Positions 1 through 64,000 of a stretch of DNA of 64,000 nt are shown piece by piece (position 1 is the stretch's first letter; each line of letters starts with the position of its first letter). Under the pieces are notes generated by a model, which saw only the letters and a program-made list of their open reading frames with translations, had not been told where the DNA came from and searched no databases. Both the position numbers and the translations under genes were made by a program. This stretch comes from Pseudomonadota bacterium (GTDB lineage Bacteria > Pseudomonadota > Alphaproteobacteria > Acetobacterales > Acetobacteraceae), in the NCBI GenBank assembly GCA_021815825.1, contig JAKAZO010000009.1, positions 1 through 64,000 on the forward strand, written 5' to 3'.

Positions 1-1177
1 GCCGGCTGAATGCCTGCTCGAGATCGGCGATGAGGTCGGCCGGAGCCTCGAGCCCGATATGGAACCGCGCCGCCGGGCCGGGCAGGGGCGGCGAGACGCT
101 GCGGCGGATCGTCCCGGTGGTCGGCAGCGCGAGGCTCTCGAACCCGCCCCACGAGGCCCCGATGCCGAACAGCGCGAGCGAGTCGATCATGGCGATCATC
201 TGCTCGGTGGCGATGTCGGGCTGGAAGACGACACCGAACAGGCTGCACGCGCCGTCATAGTCGCGTCGCCAGATCTCGTGGCCGGGGGCGCCTGGCAGCG
301 CCGGATGGAGCACCTCTTGCACTTCCGGTCGGGACGCGAACCACCGCGCCACGGTGAGGCCGGACTCCGCCTGCTGGCGCAGCCGCACGCCGAGCGTGCG
401 CAGCCCGCGCAGTGCCAGCCAGCAATCGTCCGGGCTGGCATACTGGCCGAGCGTCGTCGCCGCGGCGCGGATCCGCTCCCAATGCTCCGGTGCCGCGGTG
501 GTGATGGCGCCGAGCACGAGGTCCGAGTGGCCGCCGATATATTTGGTCAGCGCCTGGATCGAGACGTCGACGCCGTGGCGGAACGGCTGGAAGCTCTGGA
601 TGCCCCAGGTATTGTCCATCAGCACGGCGAGGCCGCGCGCCCGTGCCACCGCCGCCAGCGCTGGCACGTCCTGCATCTCGAAACTGTGGCTGCCGGGGCT
701 TTCGAGGAACAGCACGCGTGTCTCGGGGCGGATCAGCCCGGCGAGCGTGTCCGCGCCGATGGTCGGAACATAGTACGTCGTCTCGACGCCGAGCCGGCGC
801 AGCAGCGTGTCGCAGAAATGCCGGCTGGGGCCGTAGACGCTGTCTGGCATCAGGCAGTGCTCGCCGGCGCCGAGATAGGCGAGCAGCGGCACGGTGATCG
901 CGGCGAGGCCGGAGGAGACGATCTGGCAGCGCGTGCCGCCCTCGATCGAGGCGATCGCGTCTTCCAGCGCGAAATGGGTCGGCGTGCCGAGCAGACCGTA
1001 GATCAGCGCCTGGTCGAAGCGTTTGTGCCCGGCCTCGGTGCGCGCTGCGCAGTCGGCATGCAGTACGGTCGAGCCGCGAACCAGGGGCGGATTGACGAAG
1101 CCCTCGGCACGCACCCCGGCGCGGCCGACATGGGTCAGATGCGTGTCGCGGCCGAGCCGGTCCGACGCGTCAGCCAT
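1..1177 (-). CDS. metC: Cystathionine beta-lyase, C-terminus cut by window edge
   Basis: PLP-dependent enzyme of the Cys/Met metabolism family; cleaves cystathionine to homocysteine, pyruvate and ammonia in methionine synthesis (cytoplasm). The reading frame is open from ATG at 1177 to base 1, about 392 codons seen, so only a little of the C-terminus is missing. Visible hallmarks are the aspartate in VLMDNTW (about residue 188) that holds the PLP ring nitrogen and the lysine in QALTKYIGGHSD (about 212) that forms the Schiff base. The start overlaps the last 8 bp of the upstream sulfurtransferase gene (ATGGCTGA), so the two are probably translationally coupled. Cystathionine gamma-synthase/lyase are relatives; the TKYIGGHSD signature and length favour beta-lyase. 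Confidence 0.9.
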   Translation of the reverse strand, partial: MADASDRLGRDTHLTHVGRAGVRAEGFVNPPLVRGSTVLHADCAARTEAGHKRFDQALIYGLLGTPTHFALEDAIASIEGGTRCQIVSSGLAAITVPLLAYLGAGEHCLMPDSVYGPSRHFCDTLLRRLGVETTYYVPTIGADTLAGLIRPETRVLFLESPGSHSFEMQDVPALAAVARARGLAVLMDNTWGIQSFQPFRHGVDVSIQALTKYIGGHSDLVLGAITTAAPEHWERIRAAATTLGQYASPDDCWLALRGLRTLGVRLRQQAESGLTVARWFASRPEVQEVLHPALPGAPGHEIWRRDYDGACSLFGVVFQPDIATEQMIAMIDSLALFGIGASWGGFESLALPTTGTIRRSVSPPLPGPAARFHIGLEAPADLIADLEQAFSR

Positions 1178-2033
1178 GATCGGCCGTCCCTCTGAGCGGC
1201 GCTTTCGGCGTATCCGGCCGGCTCGCCCATTCCGTCCAGGAGCCATCATAGAGTGCGCCGCTCGGCAGCCCGGCATGGGCCATGGCGAGCGTCAGCACCG
1301 CAGCGGAGACGCCGCTTCCGCAGCTCGTCACCACGCGTCGGCTGCCGTCCACGCCTTCGCGGGCGAAGCGGGCGCGCAGCGCCTCGGGCGGCAGCAGCGT
1401 CTGGCCGCCGACCAGCACTTCGCCATAGGGCAGCGATCGGCTGCCGGGAATGTGCCCGGATGGCAGCCCCGGGCGCGGCTCGGGCGCCTCGGCGTGGAAG
1501 CGCGCGGCGGCGCGGGCATCCAGCACCAGCTCCTCGCCGCTCGCCACATTGCGCAGCATGTCGCCGACCCCGCGCAGCCGGCTCGCGCGCAGGCACGGCA
1601 GGAAGTCGCATGGGGGCGGGGCAGGGGGCTCACCGGTCTCGATCGCGCGGCCCTCGACGCGCCATTTCGGCAGACCGCCATCGAGCACCGCGGCCTGGTC
1701 GTGGCCGAACAGGCCCATCATCCACCATCCGCGCGCGGCCGTGGAGATGCCCTTCTGGTCATAGAACACGATCCGTGAGGCATTCGATACGCCGAGCGCA
1801 CCCATGAGCCGCGCGAAGCGGCCGGCGCTCGGCACCATGTGCGGCAGGTCGCTGTCCGGATCGGCGATCGCGTCGATGTCGAAGAACCGCGCCGTGGGGA
1901 TATGCGCGGTGCGGAACTCGGCGCGCGGATCCTGGGGCTCGTTGGGCAGGTACCAGCTGGCGTCGAAAACCACCAGATCGGGCGCGCCGAGATGTCCGGC
2001 GAGCCAGTCCGTGCTGACCAGGGGTTGCATCAT
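1170..2033 (-). CDS. sseA: Thiosulfate/3-mercaptopyruvate sulfurtransferase
   Basis: Two-domain rhodanese-type sulfurtransferase of 287 residues that moves sulfane sulfur from 3-mercaptopyruvate (or thiosulfate) to a thiol acceptor. The inactive N-terminal rhodanese domain covers about residues 5-130. The catalytic domain follows, with the active cysteine C238 in TSCGSGVSA; the CGSGV loop is the mercaptopyruvate-type signature rather than the basic loop of classical rhodanese. The frame is open further upstream, but GGAGG lies just before the double ATG at 2033/2030 and homology begins there, so the second ATG has the better spacing. It shares 8 bp with metC downstream, linking cysteine/homocysteine sulfur handling. 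Confidence 0.88.
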   Translation of the reverse strand: MMQPLVSTDWLAGHLGAPDLVVFDASWYLPNEPQDPRAEFRTAHIPTARFFDIDAIADPDSDLPHMVPSAGRFARLMGALGVSNASRIVFYDQKGISTAARGWWMMGLFGHDQAAVLDGGLPKWRVEGRAIETGEPPAPPPCDFLPCLRASRLRGVGDMLRNVASGEELVLDARAAARFHAEAPEPRPGLPSGHIPGSRSLPYGEVLVGGQTLLPPEALRARFAREGVDGSRRVVTSCGSGVSAAVLTLAMAHAGLPSGALYDGSWTEWASRPDTPKAPLRGTADHG

Positions 2034-2112
2034 GCCTCCGCTTAGGTTCGTGCCTTGACCCGTCATGTCCGGTCCTGCCCCGAGCGCGCCGCCCTGACCG
2101 TGCCGGAGCCTA

Positions 2113-2757
2113 TCAGATTCCGCTGCCGCTCGCCCATTGGGCGCGCAGCCCTGTCCGCCGCGCGGCAAGCCAGAGCAGGGCGATGGCGGTGACGGCATTG
2201 GCGATGCCACCCTCCAGTGCCGTCTCGATGGCGCGTGCCGCCGGCCAGACCAGGACTCGGATGTCCTCGTGCTCATCGGCGAGGCCGGCGAGCGCAGCGA
2301 AGCCGGCGGCGTCGGCGGCGGGGGCGCGGGCCTCACCGACGAACAGCGCGACGCGCTCGTCGCAGCCTCCGGGGCTCAACACGTAGTCGCCGATCGGCAC
2401 CAGGCGGCCCAGGGTGAGTCCGGTCTCCTCGGTGGCCTCGCGGCGGATGGTCTCCTCTGCCGACTCGTCCCCGTCGCACAGCCCGGCGGGCACCTCGAGC
2501 ATCACCGGATCGACGCCGGCGGCAAGGGCGGGCAGGCGGAACTGCTCGATCAGCACCACGGCGTCGGCGACCGGATCATAGGGCAGCACCGCGCCGGCCC
2601 GGCCGCGCCGCCAGAGTTCCCAGGTGCGCTGGCCGGAGAAGGCGCCATCGAAGCGGCGATTGCGGAAGCGCACCAGTTCGAGCGGAAAGCGCCCGTCCCA
2701 GACGGTGAGCCGGGAGTCGACGACCAGGTCGGGGTGGGCGGGCAGGGGCAGGGTCAT
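2113..2757 (-). CDS. NUDIX hydrolase, ADP-ribose pyrophosphatase type
   Basis: Protein of 214 residues with a complete Nudix box at about residues 92-114: G-x5-E-x7-REATEETGL, matching GX5EX7REUXEEXGU. The preceding sheet with a pyrophosphatase-like EQFRLP segment is typical of NudF/ADP-ribose diphosphatases, which hydrolyse ADP-ribose to AMP and ribose 5-phosphate. The exact substrate cannot be fixed from the sequence; GDP-mannose or other nucleotide sugars are alternatives. It lies 79 bp upstream of the sulfurtransferase on the same strand. Confidence 0.85.
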   Translation of the reverse strand: MTLPLPAHPDLVVDSRLTVWDGRFPLELVRFRNRRFDGAFSGQRTWELWRRGRAGAVLPYDPVADAVVLIEQFRLPALAAGVDPVMLEVPAGLCDGDESAEETIRREATEETGLTLGRLVPIGDYVLSPGGCDERVALFVGEARAPAADAAGFAALAGLADEHEDIRVLVWPAARAIETALEGGIANAVTAIALLWLAARRTGLRAQWASGSGI

Positions 2758-2813
2758 CGCCGGACCATAGACCGGCGTGGCCCAGGCCCCAAGCCCGCCG
2801 CTCTGGGCAGGGC

Positions 2814-3704
2814 CTATCCCGCCTTGTGGGCGGCAAGCATCGCGCGCACCCGGGCGGCGGCGGCAGCGCCCTTGGCGGCCTCGCGCCAGTTCTGCTCGGC
2901 GACGCGCTGATGCGCGGCGATCGCTTCATCGGCGCTGGTGACCATGGCGACCCCGATCTGCGCGCCGGGGTGCATGTCCGGCGGGAACGGATTGACCACC
3001 AGCGTGGCGCGGTCGCGCGCGCGCAGCACCTGGAAGGTGCCGACCTGCTCGGCGGCGTCCGGGATCAGGCCGAACTGCAGCCCCATCGGCTCGGCCTCGA
3101 TCAGGTTGGCGATGTTCTCGATCTCGGCCGCGGCCACCTGGCGGCAGACCCCGCGCAGGCGGTCGGAGAGCGGCAGGGCGCCGGCGATGCCGAGCGAGAG
3201 CAGCCGTTCGATGCCGGCGGTGGAGAGCATGGCGATGATGCCAGGGCGGCGGGACGCATACATGCGCTTGCGGGTGGTGAGCAGGCTCAGCACCTGATCC
3301 AGCACCGCGCGCTGGGCGGCGCGGTCACGCTCGCCGCTGGCGCGCTCGGAGGCCTCGGCGAAGGCTTCGGCGAGGGTGGCATCGTAGGCGTCGGACGTGA
3401 CCAGGTAGCAGAGCGCGCCGTTGACCTGCAGGATCTGGTCGGCCGTTTCCTCGACCTGCCGCAGCCGCTCGAGGAAGCCGGCGGCCCGGTTATAGTACTC
3501 GACCCCGATCCCGAGCAGCGATAGCGGCGAGATTTTGAGCAGTTCTGCCAGCCGCTTCACCGTATCGAGCTTGATCACCTCGCCCTTTTCGTAGCGATAG
3601 AGCGCGGCGCGCGAGACGCCGAGCCGGGCGGCGATCTCCTCGGCCCTCAGGCCCGATTCGAGGCGATAGGCTCGCAGCTGTTGACCGATATCCGTGAAGC
3701 GCAT
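2814..3704 (-). CDS. XRE-family transcriptional regulator
   Basis: An N-terminal Cro/C1 helix-turn-helix (about residues 5-60, with EIAARLGVSRAALYRYEKG as the recognition element) is followed by about 235 residues that look like a sensor or effector domain without a motif I recognise. The start ATG at 3704 (MRFTDIG) fits the domain; an ATG 15 bases earlier is also in frame. It is a single gene on the minus strand downstream of hydroxypyruvate isomerase. The ligand is unknown. The long alanine-rich C-terminal half contains a predicted beta segment (TLVVNPFPPDMHPGAQIGVA) that may bind a small molecule. Confidence 0.8.
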   Translation of the reverse strand: MRFTDIGQQLRAYRLESGLRAEEIAARLGVSRAALYRYEKGEVIKLDTVKRLAELLKISPLSLLGIGVEYYNRAAGFLERLRQVEETADQILQVNGALCYLVTSDAYDATLAEAFAEASERASGERDRAAQRAVLDQVLSLLTTRKRMYASRRPGIIAMLSTAGIERLLSLGIAGALPLSDRLRGVCRQVAAAEIENIANLIEAEPMGLQFGLIPDAAEQVGTFQVLRARDRATLVVNPFPPDMHPGAQIGVAMVTSADEAIAAHQRVAEQNWREAAKGAAAAARVRAMLAAHKAG

Positions 3705-3795
3705 GCTTCTAATCCCCAAAGCGCGGCCGGAACATTACCAGCCGGGGCGGGTTTTCCGTCCGAGCTCATAGAAATCTCAGAATCGCGACTCGCAC

Positions 3796-3825
3796 GGTAT
3801 AATTCATCCACCCCACGTCACACAA
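3796..3825 (-). promoter_or_regulatory. Possible sigma-70 promoter for the XRE regulator
   Basis: On the minus strand TTGTGT (3820-3825) and TATACC (3796-3801) are separated by 18 bp, about 90 bp before the regulator start, in a locally AT-richer stretch. The -35 match is weak, so this is a suggestion only. Confidence 0.3.
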
Positions 3826-3882
3826 GGGGCATTGCTTGCGTGTCGGTAACGATTGCTCGATTTGTGAGTCACGGCGTTGGCA

Positions 3883-4662
3883 CTAGACGCCGTAGCGCTC
3901 GCGCCAAGCGAGTCCGGCCATTGTGTCTCCCGCAGGCCGATATTCGCAGCCGATCCATTCCCGGTAGCCGATTTCGTCGATGCGGCGGAAGACATAGTCC
4001 CAGCCGATCTCGCCGGTGCCCGGCTCGTGGCGGTCGGGGACGTCGGCGATCTGCATATGGCCGATCACCGGCAGCAGCGTCTGCATCCGCCGCGTGACGT
4101 CGCCCTCGGTGATCTGGCAGTGATAGATGTCGAACTGCAGCGCCGCCCGCTCACGCCCGAGCGCCTCGACGATCGCCGCGCCCTGCTCGACCGTGTTGAG
4201 CAGGTAGCCCGGCATGTCGCGGTGGTTGATCGGCTCGATCAGCAGCCGGACGCCGGCCGCCTGCGTCTGCTCCGCCGCCCAGGCAAGGTTGGTGACATAG
4301 AGGGTCGTCAGCGTCTCCCACGGCGTGCCGGCCGGCGCGAGGCCGGCCATGACGTGCAGGCGCCGGCAACCGAGGGCGGCGGCGTAGTCCAGCGCGCGCT
4401 TGATGCCGTCGCGGAACTCCACCACCCGCCCGGGCAGGCAGGCGATGCCGCGCTCGCCGGCGGCGAAATCGCCCGGCGGGGCGTTGAACAGCACCTGTTC
4501 GAGCCCGTTGGCGTCGAGCCGGGCACGCAGTTCGGCCGCCGGATGATCGTAGGGAAAGAGAAACTCGACGCCCTTGAACCCGGCGGCGGCGGCGCGCGCG
4601 AAGCGGTCCAGGAACGGAACCTCGTTGAACATCATCGACAAGTTGGCACAAAGGCGCGGCAT
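3883..4662 (-). CDS. hyi: Hydroxypyruvate isomerase / 2-oxo-tetronate isomerase family
   Basis: A 259-residue TIM-barrel protein of the xylose-isomerase-like superfamily that interconverts hydroxypyruvate and tartronate semialdehyde (glyoxylate metabolism) or, in the OtnI branch, 2-oxo-tetronate phosphates. The N-terminus MPRLCANLSMMFNEVPFLDRF is characteristic. The metal/catalytic glutamates are E143 (LLIEPINHRDMPGY) and E240 (GCEYRP), with D178 in QFDIYHCQ. Length equals the family norm. No glyoxylate carboligase or tartronate semialdehyde reductase gene is adjacent, so the pathway role is inferred from the family only. Confidence 0.88.
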   Translation of the reverse strand: MPRLCANLSMMFNEVPFLDRFARAAAAGFKGVEFLFPYDHPAAELRARLDANGLEQVLFNAPPGDFAAGERGIACLPGRVVEFRDGIKRALDYAAALGCRRLHVMAGLAPAGTPWETLTTLYVTNLAWAAEQTQAAGVRLLIEPINHRDMPGYLLNTVEQGAAIVEALGRERAALQFDIYHCQITEGDVTRRMQTLLPVIGHMQIADVPDRHEPGTGEIGWDYVFRRIDEIGYREWIGCEYRPAGDTMAGLAWRERYGV

Positions 4663-4916
4663 GGTGTTTTTCCTCCCGGATCGGCGGCCAGTCTCGGCGC
4701 GGGTGTCGGAGTGCGGGGCGCCCGCAGCGGGGCACCCGCCGGCGAGTGCGGCACCGCACCCTAGACGAAGAGCGCGTGGTATGGAATTGCCGTCCCGGCC
4801 GCGGCGGGCTCAACTGGCCCGCCGCGCTTGACCGGGGCAGCGCGCCATGCGCCGATGCGCCCGCGGAACGGGATGCCACAGAACGGGATGGCTTTCGACG
4901 GAGAGGGGGAGGGACG

Positions 4917-5990
4917 GTGCCGGACGGTGCAGGAGCCCAGGGGCGGATGGTCGCCGAACGCATCCTGCTGGGGATGCTTGTGCTCAGCATCGCGCTGGGC
5001 TGCGGCTATGTGCTCTATCCGTTCTTCTCGGCGCTGCTGTGGGCGGCGATCCTGGTGTTCTCCACCTGGCCGCTGTTCCGCCAGCTGCGCCGGGTCGGGC
5101 TGGACCGGGTTTCGGCCGCCCTGCTGATGGTGCTGCTCGCCGGCGTCGTCGTCGTCGTGCCGCTGGGCCTGGCGATCCCTGCTGGGGCCAAGGATATCGC
5201 GCACTTGCGCGCCCTGCTCCAGGGCTCGCTGCAGGGGGGCTTGCCGGGCCCGCCAGGCTGGCTCGCGGACGTGCCGCTGGCCGGGCCCGGGATGGCCGAT
5301 CTCTGGCAGCACTGGGCCGACGATCTCAGCTCGATGGGCGAGTTCTTCCGCCCCTATTTCGGCGCCATCGCCGAGGGCAGCCTGACCGTGCTGCTGCGCA
5401 TCGCCCATGGCGTGGTCAGCTTCGGCTTCGCCCTGTTCATCAGCTTTTTCTTCTATGTCTATGGCGAGTCGATGACAGGCAGCCTGCACGCCATCCTCGG
5501 GCGCATCGCCGGCGGCTATGCCGATCGGCTCATCAGTGTCACCGGGCTCGCCGTGCGCGGCACCGTCTATGGCATTCTCGGCAACGCGCTGGTCCAGGGG
5601 CTGTTGACGTATCTCGGTCTGTGGCTGATCGAGATGCCGCGCGCGGCGCTGCTCGGGAGCCTCGCCGGCCTGCTGGCGCTGCTGCCGGTCGGCGCGCCGC
5701 TGGTCTGGGTGCCGGCGACGCTGTGGCTTCTGGTCTCGGGCCGCACCGGGCACGGTGTCTTTCTTGCCATCTATGGCACCGTGGTGGTCAGCGGGCTCGA
5801 CCACATCATCCGGCCCTATTTCATCGCCCGTGGCGCGCGGTTGCCCTTCCTGCTCACCGTGCTCGGGGTGCTCGGCGGCGTGTTCGCCTTCGGGCTGCTG
5901 GGGATTTTCCTCGGTCCCGTGCTGCTCGGCGTCGGCCTGACCCTGCTCAATGAGTTCGCCGCCGGCGGCCGCGGCGCGGTCCGCCGCTGA
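4917..5990 (+). CDS. AI-2E family transporter (PerM-like permease)
   Basis: Integral membrane protein with about eight predicted helices and the family pattern: two N-terminal helices, a central soluble segment (about residues 85-160 with LPGPPGWLADVPL), then five C-terminal helices. Family members export small molecules such as AI-2 or act in Na+/H+ exchange; substrate here is unknown. A GTG at 4917 follows a purine-rich GAGGGGGAGGG and is my choice; ATG at 4947 (MVAERILLG) also follows an AGGAG. The frame is open upstream to 4746, but that part is not family-like. It ends 6 bp from the convergent dioxygenase gene. Confidence 0.82.
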   Translation: MPDGAGAQGRMVAERILLGMLVLSIALGCGYVLYPFFSALLWAAILVFSTWPLFRQLRRVGLDRVSAALLMVLLAGVVVVVPLGLAIPAGAKDIAHLRALLQGSLQGGLPGPPGWLADVPLAGPGMADLWQHWADDLSSMGEFFRPYFGAIAEGSLTVLLRIAHGVVSFGFALFISFFFYVYGESMTGSLHAILGRIAGGYADRLISVTGLAVRGTVYGILGNALVQGLLTYLGLWLIEMPRAALLGSLAGLLALLPVGAPLVWVPATLWLLVSGRTGHGVFLAIYGTVVVSGLDHIIRPYFIARGARLPFLLTVLGVLGGVFAFGLLGIFLGPVLLGVGLTLLNEFAAGGRGAVRR

Positions 5991-5996
5991 GCGCTC

Positions 5997-6836
5997 TCAG
6001 CGCGGCCGGTCGCCGGCCAGGGTGATGCGGTGCATGACGCGGCGATAGCCGTGATAGTCGTTCACCGGGTTGTGCTGGGCGGCGCGGTTGTCCCAGAAGG
6101 CCAGCGTCCCCGGCTCCCAGCGGACCCGGCAGGTGAATTCCGGCCGCACCTGGTGGGCAAAGAGATAGGACAGCAGCCCGGCGCTCTCCGCCTCGGTCAT
6201 GCCCTCGAAGCGGGCGGTATGGGCGACGTTGACGTAGAGCGCCTGCCGGCCAGTCTCGGGATGGGTGCGTGCCACCGGATGCACGGCCTCGAACACCTGG
6301 CCCGCCTGCTCGCTCGGGGTGTCGCGGATACGGTCCTCGCGCGTGCGCGAGACATCGGCGCGGGCCGAGCTGTTGACCGCGCGCAGCCCATCGAGCACGG
6401 CGCGCAGCGCCGGGGAGAGCGCATCGTAGGCGGCATACATATTGGCGAACAGCGTGTCGCCGCCGCGGGGCGGAACCTCGCGGGCGAGCAGCATGGTGCC
6501 GAGCGGTGGCGTCTCCAGATAGGCCGTGTCGGAGTGCCAGATGCCGCCGAAATTCACCGTCTCGTGCTCGCGCTTGATCACCGGGGTGATGACCGGAAAC
6601 CCGTCGAGGCCGCGCACGAATGGGTATTCGACCGGGGTGCCGAAGCGCCCGGCGAAGGCGACGAACCCGGCCGGATCGAGCCGCTGGTCGCGGAAGACGA
6701 TGACGAGATGCTCGAGCAACGCGGCGCGCACAGCGGTGACGGTCTCGTCGGGCAGTTCGGCGGCGAGATCGATGCCGAGGATTTCCGCGCCGATCGAGCC
6801 TGAGAGCGGGCGAATCTGAAACGTCGCTGCGGGCAC
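5997..6836 (-). CDS. TauD/TfdA-family Fe(II)/2-oxoglutarate dioxygenase
   Basis: A 279-residue non-heme iron dioxygenase. The metal triad is H101-x-D103 (IWHSDTAY) and H255 (RAAQHNPVND), with R270 (MHRITLAGDRP) binding 2-oxoglutarate; these positions closely track taurine dioxygenase. Such enzymes hydroxylate taurine, sulfonates, alkyl sulfates or aryloxyacetates. No sulfonate ABC transporter lies nearby, so the substrate cannot be assigned; sulfur scavenging would suit the nearby sulfur genes but is inference. The upstream divergent region to 7055 is AT-rich and likely holds promoters for both directions. Confidence 0.87.
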   Translation of the reverse strand: MPAATFQIRPLSGSIGAEILGIDLAAELPDETVTAVRAALLEHLVIVFRDQRLDPAGFVAFAGRFGTPVEYPFVRGLDGFPVITPVIKREHETVNFGGIWHSDTAYLETPPLGTMLLAREVPPRGGDTLFANMYAAYDALSPALRAVLDGLRAVNSSARADVSRTREDRIRDTPSEQAGQVFEAVHPVARTHPETGRQALYVNVAHTARFEGMTEAESAGLLSYLFAHQVRPEFTCRVRWEPGTLAFWDNRAAQHNPVNDYHGYRRVMHRITLAGDRPR

Positions 6837-7055
6837 GGTTTCCCCCCTTGAGCCGTTGGTGGCCGGCGCGGCCTGGATAGACCGGTCGCGGCCGCGGCTC
6901 CAGGATCAAGTTCGGCTCGAAATTATCAAAAAAGAAACTTTTGGCTTGCCATGATGAATTGAGGCGATTATCTCGTTTTTGAGATTGTCGCACGGAGCGT
7001 GCGGCCGTCGCGGGCGCCAGCCGGGCGAGGCGACGTCAACGTGGGAGAGGGGATC

Positions 7056-7796
7056 ATGAACCACCATTTCGGACGCGCCGCGCGCATCGTCGCCGCCTTC
7101 GCCGTCGGCCTTGCCGCCGGCTTCACGCTGCAGCCGGGCGCTGCGCGCGCCGGCAGTGTGACCTTCGATTTCGGCTCCATGGTCGCCAATGGCCGGAGTG
7201 ACGCCATCACCGGCGTGCTCGGCACCAACGCCCAGAGCTTCACCAACGAGGGCGTGACGCTGAGCGCCGACGCCTACCACCTGTCCGATTCGCCGGGCCT
7301 CGCCATTGGCGGATGGGTGACGCAGAAGCATGGCACGTTCACCGGCGGTGAATCCGGGCTCGGCGCCAGCTCCAGCGCCACCGGCTCCGATCCCGACTGG
7401 GAGGTCGCCAAGGGCACCTACCTTCTGCTCGACAACCGCGCCGCGCTCAGCGCCGGCTATGCGCCGACGAGCATTTCGATCGGGTCGCTCCAGGCCGGCG
7501 AGACGGCGACCATCAGTGCTTACAGTGGCGCGTTCAGCACCAGCAGCCTCGATCTGACCAAGCTCACCGTGCTCGCGACCCTGACCAACCCGGGCAGCGG
7601 CGGTGTCGTGCAGTCGGTGAACAACCTGCCGGCGGACCCGTTCTTCGTCGTCACCGAGACCGGCAGCGGCAATGTCACGGTCGGCGCCGAAATCCTGAGC
7701 CGCCAGACCGTGGCCGCGCCGGAGCCCGCCAGCATGGCGCTGCTGGCGACGGGGCTGATCGGCCTCGGCATGGCTCGCCGCCGCCGTCGCGCCTAG
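7056..7796 (+). CDS. Secreted PEP-CTERM sorting domain protein
   Basis: A 246-residue exported protein. It has an N-terminal signal peptide (AAFAVGLAAGFTLQPGAARA, cleavage after ARA at about residue 32), a Ser/Thr/Gly-rich beta-type body, and a C-terminal PEP-CTERM tripartite tail: APEPASMALLATGLIGLG followed by an arginine cluster. PEP-CTERM proteins are processed by an exosortase (EpsH/XrtA type) and usually go to the surface or exopolysaccharide; no exosortase is in this window. Start ATG 7056 follows GGGAGAGGGG. The body has no recognised enzymatic motif. A perfect hairpin follows the stop. Confidence 0.85.
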   Translation: MNHHFGRAARIVAAFAVGLAAGFTLQPGAARAGSVTFDFGSMVANGRSDAITGVLGTNAQSFTNEGVTLSADAYHLSDSPGLAIGGWVTQKHGTFTGGESGLGASSSATGSDPDWEVAKGTYLLLDNRAALSAGYAPTSISIGSLQAGETATISAYSGAFSTSSLDLTKLTVLATLTNPGSGGVVQSVNNLPADPFFVVTETGSGNVTVGAEILSRQTVAAPEPASMALLATGLIGLGMARRRRRA

Positions 7797-7849
7797 CCGC
7801 CACGCGCCGCGCTGCCGACCGCTGTGGCGAACTGGCCAGCCGAAGCAAG

Positions 7850-7876
7850 TCGTCCGCCGCAGAGTGCGGCGGACGA
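7850..7876 (+). terminator. Strong hairpin, probable terminator after the PEP-CTERM gene
   Basis: Perfect 11-bp stem TCGTCCGCCGC / GCGGCGGACGA with a 5-nt loop, 54 bp after the stop codon. There is no T-tract, so intrinsic termination is likely but not certain. Confidence 0.6.
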
Positions 7877-7894
7877 TAGCTGGCCGCGAACGAT

Positions 7895-8431
7895 ATGAGC
7901 GGGAACTGCGCGCCGCCCTTGCCGCCGGCGCACCCCCTTGCCCATCCGGTCGCGCGAACGGCGGGGAAGGGGGTACGGCATGCCGTCCGCCACCATCTCC
8001 TCCGTCCGCACCGCGCGCTTCTGATCAAATCCGTTGCCTGCGTCGCCACCGCGCTGCCGAGCTTCCTCCCGATGCCGCTCGGCCCCGGCGAGACCCCGCC
8101 GCCTCCCGTGCTGCTGGCGACAGACCACGGCGGTGCAATCTTTCCCGGCGCTGGCGAGGCGACCGCGTTGCTGGCCCCGGCGCCGTCATTCGGCACCGGC
8201 GCGGTCTCTGGTCCAGGGGTCGGCACGCCGCCGCTGCCACCGACAATCAAGGAACCGAGCTTCGATACGCCGCGGCCGCCTGCCGTCAGCGCTCCTGAGC
8301 CCTCGGGATTGCTGATCATGACCACCGCGCTGGCGCTGTTCCACCTCGTCCGCGCCCGTGCCCAGCGCGCGAACCGCCGTGGTGCGAACGGGGGCCTGCC
8401 CGGCGGCCTGGAGCAACCTCTGATCCGATGA
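7895..8431 (+). CDS. Putative second PEP-CTERM-like secreted protein
   Basis: A 178-residue proline-rich ORF with a hydrophobic segment at about residues 42-60 (ALLIKSVACVATALPSFLP, possible signal peptide) and a C-terminal tail APEPSGLLIMTTALALF followed by basic residues, which matches the PEP - hydrophobic helix - Arg cluster architecture. The middle is low-complexity, rich in Pro, Gly and Ala. The basic N-terminus is long for a signal peptide, so the true start may lie downstream of the ATG at 7895. It follows the first PEP-CTERM gene in the same direction. Function unknown; the call rests on tail architecture and position. Confidence 0.5.
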   Translation: MSGNCAPPLPPAHPLAHPVARTAGKGVRHAVRHHLLRPHRALLIKSVACVATALPSFLPMPLGPGETPPPPVLLATDHGGAIFPGAGEATALLAPAPSFGTGAVSGPGVGTPPLPPTIKEPSFDTPRPPAVSAPEPSGLLIMTTALALFHLVRARAQRANRRGANGGLPGGLEQPLIR

Positions 8432-8460
8432 GTCCATCGGGCCGGAAGCCTGGTCCAGGC
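8425..8460 (+). terminator. Two hairpins at the 3' end of the PEP-CTERM-like gene
   Basis: CCGATG-AGTC-CATCGG (8425-8440) covers the stop codon, and GCCTGG-T-CCAGGC (8448-8460) follows it. The first resembles the intergenic hairpin family also seen at 15658 and 36621. No T-tract. Confidence 0.5.
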
Positions 8461-8602
8461 TGATCGGACACGCCGCTCGCTCAAACACCGGATCTGGATC
8501 GCCCTGAGCGGGGCGGTCGCGGGCGTTGGGCCGGCCTTAAGCGCATGTTAGCGATTTCGGAGGAAAAAGAGACGCTATCCCGATTCATGGGATGATCACG
8601 CC

Positions 8603-8896
8603 ATGTCACATGCGCTCCAGTCGGTCCTGAGGTCGCTAGCCTGGCACGGTCTGCTCGTGGTGCCGATGATCGCGGGCAGCACAGCGGCGGCGACGGCGGC
8701 GTTGCCGTGTTTCGCTGTCACCACAGCGTCCGCGGCTGAAATCGTGGCGGCCGAGGCTGCGACCGAGGCGCCGCCCTTCCTGCCTGGGCAGGACGCCCGC
8801 GGGGCGCTGGCGCGATACATGTTCCCCGACGGACGGATCGAGCCGCGCCTGCGCTGCATCCGAGAAACGTCCTGCGTGATCGCATCCCGGCCCTGA
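8603..8896 (+). CDS. Small putative secreted protein, unrecognised
   Basis: A 97-residue ORF with a plausible signal peptide (hydrophobic LLVVPMIAGSTAAATAALP, AxA-type site near TASAAE at about residue 46) and a short mature part with two cysteines (LRCIRETSC). I do not recognise a family. In favour of a real gene: signal-peptide pattern, GC-rich third positions, and a perfect 7-bp hairpin directly at the stop codon. Against: no clear ribosome binding site and small size. Confidence 0.42.
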   Translation: MSHALQSVLRSLAWHGLLVVPMIAGSTAAATAALPCFAVTTASAAEIVAAEAATEAPPFLPGQDARGALARYMFPDGRIEPRLRCIRETSCVIASRP

Positions 8897-8920
8897 CCGG
8901 CGGCCCTCTGCGACCGCCGG
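8897..8920 (+). terminator. Hairpin directly after the small secreted ORF
   Basis: CCGGCGG (8897-8903) pairs with CCGCCGG (8914-8920), 10-nt loop, starting at the base after the TGA. No T-tract. Confidence 0.45.
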
Positions 8921-9077
8921 GTGTGCGCCCGGGCCGGGCTCCGGAAAGACGTGATCCGAGTGGTCCGATGCCATCGCCCGTTGCGGGGTGTTGGCTGCAT
9001 CATGTCACAAAATCAGTTTGTTGCTCTGACGCATGGTGATGGATGCGAAAGTGTCGGAGCACCGGAGCAACCCCCCA

Positions 9078-10070
9078 TCAGCCGATGCCGGGTGATGCGA
9101 GGTTGCTCTCGTCCGCTCCGCCGGTGGCGAGCAGATGCAGCGCGAAGGTCGCATCGGCGTCGGTCCACACGCGCCGTGCCTGCCAGCCCGCCGCCGACGC
9201 CAGAGCAACGAAGCCTTGGACGCTGTGTTTGTAGCAGTTCTCGGTATGGATGCTGTCGCCCTCCGAAAAGGTGAGGGTGATGTTGGCGAGGCGCACCCGC
9301 TGCGCGCGCCGGCTGACCAGGTGCAGCTCGATGCGTCCCTCGGCCGCGTTCCAGCGCGCTTCGTGGGCGAATTGGGCCGGGTCGAAATCCGCCCCCGCCT
9401 CCCGGTTGAGCCGGACCAGGAGATTGCGGTTGAACGCAGCCGTGACGCCGGCGGCATCGTCATAGGCGGCGAGCAGCCGGGCCGGGTCCTTGCGCAGATC
9501 GACCCCGATCAGGAAACGGGCCGCCGGCCCGAGCGTCGCTCTCGCGCGCGCGAGGAAGGCGCGTGCCGCCGCCGGTTCCAGATTGCCGATGGTCGAGCCG
9601 GGAAAGAATCCCACACGCGGCGGCGGGGCGGCGGTGGGCAGGGCGATCGGCGCGAGGAAATCCGCCGCGATCGGCGCCACGGTGAGGCTCGGCCACCGCG
9701 CCGCCAGGCGCGCCGTCAGCGCCGTCAGGGCTGGCGCGGCGATGTCGATCGGCACGTAGCACCGCGCCGCGGCCCCCGCGGCCGCGAGCGCATCGAGCAG
9801 CAGCAGCGCCTTGTCCTCGCTCGAGGCGCCATATTCGACCACGCTTGCGTGCGCCGGCAGAGCGGCGGCGATCGCGCCGGCCTCGGCCGCCAGCAGCGCG
9901 TGCTCGGTGCGCGTCAGGTAATATTCGGGCAGTTCGGTGATAGCGGCGAAGAGCCGGCAGCCCTCCTCGTCATAGAACAGCTTCGCCGGCAGCGTCCGTG
10001 GTGAGGCGCCGAGCCCGGCCAGAACCTCGTCGAGCACCCCCGGGTCGAGCGCCACGGTCACGCGTCCCAC
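9078..10070 (-). CDS. egtD: L-histidine N-alpha-methyltransferase (ergothioneine)
   Basis: A 330-residue SAM-dependent methyltransferase that trimethylates histidine to hercynine, the first step of ergothioneine synthesis. Family marks: N-terminal LPAKLFYDEEGCRLFAAITELPEYYLTRTE-type region, SAM-binding VEYGASSEDKALLLLDA (about residues 78-95), FPGSTIGNLEP in the substrate/SAM loop, and FRENLL-type region AAFNRNLLVRLNRE. It overlaps the 3' end of egtB by 13 bp, so the order egtB-egtD forms one minus-strand transcription unit. No egtA/C/E genes are present, as usual for the two-gene proteobacterial route. Confidence 0.92.
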   Translation of the reverse strand: MGRVTVALDPGVLDEVLAGLGASPRTLPAKLFYDEEGCRLFAAITELPEYYLTRTEHALLAAEAGAIAAALPAHASVVEYGASSEDKALLLLDALAAAGAAARCYVPIDIAAPALTALTARLAARWPSLTVAPIAADFLAPIALPTAAPPPRVGFFPGSTIGNLEPAAARAFLARARATLGPAARFLIGVDLRKDPARLLAAYDDAAGVTAAFNRNLLVRLNREAGADFDPAQFAHEARWNAAEGRIELHLVSRRAQRVRLANITLTFSEGDSIHTENCYKHSVQGFVALASAAGWQARRVWTDADATFALHLLATGGADESNLASPGIG

Positions 10071-11239
10071 GCCAGCCGCAGGCCGGAGAACTGCCAGCGG
10101 CGGTCGGGGTGGAAGAAATTGCGGTAGCTCAACCGCGCATGGCCGGGCGGCGTGGCGAGGGAGGAACCACGCAGAACCATCTGGTTGATCATGAACTTCC
10201 CATTGTATTCACCAATCGCGCCCGCGGCGGGACGGAAGCCGGGGTAGGCGGTGTAGGGGCTCGCGGTCCATTGCCAGACATGGCCGAACAGTCCCTCCAG
10301 CCCGGGATGGCGGGCGGCCGCTTCCCACTCCGCCTCGCTCGGCAGTCGCGCCACGGCCCAGCGGGCGAAGGCATCCGCCTCGTACCAGGAGACATGGCGC
10401 ACCGGCGCCGCCGGATCGAGCGGGGCGAGGCCGCCGAGGCCGAATTGCCACCACCCGTCCACGTCCGCGCGCCAGTGCAGCGGCGCTGTCCAGCCCTGTT
10501 CCTGCGCCATGGCCCAGCCATCGGCCATCCACAGCGTCGGTGTGCGGTAGCCGCCATCGGCGATGAAATCGAGCCATTCGGCGTTGCGCACCAGGCCGCG
10601 CGCCAGCCGATAAGGGGCCAGCAGCGTGGCGTGGCGGGGGGTCTCGTTATCGAACGCGAAACCGCAGCCGTCGGCGCCGAGGTTTGTCACGCCGCCCGGG
10701 AACTCGATGCATTCGGACGAGTTATCGGGCGTTGCCTCGGTGAAGCCGGGGAGTACCGCGGGCGCGAGCGGGTTCTCGGCGAAGCCGTGCAGCATGTCGG
10801 TGAGGATCAGCTCCTGGTGCTGCTGCTCGTGCTGCAGACCGAGCTCGACCAGCGTCACCGGCGCCGCGCCGGCGCGGATCAGCTCCGCCATCGCGGCGTC
10901 GACATGGGCGCGATAGGCGGTGATCGCCGCGGCGGAGGGGCGCGACAGCATGCCGCGCCGCGGCCGCGGCTGGCGCGCGCCGACGGTCTCGTAGTAGGAA
11001 TTGAACAGGAACGCGTAGCTCGGGTCGAACGCCGTGTAGCCCGATTGGTGCGGCGTCAGCACGAATTGCTCGAAGAACCAGCTGGTATGGGCGCGGTGCC
11101 ACTTCACCGGGCTCGCGTCCGGCATCGATTGGATGCCCTGGTCCTCTGCCGTCAGCGCCGCGGCGAGCCGCTCGGTATGGCCGCGGACCTGCTGGAAGCG
11201 GGCCTCGAGATCGTCGTTCATGCCCTGCATCTGGGGCAT
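10058..11239 (-). CDS. egtB: Hercynine sulfoxide synthase EgtB (ergothioneine)
   Basis: A 393-residue non-heme iron enzyme that joins hercynine to a cysteine-type thiol through an O2-dependent C-S bond. It has the N-terminal DinB-like domain with the iron ligands H51 (WHRAHTSWFFE) and H137-x3-H141-x-E (LQHEQQHQE), then an FGE-sulfatase-type C-terminal domain (about residues 185-390) including LPSEAEWEAAARHP and SYRNFFHP. Start is either ATG 11239 or ATG 11221 (MNDDLEARF); neither has a decisive ribosome binding site. Its product feeds the same pathway as the overlapping egtD. It is divergent from the slipin gene, only 40 bp away. Confidence 0.93.
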   Translation of the reverse strand: MPQMQGMNDDLEARFQQVRGHTERLAAALTAEDQGIQSMPDASPVKWHRAHTSWFFEQFVLTPHQSGYTAFDPSYAFLFNSYYETVGARQPRPRRGMLSRPSAAAITAYRAHVDAAMAELIRAGAAPVTLVELGLQHEQQHQELILTDMLHGFAENPLAPAVLPGFTEATPDNSSECIEFPGGVTNLGADGCGFAFDNETPRHATLLAPYRLARGLVRNAEWLDFIADGGYRTPTLWMADGWAMAQEQGWTAPLHWRADVDGWWQFGLGGLAPLDPAAPVRHVSWYEADAFARWAVARLPSEAEWEAAARHPGLEGLFGHVWQWTASPYTAYPGFRPAAGAIGEYNGKFMINQMVLRGSSLATPPGHARLSYRNFFHPDRRWQFSGLRLAWDA

Positions 11240-11279
11240 GCCTGCACTGGGTCAACCGAAACCGGGGGAGGATGCAGAT

Positions 11280-12050
11280 ATGTCATTGATCGTGCTGGTG
11301 GCGCTGCTGGTGCTGATCCTGGTCTTCTCGCTCCGCATCGCCAATGAGTGGACGCGCGCGGTGGTGCTGCGGCTCGGCCGCTTTCAGGCGATCCGTGGTC
11401 CGGGCCTTTATCTGCTCATCCCCTTCGTCGATGTCGTCGCCATGGCCATCGACCTTCGCATCCGCACCATCAGCATCACCGCCGAGCAGGCGCTGACGCG
11501 CGACACCGTCTCGGTCGGCGTCGACGCGATCGTGTTCTGGCGCGTCGTCGATCCGCATGCGGCGGCGATCAACATCGCCAACTACCGCGAGGCCGTGGAG
11601 CGGGTGGCGCAAACCTCGCTGCGCGAGATGATCGGCGCGACCGAACTGTCCCGCCTGCTCACCGACCGCCGCGCCGCCGATGAGCAGCTGCGCCAGACCA
11701 TCAGCGAGAAGACAGAGAGCTGGGGGGTGTCTGTGCAGTCGGTGGAAATTCGCGATGTCGTCATCCCGGCGGCGCTGCAGGACGCGATGAGCCGTCAGGC
11801 GCAGGCCGAGCGCGAGCGCCAGGCCCGTGTCACCCTCGCCTCGGCGGAGGCCGATATCGCCCGCCAGGTGCTGGTGGCGGCGGAGCTCTATCAGGCCAAC
11901 CCGGTGGCGCTGCAGTTGCGCCAGATGAACCTGCTCTACGAGATGAACAAGGAGCGCGGTGCCACCGTTCTGATCCCGACGGAGATGGCGGCGAGCCTCG
12001 GAGCCCTCGGCTCGCCGCCGCGCCCGCCTCAGGCCGCACCCGCCGCCTGA
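11280..12050 (+). CDS. Slipin / SPFH (band 7) membrane protein
   Basis: A 256-residue stomatin-type protein: one N-terminal membrane helix (LIVLVALLVLILVFSL), then the band-7 domain starting NEWTRAVVLRLGRFQ and containing GPGLYLLIPF and VDAIVFWRVVDPH, and a helical tail SRQAQAERERQARVTLA. Slipins form oligomeric scaffolds in membrane microdomains and often work with a NfeD-type partner, absent here. The ATG at 11280 follows GGGGGAGGA. It overlaps the convergent serine hydrolase gene by 22 bp at the 3' ends. Confidence 0.9.
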   Translation: MSLIVLVALLVLILVFSLRIANEWTRAVVLRLGRFQAIRGPGLYLLIPFVDVVAMAIDLRIRTISITAEQALTRDTVSVGVDAIVFWRVVDPHAAAINIANYREAVERVAQTSLREMIGATELSRLLTDRRAADEQLRQTISEKTESWGVSVQSVEIRDVVIPAALQDAMSRQAQAERERQARVTLASAEADIARQVLVAAELYQANPVALQLRQMNLLYEMNKERGATVLIPTEMAASLGALGSPPRPPQAAPAA

Positions 12051-13207
12051 TAGACGCCACGCTCGAACGTATCGTAGAGCCCGAGCACCACCGGGTCGGC
12101 GAACGGCAGGGTCTGCGTCGCGATGACGCCGCTGATGCGCCGGGCCGGATCGATCCAGTAATAGGTGTTGCCGAGGCCAGCCCAGGACAGGCTGCCGGCG
12201 GACCGCGCGCCGGGCACGTCCTGGGTGTTGATCATGAAGCTCAGGCCCCACTTCTTGACCATGCCGGGATAGAGATCGACATCGTTGGTGCTGCCGGGCA
12301 CCGCCGAGACCAAGGGTTCCATGCTGACCTCGCCCATGGCGTTGCGGGCCATCTCGGCGACGGTCTCCGGGCGCAGCACCTGGTGGCCATTTCCCCGGCC
12401 GCCATCGAGGATCATGCGGGTGAAGGCGAGATAGTCCCCGACCGTGCCGTAGAGGCCGCCGCCGCCCATTTCGAAGTCTGGGCTCTGCGGGATCTCGAAA
12501 TCGATCGCCGTCAGTCCGCCGTCCGCGCCGCGCACATGCATGCGCGCGAGCCGGTCGCGCATGTCCGGGCGCAGGCGGAAACCGGTGTCGCGCATGCCGA
12601 GCGGCTCGAACAGGTTGGCGGCGAGATACTGGCCCAGCGTCTGGCCGCTGACGCGCTCGATGGCGAGGCCGACGAAGTCGATATTGATGCCGTAATGCCA
12701 GCGGGTTCCCGGGTCGAAGATCAGCGGCGTCTTGAGCGCGTCGCGCCGGCAGCTGATGACGCCGGGCACCGCCTCGCGCTCCATGTAGCGCTTGATGTCC
12801 TCGCTCCACATGTCATAGGCGAAGCCGGCGGTGTGGGTGAGCAGATGACGCAGCGTGATCGGCCCGCGCGCCGGGCGCAGCCGCGGCGCACCGCTTGCGT
12901 CGAAGCCTTCCAGCACCGGCCGGTCGGCGAGTTCCGGCAGCACGGCGGCGATCGGCGCATCGAGCGCGAGCTTGCCCTGTTCGACGAGCTGCATCGCCCC
13001 CGCGGCGGTGATCGCCTTGGTCATGGAGGCGATCCAGAACACGGTGTCCGTCGTCATCGGCACGGCGCCGCCGACCTCGCGGCTGCCGAAAGCGCCCTCG
13101 AACACCGTCTGTCCGTCGACGCAGGCCGTCGCCACCACTCCGGCGACCGCCCCGCTCGCCGCGGCCTTCTCGAATGCAGCCCCGATCGCGTCCCCGACAT
13201 CCGCCAT
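12029..13207 (-). CDS. Beta-lactamase-fold serine hydrolase (class C/esterase type)
   Basis: A 392-residue protein of the beta-lactamase/transpeptidase-like family. Nucleophile motif S61-M-T-K64 (WIASMTKAITAAG), second motif around HYGINIDFVG (Y172), and a C-terminal domain with SWAGLGNTYYWIDP. Without a signal peptide it is more likely a cytoplasmic esterase (EstB-like) than a true beta-lactamase or D,D-peptidase. Start ATG 13207 (MADVGDAIG) follows GGAGGAG at good spacing; the open frame further upstream runs into the repeat region and is not family-like. Substrate unknown. Confidence 0.83.
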   Translation of the reverse strand: MADVGDAIGAAFEKAAASGAVAGVVATACVDGQTVFEGAFGSREVGGAVPMTTDTVFWIASMTKAITAAGAMQLVEQGKLALDAPIAAVLPELADRPVLEGFDASGAPRLRPARGPITLRHLLTHTAGFAYDMWSEDIKRYMEREAVPGVISCRRDALKTPLIFDPGTRWHYGINIDFVGLAIERVSGQTLGQYLAANLFEPLGMRDTGFRLRPDMRDRLARMHVRGADGGLTAIDFEIPQSPDFEMGGGGLYGTVGDYLAFTRMILDGGRGNGHQVLRPETVAEMARNAMGEVSMEPLVSAVPGSTNDVDLYPGMVKKWGLSFMINTQDVPGARSAGSLSWAGLGNTYYWIDPARRISGVIATQTLPFADPVVLGLYDTFERGVYQAAGAA

Positions 13208-13567
13208 TGGATCTGTCTCCTCCCTGAGCCGCGGCGCGGCCCTTGCGCGCCATGCTAATGGCCGGCGCCAGCGCGCGACAAGAGGGCCCGGGACTGGACA
13301 GACGCCCCGCGACGCGTCAGATCTGTGCACTGCAGTATGCACTCGGGCGGGCGTAACGCTCTGTTATTCGGAAACGCCCAGACTGTTATTCGGAAGCGCC
13401 CAGACGGGTATCCCAGACGGGTATCCCAGACGGGTATCCCAGACGGGTATTCCGAAACGCCCGGACTGGGTGCATCCAGCTCGGGGGGCAGGAAGGGGCA
13501 CGGGAGACCCATGCGAGGCGACAGGGGCTGTGGCGCGTGGTCCGACACTGCGTCGGGCCGCTGATCG
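13208..13567. other. Intergenic region of 360 bp with nested tandem repeats
   Basis: Divergent promoter region between the serine hydrolase (minus) and the glycosyltransferase (plus). It holds two copies of a roughly 21-bp unit (GTTATTCGGAAACGCCCAGA type) followed by four copies of a 13-bp unit, and nothing else I can identify. The long frames crossing it are repeat-derived and not protein-like. Confidence 0.7.
13362..13453 (+). repeat. Compound minisatellite: 21-22 bp x2 then 13 bp x4
   Basis: The unit GTTATTCGGAAACGCCCAGA occurs at about 13362 and 13384 with one change. It runs directly into AGACGGGTATCCC repeated at 13402, 13415, 13428 and, with the last bases changed, 13441. The last copy leads into another TTCCGAAACGCCC, an inverted and a direct echo of the first unit. 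Each 13-mer has a GGG/CCC arm pair. Confidence 0.9.
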
Positions 13568-14662
13568 GTGGGGTCGGAGCCTTTGCTGCTGACCGTCTTC
13601 CCGACCTTCGCCATCGGCGGGGCGCAGGTGCGCTACGCCGCCTTCGCAAACCGGTTCGGCCCGGCCTATCGGCATGCCATCATCGCCATGGACGGCACGC
13701 TCGCCTGCCGCGAACGGCTTGCGCCGGGGCTGGATGTGCAGTTTCCCGCCTTCGCCGCGCGCAAAGGTGCGACGTTGGCGACCGTGCGAGCGGCGCGGCG
13801 TGTGCTGCGGGCCATTCGCCCGCAGGTTCTGGTGACCAACAACTGGGGCGCGATCGAGTGGGCCATGGCGAATGCCCTGCCGCTCGCCCGCCACATCCAT
13901 ATCGAGGACGGATTCGGGCCGGAAGAGCGCGCCGCGCAGATTCCGCGCCGGATCTGGACGCGGCGACTCTTCTTGCGGCGGAGCACCGTCGTACTGCCCT
14001 CGCGCACATTGTGGCGGATCGCGACCGAGATCTGGAAGCTGGATCCCGCCCGGCTGCGCTATATTCCGAACGGCATCGACCTCGCCCGCTTCACCGCCGA
14101 GGCGCCGCGGGGGCACGGTGCCGAGCCGGTGATCGGCACCGTCGCGGCGCTGCGGGCGGAGAAGAACATCGGTCGGCTCCTGCGCGCCTTCCGCATCGTC
14201 ACCGCCACGACCGCGGCGCGGCTGGTGATCGTTGGCGACGGCCCCGAGCGAGCCAGCCTGGCCGCCCTCAGCGAACGCCTCGGCCTCAGCGAGCATGTGA
14301 CCTTCCTCGGGCATCACGCCGATACGGCGCCACTCTATCGTGATTTTGATATATTCGCCCTGTCGTCCGATACCGAGCAGATGCCGCTCTCGGTCCTCGA
14401 GGCGATGGCGTCCGGGCTTGCGGTCGCGGCCACTGACGTGGGGGACGTGCGCGAGATGTTGGCGCCCGGCAATCAACCCTTCATCGCCCCATGCGATGAT
14501 GCGGCCCTCGCGGACCGGGTTCTGGCCCTGATCGGCACCCCCGAGCGGAGCGCGATCGGCGCCGAGAACCGGGCCAAAGCCGAGCGCGACTACGACCAGG
14601 AGCGGATGTTTCGCGCCTACGCGGCGCTGATGGACGGGGCAGCTGATGGACGGGGCAGATGA
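13568..14662 (+). CDS. Glycosyltransferase family 4
   Basis: A 364-residue GT-B fold glycosyltransferase. The N-terminal acceptor domain starts LLLTVFPTFAIGGAQVRYAA (GGA loop). The donor domain has PNGIDLARF, GTVAALRAEKNIGRLLRAF, IVGDGPER, and the retaining GT4 EX7E signature E-QMPLSVL-E. It likely transfers a sugar from a nucleotide donor during polysaccharide or glycan assembly at the inner membrane face. A GTG at 13568 is used; no strong ribosome binding site is visible. It overlaps the next gene by ATGA and its last codons derive from a 16-bp duplication. Confidence 0.85.
   Translation: MGSEPLLLTVFPTFAIGGAQVRYAAFANRFGPAYRHAIIAMDGTLACRERLAPGLDVQFPAFAARKGATLATVRAARRVLRAIRPQVLVTNNWGAIEWAMANALPLARHIHIEDGFGPEERAAQIPRRIWTRRLFLRRSTVVLPSRTLWRIATEIWKLDPARLRYIPNGIDLARFTAEAPRGHGAEPVIGTVAALRAEKNIGRLLRAFRIVTATTAARLVIVGDGPERASLAALSERLGLSEHVTFLGHHADTAPLYRDFDIFALSSDTEQMPLSVLEAMASGLAVAATDVGDVREMLAPGNQPFIAPCDDAALADRVLALIGTPERSAIGAENRAKAERDYDQERMFRAYAALMDGAADGRGR
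14626..14657 (+). repeat. 16-bp tandem duplication at the glycosyltransferase 3' end
   Basis: GCTGATGGACGGGGCA occurs twice without gap (14626-14641, 14642-14657). Because 16 is not a multiple of three, the second copy is read in a different frame and changes the last residues and stop of the glycosyltransferase just before the epimerase start. Confidence 0.9.
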
Positions 14663-15636
14663 GTAGACGCATGAAACGTCGCTTCCTGGTCACCGGCGGG
14701 GCCGGCTTCATCGGCTCGCATCTGGCCGCGGCGCTGCTGGCCGAGGGCCACGCCGTGCGCGTGCTGGACGATCTGTCTACCGGTCATCGCGCCAATCTCG
14801 CGCCCGAGGCGGAGCTGATCGAGGGCTGCATCACCGACGCGGCACGGGTGCGCGAGGCGCTGGACGGCGTCGATGGGTGCTTTCACCTCGCCGCGATCGC
14901 CTCGGTCGAGCGGGGCGTGCAGGCGTGGGTGGATACGCACCGGGTCAATCTCACCGGCACCATCACCATCCTCGATGCGTTGCGCCGGCGTTCCGGTGAC
15001 GGCCGGGTGCCAATGGTCTATGCCTCCTCGGCGGCGGTCTACGGCGATTGCACGGACCTGCCGATCCGCGAGAGCGCCGAGCGCCAGCCGCTCTCCGCCT
15101 ATGGCGCGGACAAGCTCGGCTGCGAGCTGCACGCCCGCGTCGCCACCGCCAGCTTCGGCATCCCAACCGTCGGTTTGCGCTTCTTCAATGTCTTCGGACC
15201 GCGGCAGGATCCGCGCTCGCCCTATTCCGGGGTGATCTCGATCTTCTGTGACCGGCTGCGCCAGGGCCTGCCGGTCGAGATTTTCGGCGACGGGCGGCAG
15301 ACGCGGGACTTTATCTACGTCGCGGACGTGGTGACGGCGCTGCTGCGGGCGATGGCCCGCCAGCCGGAGGGTGCGCCGGTGTTCAATGTCTGCACCGGCC
15401 AGGCCACCAGCGTGCTCGATCTCGCCGGCACCATCGCCGAGCTCTGCGGCACGCGCCCGGCGCTGCGCTGGCGGCCGGCGCGCGCGGGCGAGATCGTCCA
15501 CTCGCTCGGTGCGCGCGAGCAGGGCGCGGCCGCGCTCGGCCTGCCGGCGCCGACACCGCTGCGCGACGGGTTGCGCACGGTGCTGGAGTGGCTCGCCGAA
15601 GCGACCCCTCCGGTGCCCGCCGTCGCGCCGGTCTGA
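14659..15636 (+). CDS. NAD-dependent epimerase/dehydratase (UDP-glucose 4-epimerase-like)
   Basis: A 325-residue extended SDR. Rossmann motif TGGAGFIGSHL at about residues 12-22, LDDLSTGHRANL that contacts NAD, the catalytic YGADK (Y-x3-K) preceded by YASSAAVYG, and the GALE-type RFFNVFGPRQDP. It likely supplies an epimerised nucleotide sugar for the glycosyltransferase it overlaps by 4 bp. Residues near the substrate (SPYSGVISIF) resemble those of UDP-GlcNAc/Glc epimerases; the exact sugar is not certain. An internal ATG at 14671 is another possible start. Confidence 0.87.
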   Translation: MSRRMKRRFLVTGGAGFIGSHLAAALLAEGHAVRVLDDLSTGHRANLAPEAELIEGCITDAARVREALDGVDGCFHLAAIASVERGVQAWVDTHRVNLTGTITILDALRRRSGDGRVPMVYASSAAVYGDCTDLPIRESAERQPLSAYGADKLGCELHARVATASFGIPTVGLRFFNVFGPRQDPRSPYSGVISIFCDRLRQGLPVEIFGDGRQTRDFIYVADVVTALLRAMARQPEGAPVFNVCTGQATSVLDLAGTIAELCGTRPALRWRPARAGEIVHSLGAREQGAAALGLPAPTPLRDGLRTVLEWLAEATPPVPAVAPV

Positions 15637-15657
15637 GCGGCTGACGGGAGCAGGGTT

Positions 15658-15681
15658 CGACCTGATGGATCGATCAGGTCG
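15658..15681. terminator. Hairpin between convergent epimerase and ROK kinase genes
   Basis: Perfect 9-bp stem CGACCTGAT / ATCAGGTCG, 6-nt loop, in the 54-bp gap between two converging stops. Likely bidirectional terminator; its sequence matches the REP-like element at 36621-36664. Confidence 0.6.
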
Positions 15682-15690
15682 GAGGTTGAT

Positions 15691-16593
15691 CTAATCCGCC
15701 GCCGGCCAGAGCCAGGCGGCGCCGCGCACGCCCGATGAGTCGCCATGCGCGTTGCGCCGCACCGGTGTGGTGCAGACATCGCTGAAGACGTGGCGCGGCA
15801 GCAGGGCCGGCACGCGCTCGTAGAGATGCTCGAGGTTCGAGAGCCCGCCGCCGAGCACGATCGCGTCCGGGTCGATGAGGTTGATCACATGGGCGAGGGC
15901 GCGGGCGAGACGGTCGGCGTGGCGGTCCAGCGCACGCGCCGCCCGCGCCTCGCCGGCGGCGGCCCGCGCCGGCAGGGTGGTCGCGTCGCGCGCGCCGGGG
16001 CCGTCGCAGTCGACGGCAAGGCCGGTGCCGGAAATCCACGTCTCCAGACAGCCGGCCTGGCCGCACCAGCAGGTGGGGCCCGGACGTTCGTCCGGCTGCG
16101 GCCAGGGCAGGGGATTGTGCCCCCATTCGCCGCCGATGCGGTGCCGGCCAGCGAGGATGGTGCCATCGATGACGATGCCGCCGCCGCAGCCGGTGCCGAG
16201 AATGACGCCGAAGACGATTCGCGCCCCGGCCGCGGCGCCATCGACGGCTTCGCTGAGGGCGAAGCAATTCGCATCGTTCTCCACCCGCACCGCGCGCCCG
16301 AGCGCGGCGGCAAGGTCGCGGTCGAAGGGCTTCCCGTTGAGGTCGCCGAGGCTCGCATTCTTCACCAGCGCACTGGCCGGCGAGATCGTGCCGGGGATGC
16401 CGACGCCGACGCTGCCGCTCGCCCCCAGCGTGCGTTCGGCGGCGCGCACCATCTCGGCGATGGCGGGGACCAGCGCGGTATAGTCGCGCGGCGTCGGCAC
16501 GCGCTGGCGCAGGCGCGGGGTGCCGTCCCGATCGAGGGCGATAATCTCGGTCTTGGTGCCGCCGAGATCGATTCCGAAGCGCAGACTGGACAT
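15691..16593 (-). CDS. ROK-family sugar kinase (fructokinase/N-acetylglucosamine kinase type)
   Basis: A 300-residue ROK kinase. ATP-binding GIDLGGTKTEI (residues 7-17), catalytic aspartate in RVENDANCFALSE, and the ROK zinc motif: H in GGEWGHNPLPW followed by CWCGQAGCLETW. It phosphorylates a free sugar, fructose or an amino sugar, in the cytoplasm. It lies next to anhydro-N-acetylmuramate kinase, so a role in cell-wall sugar recycling is possible, but the GGEWGHNPLPW form is also common in fructokinases (Mak). Confidence 0.85.
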   Translation of the reverse strand: MSSLRFGIDLGGTKTEIIALDRDGTPRLRQRVPTPRDYTALVPAIAEMVRAAERTLGASGSVGVGIPGTISPASALVKNASLGDLNGKPFDRDLAAALGRAVRVENDANCFALSEAVDGAAAGARIVFGVILGTGCGGGIVIDGTILAGRHRIGGEWGHNPLPWPQPDERPGPTCWCGQAGCLETWISGTGLAVDCDGPGARDATTLPARAAAGEARAARALDRHADRLARALAHVINLIDPDAIVLGGGLSNLEHLYERVPALLPRHVFSDVCTTPVRRNAHGDSSGVRGAAWLWPAAD

Positions 16594-16745
16594 GGGCGCA
16601 GGCTAGACCAGCCGCCGGCGGTCGCAAACCTCCGCGGCGCTGCGGTTAACCAATCGTTCGTTTCCTGTTCCCGACCTGACCGAAACGCGAACGCGGATGC
16701 ATGCCGGCGGTGGCTCTCCTGGCGCGCATGCCGGTCCCTTGACGC

Positions 16746-17810
16746 TCAAGGCGCGGTGATGCGTCCGCCGGCCAGCGGCGCCGGAGCGCCGGTGGTGGCC
16801 GGGAAGCTCAGCGGCAAGCGGCGGGCCACGCGGGCGGCGAGGAACGCGAAGCACTGCGCCTCCAGCGCGTCGCCATCCCAGCCCACCGCCTCCACCGGCT
16901 CGACCGGGGCCGGCAGCGAAGCGGCCAGCGCTGCCATGATCGCCGGATTGCGCCGCCCGCCGCCGGTGACGAGCCAGCGCCGTGGCGCTGCCGGCAGCCG
17001 CGTCGCGGCCACCGCCGCGGCGATGAAGGCAGTGAGCGTCGCGGCGCCGTCCGCGGGCGCGAGCGCGGCCAGCCCGCTCGCCGACAGGAGGGCGGAAAAA
17101 TCCAGCCGGTCGAGCGATTTCGGCGCCGGGCGGGCGAAATACGGGTGGGCCAGCAGCCGCCCCATCACCGCCGGGTCCGCCCGTCCGCACCGGGCCAGCG
17201 CGCCGTCACGGTCGAACGCGGTGCCGGTGTGGCGCATCGACCAGTCATCGAGCGGGCCGTTGCCCGGGCCGGTGTCGCAGGCGGTGAAATCGCCGTCTGC
17301 GCCGATCCACGTCACGTTCGCCACCCCGCCGATATTGAGCACCGCCAGCGGCCGCGGCAGACCGGCGGCGAGCGCGGCGTGGAAGACCGGGGCGAGTGGC
17401 GCGCCCTCGCCGCCGGCGGCGACGTCCGCGGTGCGGAAATCATGCGCTACCGCCATGCCGGTCGCCCGCGCCAGCGCCGCCGCGTCGCCGATCTGCCAGG
17501 TCCGCCGCGCGGCCGGGGCGTGCAGGATGGTCTGGCCGTGAAAGCCCAGCAGGTCCGCATCCCCGCCCAGCGCCGCCACGGCCTCGGCGTGCCGCGCCGT
17601 CAGCCGCGCCTCGACCTCGGCGAGGAAGCCGTCGCCCGCCGCCAGCCCGGGTGCGAGGGTGAGCAGGTGGCGCAGATCGGAACGCAGCGCCGCGTCGTAT
17701 GCGAGCGTCAGACGCGGCCCGAAGCCCGTCACGCGCTCCCCGTCGGTCTCGATCAGCGCCGCGTCCACCCCGTCCAGCGAGGTGCCGCTCATCAGCCCGA
17801 TCACCCGCAT
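16746..17810 (-). CDS. anmK: Anhydro-N-acetylmuramic acid kinase
   Basis: A 354-residue enzyme that cleaves the 1,6-anhydro ring of anhydro-MurNAc while phosphorylating it to MurNAc-6-P during peptidoglycan recycling. Family marks are GLMSGTSLDGVDAALIE at the N-terminus (ATP loop), FHGQTILH, LNIGGVANVTW and CDTGPGNGPLDDW with the catalytic aspartate. A 152-bp gap with a TTAACC sequence separates it from the downstream ROK kinase. It is divergent from tyrS, the usual neighbour in alphaproteobacteria. Confidence 0.94.
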   Translation of the reverse strand: MRVIGLMSGTSLDGVDAALIETDGERVTGFGPRLTLAYDAALRSDLRHLLTLAPGLAAGDGFLAEVEARLTARHAEAVAALGGDADLLGFHGQTILHAPAARRTWQIGDAAALARATGMAVAHDFRTADVAAGGEGAPLAPVFHAALAAGLPRPLAVLNIGGVANVTWIGADGDFTACDTGPGNGPLDDWSMRHTGTAFDRDGALARCGRADPAVMGRLLAHPYFARPAPKSLDRLDFSALLSASGLAALAPADGAATLTAFIAAAVAATRLPAAPRRWLVTGGGRRNPAIMAALAASLPAPVEPVEAVGWDGDALEAQCFAFLAARVARRLPLSFPATTGAPAPLAGGRITAP

Positions 17811-17972
17811 TTTCTCCCCGCGCTCCCCGTGCTAGTGGCCTGAGGCCGGCGCCCGTTTCAGGGCCTTGGCTGAATTTTGCCTCGACATCGAACGCGTGCC
17901 CTGGCGCATGGCAAAGTCCCGGCGTGGGCCAGAGCACGAACCGCCTGGGAAAGGCTGGAGCACACCGCCGAC

Positions 17973-19217
17973 ATGCCGAAGAGCGATTTCCTCCATGAAG
18001 CCACCACGCGCGGCTTCGTGTTTCAATGCACCGACACCGAGGCGCTGGACGATCTGCTGCGCGCCGGCCGCGTGCCGGCCTATATCGGGTTCGACTGCAC
18101 CGCGCCGAGCCTGCATGTGGGCTCGCTGGTGCAGATCATGCTGCTGCGCCTGTTTCAGCGCACCGGCCACGCGCCCCTGGTGTTGCTCGGCGGCGGCACG
18201 ACGCGCATCGGCGACCCCTCCGGCAAGGATGAATCCCGCCAGCTCCTCACCGACGCGCAGATCGCCGAGAACATGGCCGGCATCCGCCGCGTCTTCGATC
18301 CGTTCCTGCGCTTCGGCGACGGCCCGGCCGACGCCCGCCTGGTCAACAACGCCGACTGGCTCGACCGGCTCGCCTATATCGACCTGCTGCGCGATGTCGG
18401 CACGCATTTCACCGTCAACCGCATGCTCGGCTTCGACAGCGTGCGCCTGCGGCTGGAGCGCGAGCACCCGCTCACCTTCCTCGAATTCAACTACATGATC
18501 CTGCAGAGCTACGATTTCCGCGAGCTCTACCGCCGCCACGGCGTGCTGTTGCAGATGGGCGGCTCGGACCAGTGGGGCAACATCGTCTGCGGTGTCGAAC
18601 TCGGCCGCCGGACCGAGGGCGCGGCGCTGTTCGGGCTCACCTCGCCGCTGATCACCACTGCCTCCGGGGCGAAAATGGGCAAGACCGCCCAGGGCGCCGT
18701 GTGGCTCACCGCGGACCGTGTTTCGCCATACGAATACTGGCAGTTCTGGCGCAACGTGGAGGACGCCGATGTCGGGCGCTTCCTGCGCCTGTTCACCGAG
18801 GTCCCGATCGCCGAGATCGCGCGGCTGGAGGCGCTCGGCGGGGCCGAGATCAACGAGGCGAAAAAGATCCTCGCCACCGAGGCGACGACGCTGGCGCATG
18901 GCCGCGCCGCGGCGGCGGCGGCGGCGGAAACGGCGCGCGCCACCTTCGAGCAAGGCCGCGCCGCGGCGGATCTGCCCACCGTGCATGTGCCCGCCGCGAC
19001 GCTGGCGGCGGGCATGAGTGCCGTCGCCCTCGTCGTCGCCGCCGGCGGGGCGCCGAGCAACAGCGAAGCGCGCCGGCTCATCCGCCAGGGCGCGGTGCGC
19101 GTGAACGACACCCTCCTCGCCGAGGAGACGCAGCGCTTCACCACCGGCGATCTCCGCGACGGCGCGCTCGAGATCATCATCGGCCGTAAGCGACACCTGC
19201 TCGTGCGGCCAGGCTGA
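17973..19217 (+). CDS. tyrS: Tyrosyl-tRNA synthetase
   Basis: A 414-residue class I aminoacyl-tRNA synthetase charging tRNA-Tyr. Tyrosine pocket [16 protein letters not shown] (HVGS replaces HIGH), [10 protein letters not shown], and the KMSKS loop as GAKMGKT. A C-terminal S4 RNA-binding domain follows ([17 protein letters not shown]). Start ATG 17973 ([10 protein letters not shown]) matches the family N-terminus; the frame is open to 17877 but that part is not family-like. An alanine run ([13 protein letters not shown]) sits in the linker before the S4 domain. Confidence 0.95.
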
Positions 19218-19247
19218 ACACGACCCACCACCCAGGGAGGCAACACC

Positions 19248-19868
19248 ATGCACCATCCGCTCGCCGCCGCCGCGGCGCTCATGCTCGTCGCCGGCAGCGT
19301 CCGCGCCCAGCAGCGCTTCCCCGCGCTGACGCCGGACCAGATGACGCCGGCGCAGCAGGAGGTCGTCAGCCACATCACCTCCGGCCCGCGCCACTCGCTC
19401 GCCGGCCCCTTCAATGCCTGGCTGCGCAGCCCCGATCTCGCCGACCGGTTGCAGCGCGTCGGCGAATATATCCGCTTCAAATCCTCCATCCCGCACGTGC
19501 TGAACGAGCTCGCCATCCTCGTCACCGCGCGCCAGTGGAATGCCGAGTTCGAATGGTACGCGCACTACAAGATCGCCATGCAGGCCGGCCTCTCCCCCGC
19601 CATCGCCGACGCCATCGGCGCCGGCCGCCGGCCCGAGGGCATGAGCGCCGACGAGGCCATGGTCTATGATTTCTGCACCGAACTCTATGCCCACAAGACC
19701 GTGACGGACGCCACCTTCAACGCCGTGAAAGCCCGCTTCGGCGACCAGGGCGCCGTCGATCTCATCGGTCTGACCGGCTACTACACGACCGTCTCGATGA
19801 CGCTCAACGTCGCCGGTGTGCCAGTGCCGGACGAGGCGGACGCGCCGCGGCTGCCTTCGCGCAAATAG
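19248..19868 (+). CDS. Secreted carboxymuconolactone decarboxylase-family protein
   Basis: A 206-residue protein with a signal peptide (AAAAALMLVAGSVRAQ, cleavage at about residue 20) and a CMD/AhpD-like all-alpha domain. Core pattern: LNELAILVTARQWNAEFEWYAHYKIAMQAGLSPAIADAI. The redox CxxC of AhpD is absent: the position reads ARQWNAEFEW, so a peroxidase role is unlikely and the function is unknown; gamma-CMD itself is a decarboxylase. GGGAGG precedes the ATG. It sits 31 bp after tyrS and before the redox module; two further CMD-family genes lie 4 kb downstream. Confidence 0.82.
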   Translation: MHHPLAAAAALMLVAGSVRAQQRFPALTPDQMTPAQQEVVSHITSGPRHSLAGPFNAWLRSPDLADRLQRVGEYIRFKSSIPHVLNELAILVTARQWNAEFEWYAHYKIAMQAGLSPAIADAIGAGRRPEGMSADEAMVYDFCTELYAHKTVTDATFNAVKARFGDQGAVDLIGLTGYYTTVSMTLNVAGVPVPDEADAPRLPSRK

Positions 19869-20007
19869 GATAGCCAGCGCGAAATCCGGGCCATTGTGAC
19901 GCGCTCCGTCTATCACCGGGGTATGGCGGAATGCGGTCGCGTGGCATCGGCCTTGTTGAGGGGCCGATTCGCTGCTAACGCTACGGGTCAAACAGGCCGG
20001 GAAGCCG

Positions 20008-20037
20008 GCGGATAGAATAGAAGCGGATAGAACAGAA
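20008..20037 (+). repeat. 15-bp direct tandem repeat before the redox module
   Basis: GCGGATAGAATAGAA is followed directly by GCGGATAGAACAGAA, ending 17 bp before the next start codon and so probably within the 5' untranslated region. Confidence 0.8.
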
Positions 20038-20054
20038 CGGGGGGGTACCACGCC

Positions 20055-20672
20055 ATGGATATTCGTCGCGTCACGCTCGGTCTCACGCTCGCCTTCGGTG
20101 GCACGCTGTTCGCCGCCTCCTGGGCCGGCGCCGAAGGGCCGCCGCCGCAGCACCTGCGGGGCAGCGTCGACTCGCTGCAGGACCATGTCCTGGCGGTGAA
20201 GACCGCGCGCGGCGAGCAGAAGGTCGCCTTCGCAGACACCACCAAGGTCTTCCAGGTCAGCCGGGCCGATATCAGCGCCGTCGCCGACGGCCGCTTCGTC
20301 GGGATCACCTCGGTCGAGAAGAATGGCCATCGGGTCGCGGTCGAGGTGCATATTTTCGACGAGAGCCTGCGCGGGCTGGGTGAAGGGCACTATCCCTGGG
20401 ATCTGGACAGCGGACCGAACATGATGACCAACGCCAACATCGCGAAGGTCGAGTCGGTCGGCGCGGACCGGGTCCTGAAGCTGGACTACAAGGGTGGGTC
20501 GCAGACCATCGACGTGCCGCCGGACGCTCAGATCGTCGCCTTCACCGCCGGGTCGGCCGATGAGTTGAAGCCGGGCGCCAAGGTGTTCGTGATCGCGCGC
20601 AAGGCCGATGACGGCCAGCTCGCGGCGGGCGCGGTCGTGGTCGGCAAGGACGGGCTGAAGCCGCCGATGTGA
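20055..20672 (+). CDS. Secreted DUF5666-like protein, function unknown
   Basis: A 205-residue exported protein with a signal peptide (LGLTLAFGGTLFAASWAGA, cleavage near residue 26). The mature part appears to be two similar beta domains, each starting with a line such as RGSVDSLQDHVLAVKTARGEQKVAFADTT or AKVESVGADRVLKLDYKGG and containing a VFxVxRAD/VFVIARKAD-type strand. This OB-like pattern resembles DUF5666-type proteins; no cofactor motif is visible. It starts a four-gene run with a cytochrome b, a molybdopterin protein and a cytochrome c, overlapping the next gene by 4 bp (GTGA). Confidence 0.6.
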   Translation: MDIRRVTLGLTLAFGGTLFAASWAGAEGPPPQHLRGSVDSLQDHVLAVKTARGEQKVAFADTTKVFQVSRADISAVADGRFVGITSVEKNGHRVAVEVHIFDESLRGLGEGHYPWDLDSGPNMMTNANIAKVESVGADRVLKLDYKGGSQTIDVPPDAQIVAFTAGSADELKPGAKVFVIARKADDGQLAAGAVVVGKDGLKPPM

Positions 20673-21517
20673 CGTCGATGGCCGGCGCAGGCAGGGCGGC
20701 CTCCGAACCCCGTCCGGGGCGCCGGCTGATCCATCGGCACTCGGCCGTGGTGCGGGTGACGCATTGGGTGAATGTCGTCTGCCTGACCGTGCTGCTGATG
20801 AGCGGGCTGCAGATTTTCAACGCGCACCCGGCCCTGTACTGGGGCCAGCAGTCCGACTTCGACCATCCGCTGCTGGCGATGACGGCGGAAGAGCCGGCGC
20901 GTGGGGTCACGACGGTGCTGGGGCACCGGTTTGTCACCACCGGTGTGCTGGGCGTGTCGAACGACGCGTCGGGGCAGCCCGTGGCCCGCGGCTTTCCGGG
21001 CTGGATCACCCTGCCGGGCTGGCAGTCGCTGGCGGAGGGCCGGCTGTGGCATTTCTTTTTCGCCTGGCTGCTGGTCGCGAACGGCACGGTCTATGTGCTG
21101 GCGGGCGTGATCAGTGCCCATTTGTGGCGCGATCTGGTCCCGCGCCGGGGCGAGTGGCGGCTGATCGGGCGGACGGTGCGCGACCACGCGCTGCTGCGCT
21201 TTCCGCACGGCGAGGAAGCGCGTGCCTATAATGTGCTGCAGAAGCTGGCCTATCTCGGGGTGGTCGCGATCGTGTTGCCGGTGATCGTGCTCGCCGGCCT
21301 GGCAATGTCGCCGCGGCTGGACGCGGCGTTCCCCTGGCTGCTCGCGCTGTTCGACGGCCGACAATCGGCTCGCACCGTGCATTTCATCTGCGCCATGCTG
21401 CTGGTCGGCTTCGTGCTGGTGCACGTGCTGATGGTGGTGCTGTCCGGCGTGTGGAACAATCTCCGCTCCATGGTGACGGGACGCTACGCGATCGAGGACG
21501 ATGGCCATGGCCAGTGA
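20669..21517 (+). CDS. Cytochrome b561-type membrane subunit
   Basis: A 282-residue integral membrane protein with four predicted helices. Candidate heme histidines: RVTHWVNVV (helix 1), RLWHFFFAWLL (helix 2), RTVHFICAMLL and VLVHVLMVVL (helix 4). This is the pattern of the thiosulfate-reductase/b561-like cytochrome b subunits that pass electrons between the quinone pool and a periplasmic partner. A periplasmic loop of about 70 residues between helices 1 and 2 is long. GTG 20669 overlaps the previous stop; ATG 20678 is an alternative. The next gene starts 17 bp before this one ends, so the two are tightly coupled. Confidence 0.83.
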   Translation: MTSMAGAGRAASEPRPGRRLIHRHSAVVRVTHWVNVVCLTVLLMSGLQIFNAHPALYWGQQSDFDHPLLAMTAEEPARGVTTVLGHRFVTTGVLGVSNDASGQPVARGFPGWITLPGWQSLAEGRLWHFFFAWLLVANGTVYVLAGVISAHLWRDLVPRRGEWRLIGRTVRDHALLRFPHGEEARAYNVLQKLAYLGVVAIVLPVIVLAGLAMSPRLDAAFPWLLALFDGRQSARTVHFICAMLLVGFVLVHVLMVVLSGVWNNLRSMVTGRYAIEDDGHGQ

Positions 21518-22283
21518 CGACAAGCCGCGCGCGCCGGGGCGGCGCGCGGTGACGACGGCGGCGCTGGGCTCGCTGCTGCTGGGCGGGTGCGACCGCTTGG
21601 CGGGCAATCCCAAGGTGCAGGGGTGGCTGGGCAGCGCCTCGCGTCTTTCGCTGCTGGTGCAGCACTGGCTCGCCGGTGATGCGCTCGCACCCGAATATAC
21701 CGAGGCGGATATCACCCGGTCGTTCAAGGGCAACGGGACCCAGGACCCGGACGACGACGAGTACCAGGCGCTCGCGGCGAGCGGGTTCGCCGAGTGGAAG
21801 CTGCTGGTGGATGGGCTGGTGGCCCGGCCAGTCCAGTATTCGCTGGCGGATCTGCGCGCCATGCCGGCGCGGACGCAGATCACCCGCCATGACTGCGTCG
21901 AGGGCTGGAGCTGCATCGGCAAATGGACAGGCGTGCCGCTGGCCGAGATCCTCCAGCGGGTCGAGCCGAAGGGCGCGGCGCGGTTCGCCGTATTCCATTG
22001 CGCGGATCCGATGGAGAACGGCAATCCGGCGACAAAATATTATGAAAGCATAGACCTCATAGAAGCGGTGCATCCACAGACCATCCTGGCCTACGAGATG
22101 AATGGCACGGCCCTGCCAGTGGCGCACGGCGCGCCGCTGCGGCTGCGGGTGGAGCGACAACTGGGCTATAAGATGGCGAAATATGTGATGCGGATCGAAC
22201 TGGTCGAGGATTTCCGCTCCATCGGTGGCGGCAACGGCGGCTATTGGGAAGACCAGGGATATGCCTGGTATGCGGGAATCTAG
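21501..22283 (+). CDS. Tat-exported molybdopterin-binding oxidoreductase (sulfite oxidase fold)
   Basis: A 260-residue protein of the SUOX/MsrP-like molybdopterin-binding family. Twin arginine R14-R15 (PGRRAVTTAALG) and a lipobox-like LLLGGC with C30 suggest Tat export of a folded, possibly lipid-anchored periplasmic enzyme. The molybdenum-ligand region is TRHDCVEGWSCIGKW: C132 aligns with the metal cysteine of the family, and C138 is an extra nearby cysteine. It should be the catalytic subunit of the module, with cytochrome b and cytochrome c as redox partners. It lacks a dimerisation domain and the substrate is unknown. Confidence 0.82.
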   Translation: MAMASDDKPRAPGRRAVTTAALGSLLLGGCDRLAGNPKVQGWLGSASRLSLLVQHWLAGDALAPEYTEADITRSFKGNGTQDPDDDEYQALAASGFAEWKLLVDGLVARPVQYSLADLRAMPARTQITRHDCVEGWSCIGKWTGVPLAEILQRVEPKGAARFAVFHCADPMENGNPATKYYESIDLIEAVHPQTILAYEMNGTALPVAHGAPLRLRVERQLGYKMAKYVMRIELVEDFRSIGGGNGGYWEDQGYAWYAGI

Positions 22284-22482
22284 CTTCCTCGGAGGCAGAG
22301 CCCGCCCGCGCATTGCCGCCTGCCTTGGGCTATCGGGCGGTTGACGGCCTCCGCCACCATCGGCCGCGGCATGGTTCGGTCCTCGCCTGGAGCGTGATGA
22401 CCGTAGGTGAACTCGCCGCAGCTCTGAATCACGCGATCGAACATAGAGCTTGAGTGGGGTGGCTCACCACGGGAGGCGCGCG

Positions 22483-23313
22483 ATGCCAACGATCCTGTCG
22501 CTGATTCTGTTCCTGCTGGCTGGGCTGGCCGGTTCGTCCGCCATTGCCGCCGAGCCCGAGCTGACGATCACGATGGGTGGCACCAGCGTTCGGATCTCGC
22601 GTGCCGAACTGCTGGCGCGCCGGGACGTCGCGACGGTCACCGTGCCGCACGATTCCGCCTATGGCCGGCCGATGACCTATCGCGCCGTGCCGCTGCGCGC
22701 GCTGCTCGCGGACCTGCCCCCGAGTGCGGCGGATACGATTGCGGCGCGGGCCACGGACGGGTTCGTCTCGCAGCTGCCGCGGAGCCTCATCGATGGCGCG
22801 TCGGTGCCGTGGGTGGCGGTCGAGGACGCGGCGCACCCGTGGCCGAACCTGCCGGGCCAGAGCGTTTCGGCCGGTCCGTTCTACCTGATCTGGCAGCACC
22901 CCGAGCTTGGCCATGTCTCCTCCGAGCAGTGGCCCTATGCGCTGGCGGGCTTTGCCGAAGTCGCCTCGCCGCTGCAGCGATGGCCGGGGCTGGCGGTGGA
23001 CGCGTCCCTGCCCGCAGACGCGCCGGCGCGGCGCGGGCAGGCGGTGTTCATCGTCAACTGCCTGCCGTGCCACCGACTCGCCGGCAACGGGGAGGGCGTG
23101 GCGGGGCCCGATCTGCTGCGGCCGATGCCGGCCGTGACCTATTTCACCGCCGACGGGCTGCGGGCGCTGATCCGCGACCCGGCGGCGGTGCGCACCTGGC
23201 CGGCGCAGCGCATGCCGGGATTCGCGGCCGACGTCGTCAGCGATGCCGATATCGACGCGGTGATCGGCTATCTGCGGGTTCAGGCAGCCAGGCGGACGGA
23301 GCCTAGCCCTTGA
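22483..23313 (+). CDS. Periplasmic c-type cytochrome with an N-terminal SUOX-like domain
   Basis: A 276-residue protein with a signal peptide (cleavage near AIAA, residue 23) and two parts. Residues 25-165 look like a non-catalytic beta domain (TMGGTSVRISRAELLARRDV, YRAVPLRALLADLP) resembling the molybdopterin-binding fold but without the metal cysteine. Residues 180-270 form a class I cytochrome c domain with C193-x2-C196-H197 (NCLPCHRLAGNG) and a likely axial Met in QRMPGF. ATG 22483 follows GGGAGG. A 199-bp gap separates it from the molybdoenzyme, so it may have its own promoter. It overlaps the convergent AhpD-like gene by 11 bp. Confidence 0.8.
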   Translation: MPTILSLILFLLAGLAGSSAIAAEPELTITMGGTSVRISRAELLARRDVATVTVPHDSAYGRPMTYRAVPLRALLADLPPSAADTIAARATDGFVSQLPRSLIDGASVPWVAVEDAAHPWPNLPGQSVSAGPFYLIWQHPELGHVSSEQWPYALAGFAEVASPLQRWPGLAVDASLPADAPARRGQAVFIVNCLPCHRLAGNGEGVAGPDLLRPMPAVTYFTADGLRALIRDPAAVRTWPAQRMPGFAADVVSDADIDAVIGYLRVQAARRTEPSP

Positions 23314-23698
23314 GGGCGGGGTCCACGTCCTGGCCGTAGAACGTCGCGTAGCTGTTGCCCTCGAGGGCGAGGCTGACGATCTCGACCATTTCCGCCAGCT
23401 CGGCCTCGCTCGCGCCCTTCCGTGTCGCCAGCGCCGTGTGCGACGCGGTGCAATAATGGCAGCCATTGGCGATGCTGACCGCGACGTAGATCAGCTCCTT
23501 GGTCTTGGCGTCCAGCACCCCGGGCTGCATCACCGCCTTCGCCCGCTCCCAGAAGCGGCGCATCACGGCTGGGTGGCGCGCCATCGCCTTCCAGGCGTTG
23601 TTCACGTCCGGCACGCCGCGCGCGGCCTTGATTTCGTCCATCACCGCACGGGCCTCGGGCGCGGCGTCCGCATACTCGATCAGCTTGCCGTAGCTCAT
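23303..23698 (-). CDS. AhpD-like carboxymuconolactone decarboxylase-family protein
   Basis: A 131-residue all-alpha protein with the redox motif GCHYCTASHTALA: the CxxC plus following histidine of AhpD-type alkyl hydroperoxidases, which use lipoamide- or thioredoxin-like donors. The rest matches the CMD family (TKELIYVAVSIANGCHYC). It is probably a small cytoplasmic peroxidase or reductase; no partner AhpC or regulator is adjacent. It lies tail-to-tail with the cytochrome c gene. Confidence 0.87.
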   Translation of the reverse strand: MSYGKLIEYADAAPEARAVMDEIKAARGVPDVNNAWKAMARHPAVMRRFWERAKAVMQPGVLDAKTKELIYVAVSIANGCHYCTASHTALATRKGASEAELAEMVEIVSLALEGNSYATFYGQDVDPALKG

Positions 23699-23756
23699 GG
23701 TGGCGTCTCCCCGTTTCTGGTTCGCGTATCATCCACCACCGCCCCGCCGCCGTCGA

Positions 23757-23837
23757 TTGCTCCAGAACCAAATGAGTCCGGAGCAACTTGTCTCCGACGT
23801 GCCCGAGCCGGAACGGCTCGACCAGATCGGAGCTTGC
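23757..23837. repeat. Cluster of three hairpins between two minus-strand genes
   Basis: TTGCTCC (23757-23763) pairs with GGAGCAA (23780-23786). CTCCGA (23792-23797) and TCGGAG (23827-23832) enclose a perfect CGAGCCG-GAA-CGGCTCG hairpin (23804-23820), and GCTCTAG follows. Probably a terminator for the gene at 23839-24609 combined with a REP-like element. Confidence 0.55.
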
Positions 23838-23838
23838 T

Positions 23839-24609
23839 CTAGTGCCGACGCTTCTCGAACACATCTTTTGCGACCGGCAGCGCCGACATGGCGTTCGGCC
23901 ATCCGGCATAGAAGGCGAGATGCGTGATGACCTCGGCGGCTTCCGGCTGGGTCAGCCCGTTATCCATCGCCCGATTGAGGTGATAGGGGATCTGCGCGAC
24001 CTGACCGGATGCGATGAGTGCGCTGACCGTGACCAGGCTGCGGTCGCGCGGCGCGAGATCGGGACGCAGCCAGAGGTCGTGGAACAGAATGTCGGTGGTG
24101 TACTGAACGAGGCCGGGCGCGGTGGCACCGAACTGCTTGCTGACACGCGCCGCGCGCTCCGCTTCGGCGGCCCCGTCGAGCGGCAGAAGTGGCGGCGAGG
24201 CCGCCGGAAGTTGATCGGGGCCGATCCCACGCGCCGCAAAGACATCCTTGGCCACGGCGACTGCGGAGATGGCGTTCGCCCAGCCGGAATAGAACGCGAG
24301 GTGGGTGATGATCTCCGAAATCTCGCGCGGCTTCACGCCGCTATCGAGCGCGAGATCGAGATAGAACGCCATCTCGATCGTCTGGTCGCGCGCGATCAGA
24401 GCGGCGAGCGTGACGATGCTGCGATCCCGTGCCGAGAGGCCCGGACGCTTCCAAACCTCGCCAAGGAGCCGGTCGCGCGTATATTTCGCGAGCGCTGGAG
24501 CGACCATCTGCACGTCGTTCCGCATCGTCGTGTCCTCCGCTTGTGCCCAGACTGGCCCCAGCGATGTGAATGCGACCATCACCGCGGTGACGAATCTCGA
24601 TCCGATCAT
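23839..24609 (-). CDS. Secreted tandem carboxymuconolactone decarboxylase-domain protein
   Basis: A 256-residue protein with a signal peptide (FVTAVMVAFTSLGPVWA, cleavage near residue 22) and two CMD repeats: residues 35-125 (RPGLSARDRSIVTLAALIARDQ ... ITHLAFYSGWANAISA) and 160-250 (RPDLAPRDRSLVTVSALIASGQ ... ITHLAFYAGWPNAMSA). Neither repeat has a CxxC, so AhpD-type peroxidase chemistry is unlikely. The architecture matches secreted double-CMD proteins annotated as gamma-carboxymuconolactone decarboxylases; the biochemical role is unproven. It is 235 bp downstream of the TetR gene, same strand. Confidence 0.85.
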   Translation of the reverse strand: MIGSRFVTAVMVAFTSLGPVWAQAEDTTMRNDVQMVAPALAKYTRDRLLGEVWKRPGLSARDRSIVTLAALIARDQTIEMAFYLDLALDSGVKPREISEIITHLAFYSGWANAISAVAVAKDVFAARGIGPDQLPAASPPLLPLDGAAEAERAARVSKQFGATAPGLVQYTTDILFHDLWLRPDLAPRDRSLVTVSALIASGQVAQIPYHLNRAMDNGLTQPEAAEVITHLAFYAGWPNAMSALPVAKDVFEKRRH

Positions 24610-24844
24610 GGGCTGACCTCTGCGGGGTGCAGCGCGACGGGAACCGCTCGGCTCTGAAAGCGAGACCCGCTGCCCGCGCGGCGCCGCTTCGAAGGCGATC
24701 GACGCAGACCCTTATGGGCATTGGCGGGAGAATAGCCTGGTTTCGGCTCGGCTGGAAGGCGGAAGGGCACGGCCAGCGCCTTGGCCGGAGCGGGGTCGTC
24801 GCCATCGCCGCCACGACCGCTCCCAGTCAGCGGACCCTGTTTCC

Positions 24845-25543
24845 TCACGCGGCCGCTGGATAGAGCCGGCGGTAGGCGGCGCGGCCCTTCGGCGTGAGCA
24901 GGGCGTGGGCGAAGAAATCCCGACCCTGCGCGATATACGCGTCGAGCGCGCACACCGCGCGCAGACGCCAGTGTTTCAGCGCCCAGCTATGGGCGAAGGT
25001 GACCATCTGGTAGGTCGTCAGCTCGACATTCACATCGCGGAAGAGCCCCGCCGCGATGCAGGCGCGCAGGTTGGCGGCGATCAGTTCGTTGGTCTGCAGC
25101 TCGGCGGCCTTGATCAGCTCGCGGCGCGGCTGCGGCAGCGATTTGGTGGAGCGATAGGCGAGCACCGTCGCCGCGCGGCGTTGATCGACGACGCGGCAAT
25201 AGGCATCGAGGGCGACGAAGCAGCGCTGCAGCGGATCGGTCAGGCCCGCGAGCGCGGCGGGAATTTCCTGCTTGTAGGATTCCAGCACGCTGAGCAGGAC
25301 GAGGAGGAGGACATCCTCCTTGTCCTCGACATACTGGTAGATCAGGCCGCTGCTGACGCCGGCCTTGCGCGCGATCTCCTGGATCGTGGTGCGATAGAAG
25401 CCCTGCCGCGCGAAAAGCTCCGTCGCGGCGGCGATCATCTGGCCGCGGCGCTTCTGCACCAGGGCCCTGTCGGTCACCTGGCTTTTGACGCCCGAGTGTT
25501 CGTCCGGCTCGATGTCCATGCGCTGCGGGACCGTTGCTGTCAT
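24845..25543 (-). CDS. TetR-family transcriptional regulator
   Basis: A TetR repressor of 232 residues from ATG 25543 (or 224 from ATG 25519). The DNA-binding region is ATELFARQGFYRTTIQEIA followed by KAGVSSGLIYQYVEDKEDVL. The C-terminal ligand domain (about 150 residues) resembles that of regulators of acyl-CoA catabolism. It lies 29 bp downstream of the acyl-CoA dehydrogenase, last in the ligase-SDR-hydratase-dehydrogenase run, so it probably controls that operon and itself. A perfect palindrome in front of the ligase is the candidate operator. The effector is probably a CoA thioester of the pathway substrate (inference). Confidence 0.85.
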   Translation of the reverse strand: MTATVPQRMDIEPDEHSGVKSQVTDRALVQKRRGQMIAAATELFARQGFYRTTIQEIARKAGVSSGLIYQYVEDKEDVLLLVLLSVLESYKQEIPAALAGLTDPLQRCFVALDAYCRVVDQRRAATVLAYRSTKSLPQPRRELIKAAELQTNELIAANLRACIAAGLFRDVNVELTTYQMVTFAHSWALKHWRLRAVCALDAYIAQGRDFFAHALLTPKGRAAYRRLYPAAA

Positions 25544-25572
25544 GCCGTCCGTCGGTGCGCGGCGCGGATTTG

Positions 25573-26784
25573 TCAAGGGCCGGGGCCTGGCGAGCCGTGC
25601 CGCTCCAGCAGTTTGGCGGCGATCACCAGCTTCTGGATCTCGCTGGTGCCCTCGTAGATGCGCAGGGCGCGGATCTCGCGGTAGAGCCGCTCCACGACGA
25701 CGCCGCTCACCACGCCGAGGCCGCCGAAAATCTGCACCGCCTGGTCGATCACCTGCTGCGCGGATTCGGTGGCGAACAGCTTGGCCATCGCAGCCTCGCG
25801 CGTGACCCGTCCGCCCTGCACGTCCTTGAGCCAGGCGCTGCGGTAGACGAGGAGGGCGGCGGCGTCGATGGCGACGTCCATATCCGCGAGCTTGGCCTGC
25901 ACCAGCTGGAACCCGGCCAGGGCCTGGCCGAACGCGTGGCGCGTCACCGCGCGGGCAGTCGCCTCATCGAGCGCGCGGCGGGCGAAGCCGAGTGCCGCCG
26001 CGCCAACCGTTGCGCGGAAAACGTCGAGCACCGACATGGCGATGCGGAAGCCCTCGCCCGGCGCTCCCAGCATGGCACTCCCCGGCACGCGGCAGCCATC
26101 GAAGCGGAGTGTCCCGAGCGGGTGGGGTGCGATGACGTCGATTCGTTCGGCGACGGTGAGGCCGGGTGTTCCGGCCTCGACGATGAAGGCGCCGAGACCC
26201 TTTGTGCCGGGGCCGGTTGCTCCCGGCGTGCCGGAGATGCGCGCGAAGACGGTGTAGACATCGGCGATCCCGGCGTTCGAGATCCAGGTCTTGGTGCCGT
26301 CGAGAACAAAGTCGCCGCCGTCCGCCACCGCCCGCGTCGTCATCGCGCCGACGTCGGATCCGGCATCGGGCTCGGAGAGCGCGAAGGCGGCGATCAGCGC
26401 GCCCTCGCCGACGGCGGGCAGGTAGCGTCGTCGCTGCGCCTCGCTGCCGGCGAGGGTGATGGCGGCGCTGCCGAGACCCTGCATCGCCAAGGCGAAATCG
26501 GCGAGGCCGGCGTGGCGGGCGAGACACTCGCGGGCCAGGCACAGGCTGCGGACATCGAGCCCCTCGCGGGCGCCGCCATAGGCGCGGGGGACGCAGACGC
26601 GCAGCAGCCCGGCGGCGCCGAGGCGGCGGACGAGCGTCCGGGTCGCCTCGTCCAGCGCCGGGCCGCCCGCGGCATGGGCGGTTTCCTCCAGATTGGCCGA
26701 CGCCGCCCAGGCTTCGAGCTCGGCGGCGAAGGCGCGGTGCCCGGCGTCGAAGAACGGCCAGTCGCGGTAGGAAAAATCGGCCAT
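25573..26784 (-). CDS. Acyl-CoA dehydrogenase
   Basis: A 403-residue FAD-dependent acyl-CoA dehydrogenase introducing an alpha,beta double bond. Hallmarks: [17 protein letters not shown] (FAD/substrate loop), [29 protein letters not shown], and the catalytic base glutamate in [12 protein letters not shown]. Electrons should pass to ETF, which is not encoded here. The ATG at 26784 overlaps the TGA of the enoyl-CoA hydratase, so translation is coupled. Chain-length or aryl specificity cannot be read from the sequence; the neighbouring ligase suggests an aromatic or alicyclic acyl-CoA. Confidence 0.9.
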
Positions 26785-27602
26785 CAATTACCCTCGAACC
26801 GGGGGGTCTGGCGGGCGGCGAAGGCGGTGTAGGCGCGCTGGAAATCCCTCGTCTGCATGCAGATCGCCTGCGCCTGCGCCTCGGCCTCGATGCACTCGCC
26901 GAGGCCGGCGTTCCATTCCTGCCACAGCATCGTCTTGGTCATGGCATGGCCGAAGGTCGGCCCGTCGGCCAGGGTGCGGGCGAGGGCGAGGGCGTTCGCG
27001 ACCAGCGCCTCGGGCTCGTGCAGCCTGGTGTAGAAGCCGATCCGCTCCGCTTCCTCGCCACCCATCGCGCGGCCGGTGTAGAGCAGCTCCGACGCCCGGC
27101 TCAGCCCGATGAGCCGTGGCAGCAGGGTGCAGGCGCCCATGTCCGCGCCCGCGAGGCCGACGCGGACGAAGAGGAACGCCACCTTGGAGCGCGCGGTGCC
27201 GAGACGAATATCGGCGGCGGAGGCGAGCATCGAGCCGGCGCCGGCGCAGACGCCGTCGATGGCGGCGATGATCGGCTGCGGACACTGGCGCATCGCCTTG
27301 ACGACATCGCCCGTCATGCGAGTGAATTCGAGCAGCTCGGGCATGTCCATGCGCGTCAGCGGACCGATGATCTCGTGCACGTCGCCGCCGGAGCAGAAAT
27401 TTCCGCCCTCGCCGGCGAGCACGACGGCTTTCACCTCCGCCGCATAGGCGAGATTCTCGAACAGGTCGCGCAGCTCGCCGTAGGAGTCGAAGGTCAGCGG
27501 GTTCTTCTTCTCCGGCCGGTCGAGCACGAGGGTGGCCACCTTGTTCTCGACATGCCAGCGGAAGTGAATCGCCTTGTAGCCAGCAGCGTCGAACTCTCTC
27601 AT
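26784..27602 (-). CDS. Enoyl-CoA hydratase/isomerase family protein
   Basis: A 272-residue crotonase. Oxyanion-hole segments [15 protein letters not shown] and [16 protein letters not shown] are present; in the usual catalytic positions it has [18 protein letters not shown]-type text with alanine/aspartate rather than the paired glutamates of classical hydratase, so reaction type (hydratase, isomerase, thioesterase-like) is uncertain. Similar proteins accompany 2-aminobenzoyl-CoA and salicylyl-CoA catabolic operons. It is coupled to the dehydrogenase downstream and lies 27 bp after the SDR gene. Confidence 0.87.
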
Positions 27603-27629
27603 CCTGGTTGCCCTCTGTTGCGGGTCGGC

Positions 27630-28376
27630 TCAGCCGACCATGGTGATGCCACCGTTGACGCTCAGCACCTGGCCGGTGACGTAGTCGGCCTCGGCGCTGG
27701 CCATGAACAGGATCGCCGCCGCCACCTCGGCTGGTTTGCCGAAGCGGCGCATGGGAATCGCCTTGATGAAGGCTTCGAGAAACTTCTCCGGCTCGGAGCG
27801 CAGCAGCGGCGTGTCGGTCGGGCCGGGACAGACGGCGTTGACCGCGATGTTGTGGCGAGCGCCCTCGCGGGCGAGCGATTTGCTGAAGGCGATCACGCCG
27901 CCCTTGGCCGCGGAATAGACGCTCTCGCCGAGGCTGCCGACGCGCCCGGCATCGCTCGCGACGTTGACGATCTTGCCGCTCCTGCGCGCGATCATGCCGG
28001 GGAAGAAGGCACGCGCGAGTTCGATCGGGCCGAGGAGATTGAGCGCCATCACCTTGGCGATGAAGGCGTCGTCGTTCTCGACGAAGGGCTGGATATGGCC
28101 CCAGCCGGCGACGTTGGCGAGAATGTCCAGCCGGCCATGGCGCGTCAGCACCTGCTCGCGGCAGGCGGCGATCGAGGCCTTGTCGGTGACGTCGAGGCGG
28201 ACAAATTCAACTCTGCCGCCGGCGGCGCGCACCGACGCGGCCGCGGCCTCGCCCTTGGCGGTGTCGATGTCGGCGAGCAGAACGTCGCCGCCCTCAGCAG
28301 CGAAGCCCTGGACCGTGGCCAGGCCGATTCCGGACGCGCCGCCGGTGACGAGGGCGATCTTATCGGCAAATTTCAT
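27630..28376 (-). CDS. SDR-family dehydrogenase (3-hydroxyacyl-CoA-type)
   Basis: A 248-residue classical short-chain dehydrogenase. NAD(P)-binding TGGASGIGLAT, DVTD, NVAGWGHIQPF (NAG-like), and the catalytic YSAAK with the serine in NVASDAGRVGS; C-terminal CPGPTDTPLL and SVNGGITMVG. D37-type residue in LLADIDTAKGEA suggests NAD preference. In this cluster it would oxidise the hydroxyacyl-CoA made by the hydratase. Confidence 0.87.
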   Translation of the reverse strand: MKFADKIALVTGGASGIGLATVQGFAAEGGDVLLADIDTAKGEAAAASVRAAGGRVEFVRLDVTDKASIAACREQVLTRHGRLDILANVAGWGHIQPFVENDDAFIAKVMALNLLGPIELARAFFPGMIARRSGKIVNVASDAGRVGSLGESVYSAAKGGVIAFSKSLAREGARHNIAVNAVCPGPTDTPLLRSEPEKFLEAFIKAIPMRRFGKPAEVAAAILFMASAEADYVTGQVLSVNGGITMVG

Positions 28377-28403
28377 ACTGCGGTCTCCTCGTTCGCGCGT
28401 GGC

Positions 28404-30056
28404 TCAGGACTGGCGCAGGCGGAAGCGCTGCACCTTGCCGGTCGCCGTTCGCGGCAGCGCCTCGATGAAGCGGAACTCGCGCGGGCATTTGTAGGTGGCG
28501 ATGAGCGATCTGACGAAGGCGCCAAGCTCGTCGGCCGTCTCCGCCTCGTTGTCGCGTGGTTCGCGCAGCACGACGCAAGCGCGCAGGATCGCGCCGCGCA
28601 CCGGATCCGGCACGCCGACGACAGCGCATTCGGCAACATCGGGATGCTCGGAGAGGGCGCGCTCGACTTCCTGCGCGGAGATGTTGTAGCCGGCGGAGAC
28701 GATCATGTCGTCGCTGCGGTCCACGTACCAGAAGCGGCCGGCTTCATCCTGTTCCATGATGTCGCCGGTGACGTTCCATCCATTGCGCACGAACGCGGCC
28801 TGGCGCTCCGGATCGTCGAGGTAGCGGCAGCCGGTCGGCCCGCGCACCGCCAGCCGGCCGCGCCGGCCGCGCGGCAGCGGCACGCCATCATCGTCGAGAA
28901 GGCAGACCGTGTAGCCGGGGACGGCCCGTCCGGTTGATCCCGGATGCTCGACCGGCTCGCTCTCCGAGAGACAATGGCTGAGCAGCTCGGTCATGCCGAG
29001 CCCGTTGACGATGCCGACCCCGGTCGCCTCGCGCCACGCCTGCCACAATGCGCCGCGGAGATGTTCCCCGGCCGAGGCGCAGCGGCGCAGGCTGCGGAGA
29101 TCGAAGCGGCCGATCTGCGCCAGCATGTGGTGATAGCCGGTGGGCACGCCGTAGAGGCTGGTGACGCGGTGGCGTGCCACGGCGGCGAGGATGTTCTCCG
29201 GCGCCGGGCGCGCCACCAGTGCCGCGGTGGCGCGGAAGCGCAGCGGATAGAGCACCTGCGCCGCCAGCCCGTAGGTGAACGCCATCGGCGCCGATCCGCA
29301 CACCACCTCGTCGGACGCGACGCGATAGACCAGCGGCAGGCTGTCGGCGGCGGCCAGTATGTCGCGGTGGAAATGCGCCGCGGCTTTCGGGTACCCCGTG
29401 GTCCCCGAGGTGAAGGTGATCAGCGCGATATCGTCCGCCGCGGTCGGAACGGTCGCGAAGCCGGCCGGCTTGGCGGCGGCGGCGCGGTCGAGGTCCGCAT
29501 CCCGGTTCGTCGCGTCGCCGGTGGCGCTGAAATAGGCGATCCGCGCCATCGCCGTCTGGCGACGCGCCGTCTCCATCTCCTCGGCGAGGTCGATGTCGCA
29601 GAGCGCGTGGCTGATTTCGGCCTTGTCGATGATGTAGGCGAGTTCGCGCGCGCGCAGCATCGGCATGGTGGTGACGCAGATGCCGCCGGCCTTGAGCACC
29701 GCGAGCCAGCAGGCCACCAGCATCGGAGAGTTGGCCGCGCGCAGCAGCACGCGATTGCCCGGGACCAGCGCGAGATCTTCGACCAGCACGCGGGCGATGC
29801 GCTCGGCCCGGTCGAGCAAGTGCGCGTAGGTCCAGCTGAGGTCGCCGAAATGATAGGCAGCCTTGGCACCGGCGCCGGCCGCCACCGCGGCGTCGACCAG
29901 CGCCGCGGCGGCGTTGAGCCGGTCCGGGTAGTCGCAGAGATGTGCCGCCGCGTAGTCGAATTGCGGCCAGAGGGCGGGCGGCGGCAGCAGGCGGCGGGCG
30001 AACCGGTCGGCGTGGGCGCTGGGAACGCCGCCGGGCGGGCGCGAATGCATCATCAT
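28404..30056 (-). CDS. Aryl-CoA ligase, benzoate/2-aminobenzoate-CoA ligase type
   Basis: A 550-residue AMP-forming acyl-CoA synthetase. P-loop ITFTSGTTGYPKAAAH, adenylate motif GLGMTELLSHC, RNGWNVTGD hinge region, and the catalytic lysine in LPRTATGKVQRF. The N-terminus (HADRFARRLLPPPALWPQFDY) is typical of benzoate- and 2-aminobenzoate-CoA ligases. It activates an aromatic or related carboxylate to a CoA thioester for the downstream SDR, hydratase and dehydrogenase. Start is one of three consecutive ATGs at 30056/30053/30050; no strong ribosome binding site. Named only to family level. Confidence 0.84.
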   Translation of the reverse strand: MMMHSRPPGGVPSAHADRFARRLLPPPALWPQFDYAAAHLCDYPDRLNAAAALVDAAVAAGAGAKAAYHFGDLSWTYAHLLDRAERIARVLVEDLALVPGNRVLLRAANSPMLVACWLAVLKAGGICVTTMPMLRARELAYIIDKAEISHALCDIDLAEEMETARRQTAMARIAYFSATGDATNRDADLDRAAAAKPAGFATVPTAADDIALITFTSGTTGYPKAAAHFHRDILAAADSLPLVYRVASDEVVCGSAPMAFTYGLAAQVLYPLRFRATAALVARPAPENILAAVARHRVTSLYGVPTGYHHMLAQIGRFDLRSLRRCASAGEHLRGALWQAWREATGVGIVNGLGMTELLSHCLSESEPVEHPGSTGRAVPGYTVCLLDDDGVPLPRGRRGRLAVRGPTGCRYLDDPERQAAFVRNGWNVTGDIMEQDEAGRFWYVDRSDDMIVSAGYNISAQEVERALSEHPDVAECAVVGVPDPVRGAILRACVVLREPRDNEAETADELGAFVRSLIATYKCPREFRFIEALPRTATGKVQRFRLRQS

Positions 30057-30084
30057 GCCGGTCGGGCCTTGGCAGTGTGTCGAT

Positions 30085-30100
30085 ATGACTGAACAGTCAT
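30085..30100. promoter_or_regulatory. Candidate TetR operator in front of the ligase operon
   Basis: Perfect 16-bp palindrome ATGACTGAACAGTCAT (7-bp arms, 2-bp centre), 29 bp upstream of the ligase start. On the minus strand a TTGACA (30111-30116) lies 10 bp upstream of it, at -35 position for a promoter whose -10 would fall inside the palindrome. Bound repressor would block the promoter; the TetR at the end of the operon is the obvious candidate. Confidence 0.6.
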
Positions 30101-30149
30101 TCAATCAAACTGTCAAGGCCCGCCTCACGTCGCGGCCGGGCTCGGGGCC

Positions 30150-30476
30150 TCAAGCCGAAACGGGCCGCTGGCGATCCGGCAGTTCGAGTTCGAGCAGCAG
30201 CGAGGCGAGCGTCTTGCCGTGCGGATCGAGCGCGAGCGACCGCGTCACGCCGCCCGCCAGCGCCGCGGTGAGCACGAAGTTAAGCGCGCCGAGCGCCGGC
30301 AGTTCGTAGCGCGTCACCTCGCCCCGCAGGATGGCCGCGAAATGGGCCCGGACGCGGGCTTCGGTCACATGCTCCGCGAGCCAGGCATAGTCGCCCGGAT
30401 CGTAGGCGATGACGGAGATCTGCGAGGTGTCGCCCTTGTCGCCGGTGCGGGCGTGGGCCAGTTCGCGCAGGCGCAT
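30150..30476 (-). CDS. AtuA-related C-terminal-domain protein
   Basis: A 108-residue protein matching the small partner/domain found at the C-terminus of AtuA-family proteins (RELAHARTGDKGDTSQISVIAYD; ELPALGALNFVLTAAL). Its ATG lies 1 bp beyond the stop of the large AtuA gene (TGACATG), so the two are co-translated and in some species form one polypeptide. Molecular role unproven. Confidence 0.82.
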   Translation of the reverse strand: MRLRELAHARTGDKGDTSQISVIAYDPGDYAWLAEHVTEARVRAHFAAILRGEVTRYELPALGALNFVLTAALAGGVTRSLALDPHGKTLASLLLELELPDRQRPVSA

Positions 30477-30477
30477 G

Positions 30478-31818
30478 TCAGGCCACCTCGTAATGCAGCG
30501 CGGGCACGACCCGCTCGCGCGCGATCAGCGTCGAGACCACCGCGACGATCTGGCGTGCCGATTTCCACGCCCCACCGCCGCCCGCCGGGCCATTGGTGTA
30601 GAGCGTCTCGACCTCGTTGCCGATCCGCGCCGCCTCCGCGAGGCTTGTCGTGCGGCCGACCACGCGCACGCGCACTTCGGACGGCTCGGCGAAGGCGGCA
30701 GCGTCGCCCGCGAGGTGCGCGGCATCAACGCCGATGAGCTCGAAGCGGGTTTCGGTCGTCGCCACGCCTGTCAGCGCCAGGCGCTCGCGCACGATCGCCA
30801 GCGCCAGCCGCCCGCGCGCCACGGCGCCCGGACCGGCATAGGAGATCTGCCCCTCGCCGACGAAACTGTCGAGATAGCCGACCGAGACTTTCAGCGTCGC
30901 CGGGCGCGCCCGCCCACGGCCGCCGCGGACCGCGATGCGGTCGCGGCCAAGTTCGGTGAAGCGCACGGCAGAGAAATCCGCCACCACGTCCGGCTGCAGA
31001 TAGGCGGTGGGGTCGAGCAGCTCGTACAGCAGCTGCTCCTTGCAGGTCGCGAGGGTGATCCGTCCGCCGGAGCCGGGGACCTTGCTGATCACCGCGGCTC
31101 CGTCCGCGTCCACTTCGGCGATCGGGAAGCCGAGCCGGGCGAGGTCCGGCACGTCCTTGTAGCCCGGGTCGGCGAAATACCCGCCGGTGATCTGGCCGGC
31201 GCATTCCAGCAGGTGCCCGACCACGGTGCCCTGACCAAGCCGTTCCCAATTATCCATCGCCCAGCCGAACTCGTGGATCAGCGGGGCAAGGAACAGCGCC
31301 GGGTCGGCGACGCGGCCGGTGATGACGACGTCGGCGCCGCCGCGCAGCGCCGCGACGATGCCCTCGGCGCCCATATAGGCATTGGCCGAGAGGATGGTCT
31401 CCCCGAGCGAGGCGACCGTGCCTGCGCGCTCCAGCAGCGCGTCGTCACCGCCGCGCACGCGGTCCAGCACGTCATCGCCGGTGACCGCGGCGATCCTGAG
31501 TCCGGTCAGCCCGAGCTCGCGCGCCACCGCCGCGGTCGCGCGCGCCGCGCCGAGCGGATTGGCCGCGCCCATGTTGGTGATGATGCGCACCCCGCGCGCC
31601 GCGCAGGGGCGCAGCACGGCCTGCATCCGCGCCACCAGCAGCGGGTCGAACCCGGCGGCGGGATCGCGCCGCTTCTCGCCCTGGGCGAGGGCGATGGTGC
31701 GCTCGGCCAGGCATTCGAATCCGAGATAGTCGAGCCCGCCACGCTCGGCGAGTTCGACGGCCGGCTCGATGCGGTCCCCGGCGAAGCCGGCGCCGGAGCC
31801 GATGCGGATCGTTTTCAT
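30478..31818 (-). CDS. Acyclic terpene utilisation AtuA-family protein
   Basis: A 446-residue protein of the AtuA (DUF1446) family, named from the Pseudomonas citronellol/geraniol degradation cluster, where its exact function is still unclear. Conserved text includes IRIGSGAGFAGDRIEPAVEL, YLGFECLAERTIALAQ, IITNMGAANPLGAA, VVITGRVADPALFLAPLIHEFGW and GGYFADPGYKDVPDLARLGFPIAEV. The ATG at 31818 begins the conserved part; the upstream extension is not. No geranyl-CoA carboxylase genes are present, so here AtuA is paired with an aryl-CoA-type pathway instead. It is divergent from a dehydrogenase gene. Confidence 0.86.
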   Translation of the reverse strand: MKTIRIGSGAGFAGDRIEPAVELAERGGLDYLGFECLAERTIALAQGEKRRDPAAGFDPLLVARMQAVLRPCAARGVRIITNMGAANPLGAARATAAVARELGLTGLRIAAVTGDDVLDRVRGGDDALLERAGTVASLGETILSANAYMGAEGIVAALRGGADVVITGRVADPALFLAPLIHEFGWAMDNWERLGQGTVVGHLLECAGQITGGYFADPGYKDVPDLARLGFPIAEVDADGAAVISKVPGSGGRITLATCKEQLLYELLDPTAYLQPDVVADFSAVRFTELGRDRIAVRGGRGRARPATLKVSVGYLDSFVGEGQISYAGPGAVARGRLALAIVRERLALTGVATTETRFELIGVDAAHLAGDAAAFAEPSEVRVRVVGRTTSLAEAARIGNEVETLYTNGPAGGGGAWKSARQIVAVVSTLIARERVVPALHYEVA

Positions 31819-31976
31819 GCCGGGATACCCCCCTCGCGGCGGTGTACCCGCGTTATCGAAGCGCTGCCGCGCCAGTGCAAACCGAAATTTGCCCCGCTCG
31901 CCGCAGGGCAGGGTCTGTGGCAGAACGGGGCGCAACCGCGTTGCCGGATTCGGCGCGAGAAGGGGGGACCACGCCA

Positions 31977-32957
31977 ATGAGCTCGAACACGAAGAAAATC
32001 CTGGTGCCTGACAGCCTCGGCGCCGAGGGCTTCGCCCTGCTGCGGGCGCGGCCGGACATCGAGACCGTGCCCTACGACCCCGCCCTCGGCGCGACGGCGT
32101 TCCACGCCATGCTGGCGGACGCGGCCGGCGTCGCGCTGAGCTTCACCCGCTTCGGTGCCGCCGAGCTCGCCGCCGCCCCGGCCTTGCAGGTGGTGGCGCG
32201 CATCGGCGTCGGGTTCGACGCCGTCGACGTCCCGGCGCTTTCGGCGCGGCGCATTCCGCTGATGGTGGTGGGCACCGCGAACTCGACCAGCGTCGCCGAG
32301 CAGGCGGTGTTCTTCATCCTCGCCCTGGCCAAGCGCGTCGCCGTGCTCGACCGTCTGGTACGCGAGGGGCGCTGGGGCGAGCGGTTCGCCTACCTGCCGG
32401 AGGAGGTCGCCGGGCGCAGCGTGCTCATCGTCGGGTTCGGCCGCATCGGCACCCGCGCGGCGGCCCGCTGCGCCGCATTCGGCATGCGCGTGTTCGTCCA
32501 TGACCCGTTCGTGCCGGCGGCGGCGATCACGGCGGCTGGGTTCCAGCCGGTGGCGGACCTCGATGCCGCCCTGGGCGAGGCCGATTTCGTCAGCCTGCAT
32601 TGCCCGCTGAACGAGACCACGCGCGGCCTGTTCGCCACGGCGCGGCTGGCGCGGATGAAGCGCGGCGCCTTCCTGGTCAACACCGCCCGCGGCGGGCTCA
32701 TCGACGAAGCCGCGCTGCAGGCGGCGCTGAACTCGGGGCATCTCGCGGGCGCCGCGCTCGACGTGCTCTGCACCGAGCCGCCGCCGCGCGAGCATCCGTT
32801 GCTGGCGCTCGACAACGTGATCCTGGCCCCGCACATGGCCGGCGTGACCGTCGCTTCGGTGGCCGCGATGGCGGCGGCGACGGCGCGGAACCTGCTCTCT
32901 GTGCTGGACGGCGCGCCGATCCGGGAGAATGCCGTCGACCCGACGGTCTTCGCCTGA
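31977..32957 (+). CDS. D-2-hydroxyacid dehydrogenase (phosphoglycerate dehydrogenase-like)
   Basis: A 326-residue NAD-dependent D-isomer hydroxyacid dehydrogenase. Rossmann motif LIVGFGRIGTRAAARC (about residue 145), the catalytic arginine region NTARGGLIDEAAL, a glutamate in LCTEPPP, and the catalytic histidine in LAPHMAGVTVAS. No ACT or regulatory domain, so it is probably not SerA itself; glyoxylate/hydroxypyruvate reductase or a broad 2-ketoacid reductase are alternatives. AGGGGGGAC precedes ATG 31977. It is divergent from atuA with 158 bp between. Confidence 0.86.
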   Translation: MSSNTKKILVPDSLGAEGFALLRARPDIETVPYDPALGATAFHAMLADAAGVALSFTRFGAAELAAAPALQVVARIGVGFDAVDVPALSARRIPLMVVGTANSTSVAEQAVFFILALAKRVAVLDRLVREGRWGERFAYLPEEVAGRSVLIVGFGRIGTRAAARCAAFGMRVFVHDPFVPAAAITAAGFQPVADLDAALGEADFVSLHCPLNETTRGLFATARLARMKRGAFLVNTARGGLIDEAALQAALNSGHLAGAALDVLCTEPPPREHPLLALDNVILAPHMAGVTVASVAAMAAATARNLLSVLDGAPIRENAVDPTVFA

Positions 32958-33037
32958 TCCCGTCGGCGGGGGCCTGAACGCCGCCGCCGCGTTGGCGTCA
33001 ACGGGCTGTTAACCCCGGGGCGCTTTCATGCGTGGGC

Positions 33038-33346
33038 ATGAGCAGCACCCAATCCGCCCCGCCGGTCCCTGAGCTTCCCCGTCCGCCCGGCGGTGACGAG
33101 CGGCGCGCCGGGTTGGAGGCGGCGTCCGAGGCGCTGGTGCGCACGCTGCGCCTGGCTGGCGCCCTGGTCCGCTCGCGCCGCGCGGTCGATCTCGCCGGGC
33201 TGGAGGACTGGGTCGGCCGGCTGTGCGCCCGCGCTCTCGATCTGCCCTATGCCGACGGACAGGCGCTGCGCCCGGGCTTTGTCGCGATCCTGGTCGAGCT
33301 CGACGCGCTCACCTGCGCCCTCGCCGAGACCGCGGGCACGGACTGA
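33038..33346 (+). CDS. Hypothetical protein upstream of fliO-fliP
   Basis: A 102-residue helical protein (RAGLEAASEALVRTLRLAGALVRSRRAVDLAGLEDWVGRLC) without recognised domain, membrane segment or signal. It ends 35 bp before fliO and is probably co-transcribed, so a flagellar role is possible. A TTAACC half-site resembling a CtrA site lies about 28 bp before the start. ATG 33038 or GTG 33032 may start it. Confidence 0.6.
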   Translation: MSSTQSAPPVPELPRPPGGDERRAGLEAASEALVRTLRLAGALVRSRRAVDLAGLEDWVGRLCARALDLPYADGQALRPGFVAILVELDALTCALAETAGTD

Positions 33347-33381
33347 GAATTCCCCTCAACCGCCCGGCAAAAGGCCAGGAC

Positions 33382-33660
33382 ATGGTGCCCGAATTCTCCT
33401 CCCTGCTGGTCACCGGCGCCGCGCTGGCCGCCGTGCTCGGGCTGCTCTGGCTGGCCCAGGCCGGGTTGCGCCGGGCCCGCCCGCTGCTGCGCCCGGCCGG
33501 GGCGCGGCTCGCGATCGAGGAGGCGATGGCGCTGGATTCGCGCCGCCGCCTGGTGCTGATCCGCTGCGAGGGCCAGCGGGCGCTGCTGCTGACCGGCGGG
33601 CCACAGGATCTGCTGCTGGGCTGGCTGCCGGGCGGCGCGCAAGCGGGGCCGCAGCGATGA
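33382..33660 (+). CDS. fliO: Flagellar export-gate protein FliO
   Basis: A 92-residue bitopic membrane protein: one N-terminal helix (SLLVTGAALAAVLGLLWLA), then a basic segment and a FliO-type domain (RLAIEEAMALDSRRRLVLIRCEGQRALLLTGG). FliO helps assemble the FliP/FliQ/FliR export gate of the flagellar type III apparatus. AGGCCAGGA precedes the ATG. It overlaps fliP by 4 bp (ATGA). FliO is poorly conserved; position and the LVLIRCEG-x4-LLLTGG pattern support the call. Confidence 0.85.
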   Translation: MVPEFSSLLVTGAALAAVLGLLWLAQAGLRRARPLLRPAGARLAIEEAMALDSRRRLVLIRCEGQRALLLTGGPQDLLLGWLPGGAQAGPQR

Positions 33661-34454
33661 CGCGCAAGCCGGCCGACCGCGCCCCGGCGCGTCTGGCGCG
33701 GGCGCTGAGGCCAATGGCGGCGCTGACGTGTCTGGTGATGGCGCTGCTGCTGCTGCCGGGCGTGGCCCGCGCCCAGTCGCTCGCCATCGATCTCGGCGCC
33801 GCGGGCCAGGCCGGGGCGACCGCGCGGATGGTCCAGCTCACCGCGCTGCTCACGCTGCTGTCGCTGGCGCCGAGCCTGCTGGTGATGGCCACCGCCTTCA
33901 CCCGCATCGTCATCGTGCTCTCGCTCCTGCGCAGCGCGCTCGGCACCGGCAACACCCCGCCCAACACGGTGCTCATCGGTCTGGCGCTGTTTCTGACCTT
34001 CTTCGTCATGCAGCCGGTGCTGGACCAGGCCTGGACCACGGGCCTGCTGCCGATGAGCGAGGGCCATGTCGAACCGCTGGAGGGATTGCGGCTGGCGAGC
34101 GAGCCATTCCGGCGCTTCATGGCGGCCAATCTGCGCGGCCCGGATCTGCGCCTGTTCCTCGATCTCGCGCACCTGCCGGCCCCGGCCTCGCCGGAGGTGG
34201 CGCCGTGGCGGGCGCTGGTGCCGGCCTTCATCGTCGGCGAGCTGCGCCGGGCCTTCGAGATGGGGTTCCTGCTGTTCCTGCCGTTTCTCGTCATCGACAT
34301 GGTGGTTTCCAGCGTGCTGATGTCGCTCGGCATGATGATGCTGCCGCCGAGCGCGATCTCGCTGCCGTTCAAGCTGGTGTTCTTCGTCCTGGTCGATGGC
34401 TGGCGGCTGGTCTCCGGCAGCCTGGTGCAGAGCTTTGCCACTGTGCTCCGCTGA
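33657..34454 (+). CDS. fliP: Flagellar biosynthetic protein FliP
   Basis: A 265-residue FliP, a core part of the flagellar export gate in the inner membrane. It has a cleavable signal-like start (MAALTCLVMALLLLPGVARAQ), then the conserved LLSLAPSLLVMATAFTRIV, LGTGNTPPNTVLIGLALFLT, VPAFIVGELRRAFEMGF and SLGMMMLPPSAISLPFKL. The fliQ/fliR/flhB genes that usually accompany it are not in the window, so fliOP are detached from the rest of the export genes. Confidence 0.95.
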   Translation: MTRKPADRAPARLARALRPMAALTCLVMALLLLPGVARAQSLAIDLGAAGQAGATARMVQLTALLTLLSLAPSLLVMATAFTRIVIVLSLLRSALGTGNTPPNTVLIGLALFLTFFVMQPVLDQAWTTGLLPMSEGHVEPLEGLRLASEPFRRFMAANLRGPDLRLFLDLAHLPAPASPEVAPWRALVPAFIVGELRRAFEMGFLLFLPFLVIDMVVSSVLMSLGMMMLPPSAISLPFKLVFFVLVDGWRLVSGSLVQSFATVLR

Positions 34455-34501
34455 CCTATATCCGGTCTGGGCCGCGTGCGGCGGCCGGAGGATGTTTGTC
34501 G

Positions 34502-35431
34502 GTGTCCTGGTTCGTGCGAGGCAAGTCGGGCCGGCGCGCCACCCTGGTCGGCCTGCTGGCCGTCGTCGGGGTGATGCTGACGCTGGTCTCCTATTCGGTC
34601 ACGCTCTACCGGCTGTTCTGCGAGGCGACCGGCGCCTTCGGCACGACCCAGCGGGTGGCCGCCAACGCCAGCGCGACGACCGGGCGCAAGCTGACGGTGC
34701 TGTTCGATACCTCGGTGGCGCCGAACCTGCCGTGGCGCTTCGTGCCGATGCAGCGCAAAATCGAGCTCCGCGCCGGCCGCTCGGCGCTGGTCTTTTTCGA
34801 GGCGGAGAACCTCTCCGATACCGAGATCGTCGGCCACGCCACCTTCAACGTCACCCCCGAGAAGGCCGGCGTGTTCTTCAAGAAGATCGAGTGCTTCTGT
34901 TTCACCGAGGAGCGGCTCGCGCCGCACACCAAGGTCCAGATGCCGGTCCAGTTCTTCGTCGACCCGGCGATCGGGCGCGATCCGAACACCGCCGATATCG
35001 GCGAGATCACCCTCGCCTACACCTTCTTCCGGTCCGCGCGGCCGCAAGGGGCGGCGGATCTGGCGCGCTTTGCCAATGCCCCGCCGGACGCCGAGGCGGG
35101 CGAACAGCTCTTCGCCGAGCAATGTGCCGGCTGCCATGCGCTCGACACGGCCCGGATCGGACCTCCGCTCGGCCATGTCATCGGCCGGCGGGCGGGCAGC
35201 GTGCCCGGCTATCCCTATTCGCCGGCGCTGGCGCAGTCCGGTATCGTCTGGTCCGAGGCGACGCTGACCAACTGGCTCGCCGGGCCGCAGGCGATGGTTC
35301 CGGGCGCCTTGATGCCCATGGCCGTGCCGGAGGTGGCGGCGCGGCGCGATATCGTCGCCTATCTGGAAAAGATCGCCGCCCAGGCGAATATCGGGCAAGC
35401 TCCGGCCGTGCCGGCCCGGCCGCCCGGCTGA
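34502..35431 (+). CDS. ctaG: Cytochrome c oxidase assembly protein CtaG (Cox11) fused to cytochrome c
   Basis: Residues 1-178 are a complete Cox11/CtaG protein, which delivers copper to the CuB site of cytochrome c oxidase. There is one N-terminal helix (LLAVVGVMLTLVSYSVTLYRLF) and the copper motif CFCF at residues 131-134 (KKIECFCFTEERL); the family normally ends near ITLAYTFFR at about 177. Here the frame continues for about 130 residues into a class I cytochrome c domain with C208-x2-C211-H212 (EQCAGCHALD) and a likely Met ligand in GALMPM. GTG 34502 lies after GGAGGA; TTG 34496 is the alternative. No cox structural genes are adjacent. Confidence 0.88.
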   Translation: MSWFVRGKSGRRATLVGLLAVVGVMLTLVSYSVTLYRLFCEATGAFGTTQRVAANASATTGRKLTVLFDTSVAPNLPWRFVPMQRKIELRAGRSALVFFEAENLSDTEIVGHATFNVTPEKAGVFFKKIECFCFTEERLAPHTKVQMPVQFFVDPAIGRDPNTADIGEITLAYTFFRSARPQGAADLARFANAPPDAEAGEQLFAEQCAGCHALDTARIGPPLGHVIGRRAGSVPGYPYSPALAQSGIVWSEATLTNWLAGPQAMVPGALMPMAVPEVAARRDIVAYLEKIAAQANIGQAPAVPARPPG

Positions 35432-35488
35432 CCTGCCGCGCACAGCTTCGTGAGCGTCCCTCTTGCCGCGCCGGGCCGGCGCCGCTAA

Positions 35489-36574
<1,086 letters not shown>

Positions 36575-36590
36575 GCGCGCGGCGCGGACC

Positions 36591-36664
36591 GAGCTCTGGA
36601 GTCATATCGCTCCAGAGCACGACCGTCCGACCCGATGTGTCCATCAGGTCGGACCGTGCTCTAG
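36591..36664. repeat. REP-like palindromic element between mreB and mreC
   Basis: Stem A: GCTCTGGAG (36593-36601) with CTCCAGAGC (36610-36618). Stem B: GTCCGACC (36625-36632) with GGTCGGAC (36647-36654) around an inner GATG/CATC, extended by AGAGCACG (36614-36621) pairing with CGTGCTCT (36655-36662). AGAGC takes part in both, so the stems exclude each other. Related hairpins occur at 8425 and 15658. Confidence 0.7.
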
Positions 36665-36688
36665 GATCGACCACCGGCCGCCGTCTCG

Positions 36689-37630
36689 GTGGCCGAGCGC
36701 GGAGGGACGACAGACGGCGTGATCCGGCTTTCCATCCCGTTGCGGCAGGCCTTGTCCCGGCTGACGCTGCCGGTGCTGATCGTCGCTGCCTTCGCGCTGA
36801 TGCTGCTCGGCAAGGCCGATGCCGTGCTGGCCGAGCGCGCGCGCACCGGGCTCGGCGACGTGCTGGCCCCGCTCTATGCCGCGATCGCCGCGCCACTCGG
36901 CGCGCTGCGCGGGGCGATCGAGGATGGCGCCCACATCTTTTCCCTCGCCCGCGACAACGACCGGCTGCGCGAGGAGAATGCCCGGCTGCGGCAATGGCAG
37001 TCGGTGGCCCTGGCGCTGGAGGCGGAGAATGCGGCGCTGAAGGCCAATCTGCACTGGCTCCCGGACCCGGCCCCGTCCTACGTCACCGCCCGCGTCGTGG
37101 CCGATGCCGGCGGCGTCTATGCGCGCTCGGTGCTGATCTCGATCGGTCCGCATCACGGCGTCAGCAAGGGGCAGATCGCGCTCGACGAACGCGGTCTCGT
37201 CGGGCGGGTGACGGAGGTCGGGGAGCGCAGCGCCCGGGTGCTGCTGATCACCGACATGAACAGCCGCGTGCCGGTCACGCTGCAGGACAGCCGTGCCCGG
37301 GCGATCCTGGCCGGCACCAACTCGCCGCTGCCGCGGCTGATGTTCTGGCCGGAGGGCACACCGCCCGCCGAGGGCGAGAAGGTGGTCACCAGCGCCGAGG
37401 CCAACGCCTACCCGGCCAACCTGCCGGTCGGCACGGTGCACTATGTCTCCCCGACCCAACCGGTCGTGGTGCCCGCCGCCCGGCTCGACCGGCTCGAGAT
37501 CGTGCGGCTGTTCGATTACGATCTCGGTGGCATTCTGCCGCCCGAGGCTTCGGCGCACCCGCAGCGCGGGACCGGGCCTCACGCCCGCCGCACGGCGGAG
37601 GCTGCGGGCGCGAGCGCCGATGAGCGCTGA
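36689..37630 (+). CDS. mreC: Rod shape-determining protein MreC
   Basis: A 313-residue bitopic protein: basic N-terminus, one membrane helix (LPVLIVAAFALMLLGKAD), a coiled coil (about residues 85-115, DNDRLREENARLRQWQ), and the periplasmic double beta-barrel with ARVVADAGGVYARSVLISIG and GLVGRVTEVGERSARVLLITD. It links MreB filaments to PBP2 and other wall enzymes. The C-terminal 40 residues are a low-complexity tail. The start (GTG 36689) fits the family; it overlaps mreD by 11 bp. Confidence 0.93.
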   Translation: MAERGGTTDGVIRLSIPLRQALSRLTLPVLIVAAFALMLLGKADAVLAERARTGLGDVLAPLYAAIAAPLGALRGAIEDGAHIFSLARDNDRLREENARLRQWQSVALALEAENAALKANLHWLPDPAPSYVTARVVADAGGVYARSVLISIGPHHGVSKGQIALDERGLVGRVTEVGERSARVLLITDMNSRVPVTLQDSRARAILAGTNSPLPRLMFWPEGTPPAEGEKVVTSAEANAYPANLPVGTVHYVSPTQPVVVPAARLDRLEIVRLFDYDLGGILPPEASAHPQRGTGPHARRTAEAAGASADER

Positions 37631-38180
37631 GGCGATGGACCGCCGCCCCGGCATCCGTCCGCGCCCGAGCCTGAAACGCCGGCTCGATGCGGCGGCCCGC
37701 TTCGCCTTGCCGGTGGGGCTGACCACGCTCGCCATGCTCGCGCTCGCGGCGCCGCTCGGCCTGCCCGCCCAGGCCGAACTGCAGCCGCAATTCGTGCTCG
37801 CATCGGTGTTTTTCTGGACGCTCTACCGGCCTGCCTCGATGCCGCCGGTCGCGGTGTTCCTGCTCGGCCTGCTCGCCGACCTGCTCGGCGAAGCGCCGCC
37901 CGGGGTCGCGGTCCTGAGCCTGCTCGTGGTCCACGCGCTGGTCCTGCGCTGGCGCCGGGGCCTGGCGCGGCAAAGCTTTCTCCTCGTGTGGATCGCCTTT
38001 GCCGCCATCGCCATCGCCGCGGCGCTGCTCGGCTGGGCGGCGACGTCGCTGCTCCGGGTGCGGCTGCTTCCCTTCGCCCCGGTCGTGGTCGAGGCGATGC
38101 TGGGCATCGGGCTCTATCCGGTACTCGCCGTGCTGCTGATCCGCGCCCATCGCGGCGCTGCCGCGCCGGAACTGGCCTGA
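37620..38180 (+). CDS. mreD: Rod shape-determining protein MreD
   Basis: A 186-residue membrane protein with five or six predicted helices (VGLTTLAMLALAAPLG; QFVLASVFFWTLYRP; VAVFLLGLLADLLGEAPPG; LLVWIAFAAIAIAAALLGW; MLGIGLYPVLAVLLI). MreD's conserved F-x-LGLLADLL pattern is present. It forms a complex with MreC and RodA-PBP2. ATG 37620 overlaps mreC; ATG 37635 is another option. Confidence 0.88.
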   Translation: MSAEAMDRRPGIRPRPSLKRRLDAAARFALPVGLTTLAMLALAAPLGLPAQAELQPQFVLASVFFWTLYRPASMPPVAVFLLGLLADLLGEAPPGVAVLSLLVVHALVLRWRRGLARQSFLLVWIAFAAIAIAAALLGWAATSLLRVRLLPFAPVVVEAMLGIGLYPVLAVLLIRAHRGAAAPELA

Positions 38181-38181
38181 C

Positions 38182-40047
38182 ATGGCGCGGCGCGAGGCCC
38201 GGCGGACCGGCGTCTTCACCCGTCGCGCGCTGATCATCGCCGGCGCGGAGTTGGCGGCGCTCGGCGCGCTCGGCGCCAAGCTCTACCAGGTGCAGGTGGC
38301 CGAGGGCGCACGCTACGCGCTGGCGGCCGAGAACAACCGGCTTTCGGCGCGCCTGATCGCTCCGCCGCGCGGGCGCCTGCTGGACCGCACCGGCACCCCG
38401 ATCGGCGGCAACCGCACCAACTGGCGGGCGCTGCTGATCGCCGAGCAGGCGCTCGACGTCGCGGCGACGCTCGACAATTTCAATCGCCTGGTGCCCCTGG
38501 CCGACCACGAACGCGCGCGCATCGAGCGCGACCTGCACCGCCACCGGCGCTTCATCCCGGTGACCATGCGCGAGTTCCTGAGCTGGGAGGAGATGGCGCG
38601 GATCGAGGTCAACGCGCCGGATCTGCCCGGTGTCGTTGTCGATGTTGGCACCACGCGTCTCTATCCGTTCGGCCCGACGCTGGCGCACCTGACCGGCTAT
38701 GTCGCCCCGCCCAGCGAGGACGACGCCGCGGACGACCCGATGCTGGCGCTGCCGGGCATGCGCGTCGGCCGCGCCGGGCTGGAGAAGCATCACGACGACG
38801 CACTGCGCGGCAAAGCCGGCATGGTGCAGGTGGAGGTGAACGCGCTCGGCCGCGTCATCCGCGAGCTGGACCGCCAGGAAGGCACCCCGGGAGCCGAGAT
38901 CACCACCACGCTCGATGCCGGCTTGCAGGAAATGGTGCTGACCCGGCTCGGCGAGGAGAGCGCCTCCGCGGTCGTGCTGGACACCCAGAACGGGGAGGTG
39001 CTGGCCATGGCCACCAACCCCTCGTTCGATCCGAGTCTGTTCAATTCCGGCGTCTCCCAGGCGCAATGGGCCGAATGGACGAAGAGCCGGCGCACGCCGC
39101 TGATCAACAAGGCGGTGGCCGGGCTCTATGCGCCGGGCTCGACGTTCAAGATGGTGGTGGCGCTCGCGGCGCTGGAGGCGCGGTCCCTGACGCCGGCCGA
39201 GCGCATCAACTGCCCGGGCTATCTCGATCTCGGCGACGCCCGCTTCCATTGCTGGCGCCGCGGCGGCCACGGGCTGCTGGATCTGCGCGGCGGGCTGAAG
39301 AACAGCTGCGACGTGTTCTTCTACGAGACCGCCCGGCGCACCGGCATCGACCACATCGCCGCCATGGCCAGGCGGTTCGGGCTCGGCACCCGGCTCGACA
39401 TCGAACTGCCCGAGCAACGGGTCGGGCTCGTGCCCACCCGCGCCTGGCGGATCAGCCGCGGCCATCCCTGGAACCTCGGCGATACGGTGATCCACGGCAT
39501 CGGGCAGGGCTTCCTCGAACTCACGCCGCTGCAGCTCGCGACCATGGCCGCCCGGCTCGCCAGCGGCCGCGCGGTCGAGCCGCACCTGACGCGCAGCATC
39601 AACGGCGTGCTCCAGCCGGGGTCGACGGCGGCATCCTGGCCGTCGCTGGGGCTGCCCGACCACGCGCTGCGCCTGGTGCGCGAGGGCATGTGGGCGGTGG
39701 TGAACGAGCAAGGCGGCACGGCGCCGGCGGCGAAGCTCGGCCTTCCGGACGCGCAGATGGCGGGCAAAACCGGGTCGACGCAGGTGCGCCGCGTGTCCCG
39801 GGAGTTGCGCGAGCACGGCAATTTCAACTCGGCGAAGCTGCCGTGGGAGTTCCGTCCGCACGCGCTGTTCGTCGCCTTCGCGCCCTACGACGCGCCGCGC
39901 TACGCGCTGTCCGTCGTCGTCGAGCATGGCAATGCCGGGGCGGAGGCGGCAGCACCGATCGCGCGTGACATCATGCTCGAAGTGCTGCGGCGGGATCCGT
40001 CCGGGCACGGGTTGGCGCCGCGTCTGGCCGAGGGGCCGCTGCGATGA
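38182..40047 (+). CDS. mrdA: Penicillin-binding protein 2 (transpeptidase of the elongasome)
   Basis: A 621-residue class B PBP. One N-terminal membrane anchor (RALIIAGAELAALGALGAKLY), a pedestal domain (about 60-250), then the transpeptidase domain with S320-x-x-K323 (APGSTFKMVVAL), S375-C-D377 (KNSCDVFFYE) and K-T-G (MAGKTGSTQ). It cross-links peptidoglycan in lateral wall synthesis together with the glycosyltransferase RodA, whose gene overlaps by 4 bp. It starts 1 bp after the mreD stop. Confidence 0.95.
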   Translation: MARREARRTGVFTRRALIIAGAELAALGALGAKLYQVQVAEGARYALAAENNRLSARLIAPPRGRLLDRTGTPIGGNRTNWRALLIAEQALDVAATLDNFNRLVPLADHERARIERDLHRHRRFIPVTMREFLSWEEMARIEVNAPDLPGVVVDVGTTRLYPFGPTLAHLTGYVAPPSEDDAADDPMLALPGMRVGRAGLEKHHDDALRGKAGMVQVEVNALGRVIRELDRQEGTPGAEITTTLDAGLQEMVLTRLGEESASAVVLDTQNGEVLAMATNPSFDPSLFNSGVSQAQWAEWTKSRRTPLINKAVAGLYAPGSTFKMVVALAALEARSLTPAERINCPGYLDLGDARFHCWRRGGHGLLDLRGGLKNSCDVFFYETARRTGIDHIAAMARRFGLGTRLDIELPEQRVGLVPTRAWRISRGHPWNLGDTVIHGIGQGFLELTPLQLATMAARLASGRAVEPHLTRSINGVLQPGSTAASWPSLGLPDHALRLVREGMWAVVNEQGGTAPAAKLGLPDAQMAGKTGSTQVRRVSRELREHGNFNSAKLPWEFRPHALFVAFAPYDAPRYALSVVVEHGNAGAEAAAPIARDIMLEVLRRDPSGHGLAPRLAEGPLR

Positions 40048-41189
40048 TGGAACCGCGGCTGTGGCGGGAGACCTCGTTCGGGCTGACGGCCAAGCTCTGG
40101 CAGATCAACTGGTTCTATGTGCTGCTGCTGTGCGCGCTGGCCGCCGTCGGCTACGCCGCGCTGTACTCGGTCGGCGGCGGCTCTCCGGCCCCGTATGCGA
40201 CGCGCCACGCGCTGCGTTTTGCCTTTGGCCTGGTCCTGATGCTGTCGGTGGCGCTGATCGATATCCGCCTGATCGCCCGCATCGCCTGGCCGCTCTACGG
40301 GCTTGGCGTCGGGCTGCTGCTGCTGGTGGCGCGGTTCGGCCATGTCGGCAAGGGCGCGCAGCGCTGGATCGAGATCGGTGGGCTGCAGCTGCAGCCGAGC
40401 GAGCTGATGAAGATTTTTCTGGTCCTGGCGCTGGCTTCCTGGTTCCACCGCGCCTCCCACGAACGCATCGGCAACCCGCTGTTCCTGATCCCGCCGGCGC
40501 TCGCCGTGCTGCTGCCGGTGGGGCTCATTCTCAAGGAGCCGAATCTCGGCACCGCGGTGATCACCGCGGTGGTCGGTGCCGCGGTGTTCTTCGCCGCCGG
40601 CGTGAGGGTGTGGAAATTCGCCCTCATCGGCCTGCTGCTGGCCCTGGCCGCGCCGCTCGCCTACAGCCACCTGCACGATTACCAGCGCGCGCGCATCACG
40701 ACATTCCTCCACCCCGAGAGCGACCCGCTCGGCGCCGGCTACAATATCCTCCAGTCCAAGATCGCGCTCGGCTCGGGCGGGATGTGGGGCAAGGGCTTCC
40801 TGCAGGGCAGCCAGGCCCAGCTGGACTTTCTGCCCGAGAAGCAGACCGACTTCATCTTCACCACGCTCGCCGAGGAGTTCGGCTTCGTCGGCGCGGTGGC
40901 GACGATGGGGCTGCTGACGGTGATCGTGCTTGGTGGCTTCGCCATTGCGCTGCGCTGCCGCCACACGTTCGGCCGGCTGGTGGCGCTCGGCATCGCCACC
41001 AACTTTTTCATGTACGTCTTCGTCAATCTTGCGATGGTGATGGGCGCGATCCCGGTTGGCGGCGTGCCGCTGCCGCTGGTCTCGCATGGCGGGTCGGCGA
41101 TGCTGACGACGATGCTCGGCTTCGGCGTGCTGATGTCGGTCTACGTCCATCGCGACGTCGCCTTCGCCGACCAGCGCGACGATCTCTGA
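40044..41189 (+). CDS. rodA: RodA, SEDS-family peptidoglycan glycosyltransferase
   Basis: A 381-residue polytopic SEDS protein polymerising lipid II with PBP2. Ten predicted helices; signatures KGAQRWIEIGGLQLQPSELMK, the large periplasmic loop with PESDPLGAGYNILQSKIALGSGG (start of the conserved NYQ-SKIA region), FLPEKQTDFIFTTLAEEFGF, and MVMGAIPVGGVPLPLVSHGGSA. The essential aspartate of SEDS glycosyltransferases corresponds to that in EKQTDFIF or nearby loop. Last gene of the shape operon. Confidence 0.95.
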   Translation: MMEPRLWRETSFGLTAKLWQINWFYVLLLCALAAVGYAALYSVGGGSPAPYATRHALRFAFGLVLMLSVALIDIRLIARIAWPLYGLGVGLLLLVARFGHVGKGAQRWIEIGGLQLQPSELMKIFLVLALASWFHRASHERIGNPLFLIPPALAVLLPVGLILKEPNLGTAVITAVVGAAVFFAAGVRVWKFALIGLLLALAAPLAYSHLHDYQRARITTFLHPESDPLGAGYNILQSKIALGSGGMWGKGFLQGSQAQLDFLPEKQTDFIFTTLAEEFGFVGAVATMGLLTVIVLGGFAIALRCRHTFGRLVALGIATNFFMYVFVNLAMVMGAIPVGGVPLPLVSHGGSAMLTTMLGFGVLMSVYVHRDVAFADQRDDL

Positions 41190-41235
41190 GCGCGCGAGGA
41201 TCGGCCCGACGGCGCGAGGCGCTGCGGCCGTTCCG

Positions 41236-41934
41236 TTACCAGGCGATCTCCTTGCCCGTATAGTCGAGATAGGCGAGGCCGCCGGAGCCGAGGCGGGCTG
41301 TGATGACGTCGGCGAGGCCGGAGGTGGAGGTATCGACATCAACCACCGCCTGCGGCCCGCCCATGTCGGTGCGCACCCAGCCGGGATGGAGCAGCAGCAG
41401 CGTGCGATCCTTGCCGGCGGCGCGGGCGCCGAAGCAGCGCACCAGCATGTTCAGCGCCACCTTGCTGGCGCGATAGGCCTCGTGGCCGCCGCCGGTGGCG
41501 GCAGCGATACTGCCGAGGATCGAAGTCATGAAGCCGATCGTCCCCGCCGGATCGACCAGTTCGGCGAGCGTCTCGGCGGTGCGGACCGGGCTCACCGCGT
41601 TGGTCATGTAAAGCCGCAGCACCTCGGCGTCCGGCACGACGTCGATGGTCTCCCCGGCGCGGGTGTTGACGCCGGCATTGATGAACAGCAGGTCGAAGCG
41701 CGCGCCGGCGAGGCGCTGGCACAGGTCCCGCACCTGCTCGGGATGGTCGATATCGACCCCCGACTCGGTGCGCAAACGACCGCTGGCCGTGGCGCCGAGC
41801 GCATCCAGCTCGGCCGAAGGCTGGCGCACGGTGGCGACCACGTTCCAGCCGCGTCCGAGGAACTGCCCCGCCAGGCCAAGGCCGAGGCCGCGCGATGCGC
41901 CGATGATGAGGGCCGTCTTGGGGGTGTCGCTCAT
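41236..41934 (-). CDS. SDR-family oxidoreductase
   Basis: A 232-residue short-chain dehydrogenase related to the C-factor/sepiapterin reductase-like group: GASRGLGLGLAGQFLGRGWNVVATVR, NAGVNTRAG, active site YRASKVALN, HPGWVRTDMGG. Arginine at the end of the second strand (ATVRQ) suggests NADPH. It overlaps the enoyl-CoA hydratase stop by 4 bp and is probably co-transcribed with it. Substrate unknown. Confidence 0.85.
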   Translation of the reverse strand: MSDTPKTALIIGASRGLGLGLAGQFLGRGWNVVATVRQPSAELDALGATASGRLRTESGVDIDHPEQVRDLCQRLAGARFDLLFINAGVNTRAGETIDVVPDAEVLRLYMTNAVSPVRTAETLAELVDPAGTIGFMTSILGSIAAATGGGHEAYRASKVALNMLVRCFGARAAGKDRTLLLLHPGWVRTDMGGPQAVVDVDTSTSGLADVITARLGSGGLAYLDYTGKEIAW

Positions 41935-42812
41935 GCCTTGGGTTCTCCTGTCGGCGCCAGGGGGTCTTCTGTCGACGCCAGTGTTTCAGATGGCGCCCGC
42001 GCTTGGAAGGGGTGGCCGGGAAGGGGCGGGCGGCGGGCGGCGCGGAACGCGCGCATGAGCCGGCCGGGCTCGTCGGTGGTGAAGGCCTCGGCGAAGGCAT
42101 CGATGCCGGCGGCGATGGCGGCCCGCAGCGGCAGGTCCTCCCATTGGCGCATCAGCGCCTTCTGCTGTGCCAGCGCCCGGGGAGCGGCGGCGAGCAGGGT
42201 CTCGACCCAGGCGGCGACCCCGGCGTCCAGCGCCTCGGGCGGCACGACGCGCTGCACCAGCCCCCACGATGCCGCCTCGGCGGCGGTGAAATGCTCGCCC
42301 AGCAGCAGCATCTGCCGCGTTCGCCCCCAGCCGACGAGCATCGGCAGCAGCGCTGCCTCGACCACCGAGGGGATGCCGACCTTCACCTCCGGCATGCCGA
42401 ACACGGCGTCCTCGGCGGCGATGCGCAGGTCGCAGGCCGCGGCGATCTCCAGTCCGGCGCCGAGCGTGTAGCCGGCGAGGCGGGCGATGACCGGGACGGG
42501 AAGGTTGCGCACCGCCTCGCAGACACGATGGATGCCGGCGATGAAGCCGCGCGCGCCGAGCGGATCCAGCGCCGCCATCTCGTCGAGATCGGCGCCGCCG
42601 ATGAAGGCGCGCTCACCGGCGCCGCGCAGCACCACCGCGCGCAGCCCCGCCCGCCCGGCAAGCCGCTCCAGCGCCTCGGCCAGCGCGGCGAGATCCGCCC
42701 GGCCGACGATATTGAGCCCATGCCGGCCGCTGACCGTGACGGTGGCGATCGCCGCCGCGGCGCTGGCTGCACCGGGGCCGGCCTGGGGCATGGATGGCGC
42801 GTCCGACGTCAT
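41931..42812 (-). CDS. Enoyl-CoA hydratase/isomerase family protein
   Basis: A 293-residue crotonase: oxyanion segments GAGERAFIGGADLDEM and RLAGYTLGAGLEIAAACD, and EVKVGIPSVVEAALLPMLVG. One of the two classic catalytic glutamates is present (LGAGLEIAA and PEVKVGIPS region). ATG 42812 follows GGCGGAG at 8 bp; the upstream open frame contains the 14-bp repeat and is not protein-like. A proline-rich C-terminal tail of about 25 residues exceeds the family norm. Confidence 0.85.
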   Translation of the reverse strand: MTSDAPSMPQAGPGAASAAAAIATVTVSGRHGLNIVGRADLAALAEALERLAGRAGLRAVVLRGAGERAFIGGADLDEMAALDPLGARGFIAGIHRVCEAVRNLPVPVIARLAGYTLGAGLEIAAACDLRIAAEDAVFGMPEVKVGIPSVVEAALLPMLVGWGRTRQMLLLGEHFTAAEAASWGLVQRVVPPEALDAGVAAWVETLLAAAPRALAQQKALMRQWEDLPLRAAIAAGIDAFAEAFTTDEPGRLMRAFRAARRPPLPGHPFQARAPSETLASTEDPLAPTGEPKA

Positions 42813-42924
42813 GGGGCTGGCTCCGCCGCTGCTGGCCTGGAGCATGGCCCGACGCTGGTCGCCTCCATCAGATCCGGACGCTGCTCCCAATGCCGGAGTC
42901 TCGCCCGTCCCCTGGGGTGGACGC

Positions 42925-42970
42925 AACCCCGGTGGGGCAACCCCGGTGGGGCAACCCCGGTGGGGCAACC
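42925..42970. repeat. 14-bp tandem repeat, three copies plus part
   Basis: AACCCCGGTGGGGC at 42925, 42939 and 42953, then AACC. Each unit contains CCCC/GGGG arms, so the array can fold into several alternative hairpins. It lies between the hydratase (minus) and gyrA (plus) starts, inside the likely promoter region. Confidence 0.92.
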
Positions 42971-43068
42971 ATGACAAGCCGGCGAAGCCGGGGTAGAGTG
43001 GCGACGACGGAACGGCCGGCCGGTGCCCTTCGGGCCCCGCCGCCCGGCCGGATTTTGATAGGAATGAC

Positions 43069-45819
43069 GTGAGCGACACGCCTGACGACGCGCCGGCCGG
43101 GCCCGGCGGCCCCTTCCATGACATCGTGCCGGTGACCGTCGAGGAGGAGATGCGCCGCTCCTACCTCGACTACGCCATGTCGGTCATCGTCTCGCGCGCA
43201 CTGCCCGATGCGCGTGACGGGCTGAAGCCGGTGCATCGGCGCATTCTCTTCGCCATGCATGAGGCCGGCTGGACGCCGGACAAGCCGTACCGCAAATCGT
43301 CCCGCGTCGTCGGCGACGTCATGGGCAAATACCATCCGCACGGCGATTCCGCGATCTACGACGCCATGGTGCGCATGGCGCAAAGCTTCTCCATGCGCGT
43401 GCGGCTGATCGACGGCCAGGGCAATTTCGGCTCGGTGGACGGCGATCCGCCGGCGGCGATGCGCTACACCGAGGCGCGGCTGGCGCGTTCGGCGATGCAT
43501 CTGCTCGCCGACATCGATCGCGATACGGTCGATTTCCAGCCCAACTACGACGAATCGGACCACGAGCCGCGGGTGCTGCCGGCGTCGTTCCCGAATCTGC
43601 TCGTCAATGGCGCCTCCGGCATCGCCGTCGGCATGGCGACGAACATACCCACGCATAATCCTGGCGAGATCATCGACGCGACGCTTGCCCTGATCGCCGA
43701 TCCGGACACCTCGCTGGATGCGCTGATGGCGTTCGTGCCCGGCCCGGACTTTCCCACCGGCGGCATCATCCTCGGCCGCGCCGGCATCCGCAGCGCCTTC
43801 GAGACCGGCCGCGGCAGCCTCATCGTGCGCGCGCGCACCGAGATCGAGGAGATCCGTCGCGACCGCCAGGCCATCATCGTCACCGAAATCCCCTACCAGG
43901 TGAACAAGACCACCCTGCTGGAACGCATCGCCGAACTGGTGCGGGCGAAGCAGATCGACGGGATTTCCGACCTGCGCGACGAGAGCGACCGCGACGGCAT
44001 GCGCATCGTCATCGAGCTCAAGCGCGAGGCGACGGCAGAGGTCGTGCTCAACCATCTGTTCCGCTTCACCCAGTTGCAGACGAGCTTCGGCGTCAACATG
44101 CTGGCGCTCGACAATGGCCGGCCGCGGCTGATGGGGCTGCGCGACGCGCTCAGCTGCTTCATCGCTTTCCGCGAGGATGTCATCCTCCGACGCAGCCGCC
44201 ACGATCTCGCACGCGCGCGCGACCGGGCGCATCTGCTGGTCGGGCTCGCCATCGCGGTCGCCAATATCGACGAGGTGATCCGCCTGATCCGCGAAAGCCG
44301 GGACCCTGCTGGCGCGCGCGCGGCGTTGATGGCGCGGACCTGGCCGGCGGCGGACGTGCTCCCGCTGCTGGCGCTGATCGACGATGTCGGCAATGCCGTC
44401 ACCGAAGGCACGGTGCGCCTGACCGAGACGCAGGCACGCGGCATTCTCGAATTGCGCCTGCAGCGCCTGACCGGGCTCGAGCGCGACAAGATCAACCAGG
44501 AGATGGGCGAGGTCGCCAACCAGATCGGCGATCTGCTCGCCATCATCGCCTCGCGCCCGCGCCGGATGGAAGTGATGCGCGCCGAACTCGAAGCCGTGCG
44601 CGCCGAGATCGCAGCGCCGCGGCTGACCGCGATCGAGGAGGCGACGGCCGACCAGGACGAGGAGAGCCTTATCGAGCCCGGCCAGATGGTCGTCACCATC
44701 ACCCGCGACGGTTTCATCAAGCGCACGGCGCTGGAGATTTTCCGTGCGCAGCGCCGCGGCGGGCGGGGACGGTCTGCGGCGGGAACGCGCGGGGACGATA
44801 TCGTCACCCGCAGCTTCAACGCCCACACCCATCAATGGGTGCTGTTCTTTTCGAGCGGTGGCAAAGTCTTCCGCGAGAAGGTCTGGCGTCTGCCGGAGGC
44901 CGGCCCGACCGCGAAAGGCCGCGCGCTCGTCAATCTGCTGCCGGAGCTCGGGGGCGACGCCATCACCGCCGTGCTGCCGCTGCCGCAGGATGAGGGGCTA
45001 TGGGAGCAGCTGCATCTCGTCTTCGCGACCGCGTCGGGCTCGGTGCGGCGCAATCGTCTGTCCGATTTCCGCAACATGCGCGCATCCGGGCTGATTGCGA
45101 TGAAGCTCGATGCTGGCGACCGGCTGATCGGCGTCGCCACCTGTCGCGATGGCGACGACGTGCTCCTCGCCACGCGCCTTGGCCGCTGCCTGCGGTTCAC
45201 GATCACCGACGAGACCCTGCGGGTCTTCGCCGGCCGTGACAGTTCCGGCGTTCGCGGCATCCGCCTCGGCGCCGGCGACGAGGTGATGAGCCTGTCGGTC
45301 CTGCGCCACGCCGAGGCGACGACGGAGGAGCGCGCCGCCTATCTCCGCGTTGCCGCCGCGCGCCGCCGGGCTGGCGGCGAGGAGGAGGCCGTGGCGCCGG
45401 AGGGCGAGGAGTCCGTCGCCGAGGTCACGCTCTCGCCCGAGCGCGTGGCTGAGCTCGAGGCGGCGGAGGAACTGCTTCTCACCGTCACCGATGGCGGCTT
45501 CGGCAAACGCTCCTCGGCCTACGAGTATCGCGTCGCCGGCCGTGGCGGTCAGGGCATCGCCAATATCACGCTCGGGCCGCGCACCGGACAGGCGGTGGTG
45601 GCGACGCTGCCGGTGCGGCCGGGGGACGATGTGATGCTGGTCACCGACGCCGGCCGCCTGATCCGCGTGCCGGCCGATGAGGTGCGCATCACCGGGCGCA
45701 CGGCCATGGGGGTGACCGTGCTGCGCCTGGACGCCGACGAACGCGTCACCAGCGTGTTTCCCGTGCTCGATGGCGAAGCGGGGGGCGAAACCGGGGCGGA
45801 GGAGGACAGCGATGGCTGA
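43069..45819 (+). CDS. gyrA: DNA gyrase subunit A
   Basis: A 916-residue type II topoisomerase subunit that cuts and rejoins DNA during negative supercoiling with GyrB. Catalytic tyrosine Y133 ([10 protein letters not shown]). The quinolone-resistance region [19 protein letters not shown] keeps S94 and D98, the sensitive residues. The GyrA box QRRGGRG at about residue 561 marks it as gyrase rather than ParC. Between C-terminal blades there is an acidic/arginine insert (about 760-800, [17 protein letters not shown]), common in alphaproteobacteria. GTG start after AGGA at 6 bp. Overlaps coaD by 8 bp. Confidence 0.96.
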
Positions 45820-46327
45820 AACGGGCCACAAGCCGCTGGTCGGGCTCTATCCGGGGACTTTCGACCCGATCACCAACGGACACCTCGACATCATCGCCCG
45901 CGCCGCGCGCATGCTGGACCGGCTGGTGATCGGCGTCGCGATGAATGCCGGCAAGGGGCCGCTGTTTTCGATCGAGGAGCGGGTCGAACTCGTGAGCGAG
46001 GAAGCCGCCCGCATTGCCGCGCATAACGGCATGGTCATCGAGGCGCGCCCCTTCCACGGCCTGCTGATCGGGTTCGCCCGTGAGGTCGGCGCGCGTGTGA
46101 TCGTCCGCGGGCTGCGGGCGGTGTCGGATTTTGACTATGAATTCCAGATGGCTGGGATGAATGCCAGGCTGGACAGCGGCATCGAGACCGTGTTCCTGAT
46201 GGCCAGTGAGCGGCACCAGTTCATCTCCTCGCGCTTCGTCAAGGAGATCGCCCAGCTCGGTGGTGACATATCGAGTTTCGTGCCAGCAGTGACGCTGGCG
46301 CGGACGCTGCAACGCGTTGGTCGCTGA
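45812..46327 (+). CDS. coaD: Phosphopantetheine adenylyltransferase
   Basis: A 171-residue nucleotidyltransferase making dephospho-CoA from 4'-phosphopantetheine and ATP. The family marks are [18 protein letters not shown] (T/HxGH motif), [24 protein letters not shown] and [19 protein letters not shown] 45812 overlaps the last 8 bp of gyrA and follows GGAGGAC, so expression depends on gyrA transcription. Confidence 0.96.
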
Positions 46328-46363
46328 CGCATCGGCGCCAGCGGCGCGATTTGGAGACACGAC

Positions 46364-46954
46364 ATGCGTCGACGGACTTTCCTGGCGGCACTGTCCGCAA
46401 CCCCGGCAATGGGAGCCCTCATGAGCGAGAAGACATCGGCGCAGAACCTGGCGGATCTGCAGCCGCCGCTGGAGCCGCAGAACACGGTCCACATGGACCT
46501 CAGCTACGGCCGGGTGGTGATCCAGCTGCGCCCGGACCTCGCGCCGCTGCATGTGGAGCGGGTCAAGACGCTGTGCGCCGAGGGGTTCTACGACGGCACG
46601 CCGTTCCATCGCGTGATCGAGGGGTTCATGGCCCAGGGCGGGGACCCGACCGGCACCGGCACGGGCGGCAGCAAGCTGCCCAACCTGCCGGCCGAGTTCA
46701 CCAACAAGGCGCATTTCCTGCGCGGCACGGTGGGCGCGGCGCGCACCTCCGAGCCGAACACCGCCAACAGCCAGTTCTTCATCATGTTCGCCCCGGCGCC
46801 CAGCCTGGACAACCAGTACACGATCTGGGGCCGCGTCGTTCAGGGCATGGAATTCGTCGACAAGATCAAGCGCGGCAGCGGGCCGAACGGCCTGGTGAAG
46901 GACCCGGACCGGATCATCCACATGCGGCTCGCCACCGCGGCCAAGCAGGGCTGA
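46364..46954 (+). CDS. Exported cyclophilin-type peptidyl-prolyl isomerase
   Basis: A 196-residue cyclophilin. The N-terminus MRRRTFLAALSATPAMGAL looks like a Tat-type or Sec signal (RRRTFL), followed by the cyclophilin fold from residue 40. Active-site text FYDGTPFHRVIEGFMAQGGD, TGTGTGGSKLPN and NSQFFIMFAPAPSLDNQYTIWGRV is intact. It likely assists folding in the periplasm. A start at an internal ATG (46421) would give a cytoplasmic form. Confidence 0.9.
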   Translation: MRRRTFLAALSATPAMGALMSEKTSAQNLADLQPPLEPQNTVHMDLSYGRVVIQLRPDLAPLHVERVKTLCAEGFYDGTPFHRVIEGFMAQGGDPTGTGTGGSKLPNLPAEFTNKAHFLRGTVGAARTSEPNTANSQFFIMFAPAPSLDNQYTIWGRVVQGMEFVDKIKRGSGPNGLVKDPDRIIHMRLATAAKQG

Positions 46955-47016
46955 CCGGCGGACTTGACCGCGCCGGCGCGGTGGCGTTCAAACCGCTTCC
47001 ATCGCGTTGGTGGCGC

Positions 47017-47092
47017 GAGCCCGTAGCTCAGCCGGTAGAGCACGAGACTTTTAATCTTGGGGTCGAGGGTTCGAGTCCCTCCGGGCTCACCA
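47017..47092 (+). tRNA. tRNA-Lys (UUU)
   Basis: A 76-nt cloverleaf. Acceptor GAGCCCG pairs with CGGGCTC, discriminator A, encoded CCA. D-stem GCTC/GAGC, anticodon stem CGAGA/TCTTG with loop CTTTTAA (anticodon TTT), T-loop GGTTCGAGTCC. Sits between the cyclophilin and hslV genes, 88 bp before hslV. Confidence 0.97.
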
Positions 47093-47179
47093 TTCAGGCC
47101 GGTGCCGGCCGGTCGCTCACGGCGAGGGCGGCGGGTCGACGCTTGCCAGCGGGCGGCCGAGCCGCCATTTAACCGGTCC

Positions 47180-47758
47180 ATGGACGATTTCCGCACTTCC
47201 CCCACAGACCCGGTGGGCTGGCACGGCACCACCATTCTCGCCGTCCGTCGCGGCCCGGAGGTGGCCATGGCGGGCGATGGGCAGGTGAGCCTCGGCCAGA
47301 CCGTGATCAAGGCCAACGCCCGCAAGGTTCGCCGCATCGGTGCCGGCGGCGCGGTGCTGGCGGGGTTCGCCGGCGCGACGGCCGATGCCTTCACGCTGCT
47401 GGAGCGGCTGGAGGCGAAGCTCGAGCGCTTCCCCAACCAGCTCGAGCGCGCGTGCGTCGAACTGGCGCGGGACTGGCGGACGGACCGCTATCTGCGCCGG
47501 CTCGAGGCGATGATGATCGTCGCGGATCGCGATCACAGCTTCACCCTCACCGGCAATGGCGACGTGCTCGAGCCGGAGGACGGCGTGATCGGCATCGGTT
47601 CGGGCGGCAACTACGCGCTCGCCGCCGCGCGCGCGCTGCTCGGCGTGGACGGGCTCTCGGCCGAGGACATCGCGCGCCGCGCCATGCGCATCGCCGCCGA
47701 GATCTGCGTCTACACCAACCATAATGTCATCGTCGAAACCCTGCGTACGGACAGTTGA
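47180..47758 (+). CDS. hslV: ATP-dependent protease HslV (peptidase subunit)
   Basis: A 192-residue proteasome-like threonine peptidase forming two hexameric rings that degrade substrates unfolded by HslU. The catalytic threonine is in [11 protein letters not shown] after a 16-residue pro-type leader, with [13 protein letters not shown] and [14 protein letters not shown] also conserved. ATG 47180 fits; its stop overlaps the hslU start (TGATG). Confidence 0.95.
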
Positions 47759-49077
47759 TGGACGTTCCCACCTATTCCCCGCGCGAGATCGTTTCCGAGC
47801 TCGACCGTTTCATCGTCGGCCAGGCTGACGCCAAGCGCGCGGTGGCGATCGCCTTGCGCAACCGCTGGCGCCGCCAGCAGCTCCCCGAGGCGATGCGCGA
47901 GGAGGTGGTGCCGAAGAACATCCTCATGATCGGCCCCACCGGCTGCGGCAAGACCGAGATCGCGCGCCGCCTGGCCAAACTCGCGCAGGCGCCGTTCCTC
48001 AAGGTGGAGGCGACGAAGTTCACCGAGGTCGGCTATGTCGGGCGTGACGTGGAGAGCATCGTGCGCGACCTGGTCGAGGCGAGTGTCACCATGCTGCGTG
48101 ATGCGTCGCGGCGTGAGGTGGCGGCGAAGGCGGAGCTGGCCGCCGAGGAGCGGCTCGTCACCGCGCTCGTCGGCGACGGCGCGAGCGCCGATACACGGGG
48201 AAAATTCCGCCGCATGCTGCGGTCGGGCGAGCTGGAGGGGCGGGAGATCGAGGTCAGCGTGGCCGATACGGGGCCTTCGCCGATCGGCCAGATGGACATT
48301 CCCGGCATGCCGCCGGCGCAGATGATCAATCTCGGCGAGATGATGCGCGGCATGCTCGGCCGCGCGCCGCAGAAGCGGCGGATGACGGTCGCCGCCGCGC
48401 GCATCGCGCTGACGCGCGAGGAGGCGGACAATCTGCTCGACAACGAGCGGCTGGCCAAGGACGCGCTGGCGCACGCGGAAAACAATGGCATCGTCTTCAT
48501 CGACGAAATCGACAAGATCTGCGCGCGCACGAGCGAGAGCGGATTCCGCGGCGGTGATGTCTCCCGCGAGGGCGTGCAGCGCGACCTGCTGCCGCTGATC
48601 GAGGGCACCACCGTGTCGACGAAATACGGGCCGGTGAAGACGGACCACGTGCTGTTCATCGCCTCGGGCGCCTTCCATCTCGCCAAACCCGCCGATCTGC
48701 TGCCCGAGTTGCAGGGGCGGCTGCCGATCCGCGTCGAGCTGGCGCCGCTCTCGCGCGCCGATCTGCGCCGGATCCTCACCGAGCCCGAGCATTCGCTGCT
48801 CAAGCAGTACGTGGCGCTGATGGCGACCGAGGGCGTGCGGCTGGAGTTCGCCGAGGATGCGGTCGGCGCGCTCGCCGAGCTTGCCGCTGACATCAACGAG
48901 CGGATCGAGAACATCGGCGCCCGACGCCTGCACACGGTGCTGGAGAAGCTGCTCGAGGAGATCAGTTTCACCGCCTCCGACCGTGGCGGCGAGACCGTGA
49001 CGGTCGATGCAGCCTATGTCCGCGATCGCGTCGCCCCGCTCGCCGCGCGGGGCGATCTCAGCCGGTTCATTCTTTGA
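47758..49077 (+). CDS. hslU: ATP-dependent protease ATPase subunit HslU
   Basis: A 439-residue AAA+ unfoldase. Walker [17 protein letters not shown], Walker [11 protein letters not shown], sensor 2 [16 protein letters not shown], and the HslU-specific I domain (about 110-245). The pore motif GYVG is present ([11 protein letters not shown]). It unfolds proteins and feeds them to HslV. A TTG 3 bp earlier could also start it, but ATG 47758 is the normal N-terminus ([12 protein letters not shown]). Overlaps the sufE-like gene by 4 bp. Confidence 0.96.
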
Positions 49078-49556
49078 CCACGGCCGTGGCGGATCCGTTC
49101 TATCGGCCGGAGGAGACGACGGCGGCCGAGGCCATCGCCGCCATCGGCGAGGAGCTCGCCGTGTTCGACGACTGGATGGAGCGATACCAGTACATCATCG
49201 AACTCGGCCGCAAGCTGCCCGCTTTTCCTGCCGACTGGATGGACGAGGCGCATCGCGTCATCGGCTGCCAGAGCAAGGTGTGGCTGGCGTCGGAATGGCG
49301 CGCCGGTGCGCTGTGGCTGGCCGGCGCCTCGGACGCCGCCATCGTCTCGGGGTTGGTGGCCCTGATGCTGCGCGTCTATTCCGGCCGCCCGCCGGAGGAG
49401 ATCGCCGCCACCGACCCCAAGTTCCTGCGTGATCTCGGCCTGATCGCGGCGCTCTCCACCAATCGCGGCAATGGCGTCGCGGCCATGGCGCGGACGATCC
49501 GCGAGCGTGCGGCGATGCACGTGCGATTGGCGCAGGCGGCCACGCCGCAGCCGTGA
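49074..49556 (+). CDS. sufE: SufE-family cysteine desulfuration protein
   Basis: A 160-residue SufE, which accepts persulfide sulfur from a cysteine desulfurase for Fe-S cluster assembly. The sulfur-accepting cysteine is in [14 protein letters not shown], and [19 protein letters not shown] is the family N-terminus. Start is TTG 49074 (overlapping hslU) or GTG 49086. No suf genes are adjacent, as is common. Its last codons lie in a 54-bp tandem duplication. Confidence 0.88.
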
Positions 49557-49642
49557 ATCGCACGGTGAGAAGCGTCGCGATCGGCGCAGGCGGCCACGCC
49601 GGAGCCGTGAATCGCACGGTGAGAAGCGTCGCGATCGGCGCC
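49523..49642. repeat. 54-bp tandem duplication over the sufE stop codon
   Basis: Copies at 49523-49576 and 49577-49630 differ at two positions, and a third partial copy follows. 54 bp is a multiple of three. The first copy contains the sufE stop; the second lies outside, just before the 3' end of the converging GGDEF-EAL gene. Confidence 0.92.
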
Positions 49643-49652
49643 TGACGGACCT

Positions 49653-52406
49653 TTAGCCCGGGGTCCGCTGATTCGCGGTGATGGCGTCGAGCAGGGCAGC
49701 GCGGAACGCCTCGCCGGCCGCGTTCCAGGGCGTGCCATCCTGGCTCCAGCGGCGCAGCGCGGCAAAGAACCGGGCATGGGCCTGGCCGGCAGGCGTCGCG
49801 CAGAGGCCCGCGGCGGCCAGGAACTGCCCGGTCGGGCTGGCCTGCTCGTCGTGCAGGTCGAGCGAGACCATCGTGTGGCTCGGCAGCAAGGTGAGCACGT
49901 GCTGCAGGTCGAGATGGGCGGCAAAGACGCCGAGCAGCGAGCGCGGCTGGCGCACCACGGGCGGTGGCGTGAAGCCGGCAAGCCAGGTCAGCAGCGCATC
50001 GGCGGGCATCGGCCGCGCGACCGCATAGCCCTGCACCTGTTCGACGCCGAGCACGGCGAGTGCGTCCAGAATATCGTCCGTTTCGGCGCCCTCGACGACG
50101 AGCCCGGTGCCCAGACCGCGGGCGAGCGCCTGCAGCGTCATCACGAACAGGAGGTCGTCCGGGCGGCGATGCACCTCGCGCACGAAGGCCTGGTCGAGCT
50201 TGATCGTATCCACCGGCAGCGCCTTCAGCCGTAGCAGCGACGAGTAGGCGCTGCCCACATCGTCGAGGGCGATGCGCACGCCGACGGCGCGGATATCGTC
50301 GATCCGCTCGAGGGCATGATCGAGCGACAGAAATTCGCCGCTCTCCAGCACTTCGAGCGTGATCCGGCCCGGCTCGACGCTGCTCGCGCCCAGCACGTCA
50401 TCGAGGCAAGTGCGGCAGTCGGCGTTCAGCACGGCTTCGGGGTCGACATTGACCGAGAGACCGAGACGGTGGCCCGCCCGGTCCCAGAGGGCGAGGTCCT
50501 CGAGACCGCGCTCGAGAACCTGCTGCGTCAGCTTGCGGCGTTCCGGCGCCGAGAGATGGGGCAGGAACTCGCCCGGCGAGACCAGCCGGCTGCCCTTGGC
50601 GAGGCGTGCGAGCGCTTCGACGCCGACGACGACACCGCGTTGCAGGTCGATGATCGGCTGATAGTGCACGCGCACCTGGCCGCGCGCGAGCAGGCCGCGC
50701 AGCAGCACGGTCTCGACGCCTTTCTCCTGCGACGGGCGGTAGAGCTCCCAGAATCGTTCGCGGTTGCGCTTGTTCTCTTTCGCGGCATAGAGCGCCGCGT
50801 CGGCGTGGCGCAGCAGGAGATCGGATTCGACATTGTCGAGCGGGAACATCGTCACGCCAAGGCTGCCGCCGACATTGACGCTGGTGCCGTTCGGCAGGGC
50901 GACGGGCGCGGTGATGGCCGCATGGATGCGCTCGGCGGCCGACTCGAGGTCGGCCATCTGCGCCAGACCCTCGAGCACGATGGCGAACTCGTCACCGCCG
51001 AGCCGGGCGACGAAGTCGGTGCCGCGGAGCGCATGGCGCAGGCGGGCCGCGATCTCGCGCAGCAGATGGTCGCCGGCGGCGTGACCGAAGCGGTCGTTGA
51101 CCGGCTTGAAATCGTCCAGATCGAGCATGCCCACGGCAAGCAGCCGCTCCTGCCGGCGCGCGCGCGACATCGCCTGCGGCAGATGCTCGGACAGGGCTAG
51201 TCGGTTCGGCAGTTCGGTGAGCGTGTCATGGCGCGCGGTCCAGCTCAGCGCGGTGCGCTCCTGGTTGAGCGTCTCCTTCAGATCCCGCTCATCGAGGGCG
51301 CGGCCGATCATTTCGCCGACCCGGGCGAGCAGATGGAGCATCTCCTGGTCGAAAACATCGGTCTGGGCCGATACCGCGGCCAGAACCCCCCAGCGTTCGC
51401 CGCCGCGGCGGATCGGCACCGTCGCGGCGGCGCGCCACTGATGGCGTTCCATGTCGGCGGACAATTCGCTCACCGCCGGATCCGCGAGCCTGTCATTGTC
51501 GAACTGCGTGCGTCCGCTCGCCCAGGCGCGGCCCAGCAGCGAGCGTGGCTCGTCGGCATCGAGCTGCGAATAGAACCGGCGGATCAGCGAGACGCCCCGG
51601 CCGGCGCCCGTGTAATAGCTGCACCGGCCCTCCGCGTCGGGGCGGCCGATCCAGGTGGCCACGAACAGGCCGCCGGTCACCAGGCGGCGGCAGGTGCCGC
51701 GCAGCACCTCGACCTCGGTTTGCGCCTTGAGCAGCAGCTGCGCCTCGCCGAACAGGGCCGCATAGAGGCGCTGGATATGTTCGATCCGCGCCAGCCGCCG
51801 GCGCTCGGCGTCCGCGGTCTCGACCCGCTCCAGCGCCATGCCGAGCATGGTGGAGATATGCTCGAGGAAGCTGTGGATCGGCTCCCGCGAGAAGAAATTG
51901 GGCACCACGCTGCGCAGATCCACGATCCGGTGCATGCCCGCGCGCCCGCGCAAGGGCACCGCGACACTGCTGCGCCAGGGATGGCGCAAAGCGACGTTAC
52001 GCCAGGGCTCGGCGATTGGATCGCTGGACCAGTCATCGATGCCGGTGATGGTGCCGGTGCGCCAGGCCCGGCCGGCGGGGCCCTGAGCGAGCGGGCCGGA
52101 ATCGATGCGCACCACGACCGCGTTCGCGTAGTCCTCGGCACCGGAACCGTTCGCCGCCTCGTGGCGAAGCCGCCCGGTTCCATCCGGACGCCAGAGCCAG
52201 ACCGCGCTGACACCCGGGATCGTGCCGAGAATCTGCACCGCGGCACGTCCCAGCGCCGTCAGCGAATGGACGTCGAGCAGGGTCTTGTCGAGTTCGAGCA
52301 GGATGCGGGTGATGTCCGCGGCGGTGGGAATTGCCGCCGCCATGCCCGCGCGGCTCACCTCGGCCGCGGCGGCGCCCTGACCCGTGAGAAGCGCAGGCTG
52401 CCCCAT
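49653..52406 (-). CDS. GAF-GAF-GGDEF-EAL cyclic-di-GMP signalling protein
   Basis: A 917-residue cytoplasmic sensor. Two GAF-like domains (about 20-165 and 200-360) precede a diguanylate cyclase domain with intact GGDEF at about residue 470 (ARLGGDEFAIVLE) and an EAL phosphodiesterase domain from about 575 (VHYQPIIDL, VEALAR, LEVLESGEF, ALDDVGSAYSSL, IKLDQAFV, VVEGAE). Catalytic residues of both look intact, so it may be bifunctional or gated by its GAF ligands. About 105 further residues follow the EAL domain. Start ATG 52406 follows AAGGGGG; a further upstream in-frame start exists. Divergent from trpG. Confidence 0.9.
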   Translation of the reverse strand: MGQPALLTGQGAAAAEVSRAGMAAAIPTAADITRILLELDKTLLDVHSLTALGRAAVQILGTIPGVSAVWLWRPDGTGRLRHEAANGSGAEDYANAVVVRIDSGPLAQGPAGRAWRTGTITGIDDWSSDPIAEPWRNVALRHPWRSSVAVPLRGRAGMHRIVDLRSVVPNFFSREPIHSFLEHISTMLGMALERVETADAERRRLARIEHIQRLYAALFGEAQLLLKAQTEVEVLRGTCRRLVTGGLFVATWIGRPDAEGRCSYYTGAGRGVSLIRRFYSQLDADEPRSLLGRAWASGRTQFDNDRLADPAVSELSADMERHQWRAAATVPIRRGGERWGVLAAVSAQTDVFDQEMLHLLARVGEMIGRALDERDLKETLNQERTALSWTARHDTLTELPNRLALSEHLPQAMSRARRQERLLAVGMLDLDDFKPVNDRFGHAAGDHLLREIAARLRHALRGTDFVARLGGDEFAIVLEGLAQMADLESAAERIHAAITAPVALPNGTSVNVGGSLGVTMFPLDNVESDLLLRHADAALYAAKENKRNRERFWELYRPSQEKGVETVLLRGLLARGQVRVHYQPIIDLQRGVVVGVEALARLAKGSRLVSPGEFLPHLSAPERRKLTQQVLERGLEDLALWDRAGHRLGLSVNVDPEAVLNADCRTCLDDVLGASSVEPGRITLEVLESGEFLSLDHALERIDDIRAVGVRIALDDVGSAYSSLLRLKALPVDTIKLDQAFVREVHRRPDDLLFVMTLQALARGLGTGLVVEGAETDDILDALAVLGVEQVQGYAVARPMPADALLTWLAGFTPPPVVRQPRSLLGVFAAHLDLQHVLTLLPSHTMVSLDLHDEQASPTGQFLAAAGLCATPAGQAHARFFAALRRWSQDGTPWNAAGEAFRAALLDAITANQRTPG

Positions 52407-52868
52407 CGTGCCCCCTTGATCCGGACGGCCAATCCAAGGTCCACCGGTCATCAAATTCCGTCCGCGGCCGGTCGGGCCGTGTCTCCCTCGGCCCTATCCT
52501 GGCGCGCGAGACATGAAGGCGCGATTAAGGCCCTCGGAGTGGGGATCATTCCCGTCCTCGCAGCGACGTTGCGCTCAGCGCGGCGGCGCCGGCAACGACG
52601 GCGCTGTGACATATTGCAACAGCGCGGCGCAAGCCATTCGGAAGGCGTTGGCGAACGTGGCAGCCGGCGTGGCCGCAACGTGGCAGCCGGGCGTGGCCGC
52701 CCGGGCGGCACGGGGCTGCCGCGTGGGGCGCCGCGTGGGGCGGCCGTGGGGGGGGCGGCGCGGTGGCGTTGACCGCACCCGCTCCCTTCCGCAGAGTGCG
52801 CCGCGCGCGCCGCTGCCGGCACGGCAGCGATGGAGCCAGAGGCCGGTGCGTGGCGGCGGAGAACGGCG
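52407..52868. other. Intergenic region of 462 bp before trpG
   Basis: Divergent control region between the GGDEF-EAL gene and trpG. It holds a 23/24-bp direct repeat (52654-52700, AACGTGGCAGCCGG type), a 14-bp perfect palindrome GCCGCCCGGGCGGC (52696-52709) and GC-rich low-complexity sequence. An open frame 52513-52872 with ATGA overlap to trpG exists but is Arg/Gly-rich and not convincing. I see no Trp-codon leader with antiterminator pairing. Confidence 0.6.
52654..52709. repeat. Direct repeat and palindrome upstream of trpG
   Basis: Two direct copies of a 23/24-bp unit differing by one G (52654-52676, 52677-52700), ending in the self-complementary GCCGCCCGGGCGGC (52696-52709). Confidence 0.75.
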
Positions 52869-53465
52869 ATGATCCTGCTGATCGACAACTACGACAGCTT
52901 CACGTTCAACCTCGTGCATTTCCTCGGCGAGCTGGGGGCGCAGTGTGACGTGCGCCGCAACGACACGCTCGACGTCGCCGCCGCGATGGCGCTGGCGCCG
53001 GAGGCGATCGTGCTCTCGCCTGGCCCATGCACGCCGAGCGAGGCCGGTATCTGCCTCGACCTGATCGAGGCCGCGGCCGGGCGCGTGCCGGTGCTCGGCG
53101 TCTGCCTCGGCCATCAGGCGATCGGCCAGGCCTTCGGCGGCGAGGTCGTGCGCGCGCCGGTGCCGGTGCATGGCAAGACCAGCCCGATCTTCCACCATGG
53201 CAGCGACATCTTCGCCGGCCTGCCCAGCCCGTTCCGCGCCACCCGCTACCACAGCCTGATCGTCGCCCGCGAAAGCGTGCCGGACGCGCTGGTGCCGACC
53301 GCCTTCACCGAGGACGGGCTCGTGATGGGGCTGAGGCATCGCCACTGGCCGATCTTTGGCGTCCAGTTCCACCCCGAAAGCATCGCCAGCGAACACGGCC
53401 ACGCGCTGCTCGGCAATTTCCTGGCCCTGGCGCGCGGCTCCAACACGCCAGCGCGTGCGGCCTGA
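52869..53465 (+). CDS. trpG: Anthranilate synthase component II (glutamine amidotransferase)
   Basis: A 198-residue class I glutamine amidotransferase giving ammonia to TrpE to make anthranilate. Triad: C79 in [13 protein letters not shown]168 and E170 in [23 protein letters not shown] forms the oxyanion/glutamine loop. trpE is not in the window. PabA function (folate) is also possible for such proteins. trpD begins 8 bp after its stop. Confidence 0.95.
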
Positions 53466-53472
53466 ACCCACC

Positions 53473-53577
53473 GTGGCGACCCCCACCGTGGCGACCCCGC
53501 CAGTGCCGACCCCGCCAGTGCCGACCCCGCCAGTGCCGACCCCGACAGTGCCGACCCCGACAGTGCCGACCTCTGGC
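53473..53577 (+). repeat. 15-bp in-frame tandem repeat at the trpD 5' end
   Basis: Seven units of GTGCCGACCCCGCCA type (variants GTGGCGACCCCGCCA, GTGCCGACCCCGACA). Period is five codons and every unit opens with GTG. Located 8 bp after the trpG stop. Confidence 0.95.
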
Positions 53578-54612
53578 CGTGCCGGCGACCTGCGGCCGGT
53601 TCTGGCCCGCCTCGCCACCGGCGCCAGCCTGACCGAGGCGGAGGCGGAGCAGGCTTTCGGCGTGATCATGTCGGGCGAGGCGACACCGGCGCAGATCGCC
53701 GGGCTGCTGATGGCGATGCGCGTGCGCGGCGAGACGGCGGGTGAGCTGACCGGCGCGGTGCGGGCGATGCGGGCGCGGATGCTGCCTGTCGTGCTGCCGC
53801 CGGCGCTGGCGGCGCAGGCGATGGATGTGTGCGGCACGGGTGGTGACAATGCCGGCACGCTCAATGTCTCCACGGCGGTGGTGTTCGTGCTGGCCGGGCT
53901 TGGTGTGCCGGTGGCCAAGCACGGCAACCGGGCGCTGTCCTCGCGCACGGGAGGGGCGGACGTGCTGGGCGCGCTCGGCGTCGATGTCGATGTGCCGACC
54001 GACCGGCTGGCGGGAATTCTGGCGCAGGCCGGGTGCGTCTTTCTTTTCGCCCCGCGCCACCACGCCGCCTTGCGCCATGCCGCCGGCCCGCGCGTCGAAC
54101 TCGGCACCCGCACGATCTTCAATCTGCTCGGGCCGCTGGCCAACCCCGCCTCGGTGCCGCGCCAGCTCATCGGCGTGTTCGATCCTGCCTGGGCGGAGCC
54201 GATGGCCCTCGCGTTGCGCGAACTCGGAACCGAGCGCTGCTGGGTGGTGCACGGCCAGGGGCTCGACGAGCTGGCCCTGGCCGGCGAGAACCAGGTCGTG
54301 GAGCTGGCAGGGGGGCGGCTCAGTCGGTTCACCGTCCGTGCCGAAGCGGCGGGGCTGGCGCCGGCGCCGGTCAGCGCCATCCGCGGCGGTGACGCCGCCG
54401 AGAACGCCGCCGCACTGGAGGCGTTGCTGCGCGGCGCTGCCGGGGCGTACCGCGACACGGTGCTGCTCAACGCGGCCGCCGCCCTCATCATCGCCGGGCG
54501 CGCCGCCGACCTGGCCGAGGGCGCCGGCCTGGCGGCGGCGGCGATCGATGCCGGCGCTGCCCTGGCCGCGCTGGACCGCTTGCGCGCCGCCGCACCCCTG
54601 GCATCCTGCTGA
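53473..54612 (+). CDS. trpD: Anthranilate phosphoribosyltransferase with N-terminal pentapeptide repeat
   Basis: Transfers phosphoribose from PRPP to anthranilate. The family-like core starts at about [12 protein letters not shown] and carries [15 protein letters not shown] (PRPP/Mg), [17 protein letters not shown], and [13 protein letters not shown]. Upstream, the frame contains seven 15-bp repeats encoding V-P-T-P-P/T, each beginning with a GTG (53473, 53488, 53503, 53518, 53533, 53548, 53563). Any could start translation, giving 0-30 extra N-terminal residues; no clear ribosome binding site decides. The first GTG is listed; 53563 would give the most normal protein (349 residues). Confidence 0.9.
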
Positions 54613-54635
54613 GCGATGTTCGACGAGGATACTTG

Positions 54636-55460
54636 ATGAACGCGTCCCCCCCCGCCGTGCCCATGCCCGACATGCTGGCGCGGATCTGCGCCGATACCCG
54701 CACCGAGACCGCCCGGCGCAAGCAGGCGACGCCACTGGCCGCGCTGAAGTCCGAGATCGCCGCCGCCACGCCGCCGCGCGGTTTCGGCCGGGCGATCAAG
54801 GCGGCGGCGGCGCGTGGCGGGGTGGCGCTGATCACCGAGATCAAGAAGGCCTCACCCTCGGGTGGCCTGATCCGGCCGGATTTCGACCCGCCGGCGCTCG
54901 CCCGCGCCTATCGGGACGGCGGCGCGGTGTGCCTCTCCGTGCTCACCGACACGCCCTATTTCCAGGGCGAGCCGGCGCATCTGCGCGCCGCCCGCGACGC
55001 CGTCGATCTGCCGGTGCTGCGCAAGGATTTCATCCTGGATCCCTGGCAGGTCCATGAGAGCCGAGCGATGGGCGCGGATTGCATCCTGCTCATCCTCGCC
55101 GCGCTGACCGACGCCGAGGCGCTGGAACTCGGCGAACTGGCGCGCTCGCTGGACATGGATGTGCTCGCCGAGGTGCACGATCAGGCCGAGCTCGACCGCG
55201 CGCTCGGGCTGCCGACGGACCTCATCGGCATCAACAACCGCAATCTGCGCACCCTGACGACCGATCTCGGCGTCTCGCAGGCGCTGGCGCCGCAAATTCC
55301 ACCCGAGCGGGTGCCGATCGCGGAGAGCGGCATCCGCTCGTACGCCGACATCGCGGCGCTGCGCGCGCGCGGCGTGCTCGGCTTCCTCGTCGGCGAGCAC
55401 CTGATGCGCCAGGCGGACGTCGCCGCGGCGACGCGGGCGCTACGCGGCGAGGCGGCATGA
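54636..55460 (+). CDS. trpC: Indole-3-glycerol phosphate synthase
   Basis: A 274-residue TIM-barrel enzyme converting CdRP to indole-3-glycerol phosphate. Family text: [22 protein letters not shown] (catalytic lysine), [35 protein letters not shown] and [11 protein letters not shown] 54636 follows a GAGGA; TTG 54633 is an in-frame alternative. It overlaps moaC by 4 bp. Confidence 0.96.
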
Positions 55461-55933
55461 GCGGCCGGCTCACCCATTTCGACGCCGCCGGCAACGCGGC
55501 GATGGTCGACGTCTCGGCCAAGCCGGCCACGGTGCGCAGCGCCACGGCGCGGGCGCGGGTGGTGATGCTGCCGGCGACGCTGGCGATGATCGCCGAGGGC
55601 AGCGCGAAGAAGGGCGACGTGCTCGGCGTCGCCCGGCTGGCCGGCATCATGGCGGCCAAGCGCACGGCCGATCTCATCCCGCTCTGCCATCCGCTGGCGC
55701 TGAGCGCGGTCGCGGTCGATCTCTCCCTTGCGCCCCCGGATGCGGTCGAGATCGCGGCGACGGTCCGCACGACCGGCCCCACCGGGGTCGAGATGGAGGC
55801 GCTGACCGCTGCCTCGGTCGCCGCGCTCACGGTCTATGACATGTGCAAGGCGGTCGATCGCGGCATGCGGATCGAGGCGCTGCGGGTGGTGCATAAATCG
55901 GGCGGCAAGTCCGGCGAATTCACGCAGGAGTGA
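55457..55933 (+). CDS. moaC: Cyclic pyranopterin monophosphate synthase MoaC
   Basis: A 158-residue molybdenum-cofactor enzyme acting after MoaA to form cyclic pyranopterin monophosphate. Conserved [59 protein letters not shown] and VHKSGGKSG are present. ATGA-coupled to trpC and 6 bp before moeA. Confidence 0.96.
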
Positions 55934-55939
55934 GGCGAC

Positions 55940-57145
55940 ATGATCAGCGTCGAAGCGGCGCGCGCTCGCATCCTGGCCGGTCTTGCGCCGACGCCGCCGG
56001 AGACCGTGGCGCTCGCCGAGGCGCTCGGGCGGGTCACCGCCGGCCCGGTGCGCGCGCGCCTGACCCAGCCACCGGCCGATGTCTCGGCGATGGACGGCTA
56101 CGCCATCCGCGGCGTGGATGGGGCGGCGGGGGCTTCGCTCCGGGTGATCGGCACCGCGCCGGCGGGCCATCCCTTCATCGGCACGGTCGGGCCCGGCCAG
56201 GCGGTGCGCCTGTTCACCGGCAGCCTCGTGCCCGAGGGCGCCGACACGGTGCTGCTGCAGGAGGACGCGCGCCGGGAGGGCGAGATCGTGACCCTGCTCG
56301 AGGCGGCGCGGCCGGGCAGGCACATCCGGCGCAAGGGTCAGGACTTCGCCGCGGACGAGGAGGTGGTGCCGGCAGGGCGGCGGCTGGGTCCGCGGGATAT
56401 CGGCCTCGCCGCGGCGGCAAACCATCCCTGGCTCATGGTGCATCGCCGCCCGCGCGTGGCAATTTTGGCGACGGGGGATGAGTTGGCGCTGCCCGGCGAG
56501 CCGATTCCGCCCGGCGGCATCGTCAGTTCCAACGCCCATGCGCTCGCCGCCCTGGTGCAGCGCGCCGGCGGCGTGCCGACGGTACTGCCGAAGGCCGGCG
56601 ACGACCCGGCAGCCATCGCCGCGGCCGCGGACGCCGCCGCCGGGTGCGACCTGTTTGTTACCACCGGCGGGGCGAGCGTTGGCGATCATGATCTGGTGCA
56701 GCCGGCGCTGGCCGCGCGCGGATTGGTGGTCGATTTCTGGCGCATCGCCATGCGGCCGGGCAAACCCTTGATGTTCGGGCGGATCGGCGCCGCGCCGGTG
56801 CTCGGCTTGCCGGGCAATCCGGTCTCGGCGATGGTCTGCGCGCTGCTGTTCCTGGTCCCCGCGCTCGCCCGCCTCGGCGGCCTGGCCGAGACTGCGCTCC
56901 CCACTCGCACCGCCCGGCTCGGTGCGCCGCTGCGCGCCAACGACCATCGGGCGGATTTCCTGCGCGCCGCGCTGGCCGCCGATGACACCGGCGAGCTCGT
57001 CGCGACCGCCTTCGAGACGCAGGATTCGGCGATGCTGAAGCTGCTCGCCCGGGCGGACTGCCTGATCCTGCGCGCCCCGCACGCGCCCCCCGCCGCCGCG
57101 GGCGAGCCCGCCGAGGTGCTGGTGCTGGCCGCGCTGGGGCTCTGA
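55940..57145 (+). CDS. moeA: Molybdopterin molybdenumtransferase MoeA
   Basis: A 401-residue protein inserting molybdate into adenylylated molybdopterin. Characteristic DVSAMDGYAIRG, RLFTGSLVPEGADTVLLQEDA, VAILATGDELALPGEP, TTGGASVGDHDLVQPAL, and GLPGNPVSAMVCALLFL. With moaC it would supply the cofactor needed by the molybdopterin enzyme at 21.5 kb. Confidence 0.96.
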   Translation: MISVEAARARILAGLAPTPPETVALAEALGRVTAGPVRARLTQPPADVSAMDGYAIRGVDGAAGASLRVIGTAPAGHPFIGTVGPGQAVRLFTGSLVPEGADTVLLQEDARREGEIVTLLEAARPGRHIRRKGQDFAADEEVVPAGRRLGPRDIGLAAAANHPWLMVHRRPRVAILATGDELALPGEPIPPGGIVSSNAHALAALVQRAGGVPTVLPKAGDDPAAIAAAADAAAGCDLFVTTGGASVGDHDLVQPALAARGLVVDFWRIAMRPGKPLMFGRIGAAPVLGLPGNPVSAMVCALLFLVPALARLGGLAETALPTRTARLGAPLRANDHRADFLRAALAADDTGELVATAFETQDSAMLKLLARADCLILRAPHAPPAAAGEPAEVLVLAALGL

Positions 57146-57150
57146 CCCGC

Positions 57151-57200
57151 GCGCGGAGCGCGTTCATACTGACCAGCGCGGAGCACGTTCATACTGACCC
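57151..57200 (+). repeat. 25-bp direct tandem repeat between moeA and lexA
   Basis: Two copies (57151-57175, 57176-57200) of GCGCGGAGCGCGTTCATACT followed by GACCA/GACCC, differing at one or two bases, then a further GCGCG-TA-GCGCG segment. Lies 6 bp after the moeA stop. Confidence 0.88.
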
Positions 57201-57244
57201 CGCGCGTAGCGCGCTGATTTTTCAGGCCTGGCGACGCCGTAGGC

Positions 57245-57274
57245 TTGACGGGCCGGGGCGAACCAATATAGAAC
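57245..57274 (+). promoter_or_regulatory. lexA promoter with alphaproteobacterial SOS box
   Basis: GAAC-N7-GAAC (57260-57274, GAACCAATATAGAAC) is the alphaproteobacterial LexA-binding motif. A TTGACG (57245-57250) and TATAGA (57267-57272) at 16-bp spacing give a promoter whose -10 lies inside the box, so LexA would repress its own gene until DNA damage. Confidence 0.85.
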
Positions 57275-57338
57275 AGCCGTCGGTTGCTGCTTTGTTCCAA
57301 ATTTGGCAGCCGTGCCGCGGTCGGGAAAGGGCTCCGCC

Positions 57339-58070
57339 ATGCTCACGCGCAAGCAGCACGAGCTGCTGATGTTCATCGACGGCTACCTGAAATCCACCGG
57401 ATTCTCGCCGAGTTTCGAGGAGATGAAATCGGCGCTGCGGCTGAAGTCCAAGTCCGGCATCCATCGGTTGATCTCCGCGCTCGAGGAGCGCGGCTTTCTG
57501 CAGCGGCGCCACCACCGCGCCCGCGCGTTGGAAGTGGTGCGGCTGCCCGATGACGCCGTGGTGCGCGCGAGTGAGGCGGCGGCCGAGCCGCGTGCCGGTC
57601 AGCAGGCGGCGCAGGGGTTCAGCGCCAATGTGATCCGTGGTGATTTCTCGCCGCGGCTCGCCGGCGTGCGGGCGGCGAACGAGGCGCCGGCGGTGCAGTT
57701 GCCGCTCTATGGCCGCATCGCGGCCGGCCTGCCGATCGAGGCGCTGCGGGAATCGGGGGCGCAGATCGAGGTGCCGCTCGCCATGCTCGGCGGCGGCGAG
57801 CACTACGCGCTGCAGGTGGCCGGCGATTCGATGGAGGAGGCCGGCATCCTGGACGGCGATACGGTCATCATCCGCAAGGGCGAGACGGCGGAGAACGGCC
57901 AGGTCGTGGTGGCGCTGGTGGACGAGGCCGAGGTGACGCTGAAGCGCCTGCGCCGGCGCGGCAATTCGGTGGCGCTGGAACCGGCGAATGCGCGCTACGA
58001 GACCCGCATCCTTCCGGCCGAGCGGGTCAAGGTGCAGGGGCGGCTGGTGGCGCTGCTGCGTCGCTACTGA
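57339..58070 (+). CDS. lexA: LexA repressor
   Basis: A 243-residue SOS repressor with self-cleavage. N-terminal winged helix ([39 protein letters not shown]). Cleavage site A129-G130 ([11 protein letters not shown]), catalytic S164 ([10 protein letters not shown]) and K202 ([10 protein letters not shown]). The linker is longer than in E. coli, as in alphaproteobacteria. Self-regulated through the SOS box upstream. Its 3' end overlaps comEC, transcribed the other way, by 44 bp. Confidence 0.96.
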
Positions 58071-60243
58071 CGGCGCCGAAGGGCCGGCGCGGCGGATAGG
58101 CGCGACGGCGCCACACGGGCTCCGGCGGAACCCAGGGACGGTTGCCGCGCCAGGCGCGGTCCGTGAGCACGCGCAGTCCGGCCGGGTCGAGCCAGATCGC
58201 CTGCGCGCCCTGGCGCCAGACGGTGATGCGGTCGATCAGCCGCGGCCAGGGTGGAGGATCGAGACACCGGCCGCGGGCGCGCTCGGCCGAGAGCATCACC
58301 ATCGCCTCATCGCAGCCTGTCACCTGGCCTTCGCCGGTGACGAGCAGCGCCGCCGGCCCGCCCGGGCGGGCGCGGAGCAGGCAGTATTCGGCCGTGCAGC
58401 GGATCGCGTCCGGTGCCTCGCTGGCGCCGACGCTGATCGGGCGCGCCCGCCCGGCGGCCCAGAACTGTTCGAAGCTCTCCAGCGTGAACCGCGCCGCGCC
58501 GGGCGCCGCGGCGACATAGACCGCGCCGGGCGCGCGCAGCGCGATCAGCCGTGCGTCGGCCGAGACGAGGATGTCCGGCGGGCGGACCAGCAGCGGCGTG
58601 GCGAGCCCGGCCAGGATCAGCGGCACCCCGACCAGGCGGAGCCGGCTGCGCCAGAGCCCGAGCCAAGCCATGCCCAGCGCCAGCAGGCAGAGCCCCGTCA
58701 GCGGCAGATGCGGCACTTTCAGGGTCGCGACCGGCAAGGCGGACACGGTCCTGGCGACGAACAGCACCGCCTCCACGCCCCAGCCCATCGGCACCAGCGC
58801 CAGCCGTTCGAGTCCGAACGGCATCAGCGCCAGCGCCACCATTCCCGCCGGCATCACCCACAGCGCTGTGAGCGGCACGGCGATCATGTTGGCGATGATG
58901 AAATAGAGCTGGATCTGGCCGAAATGATAGGCGGCGAAGGGCGCCGAGGCACTGCCGGCGAGCAGGCTGGTCAGCGCCAGCCCGGCGAGATGCAGCAGGA
59001 ACCGCCGCCCAGGATGGCCGTTGCCGTGCAGGCGGATGAGCGCCGGGCGCATGCGCTCATAGCCGGCGATCAGCGCCAGCACGGCAGAAAAGCTCATCTG
59101 GAAGCTGACGCCGGTGATCTCGGCCGGCTCCAGCAGGAGCACGGTCGCCATCGCCAGCGCGAGCCCGCGCAGCGAGACCGCGCGGCGCCCGGCCAGCAGC
59201 GCCAGGGTGAACAGGGAGGCCATGGCGAAGCTGCGCAGGATCGGCACGTGCATGCCGGTGAGCACCATGTAGAAACCGCCGCCGGCCAGCGCCACGAGCG
59301 CGGCGATCGGCTTGGTCGGCCAGCGCAGCGCGGCATGTTCCCAGGCCGCCAGCGCCAGCCGGGCGGCGCCCATCAGCAAGCCCATGACGATGCCGATATG
59401 CAGGCCGGCGATGGCCAGCAGGTGGGCGAGGCCGGAATCGCGGAAGGCGGCGCGGTCCGCCGGGGCGATGCCGGCGGTGAAGCCGGTCAGCAGCGTGGTC
59501 GCGATCGACCCGCGCGCGTTCGGCAGCACCGCGCCGACGCGCGCGGCGATCGCCTCGCGCAGCGCCTGCACCCGCGCCGCCCAGCCCTCCGTCCCGCCGC
59601 TGCTGAGCCGCTCGGCCGGCCCGAGCGCATAGCCGTAGCCGCCGATGCGGCCGAAATAGGCATCCCGCTGCAGGTCCCAGGCGCCGGGATAGGCTGGCGG
59701 CGGGGGCGGGCGAACCATGGCACGCAGACGCAACCGGTCGCCGGTGGCCAGCGCCGTCTCGTCCTCGGTCCGCAGCCGAATGCGCAGGCTGCGCGCAAGC
59801 GCCGGCGCGTCCTCAGTGAGTTGCGCGCCCCCGATCGTGACGCGCCGGCCGGCGGGCAGCGGCTCGACGGCGACCACCGTGCCGGTGAGCGTGACGGCGT
59901 GGGTCGGCAGGTCTGGCAGGGCAGGGGCGCGGGCGGCGGCGAGTTCTGCGGCCGCGAAGCCGAGCGCGGCGGCGGCGACCGCGGCAGCTCCTGCGCGCGC
60001 GATCGGCCGCGCGCCGAGCAGCAGCCAGGCGGCGAAGGCGGCGGCGAAGGCGGCCGCGCCGAGCCAGCCCGGCGGCTCGGCGCGCAGCGTGAAGTAGAGG
60101 GCGTCGCCAGCGCCCATGAACACCGGCAGCCAGAGCGCGAAGCGGCCGCGCTCGGCGGCGAGCAGCGCGTGCCAAAGCGCCAGCGCGCGCTCACCCGCGC
60201 GCGTGTCCTCGCCGGCCGGGAGAGCGAGCGCGATACCCCTCAC
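58027..60243 (-). CDS. comEC: ComEC/Rec2 DNA-uptake channel protein
   Basis: Polytopic membrane protein of natural transformation, forming the inner-membrane DNA channel. An N-terminal DUF4131-like domain ([18 protein letters not shown] region), then the competence core with [37 protein letters not shown] and [20 protein letters not shown]-terminal segment has weak beta-lactamase-like character without the usual metal histidines. GTG 60243 is chosen because the membrane region begins soon after; the frame is open to an ATG at 60357. No pilus or other com genes are adjacent, so uptake function is inferred from the family. Confidence 0.86.
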
Positions 60244-60413
60244 TGGGCCAACCTCTGGTTGCAGTCCGACCGCACAGTAACGCGTCGCGCCGGGGCCGCG
60301 CCAGAGGGCGCGCGCAGGCGACGACTGCCATGGGCCGGCCGAGCTCTGTATCCGCATCGGTGTATCCGCGCGGTGGGTTCATTCGTATAGCTGCGGCAGA
60401 CATGGAGGCGGCG

Positions 60414-61760
60414 ATGCGGCTGATGACGCGGCTGACGGTAGTCTTCTCGGCGCTGGCAGCGTTGGCGCTCGTCCCCGCACAGGCGGAGGAGGGCGGCGCG
60501 GCCTCGCCCACCAGCGCCGTTCCGGCGGCGCAGTCCAGCAACGCCGTCCCGGCGGTTCAGTCCAGCAACGCCCGTCCGGCGATGCAGACGAGCCACGCCA
60601 GCGCGATGATGGCGGGCGACGCGGCGCTGGCCGATCCGGTGTTGGTCGATGCGGTCAGCGCAATGGTTGGCATCTTCGCCCACGAGTTCGGCCATTTCAT
60701 GGTCGGCGAGCTGAACCTGCCGGTCACCGGTCCGGACGAGGATGTCGCCGACGAGTTCGCGGCGATGAGCTTCATCGACACCATCCGTCCGGATCCCATG
60801 CATCTGACACCGATGGCGCTCGCCGCCGCGCGCCTCTGGCTCTACCTCGCCGAGGACGAGGAGGCACGGCACGATCCCTCGCCCTGGTACGACGAGCACT
60901 CGCCCGACCTGCGCCGCTTCGGCCTGTTCGTCTGCGATCTCTACGGCGCGTATCCGCAGAGCTTTGCCGGGGTCATGGAGGTCGGCAACATCCCGCCGCG
61001 GCGCCGCGAACGCTGTGTCACCGACGAGCGCCACCGGCATGCCGCCTGGGCGGCGCTGCTGCGCCCGCACCGCCGCCGCAACGCCGATCCCGATTTCCCC
61101 GGCGACCTGCCCGCGAATACACCGGGCGGGCGCGTCAGCGTCGAGTGGCGTCCGGCCGCCGACCCGCTCGCCGCCCGGCTTTCGGCGATGCTCCAGCGCG
61201 GCGGCGGCTTCGAGGCGATTGCCGCCACCATCTCCAACCTCGAAGTGCTGCCGCGCGACACCAAGATCATCTTCCGGGACTGCGGTGTCATCAATGCCTT
61301 TTACGATACCAAGGACGGCTCGGTGACCATGTGCCACGAGCTGATGGGGCAAATTTATAAGGTCTTCCGCCGCCACGCCCCCGCCATGGTCGCCACGGTC
61401 TCGGCCCGCGCGGACGATTCCGGTTTGGACGATCCCAACAAGGGCGGCGAGACGCTGGCGCGCTTCCTGCGCGGCTTCTGGCGCGTGCAGACCGCGGCCG
61501 GGACGATGACCGCCGAGCTGGCCATGGATGGGTCCTACCGAATGACCGGCGGCGCCGGCGGCACATCGAGCGCGGTCAGCGGCCGCTGGTCCGCGGTACC
61601 GATGGGCAAGGGCGAAGTGCAGCTCAGTTTGGTCCCGATGCAGGCCAGCGGCGAGGGGCTGGCGCATGGCGTGGCGATGATGCCGCAGACGGCGATGCTG
61701 CATGTGCAGGACACCGACACCATGATGTCGCCGCTCGGCATGGTGAGCCGGATGCACTGA
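60414..61760 (+). CDS. Secreted DUF4344-like putative metallopeptidase
   Basis: A 448-residue exported protein: signal peptide (LTVVFSALAALALVPAQA), a linker with three copies of a QSSNAVPAV-type nonapeptide (about residues 35-60), and a metallopeptidase-like domain with H90-E-F-G-H94 (GIFAHEFGHFMVGE) and D113-E114 (VADEFAAMSF). A second pattern YDTKDGSVTMCHELM (about residue 300) echoes the family. A 150-residue C-terminal domain follows. ATG 60414 has GGAGG at 5 bp; ATG 60402 is also possible. Substrate unknown. A terminator hairpin follows. Confidence 0.72.
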   Translation: MRLMTRLTVVFSALAALALVPAQAEEGGAASPTSAVPAAQSSNAVPAVQSSNARPAMQTSHASAMMAGDAALADPVLVDAVSAMVGIFAHEFGHFMVGELNLPVTGPDEDVADEFAAMSFIDTIRPDPMHLTPMALAAARLWLYLAEDEEARHDPSPWYDEHSPDLRRFGLFVCDLYGAYPQSFAGVMEVGNIPPRRRERCVTDERHRHAAWAALLRPHRRRNADPDFPGDLPANTPGGRVSVEWRPAADPLAARLSAMLQRGGGFEAIAATISNLEVLPRDTKIIFRDCGVINAFYDTKDGSVTMCHELMGQIYKVFRRHAPAMVATVSARADDSGLDDPNKGGETLARFLRGFWRVQTAAGTMTAELAMDGSYRMTGGAGGTSSAVSGRWSAVPMGKGEVQLSLVPMQASGEGLAHGVAMMPQTAMLHVQDTDTMMSPLGMVSRMH

Positions 61761-61786
61761 GCGGCGAGTCGGTCCAGTGTCCTGCG

Positions 61787-61810
61787 CCTGAAATAGGCTT
61801 GCATTTCAGG
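61787..61810 (+). terminator. Hairpin terminator after the metallopeptidase gene
   Basis: CCTGAAAT (61787-61794) pairs with ATTTCAGG (61803-61810), 8-nt loop, 26 bp after the stop. No T-tract. Confidence 0.55.
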
Positions 61811-61917
61811 GATGAGCAGACCACTGAAAACAAAGAGCTAGTATCCCGGGAATTCGCTTGCGGATGGGCGGATCAGGGCCGTAGAACGCCGCTCCGTCAC
61901 AGGAACAGGCGTCGCTG

Positions 61918-63315
61918 ATGACCGTCCGCACCCGCTTCGCGCCGAGCCCGACCGGCATGCTGCATATCGGCGGCGCGCGCACCGCGTTGTTCAATTTTCT
62001 CTACGCCCGCCACCATGGCGGCGAATACCATCTGCGCATCGAGGACACCGACCGCGCCCGCAGCACGGAGGAAGCCACCCGCGTCATCCTGGACGGGTTG
62101 GCCTGGCTCGGGCTGATCCCGGACGCGCCACCGCTCTACCAGTCCACCCGCGCCGCCCGCCACGCCGAGGCGGCGCAAGCGATGCTCGCCGCCGGCCACG
62201 CCTATCCCTGCTACTGCACGGCCGAGGAGCTGCAGGCGATGCGCGAGCGCGCCATCGCCGAAGGTCGCCCGCCACGCTATGACGGGCGCTGGCGCGACCG
62301 CGATCCGGCCGAGGCGCCGCCCGGCGTCATGCCGGCGATCCGGCTCAAGGCGCCGCGCGAGGGCGAGACCGTGGTCCGGGATCTCGTCCAGGGTGAAGTG
62401 CGGGTTGCCAACAGCGAGCTCGACGATCTCATCCTGCTGCGCAGCGATGGCACGCCGACCTATCTCCACGCCGTCGTCGTCGACGATCACGACATGGGCA
62501 TCACCCATGTCATCCGCGGCGACGACCACCTCACCAACACGTTCCGCCAGGTCCAGATCTATCAGGCGATGGGCTGGGAGCCGCCGCATTTCGCCCATAT
62601 CCCGCTGATCCATGGCGCCGACGGCGCCAAGCTCTCCAAGCGCCACGGCGCCGTCAGCGTGCTCGAGTTCCGCACCCAGGGCTTCCTGCCGGAGGCGGTG
62701 TGCAACTACCTGCTGCGGCTCGGCTGGGGCCATGGCGACGAGGAAGTGATCAGCCGCGAGGAGGCGATCAGGCTGTTCGATCTCGACGGCGTCGGCCGTG
62801 CCGCCTCGCGCATGGACTACGCCAAGCTGACCCATCTCAACGGTGTCTGGCTCCGTCGCGCCGAGGATCAGCGTCTCACCGCCGAGGTGGTGGAGCGGCT
62901 GGCCGGGCGCGACGATCTCAGCCTCGACTCGGCGGCGCGGGCGCGCATCGCGGCGCTCATGCCAGGGCTGAAAGATCGAGCGAAGACATTTGTTGATCTG
63001 GCTGATAATGCGGCGTTTCTGGCACGCAAGACACCGCTGCCGCTGGACCCCAAAGCCGCTGCGCTGCTGACCCCGGAGGCGCGCGCGATGCTCGGCGCGC
63101 TGGCCCCGCATCTCGCCGCCAGCGAGTTCGTCGCCACCGCCCTCGATGCCACGCTGCGCCAGTTCGCCGAGAGCACCGGGCGCAAGCTCGGCCAGGTGGC
63201 CCAGCCGCTGCGCGCGGCGCTGACCGGTTCCACCACCAGCCCGGGCATCGACGCCACGCTGGCCGCGCTCGGGCGCGACGAATCGCTTGCCCGGATCCTG
63301 GCGGTGGCGGCATGA
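61918..63315 (+). CDS. gltX: Glutamyl-tRNA synthetase
   Basis: A 465-residue class I synthetase. HIGH region [47 protein letters not shown] (zinc-cysteine region reduced), and KMSKS region [12 protein letters not shown] at about residue 240. Charges tRNA-Glu (possibly tRNA-Gln as well; the gene set for amidation cannot be judged here). The normal alphaproteobacterial neighbour gltA is missing downstream; pyrB follows instead. Confidence 0.95.
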
Positions 63316-63368
63316 AGGCGGAGGCGGCAGGGGAGGAAACGGTGCAGGTGGGCGGCGGCGCAGCATGA
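63312..63368 (+). CDS. 18-codon ORF bridging gltX and pyrB
   Basis: ATG 63312 overlaps the gltX stop and the TGA at 63366 overlaps the pyrB start, both by ATGA. The peptide ([18 protein letters not shown]) has no known match. It contains GGGGAGGA (63329-63336), about 29 bp before pyrB. It may be a coupling leader or a chance frame. Confidence 0.3.
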
Positions 63369-64000
63369 GCGGGTCGGCGAGACGCCATCTGCTGGCCATC
63401 GAAGGCATGCAGCCGCCGGAGATTCTGAGCCTGCTCGACCTCGCCGAGAATTACGCGCTGCTCAACCGCTCCGGCAAGACGCAGCGCGACCTTCTGCGCG
63501 GACGCACGCTGATCAACCTGTTCTTCGAGGACAGTACCCGCACCCGCACCAGCTTCGAGCTCGCCGGCAAGCGGCTCGGCGCGGACGTGATCAACATGGC
63601 GGTCGCCACCTCCAGCGTGAACAAGGGCGAGACGCTGCTCGACACGGCGGCGACGCTGAACGCGATGCATTGCGACCTCCTGGTGGTGCGCCACGGCCAG
63701 TCCGGCGCGCCCAGCCTGCTGGCGCGGAAGGTGGACGCGGCCGTGATCAATGCCGGGGACGGCACCCACGAGCACCCGACGCAGGCGCTGCTCGATGCGC
63801 TCACCATCCGCCGCCGCAAGGGCCGCATCGCCGGACTGACGGTGGCGATCTGCGGCGACATCGCCCATTCGCGGGTCGCACGCTCCAACATCCATCTGCT
63901 CGGCGCGCTCGGCGCGCGCGTGCGGGTGATCGGTCCACCGACGCTGATCCCGGCCGAGATCGGCCGGCTCGGCGTCGAGGTCTTCCACGACATGTCCGCC
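63365..64000 (+). CDS. pyrB: Aspartate carbamoyltransferase catalytic subunit, cut by window edge
   Basis: The first 212 codons of PyrB, which makes carbamoyl-aspartate in pyrimidine synthesis. Carbamoyl phosphate binding [16 protein letters not shown], substrate loop [14 protein letters not shown] and [16 protein letters not shown] are present; the C-terminal aspartate-binding part lies beyond the window. pyrC is its usual next gene. Confidence 0.95.

Follow-up and report, generated by a model that had tools for sequence, protein, structure and literature searches.

The closest described counterpart of the locus presented here is the OrhK/OrhR-regulated C3566-C3567-C3568 operon of the uropathogenic Escherichia coli (UPEC) strain CFT073, in which C3566 and C3567 are described as forming a putative methionine-sulfoxide (MetSO) reductase system that protects from H2O2 (PMC8550376). 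The enzymatic activity of C3566/C3567 is itself deduced from genetics; the third gene, C3568, codes for a methionine-rich secreted peptide of 80 aa. Comparable combinations of a methionine-rich scavenger, a SUOX reductase, and a membrane partner, which we liken to our locus by their descriptions, are YedYZ-MrpX of Azospira suillum and BcrXQP of Brucella, both linked to defence against reactive chlorine (PMC4623255, PMC8315932); the Brucella bcrXQP genes, which include one for a methionine-rich MXKDX protein, are induced by HOCl (PMC8315932). The better-known MsrPQ system (YedYZ of E. coli) couples a SUOX-fold enzyme, which is devoid of the dimer domain and bears its molybdenum-ligand cysteine in a CVExW motif, to a membrane partner with b-type heme.

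The window, i.e., the whole stretch of 64,000 nucleotides that was analysed, contains four plus-strand ORFs that the first-pass annotation had placed correctly and had taken for a single module (Table 1). The overlap it reported for the first three genes is likewise borne out (4 bp between genes 1 and 2, and 17 bp between genes 2 and 3). Gene 4 could begin at a TTG (22450) or an ATG (22483), of which the latter is the likelier because the homologues in the two nearest relatives (loci L004 and L005) begin there. Counted from this ATG, gene 4 does not overlap gene 3 but follows it after 199 bp (22284-22482), as against 36 bp in L004 and L005, so that about 160 extra bp lie between the two genes in the window. 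A scan for promoters and terminators found none.

Table 1. Coordinates of the four genes of the locus in the window.
Gene	Product	Position	Strand	Length (aa)	Domain
1	secreted beta-type protein	20055..20672	+	205	DUF5666-like, below threshold
2	four-helix b-type cytochrome	20669..21517	+	282	PF01292
3	SUOX-fold molybdoprotein	21501..22283	+	260	PF00174
4	periplasmic cytochrome c, PruR-like N-domain	22483..23313	+	287 (TTG-start version, 22450-23313)	Cytochrom_C

The gene 3 product matches PF00174 (1.4e-36) and displays, within the motif RHDCVEGWSC, the molybdenum-ligand cysteine Cys132, which is invariant in 45 relatives. Equally invariant in these is C30, located in a lipobox (LLGGC) downstream of a twin arginine; the product is therefore probably a Tat-exported lipoprotein with its lipid anchor at Cys30, a point absent from the first-pass annotation. 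The best NCBIfam model for this protein is that of MsrP, which all 45 of 45 members match. Nevertheless, we rejected its identification as a canonical MsrP, since it scores 106 bits against the cut-off of 207 of the MsrP equivalog model (NF003767), and the same genome encodes, on other contigs, a true MsrP (373 bits) along with an MsrQ-like protein falling just below its cut-off. The sole Ferric_reduct match of the genome also lies on another contig, whereas the partner of gene 3 is a PF01292 protein, and the predicted lipid anchor constitutes a further difference from MsrPQ. At 27-29% identity, the PF00174 paralogues found elsewhere in the genome were treated as separate proteins. The 'YedY' gene CC2748 of the Caulobacter sigma-F regulon was also dropped as a candidate relative because the paper in question reports no cytochrome b partner for it.

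The gene 2 product, with a PF01292 match at 1.7e-22 and four hydrophobic segments, has six histidines (24, 32, 128, 173, 238, and 252) that are invariant across 80 sequences and is the probable electron carrier on the quinol side. Scanning bacterial and archaeal genomes for gene 3 homologues recovered 80 loci (55-88% identity), mainly from Proteobacteria, with some from Nitrospirota, Rokubacteria, and Thermodesulfobacteriota. The gene for the cytochrome b lies directly 5' of the molybdoprotein gene in all 77 loci with upstream DNA; in the remaining three the contig begins at gene 3. Thus, the synteny anticipated for the whole set holds for genes 2 and 3, whereas gene 4 adjoins the pair only in L004 and L005 (88 and 87% identity), and gene 1 does so in six of the 80. 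Given that genes 2 and 3 are always paired while genes 1 and 4 occur sporadically, the locus comprises a two-gene core with exchangeable companions, and the arrangement in the window is a lineage-specific variant. One Nitrospirota contig (L041) additionally shows, after the full gene, the 3' end of a second, partial molybdoprotein gene (6067-6237; 82% identity to residues 204-260).

Gene 1 codes for a protein with a signal-like N-terminus. It recovers, in phmmer searches, 'hypothetical proteins' from Agrobacterium, Pararhizobium, and Paroceanicella (E about 1e-34), which are encoded 5' of the pair on plasmids of these organisms. Its homologues adjoin the pair in L004, L005, L016, L034, L063, L079, L138, L140, and L141; in several Alphaproteobacteria the family accompanies the pair as an accessory gene, and its product would act as an accessory secreted protein.

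Comparison with the UPEC operon establishes that the core pair belongs to a type that has been studied before, though under a different name. The order of the two genes is the same, with the cytochrome b gene directly 5' of the SUOX gene. C3567 is collinear with the gene 3 product over residues 7-251 (35% identity) and shares with it the twin arginine, the lipobox, and the motifs TRHxCVEGWS (TRHDCVEGWS in gene 3) and GGYWED. Part of C3566, which is marked as frameshifted in its RefSeq record, aligns with the gene 2 product (E 4e-6). The earlier description of the module as having no known substrate was hence too pessimistic: for its two-gene core, UPEC provides a matching gene set to which a function has been assigned, together with a methionine-rich peptide gene. 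The window differs in that it has no methionine-rich third gene, a feature also setting it apart from the Azospira and Brucella systems, and instead has the beta protein gene upstream and the cytochrome c gene downstream.

Relatives of the pair provide the link to methionine that the window itself does not. Of 85 loci, 19 have a small secreted methionine-rich ORF adjoining the pair, in most cases directly 5' of the cytochrome b gene. This amounts to an approximately 15-fold excess over background (19 in the zone from -1.7 to +0.8 kb around the molybdoprotein gene, 263 kb in total, versus 3 in the other 638 kb), which is a description and not an independent test, since what counts as 'methionine-rich and secreted' was defined once these loci had already been inspected a first time. 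Independent support for the association comes from the UPEC operon, which came to light later. In the molybdoprotein tree the linked loci are spread over at least five separated branches, and the protein from the window falls in a supported clade with those of the methionine-rich-linked loci L137 and L079. The MXKDX-repeat model TIGR02953 is passed by the ORF of L038 (44.1, cut-off 41), while C3568 of UPEC and the ORFs of L022 and L053 match it below the cut-off. When searched in the same way, the window yielded no small secreted methionine-rich ORF, and the genome as a whole gave no match to TIGR02953, a model that misses some of the methionine-rich neighbours of the 85 loci.

Taken together, these observations lead us to favor, as the probable function of genes 2 and 3, a two-component periplasmic MetSO reductase in which electrons would pass from quinol via the cytochrome b and the molybdenum center to methionine sulfoxide. 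The notion of a membrane-linked redox enzyme formed by a cytochrome b and a SUOX molybdoprotein, already put forward in the first-pass annotation, is thereby sustained. Specifically, the gene 2 cytochrome would draw electrons from the quinol pool and hand them to the exported and putatively lipid-anchored gene 3 molybdoprotein, for which the reduction of oxidized methionine in periplasmic proteins is the likeliest activity, the targets in relatives potentially including the co-encoded methionine-rich oxidant scavenger. The pair might then represent a counterpart of MsrPQ in which a PF01292 cytochrome replaces MsrQ. The association with methionine-rich genes is not proof of the substrate; the lack of such a gene in the window, the missing TIGR02953 match in its genome, and the low MsrP score all count against this reading, and since the genome also has a true MsrP and an MsrQ-like protein, repair alone may not explain the presence of the pair. 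Nor does a quinol-driven reductase need a c-type cytochrome, and gene 4 is therefore unexplained by this reading. The proposal supplies a substrate that can be tested for a large family whose current annotation reads just 'molybdopterin-dependent oxidoreductase' next to 'cytochrome b', and connects this family with the methionine-rich scavengers of soil, plant-associated, and halophilic bacteria.

An improbable alternative is that the gene 3 product instead oxidizes sulfite or another small sulfur compound, passing the electrons to the cytochrome b and quinone or to the adjacent cytochrome c. Sulfite oxidation with transfer of the electrons to a cytochrome partner is the activity of SorA-SorB and SorT-SorU, and a cytochrome c gene does follow gene 3 in the window. 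SorA, SorT, and SoxC have the SUOX fold and the molybdenum cysteine in common with gene 3, and among solved structures the AlphaFold model of its product (pLDDT 78.6) is closest to SorA (Z 20.7), followed by MsrP (Z 18.8) and the PruR proteins (Z 12-14); going by this predicted model, the ranking of SorA would speak against a MetSO reductase. However, these enzymes possess a Mo-co dimer domain, while a search of the gene 3 product at E up to 1 recovers PF00174 alone and the protein ends at 260 aa; it is therefore not built like the sulfite oxidases. Its matches to the NCBIfam models of SorA, SoxC, and SorT are weak (57.5, 52.6, and 40.8 bits against cut-offs of 600, 420, and 570, respectively), and on these grounds we rejected its assignment as a sulfite dehydrogenase. 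The enrichment of methionine-rich genes next to the pair in relatives, the sequence profile of gene 3, which is nearer to MsrP, and the lack of a cytochrome c gene beside the pair in other lineages all argue in the same direction.

Gene 4 combines a C-terminal Cytochrom_C domain (3e-9) with an N-terminal domain (approximately residues 36-172, numbered from TTG 22450) that has no Pfam match. The heme c motif (C204-x-x-C207-H208) and M255, a possible axial heme ligand, are invariant in 23 sequences. A profile of the N-terminal domain built from 18 relatives retrieved four PruR structures as its top matches (7kp2, at 1.8e-6, followed by 7kom, 7kos, and 7rkb, down to 0.28), and comparison with the gene 3 profile gave P = 2.8e-5 with a probability of 74%. 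The position of the molybdenum ligand lacks a cysteine in every member (25 relatives). These sequence profiles, on which the fold assignment is based, a single-sequence AlphaFold model being too poor (pLDDT 43), uphold the idea that the N-terminal half of the cytochrome c adopts a SUOX-type fold lacking the metal cysteine. They do not support the accompanying view of it as a pseudo-copy of the adjacent enzyme, its nearest solved relatives being the PruR pterin-binding proteins. The pterin contacts of PruR include the aromatic residues Tyr104 and Trp160 (PMC13259868); the matching positions, identified by reading the alignments, are F/Y and Y/F/W throughout the gene 4 family, whose members may bind pterin. 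Like PruR, they are secreted, but PruR is a single domain of about 170 aa, while the gene 4 family is fused to cytochrome c in all members. PruR is also encoded in two-gene operons whose second gene specifies DcpA or a sensor kinase of the DTB type, neither of which is seen beside gene 4 among those of its immediate neighbours that were scanned for domains.

The fusion is widespread in Proteobacteria, with representatives in Burkholderia, Caballeronia, Cupriavidus, Pseudomonas, Microvirga, Tistrella, and several genomes of the class to which the window belongs. A literature search found no paper combining PruR with cytochrome c, and the fusion thus appears undescribed. Two more distant subfamilies (L091-L094 and L095-L097) display the same architecture of a PruR-like domain and cytochrome c at 24-27% identity to gene 4, and differ in the N-terminal domain and the heme region. 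A search of viral contigs for the gene 4 cytochrome c found no relative.

This distribution bears on the model of the first-pass annotation, in which the four proteins work together as a unit, with the enzyme and the cysteine-less cytochrome c linking the cytochrome b/quinone pool to a c-type chain. The shared strand and order of the genes in the window, L004, and L005, the gap of just 36 bp between genes 3 and 4 in the latter two, and the SUOX-type fold of the N-terminal domain of gene 4 would all suit such a unit. Yet, in annotated Pseudomonas and Burkholderia records the cytochrome c looks like a lone gene; the other cytochrome c loci have neither the beta protein, the cytochrome b, nor a close homologue of the molybdoprotein; and outside the lineage of the window the fusion is never found beside a close homologue of the pair in its other loci. 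The stand-alone loci show no conserved neighbours beyond close relatives. At the genome level, among 385 genomes of the class, the fusion is strongly matched in 7 and the molybdoprotein family in 17, both being strong only in the genome of the window; in one further genome a weaker molybdoprotein match lies 620 kb from its cytochrome c. We therefore consider it unlikely that the four genes constitute one module. Gene 4 would rather be a separate family that became part of the locus solely in this lineage; its periplasmic product probably serves in electron transfer or redox sensing, and any function shared with the pair would be hypothetical.

A more far-reaching but rather unlikely possibility is that this widespread periplasmic family couples a pterin-binding SUOX-type domain directly to a c-type heme, such that a reduced extracytoplasmic pterin may donate electrons to, or be sensed via, the cytochrome c chain; in the present lineage the family would have been joined to a MetSO reductase. 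If true, extracytoplasmic pterins would be possible redox partners and not ligands alone. That the family is instead a periplasmic redox sensor, conveying the state of its pterin and heme to another protein with the pair as a bystander, is highly improbable: PruR does bind reduced pterins in the periplasm and signals via DcpA or sensor kinases (PMC13259868), and every member of the cytochrome family has an aromatic residue at the equivalents of its Tyr104 and Trp160, but no DcpA-type or PruR-DTB-type gene occurs among the immediate neighbours examined, and of the cytochrome c loci with annotation, L115 is the only one with a sensor kinase gene, which lies on the other strand.

Elsewhere in the window, three genes coding for proteins of the carboxymuconolactone-decarboxylase type (AhpD-like) are distributed over both flanks of the locus (19248-19868, plus strand; 23303-23698 and 23839-24609, minus strand). 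A further plus-strand ORF (34505-35431) combines a CtaG/Cox11 copper-chaperone domain, scoring 188 bits against a cytochrome c oxidase assembly model, with a C-terminal cytochrome c domain.

Follow-up and report, generated by a model that had tools for sequence, protein, structure and literature searches.

At the 5΄ end of trpD in this genome, seven in-frame GTG codons follow one another at regular spacing, which raises the questions of where translation of the gene begins and whether the repeated start codons regulate it or merely accompany the copying of a repeat. We analyzed the locus in a contiguous stretch of 64 kb (hereafter, the window) on contig 90 of a 3.2-Mb draft genome of 150 contigs. 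The coordinates and the open frame given in a preliminary description were confirmed: seven tandem 15-bp units occupy positions 53473-53577 of the plus strand, share the reading frame of the trpD core and contain no stop codon; their GTG codons lie at 53473, 53488, 53503, 53518, 53533, 53548 and 53563. Tandem Repeats Finder, applied to the window, returned an array at 53473-53571 with a period of 15, 6.6 copies and a score of 149. Because the top array score across 30 first-order Markov versions of the window was 74, we concluded that the trpD array is not due to chance. Two details had to be corrected. The gap between the TGA of trpG and the first GTG is 7 nt (53466-53472) rather than 8 bp, and the peptide V-P-T-P-P/T that had been ascribed to the units is encoded exactly by four of the seven, the others differing from it (for example, VATPT and VPTSG). 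With seven units of 3n length (15 bp) inside an open frame, the array has the form of a minisatellite, and its units are presumably translated. Another in-frame GTG, the eighth, is found further 5΄, within trpG.

The genes trpG, trpD and trpC lie in succession on the plus strand (Table 1). The trpG start at 52869 was taken from a home-made codon gene model; an in-frame ATG at 52830 is a possible alternative, the profile match being given as 52830-53465, and the stop codon TGA occupies 53463-53465. Read from the first GTG, the trpD frame extends over 53473-54612 and encodes 379 amino acids, and the TIGR01245 match, covering profile positions 2-327 of 330, places the product in TrpD.

Table 1. 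Features of the trpG-trpD-trpC region and the other tandem arrays of the window scoring at least 60, with their state in the two congeners (G001 and G002)
Feature	Coordinates	Strand	Remarks
trpG, glutamine amidotransferase of anthranilate synthase	52869-53465	+	TIGR00566, 237.9 bits (cutoff 121.05)
Spacer between trpG stop and first GTG	53466-53472	+	7 nt; equal length in both congeners
Unit 1 (VATPT)	53473-53487	+	GTG most likely the trpD start, by comparison with the congeners
Units 2-6	53488-53562	+	75 bp in excess of both congeners; probably from tandem duplication
Unit 7 (VPTSG)	53563-53577	+	Position of the congeners' second unit, which starts with GTT or GTA
trpD remainder, anthranilate phosphoribosyltransferase core	53578-54612	+	TIGR01245, 365.3 bits (cutoff 199.05)
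trpC, ATG at 54636	54636-55460	+	NF001370, 398.3 bits (cutoff 348); match given as 54633-55460
Array, 22-bp x2 then perfect 13-bp x4	13361-13450		7-8 nt instead of 90 in both congeners
Array	14626-14662		21 nt instead of 37 in both congeners, one unit
Array	16973-17045		73 nt in all three species
Array	41940-41981		One unit fewer in G001 (21 nt for 42); almost the same length in G002 (40 for 44)
Array	42923-42970		Shorter in both congeners (53 nt for 129, 72 for 134); about two units remain in G002
Array, 54-bp x2.2, 96% matches	49523-49641		Other insertion in its place in G001; contig break in G002
Arrays (two)	52654-52700, 52712-52768		24 nt instead of 115 jointly in both congeners
Array	57151-57199		Gone in both congeners (0 nt for 50, 8 for 59 between matched anchors)
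Array, 27-bp x3.4, inside a called gene	60508-60599		Short of one unit in G001 (80 nt for 107) and of two in G002 (53 for 107)

We compared the locus with those of two congeneric species, G001 and G002, each represented by one genome. Over trpG and the trpD core, the window species shares 90.5-93.8% identity with them; G001 and G002 are 94.4% identical to each other and both further from the window species. Between matched anchors, we found 105 nt in the window species compared with 30 nt (two units) in G001 and in G002, and the difference from either congener is 75 bp, that is, 5 x 15. It had been suggested that copy number could change without breaking the frame, and this is what is seen between species (seven units versus two and two). 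Because G001 and G002 each carry two units, the sequence comparison points to two as the ancestral number in the genus. Alternatively, units may have been lost in the ancestor of G001 and G002, which is conceivable because these species are closer to each other than to the window species. The two-unit tails may themselves be an old duplication, their units 1 and 2 differing at 6 and 7 of 15 sites within the two congeners. In the window species, units 3 and 4 are identical, as are units 5 and 6, and a single base separates unit 2 from unit 3 and unit 4 from unit 5; divergence is greatest in units 1 and 7, at the two ends, unit 7 differing from the others at 5-6 sites. This graded similarity is the pattern expected under stepwise tandem duplication.

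We regard it as probable that the array is a coding minisatellite, in which a tolerated in-frame expansion lengthened the tail, the first GTG serves as the start and the additional GTGs are a by-product. The ancestor of the genus would have had a two-unit tail rich in Pro, Ser, Thr and Ala ahead of the TrpD core, and the window species would have gained five further 15-bp units between the two ancestral ones via tandem duplication (replication slippage or unequal recombination). Translation of trpD would be initiated at GTG 53473, perhaps aided by ribosomes that have just completed trpG. Since the unit length of 15 is divisible by three and the tail is not part of the enzyme fold, such growth would be tolerated, and seven GTGs would have resulted because the copied 3n unit held a GTG valine codon. 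The expansion is presumably neutral.

The structure predicted for the protein is consistent with this tolerance. In an AlphaFold2 model of TrpD built on an alignment of 26 sequences, the block means of pLDDT over residues 1-40 were 43, 46, 39 and 56, and values were mostly about 90 or more afterwards (at least 90 at 245 of the 379 residues), the first helix comprising residues 41-48; a core stretch at residues 154-158 also fell below 50. The sequences of solved TrpD proteins aligned from residue 39 onward at the earliest (25 sequences, E up to 1e-20). Between G001 and G002, 8 of the 30 sites of the tail differ, compared with 5.6% of sites across a 4-kb region (P about 2e-4), which indicates that the tail is little constrained. 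Given the low pLDDT, the onset of solved-TrpD matches at residue 39 or later and the divergence of the tail between G001 and G002, the Pro/Thr-rich N-terminal tail is likely to be disordered and weakly constrained. In the same alignment, a 4-residue insertion (residues 110-113 of the window species, columns 111-114) was present in all three congeneric species and absent from the other 23 sequences.

The comparison with the congeners also bears on the choice of start codon. The two units begin with GTG and then GTT in G001, and with GTG and then GTA in G002; from the first GTG to the TrpD core, neither species has an in-frame ATG, GTG or TTG, rarer start codons being outside this count. A further in-frame ATG is present in G002, 26 codons upstream of the first GTG and within trpG. 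Because the first GTG follows the trpG stop after 7 nt in all three species and the second unit of the congeners opens with GTT or GTA, the ancestral start was most likely the first GTG. Judged from these sequences, the first GTG is likely to be the trpD start of the congeners, and GTG 53473 is most likely that of the window species.

We computed the energies of pairing with the 3΄ tail of the 16S rRNA, using what we take to be its sequence. The values were -1.7 kcal/mol for GTG 1, -1.9 for GTGs 2 and 3 and +0.4 for GTGs 4-7, and -5.8 kcal/mol was obtained at the first GTG of both congeners. For other starts of the window, we obtained -6.6 (trpG, 52869), -5.9 (trpC), -2.7 (the alternative trpG start, 52830), -8.0 (55940, moeA-like by eye) and -3.2 kcal/mol (47758, hslU-like by eye). 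GTG 1 thus has no clear Shine-Dalgarno sequence, and a good ribosome-binding site is absent for every GTG of the array, which makes it plausible that ribosomes coming from trpG assist initiation. The trpG stop is separated from GTGs 1-7 by 7, 22, 37, 52, 67, 82 and 97 nt, respectively.

Translational coupling by termination-reinitiation was first shown for trpE-trpD of E. coli, according to PMC12548453, which also describes coupling as best at small distances. The present junction resembles that pair in joining neighboring trp genes across a short stop-to-start distance, but the E. coli genes overlap, whereas trpG and trpD are 7 nt apart, and coupling here is putative. PMC10666635 states that coupling requires overlaps or very short distances, with overlaps coupling best, and that it is almost abolished at about 20 nt; in E. 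coli, it is reduced by 80-90% or fully lost at 38 nt, and +2 nt already costs 5, 20 and 70% in three pairs. Given these losses at +2 nt, coupling at +7 nt is uncertain and maybe partial, and the trpD start is perhaps coupled to trpG. Because these data suggest that coupling drops steeply with distance and GTGs 2-7 lie 22-97 nt from the stop, GTG 1 is a likelier start than any of them.

To place the tail within the family, we surveyed the trpG-trpD junction or the region 5΄ of trpD in 47 of 57 genomes from other genera (of the ten left out, two had no match, two were split or at a contig end and six were low-ranking). An array comparable to that of trpD was found in none of these 47 genomes, so that a family-wide array was rejected; two junctions (L225 and L236) contained weak two-copy repeats with scores of 42-58. 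The in-frame start closest to the TrpD core, which need not be the one used, was at most 8 codons away in 43 of the 47 genomes and 13-17 codons before the core in the remaining 4. The 13-residue tail of the congeners is therefore unusual in the family, although not alone, and the 38-residue tail of the window species exceeds every closest-start distance among the 47 genomes.

The first GTG is not favored by all of the evidence. Our home-made codon-usage model chose GTG 7 (53563), all but one of units 2-7 scoring -0.7 or lower, and GTG 1, with its weak Shine-Dalgarno pairing, was predicted to be base-paired in isolated RNA, GTG 7 being less paired in local folds. These observations would be accommodated if the array were an untranslated or barely translated spacer and initiation had shifted to the last GTG, leaving 8 residues ahead of the core, a distance within the range of the closest starts in 43 of the 47 genomes from other genera. 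The preliminary description had likewise considered use of the last GTG. However, both congeners have GTT or GTA in place of this codon, and a start at this position would therefore be new rather than inherited, which makes its use less likely. The last GTG does not pair with the 16S tail (+0.4 kcal/mol), and at 97 nt past the trpG stop it is too far for coupling by the figures of PMC10666635. Moreover, the frame is preserved by the added units, although a spacer would be free to lose it: in the genome sample described below, 10 of the 19 arrays between genes have periods not divisible by three. We consider a start moved to the last GTG unlikely, and retain the first GTG as the more probable start.

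We next considered how common such arrays are. Arrays scoring at least 60 numbered 11 in the 64 kb of the window (172 per Mb); other parts of the genome, 294 kb in total, contained 41 (139 per Mb), as against 25 in 1.92 Mb of Markov windows. The corresponding counts were 43 in 400 kb for G002 and, in genomes G057, G035 and G013, 13 in 120 kb, 8 in 140 kb and 1 in 140 kb, respectively. A 589-kb sample (18% of the genome; non-random, as it consists of contigs with matches to the unit pattern, including the window's own) contained 71 arrays, of which 19 were intergenic, 11 at gene starts, 10 at gene ends and 31 in genes according to home-made gene calls. Periods divisible by three were found for 27 of the 31 arrays in genes versus 9 of the 19 between genes. 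The trpD array ranks among the higher-scoring ones. Of the other 10 window arrays scoring at least 60, 9 had another length, were absent or had been replaced in one congener or both (Table 1), and we conclude that array turnover is general and that the trpD array needs no special cause.

Several further observations were made on these arrays. Judged by length, the array at 60508-60599 represents a second in-frame copy-number change in the window. Within the sampled parts of the genome, the top-scoring array (66-bp x5.8, score 716) is at positions 1-386 of L138, contig 86. The array at 49523-49641 lies at the 3΄ end of a short plus-strand gene that faces a long minus-strand frame, GGDEF-EAL-like by eye. 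In G001, its site is occupied by a palindromic element of about 126 bp, and the G002 contigs end near there. The core of this element, CCTATGAGTCTAGAGCAAC, is dispersed over 38 places in G001, 26 in G002 and 3 in the window genome (at most 2 mismatches), compared with 0 places for the reversed pattern; copies of the element are located at about 1921-2112 of L210 in G001 and at 11048-11300 of L156 in G002. The element may represent a small mobile or REP-like family whose expansion took place in G001 and G002.

How readily a copied unit would carry a start codon can be estimated from codon usage. GTG, ATG and TTG together make up 4.6% of the codons of called genes in the 589-kb sample, and the probability that five random codons include an in-frame ATG, GTG or TTG is 0.21 (0.12 for GTG alone). 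In 4 of 40 in-gene 3n arrays of this sample, all full units had a start codon at the corresponding position; two of these arrays had one full unit, two had two and none had more. The trpD array was not scored in this count, since its gene model began at the last GTG. These results suggest that start codons as a by-product are possible rather than frequent, and that seven are rare, even if their cause should be ordinary.

The preliminary description had proposed a tuning device, in which several of the GTGs would be used and a change in copy number would alter initiation or N-terminal length, with a selected effect on tryptophan flux. More specifically, because start-bearing 3n units would add or remove in-frame starts at growing distance from the upstream stop, gain or loss of units could act as a rheostat on both the length of the N-terminus and the fraction of ribosomes recruited once trpG is finished, and hence on the TrpG:TrpD ratio. 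Unit number did change in frame, the identical adjoining units (3 and 4, 5 and 6) suggest recent duplication, and each unit contains a GTG. However, several starts are not a conserved feature, as the tail of each congener has a single canonical start, the first GTG; for GTGs 2-7, pairing with the 16S tail is at best weak, and they stand 22-97 nt from the trpG stop; array length varies at most of the window sites compared and across the genome; and no comparable array was seen in the 47 family genomes from other genera. We accordingly judge tuning of tryptophan flux to be very improbable, and give the rheostat equally little credence. If it were true, a housekeeping operon would possess a graded, triplet-length analog of phase variation.

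An incorrect unit number through mis-assembly is also highly unlikely, since the units differ in graded order and 105 bp fits within ordinary read length, even though the genome is a draft of 150 contigs and repeats are a usual cause of assembly errors. We also rejected an RNA element at the trpG-trpD junction (no Rfam match with E up to 1 in 52500-54700; fold z-score -1.72, with 11 of 200 shuffles folding at least as well) and a promoter or terminator (none by consensus in 52400-53700, the promoter consensus being of the sigma-70 type only). Nor do the units belong to a dispersed repeat family: the unit pattern (at most 1 mismatch) had 37 matches in the genome versus 11 for the reversed control, and only the six at 53473-53562 adjoin. 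In the congeners, there were 31 and 33 matches versus 18 and 21 for the controls, none adjoining.

Among known systems, the array is closest in form to the in-frame coding minisatellites (VNTRs) of bacteria, with which it shares head-to-tail 3n units whose change in copy number alters protein length and not the frame; it differs in its position at the extreme N-terminus, in the potential start codon of each unit and in that variation is seen between species only. PMC4235727 reports that simple sequence repeats with triplet units leave expression unaffected and can insert amino acids. It also describes lic2A of Haemophilus influenzae, in which, as in trpD, a repeat at the 5΄ end of the gene is accompanied by several possible initiation codons. 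In lic2A, by that account, the starts precede a non-triplet tract and are in different frames, whereas the trpD GTGs lie inside the tract and in a single frame, and the 15-bp unit is divisible by three; the array is therefore not of the lic2A type of translational phase variation. In monkeypox virus OPG208 and OPG204, as described in PMC11026394, a low-complexity tract by the start is associated with an alternative in-frame start and a possible repeat-encoded N-terminal extension; these are viral genes with one upstream ATG rather than a start per unit, and no relationship is implied. Among the titles and abstract openings of open-licence PMC articles, we found neither a bacterial case of repeats multiplying start codons nor a matching bacterial case of trpD with tandem repeats.

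The finding is thus mostly ordinary, the copying of short repeats being common in this genome. The trpD array nevertheless provides a small, clear case of a gene start lengthened through tandem duplication, and illustrates how unit copying can incidentally generate repeated start codons. Gene-start prediction at such arrays calls for caution, as the codon model led to the last GTG and the comparison with relatives to the first. Likewise, repeated in-frame start codons should not be taken as regulation before relatives have been checked.
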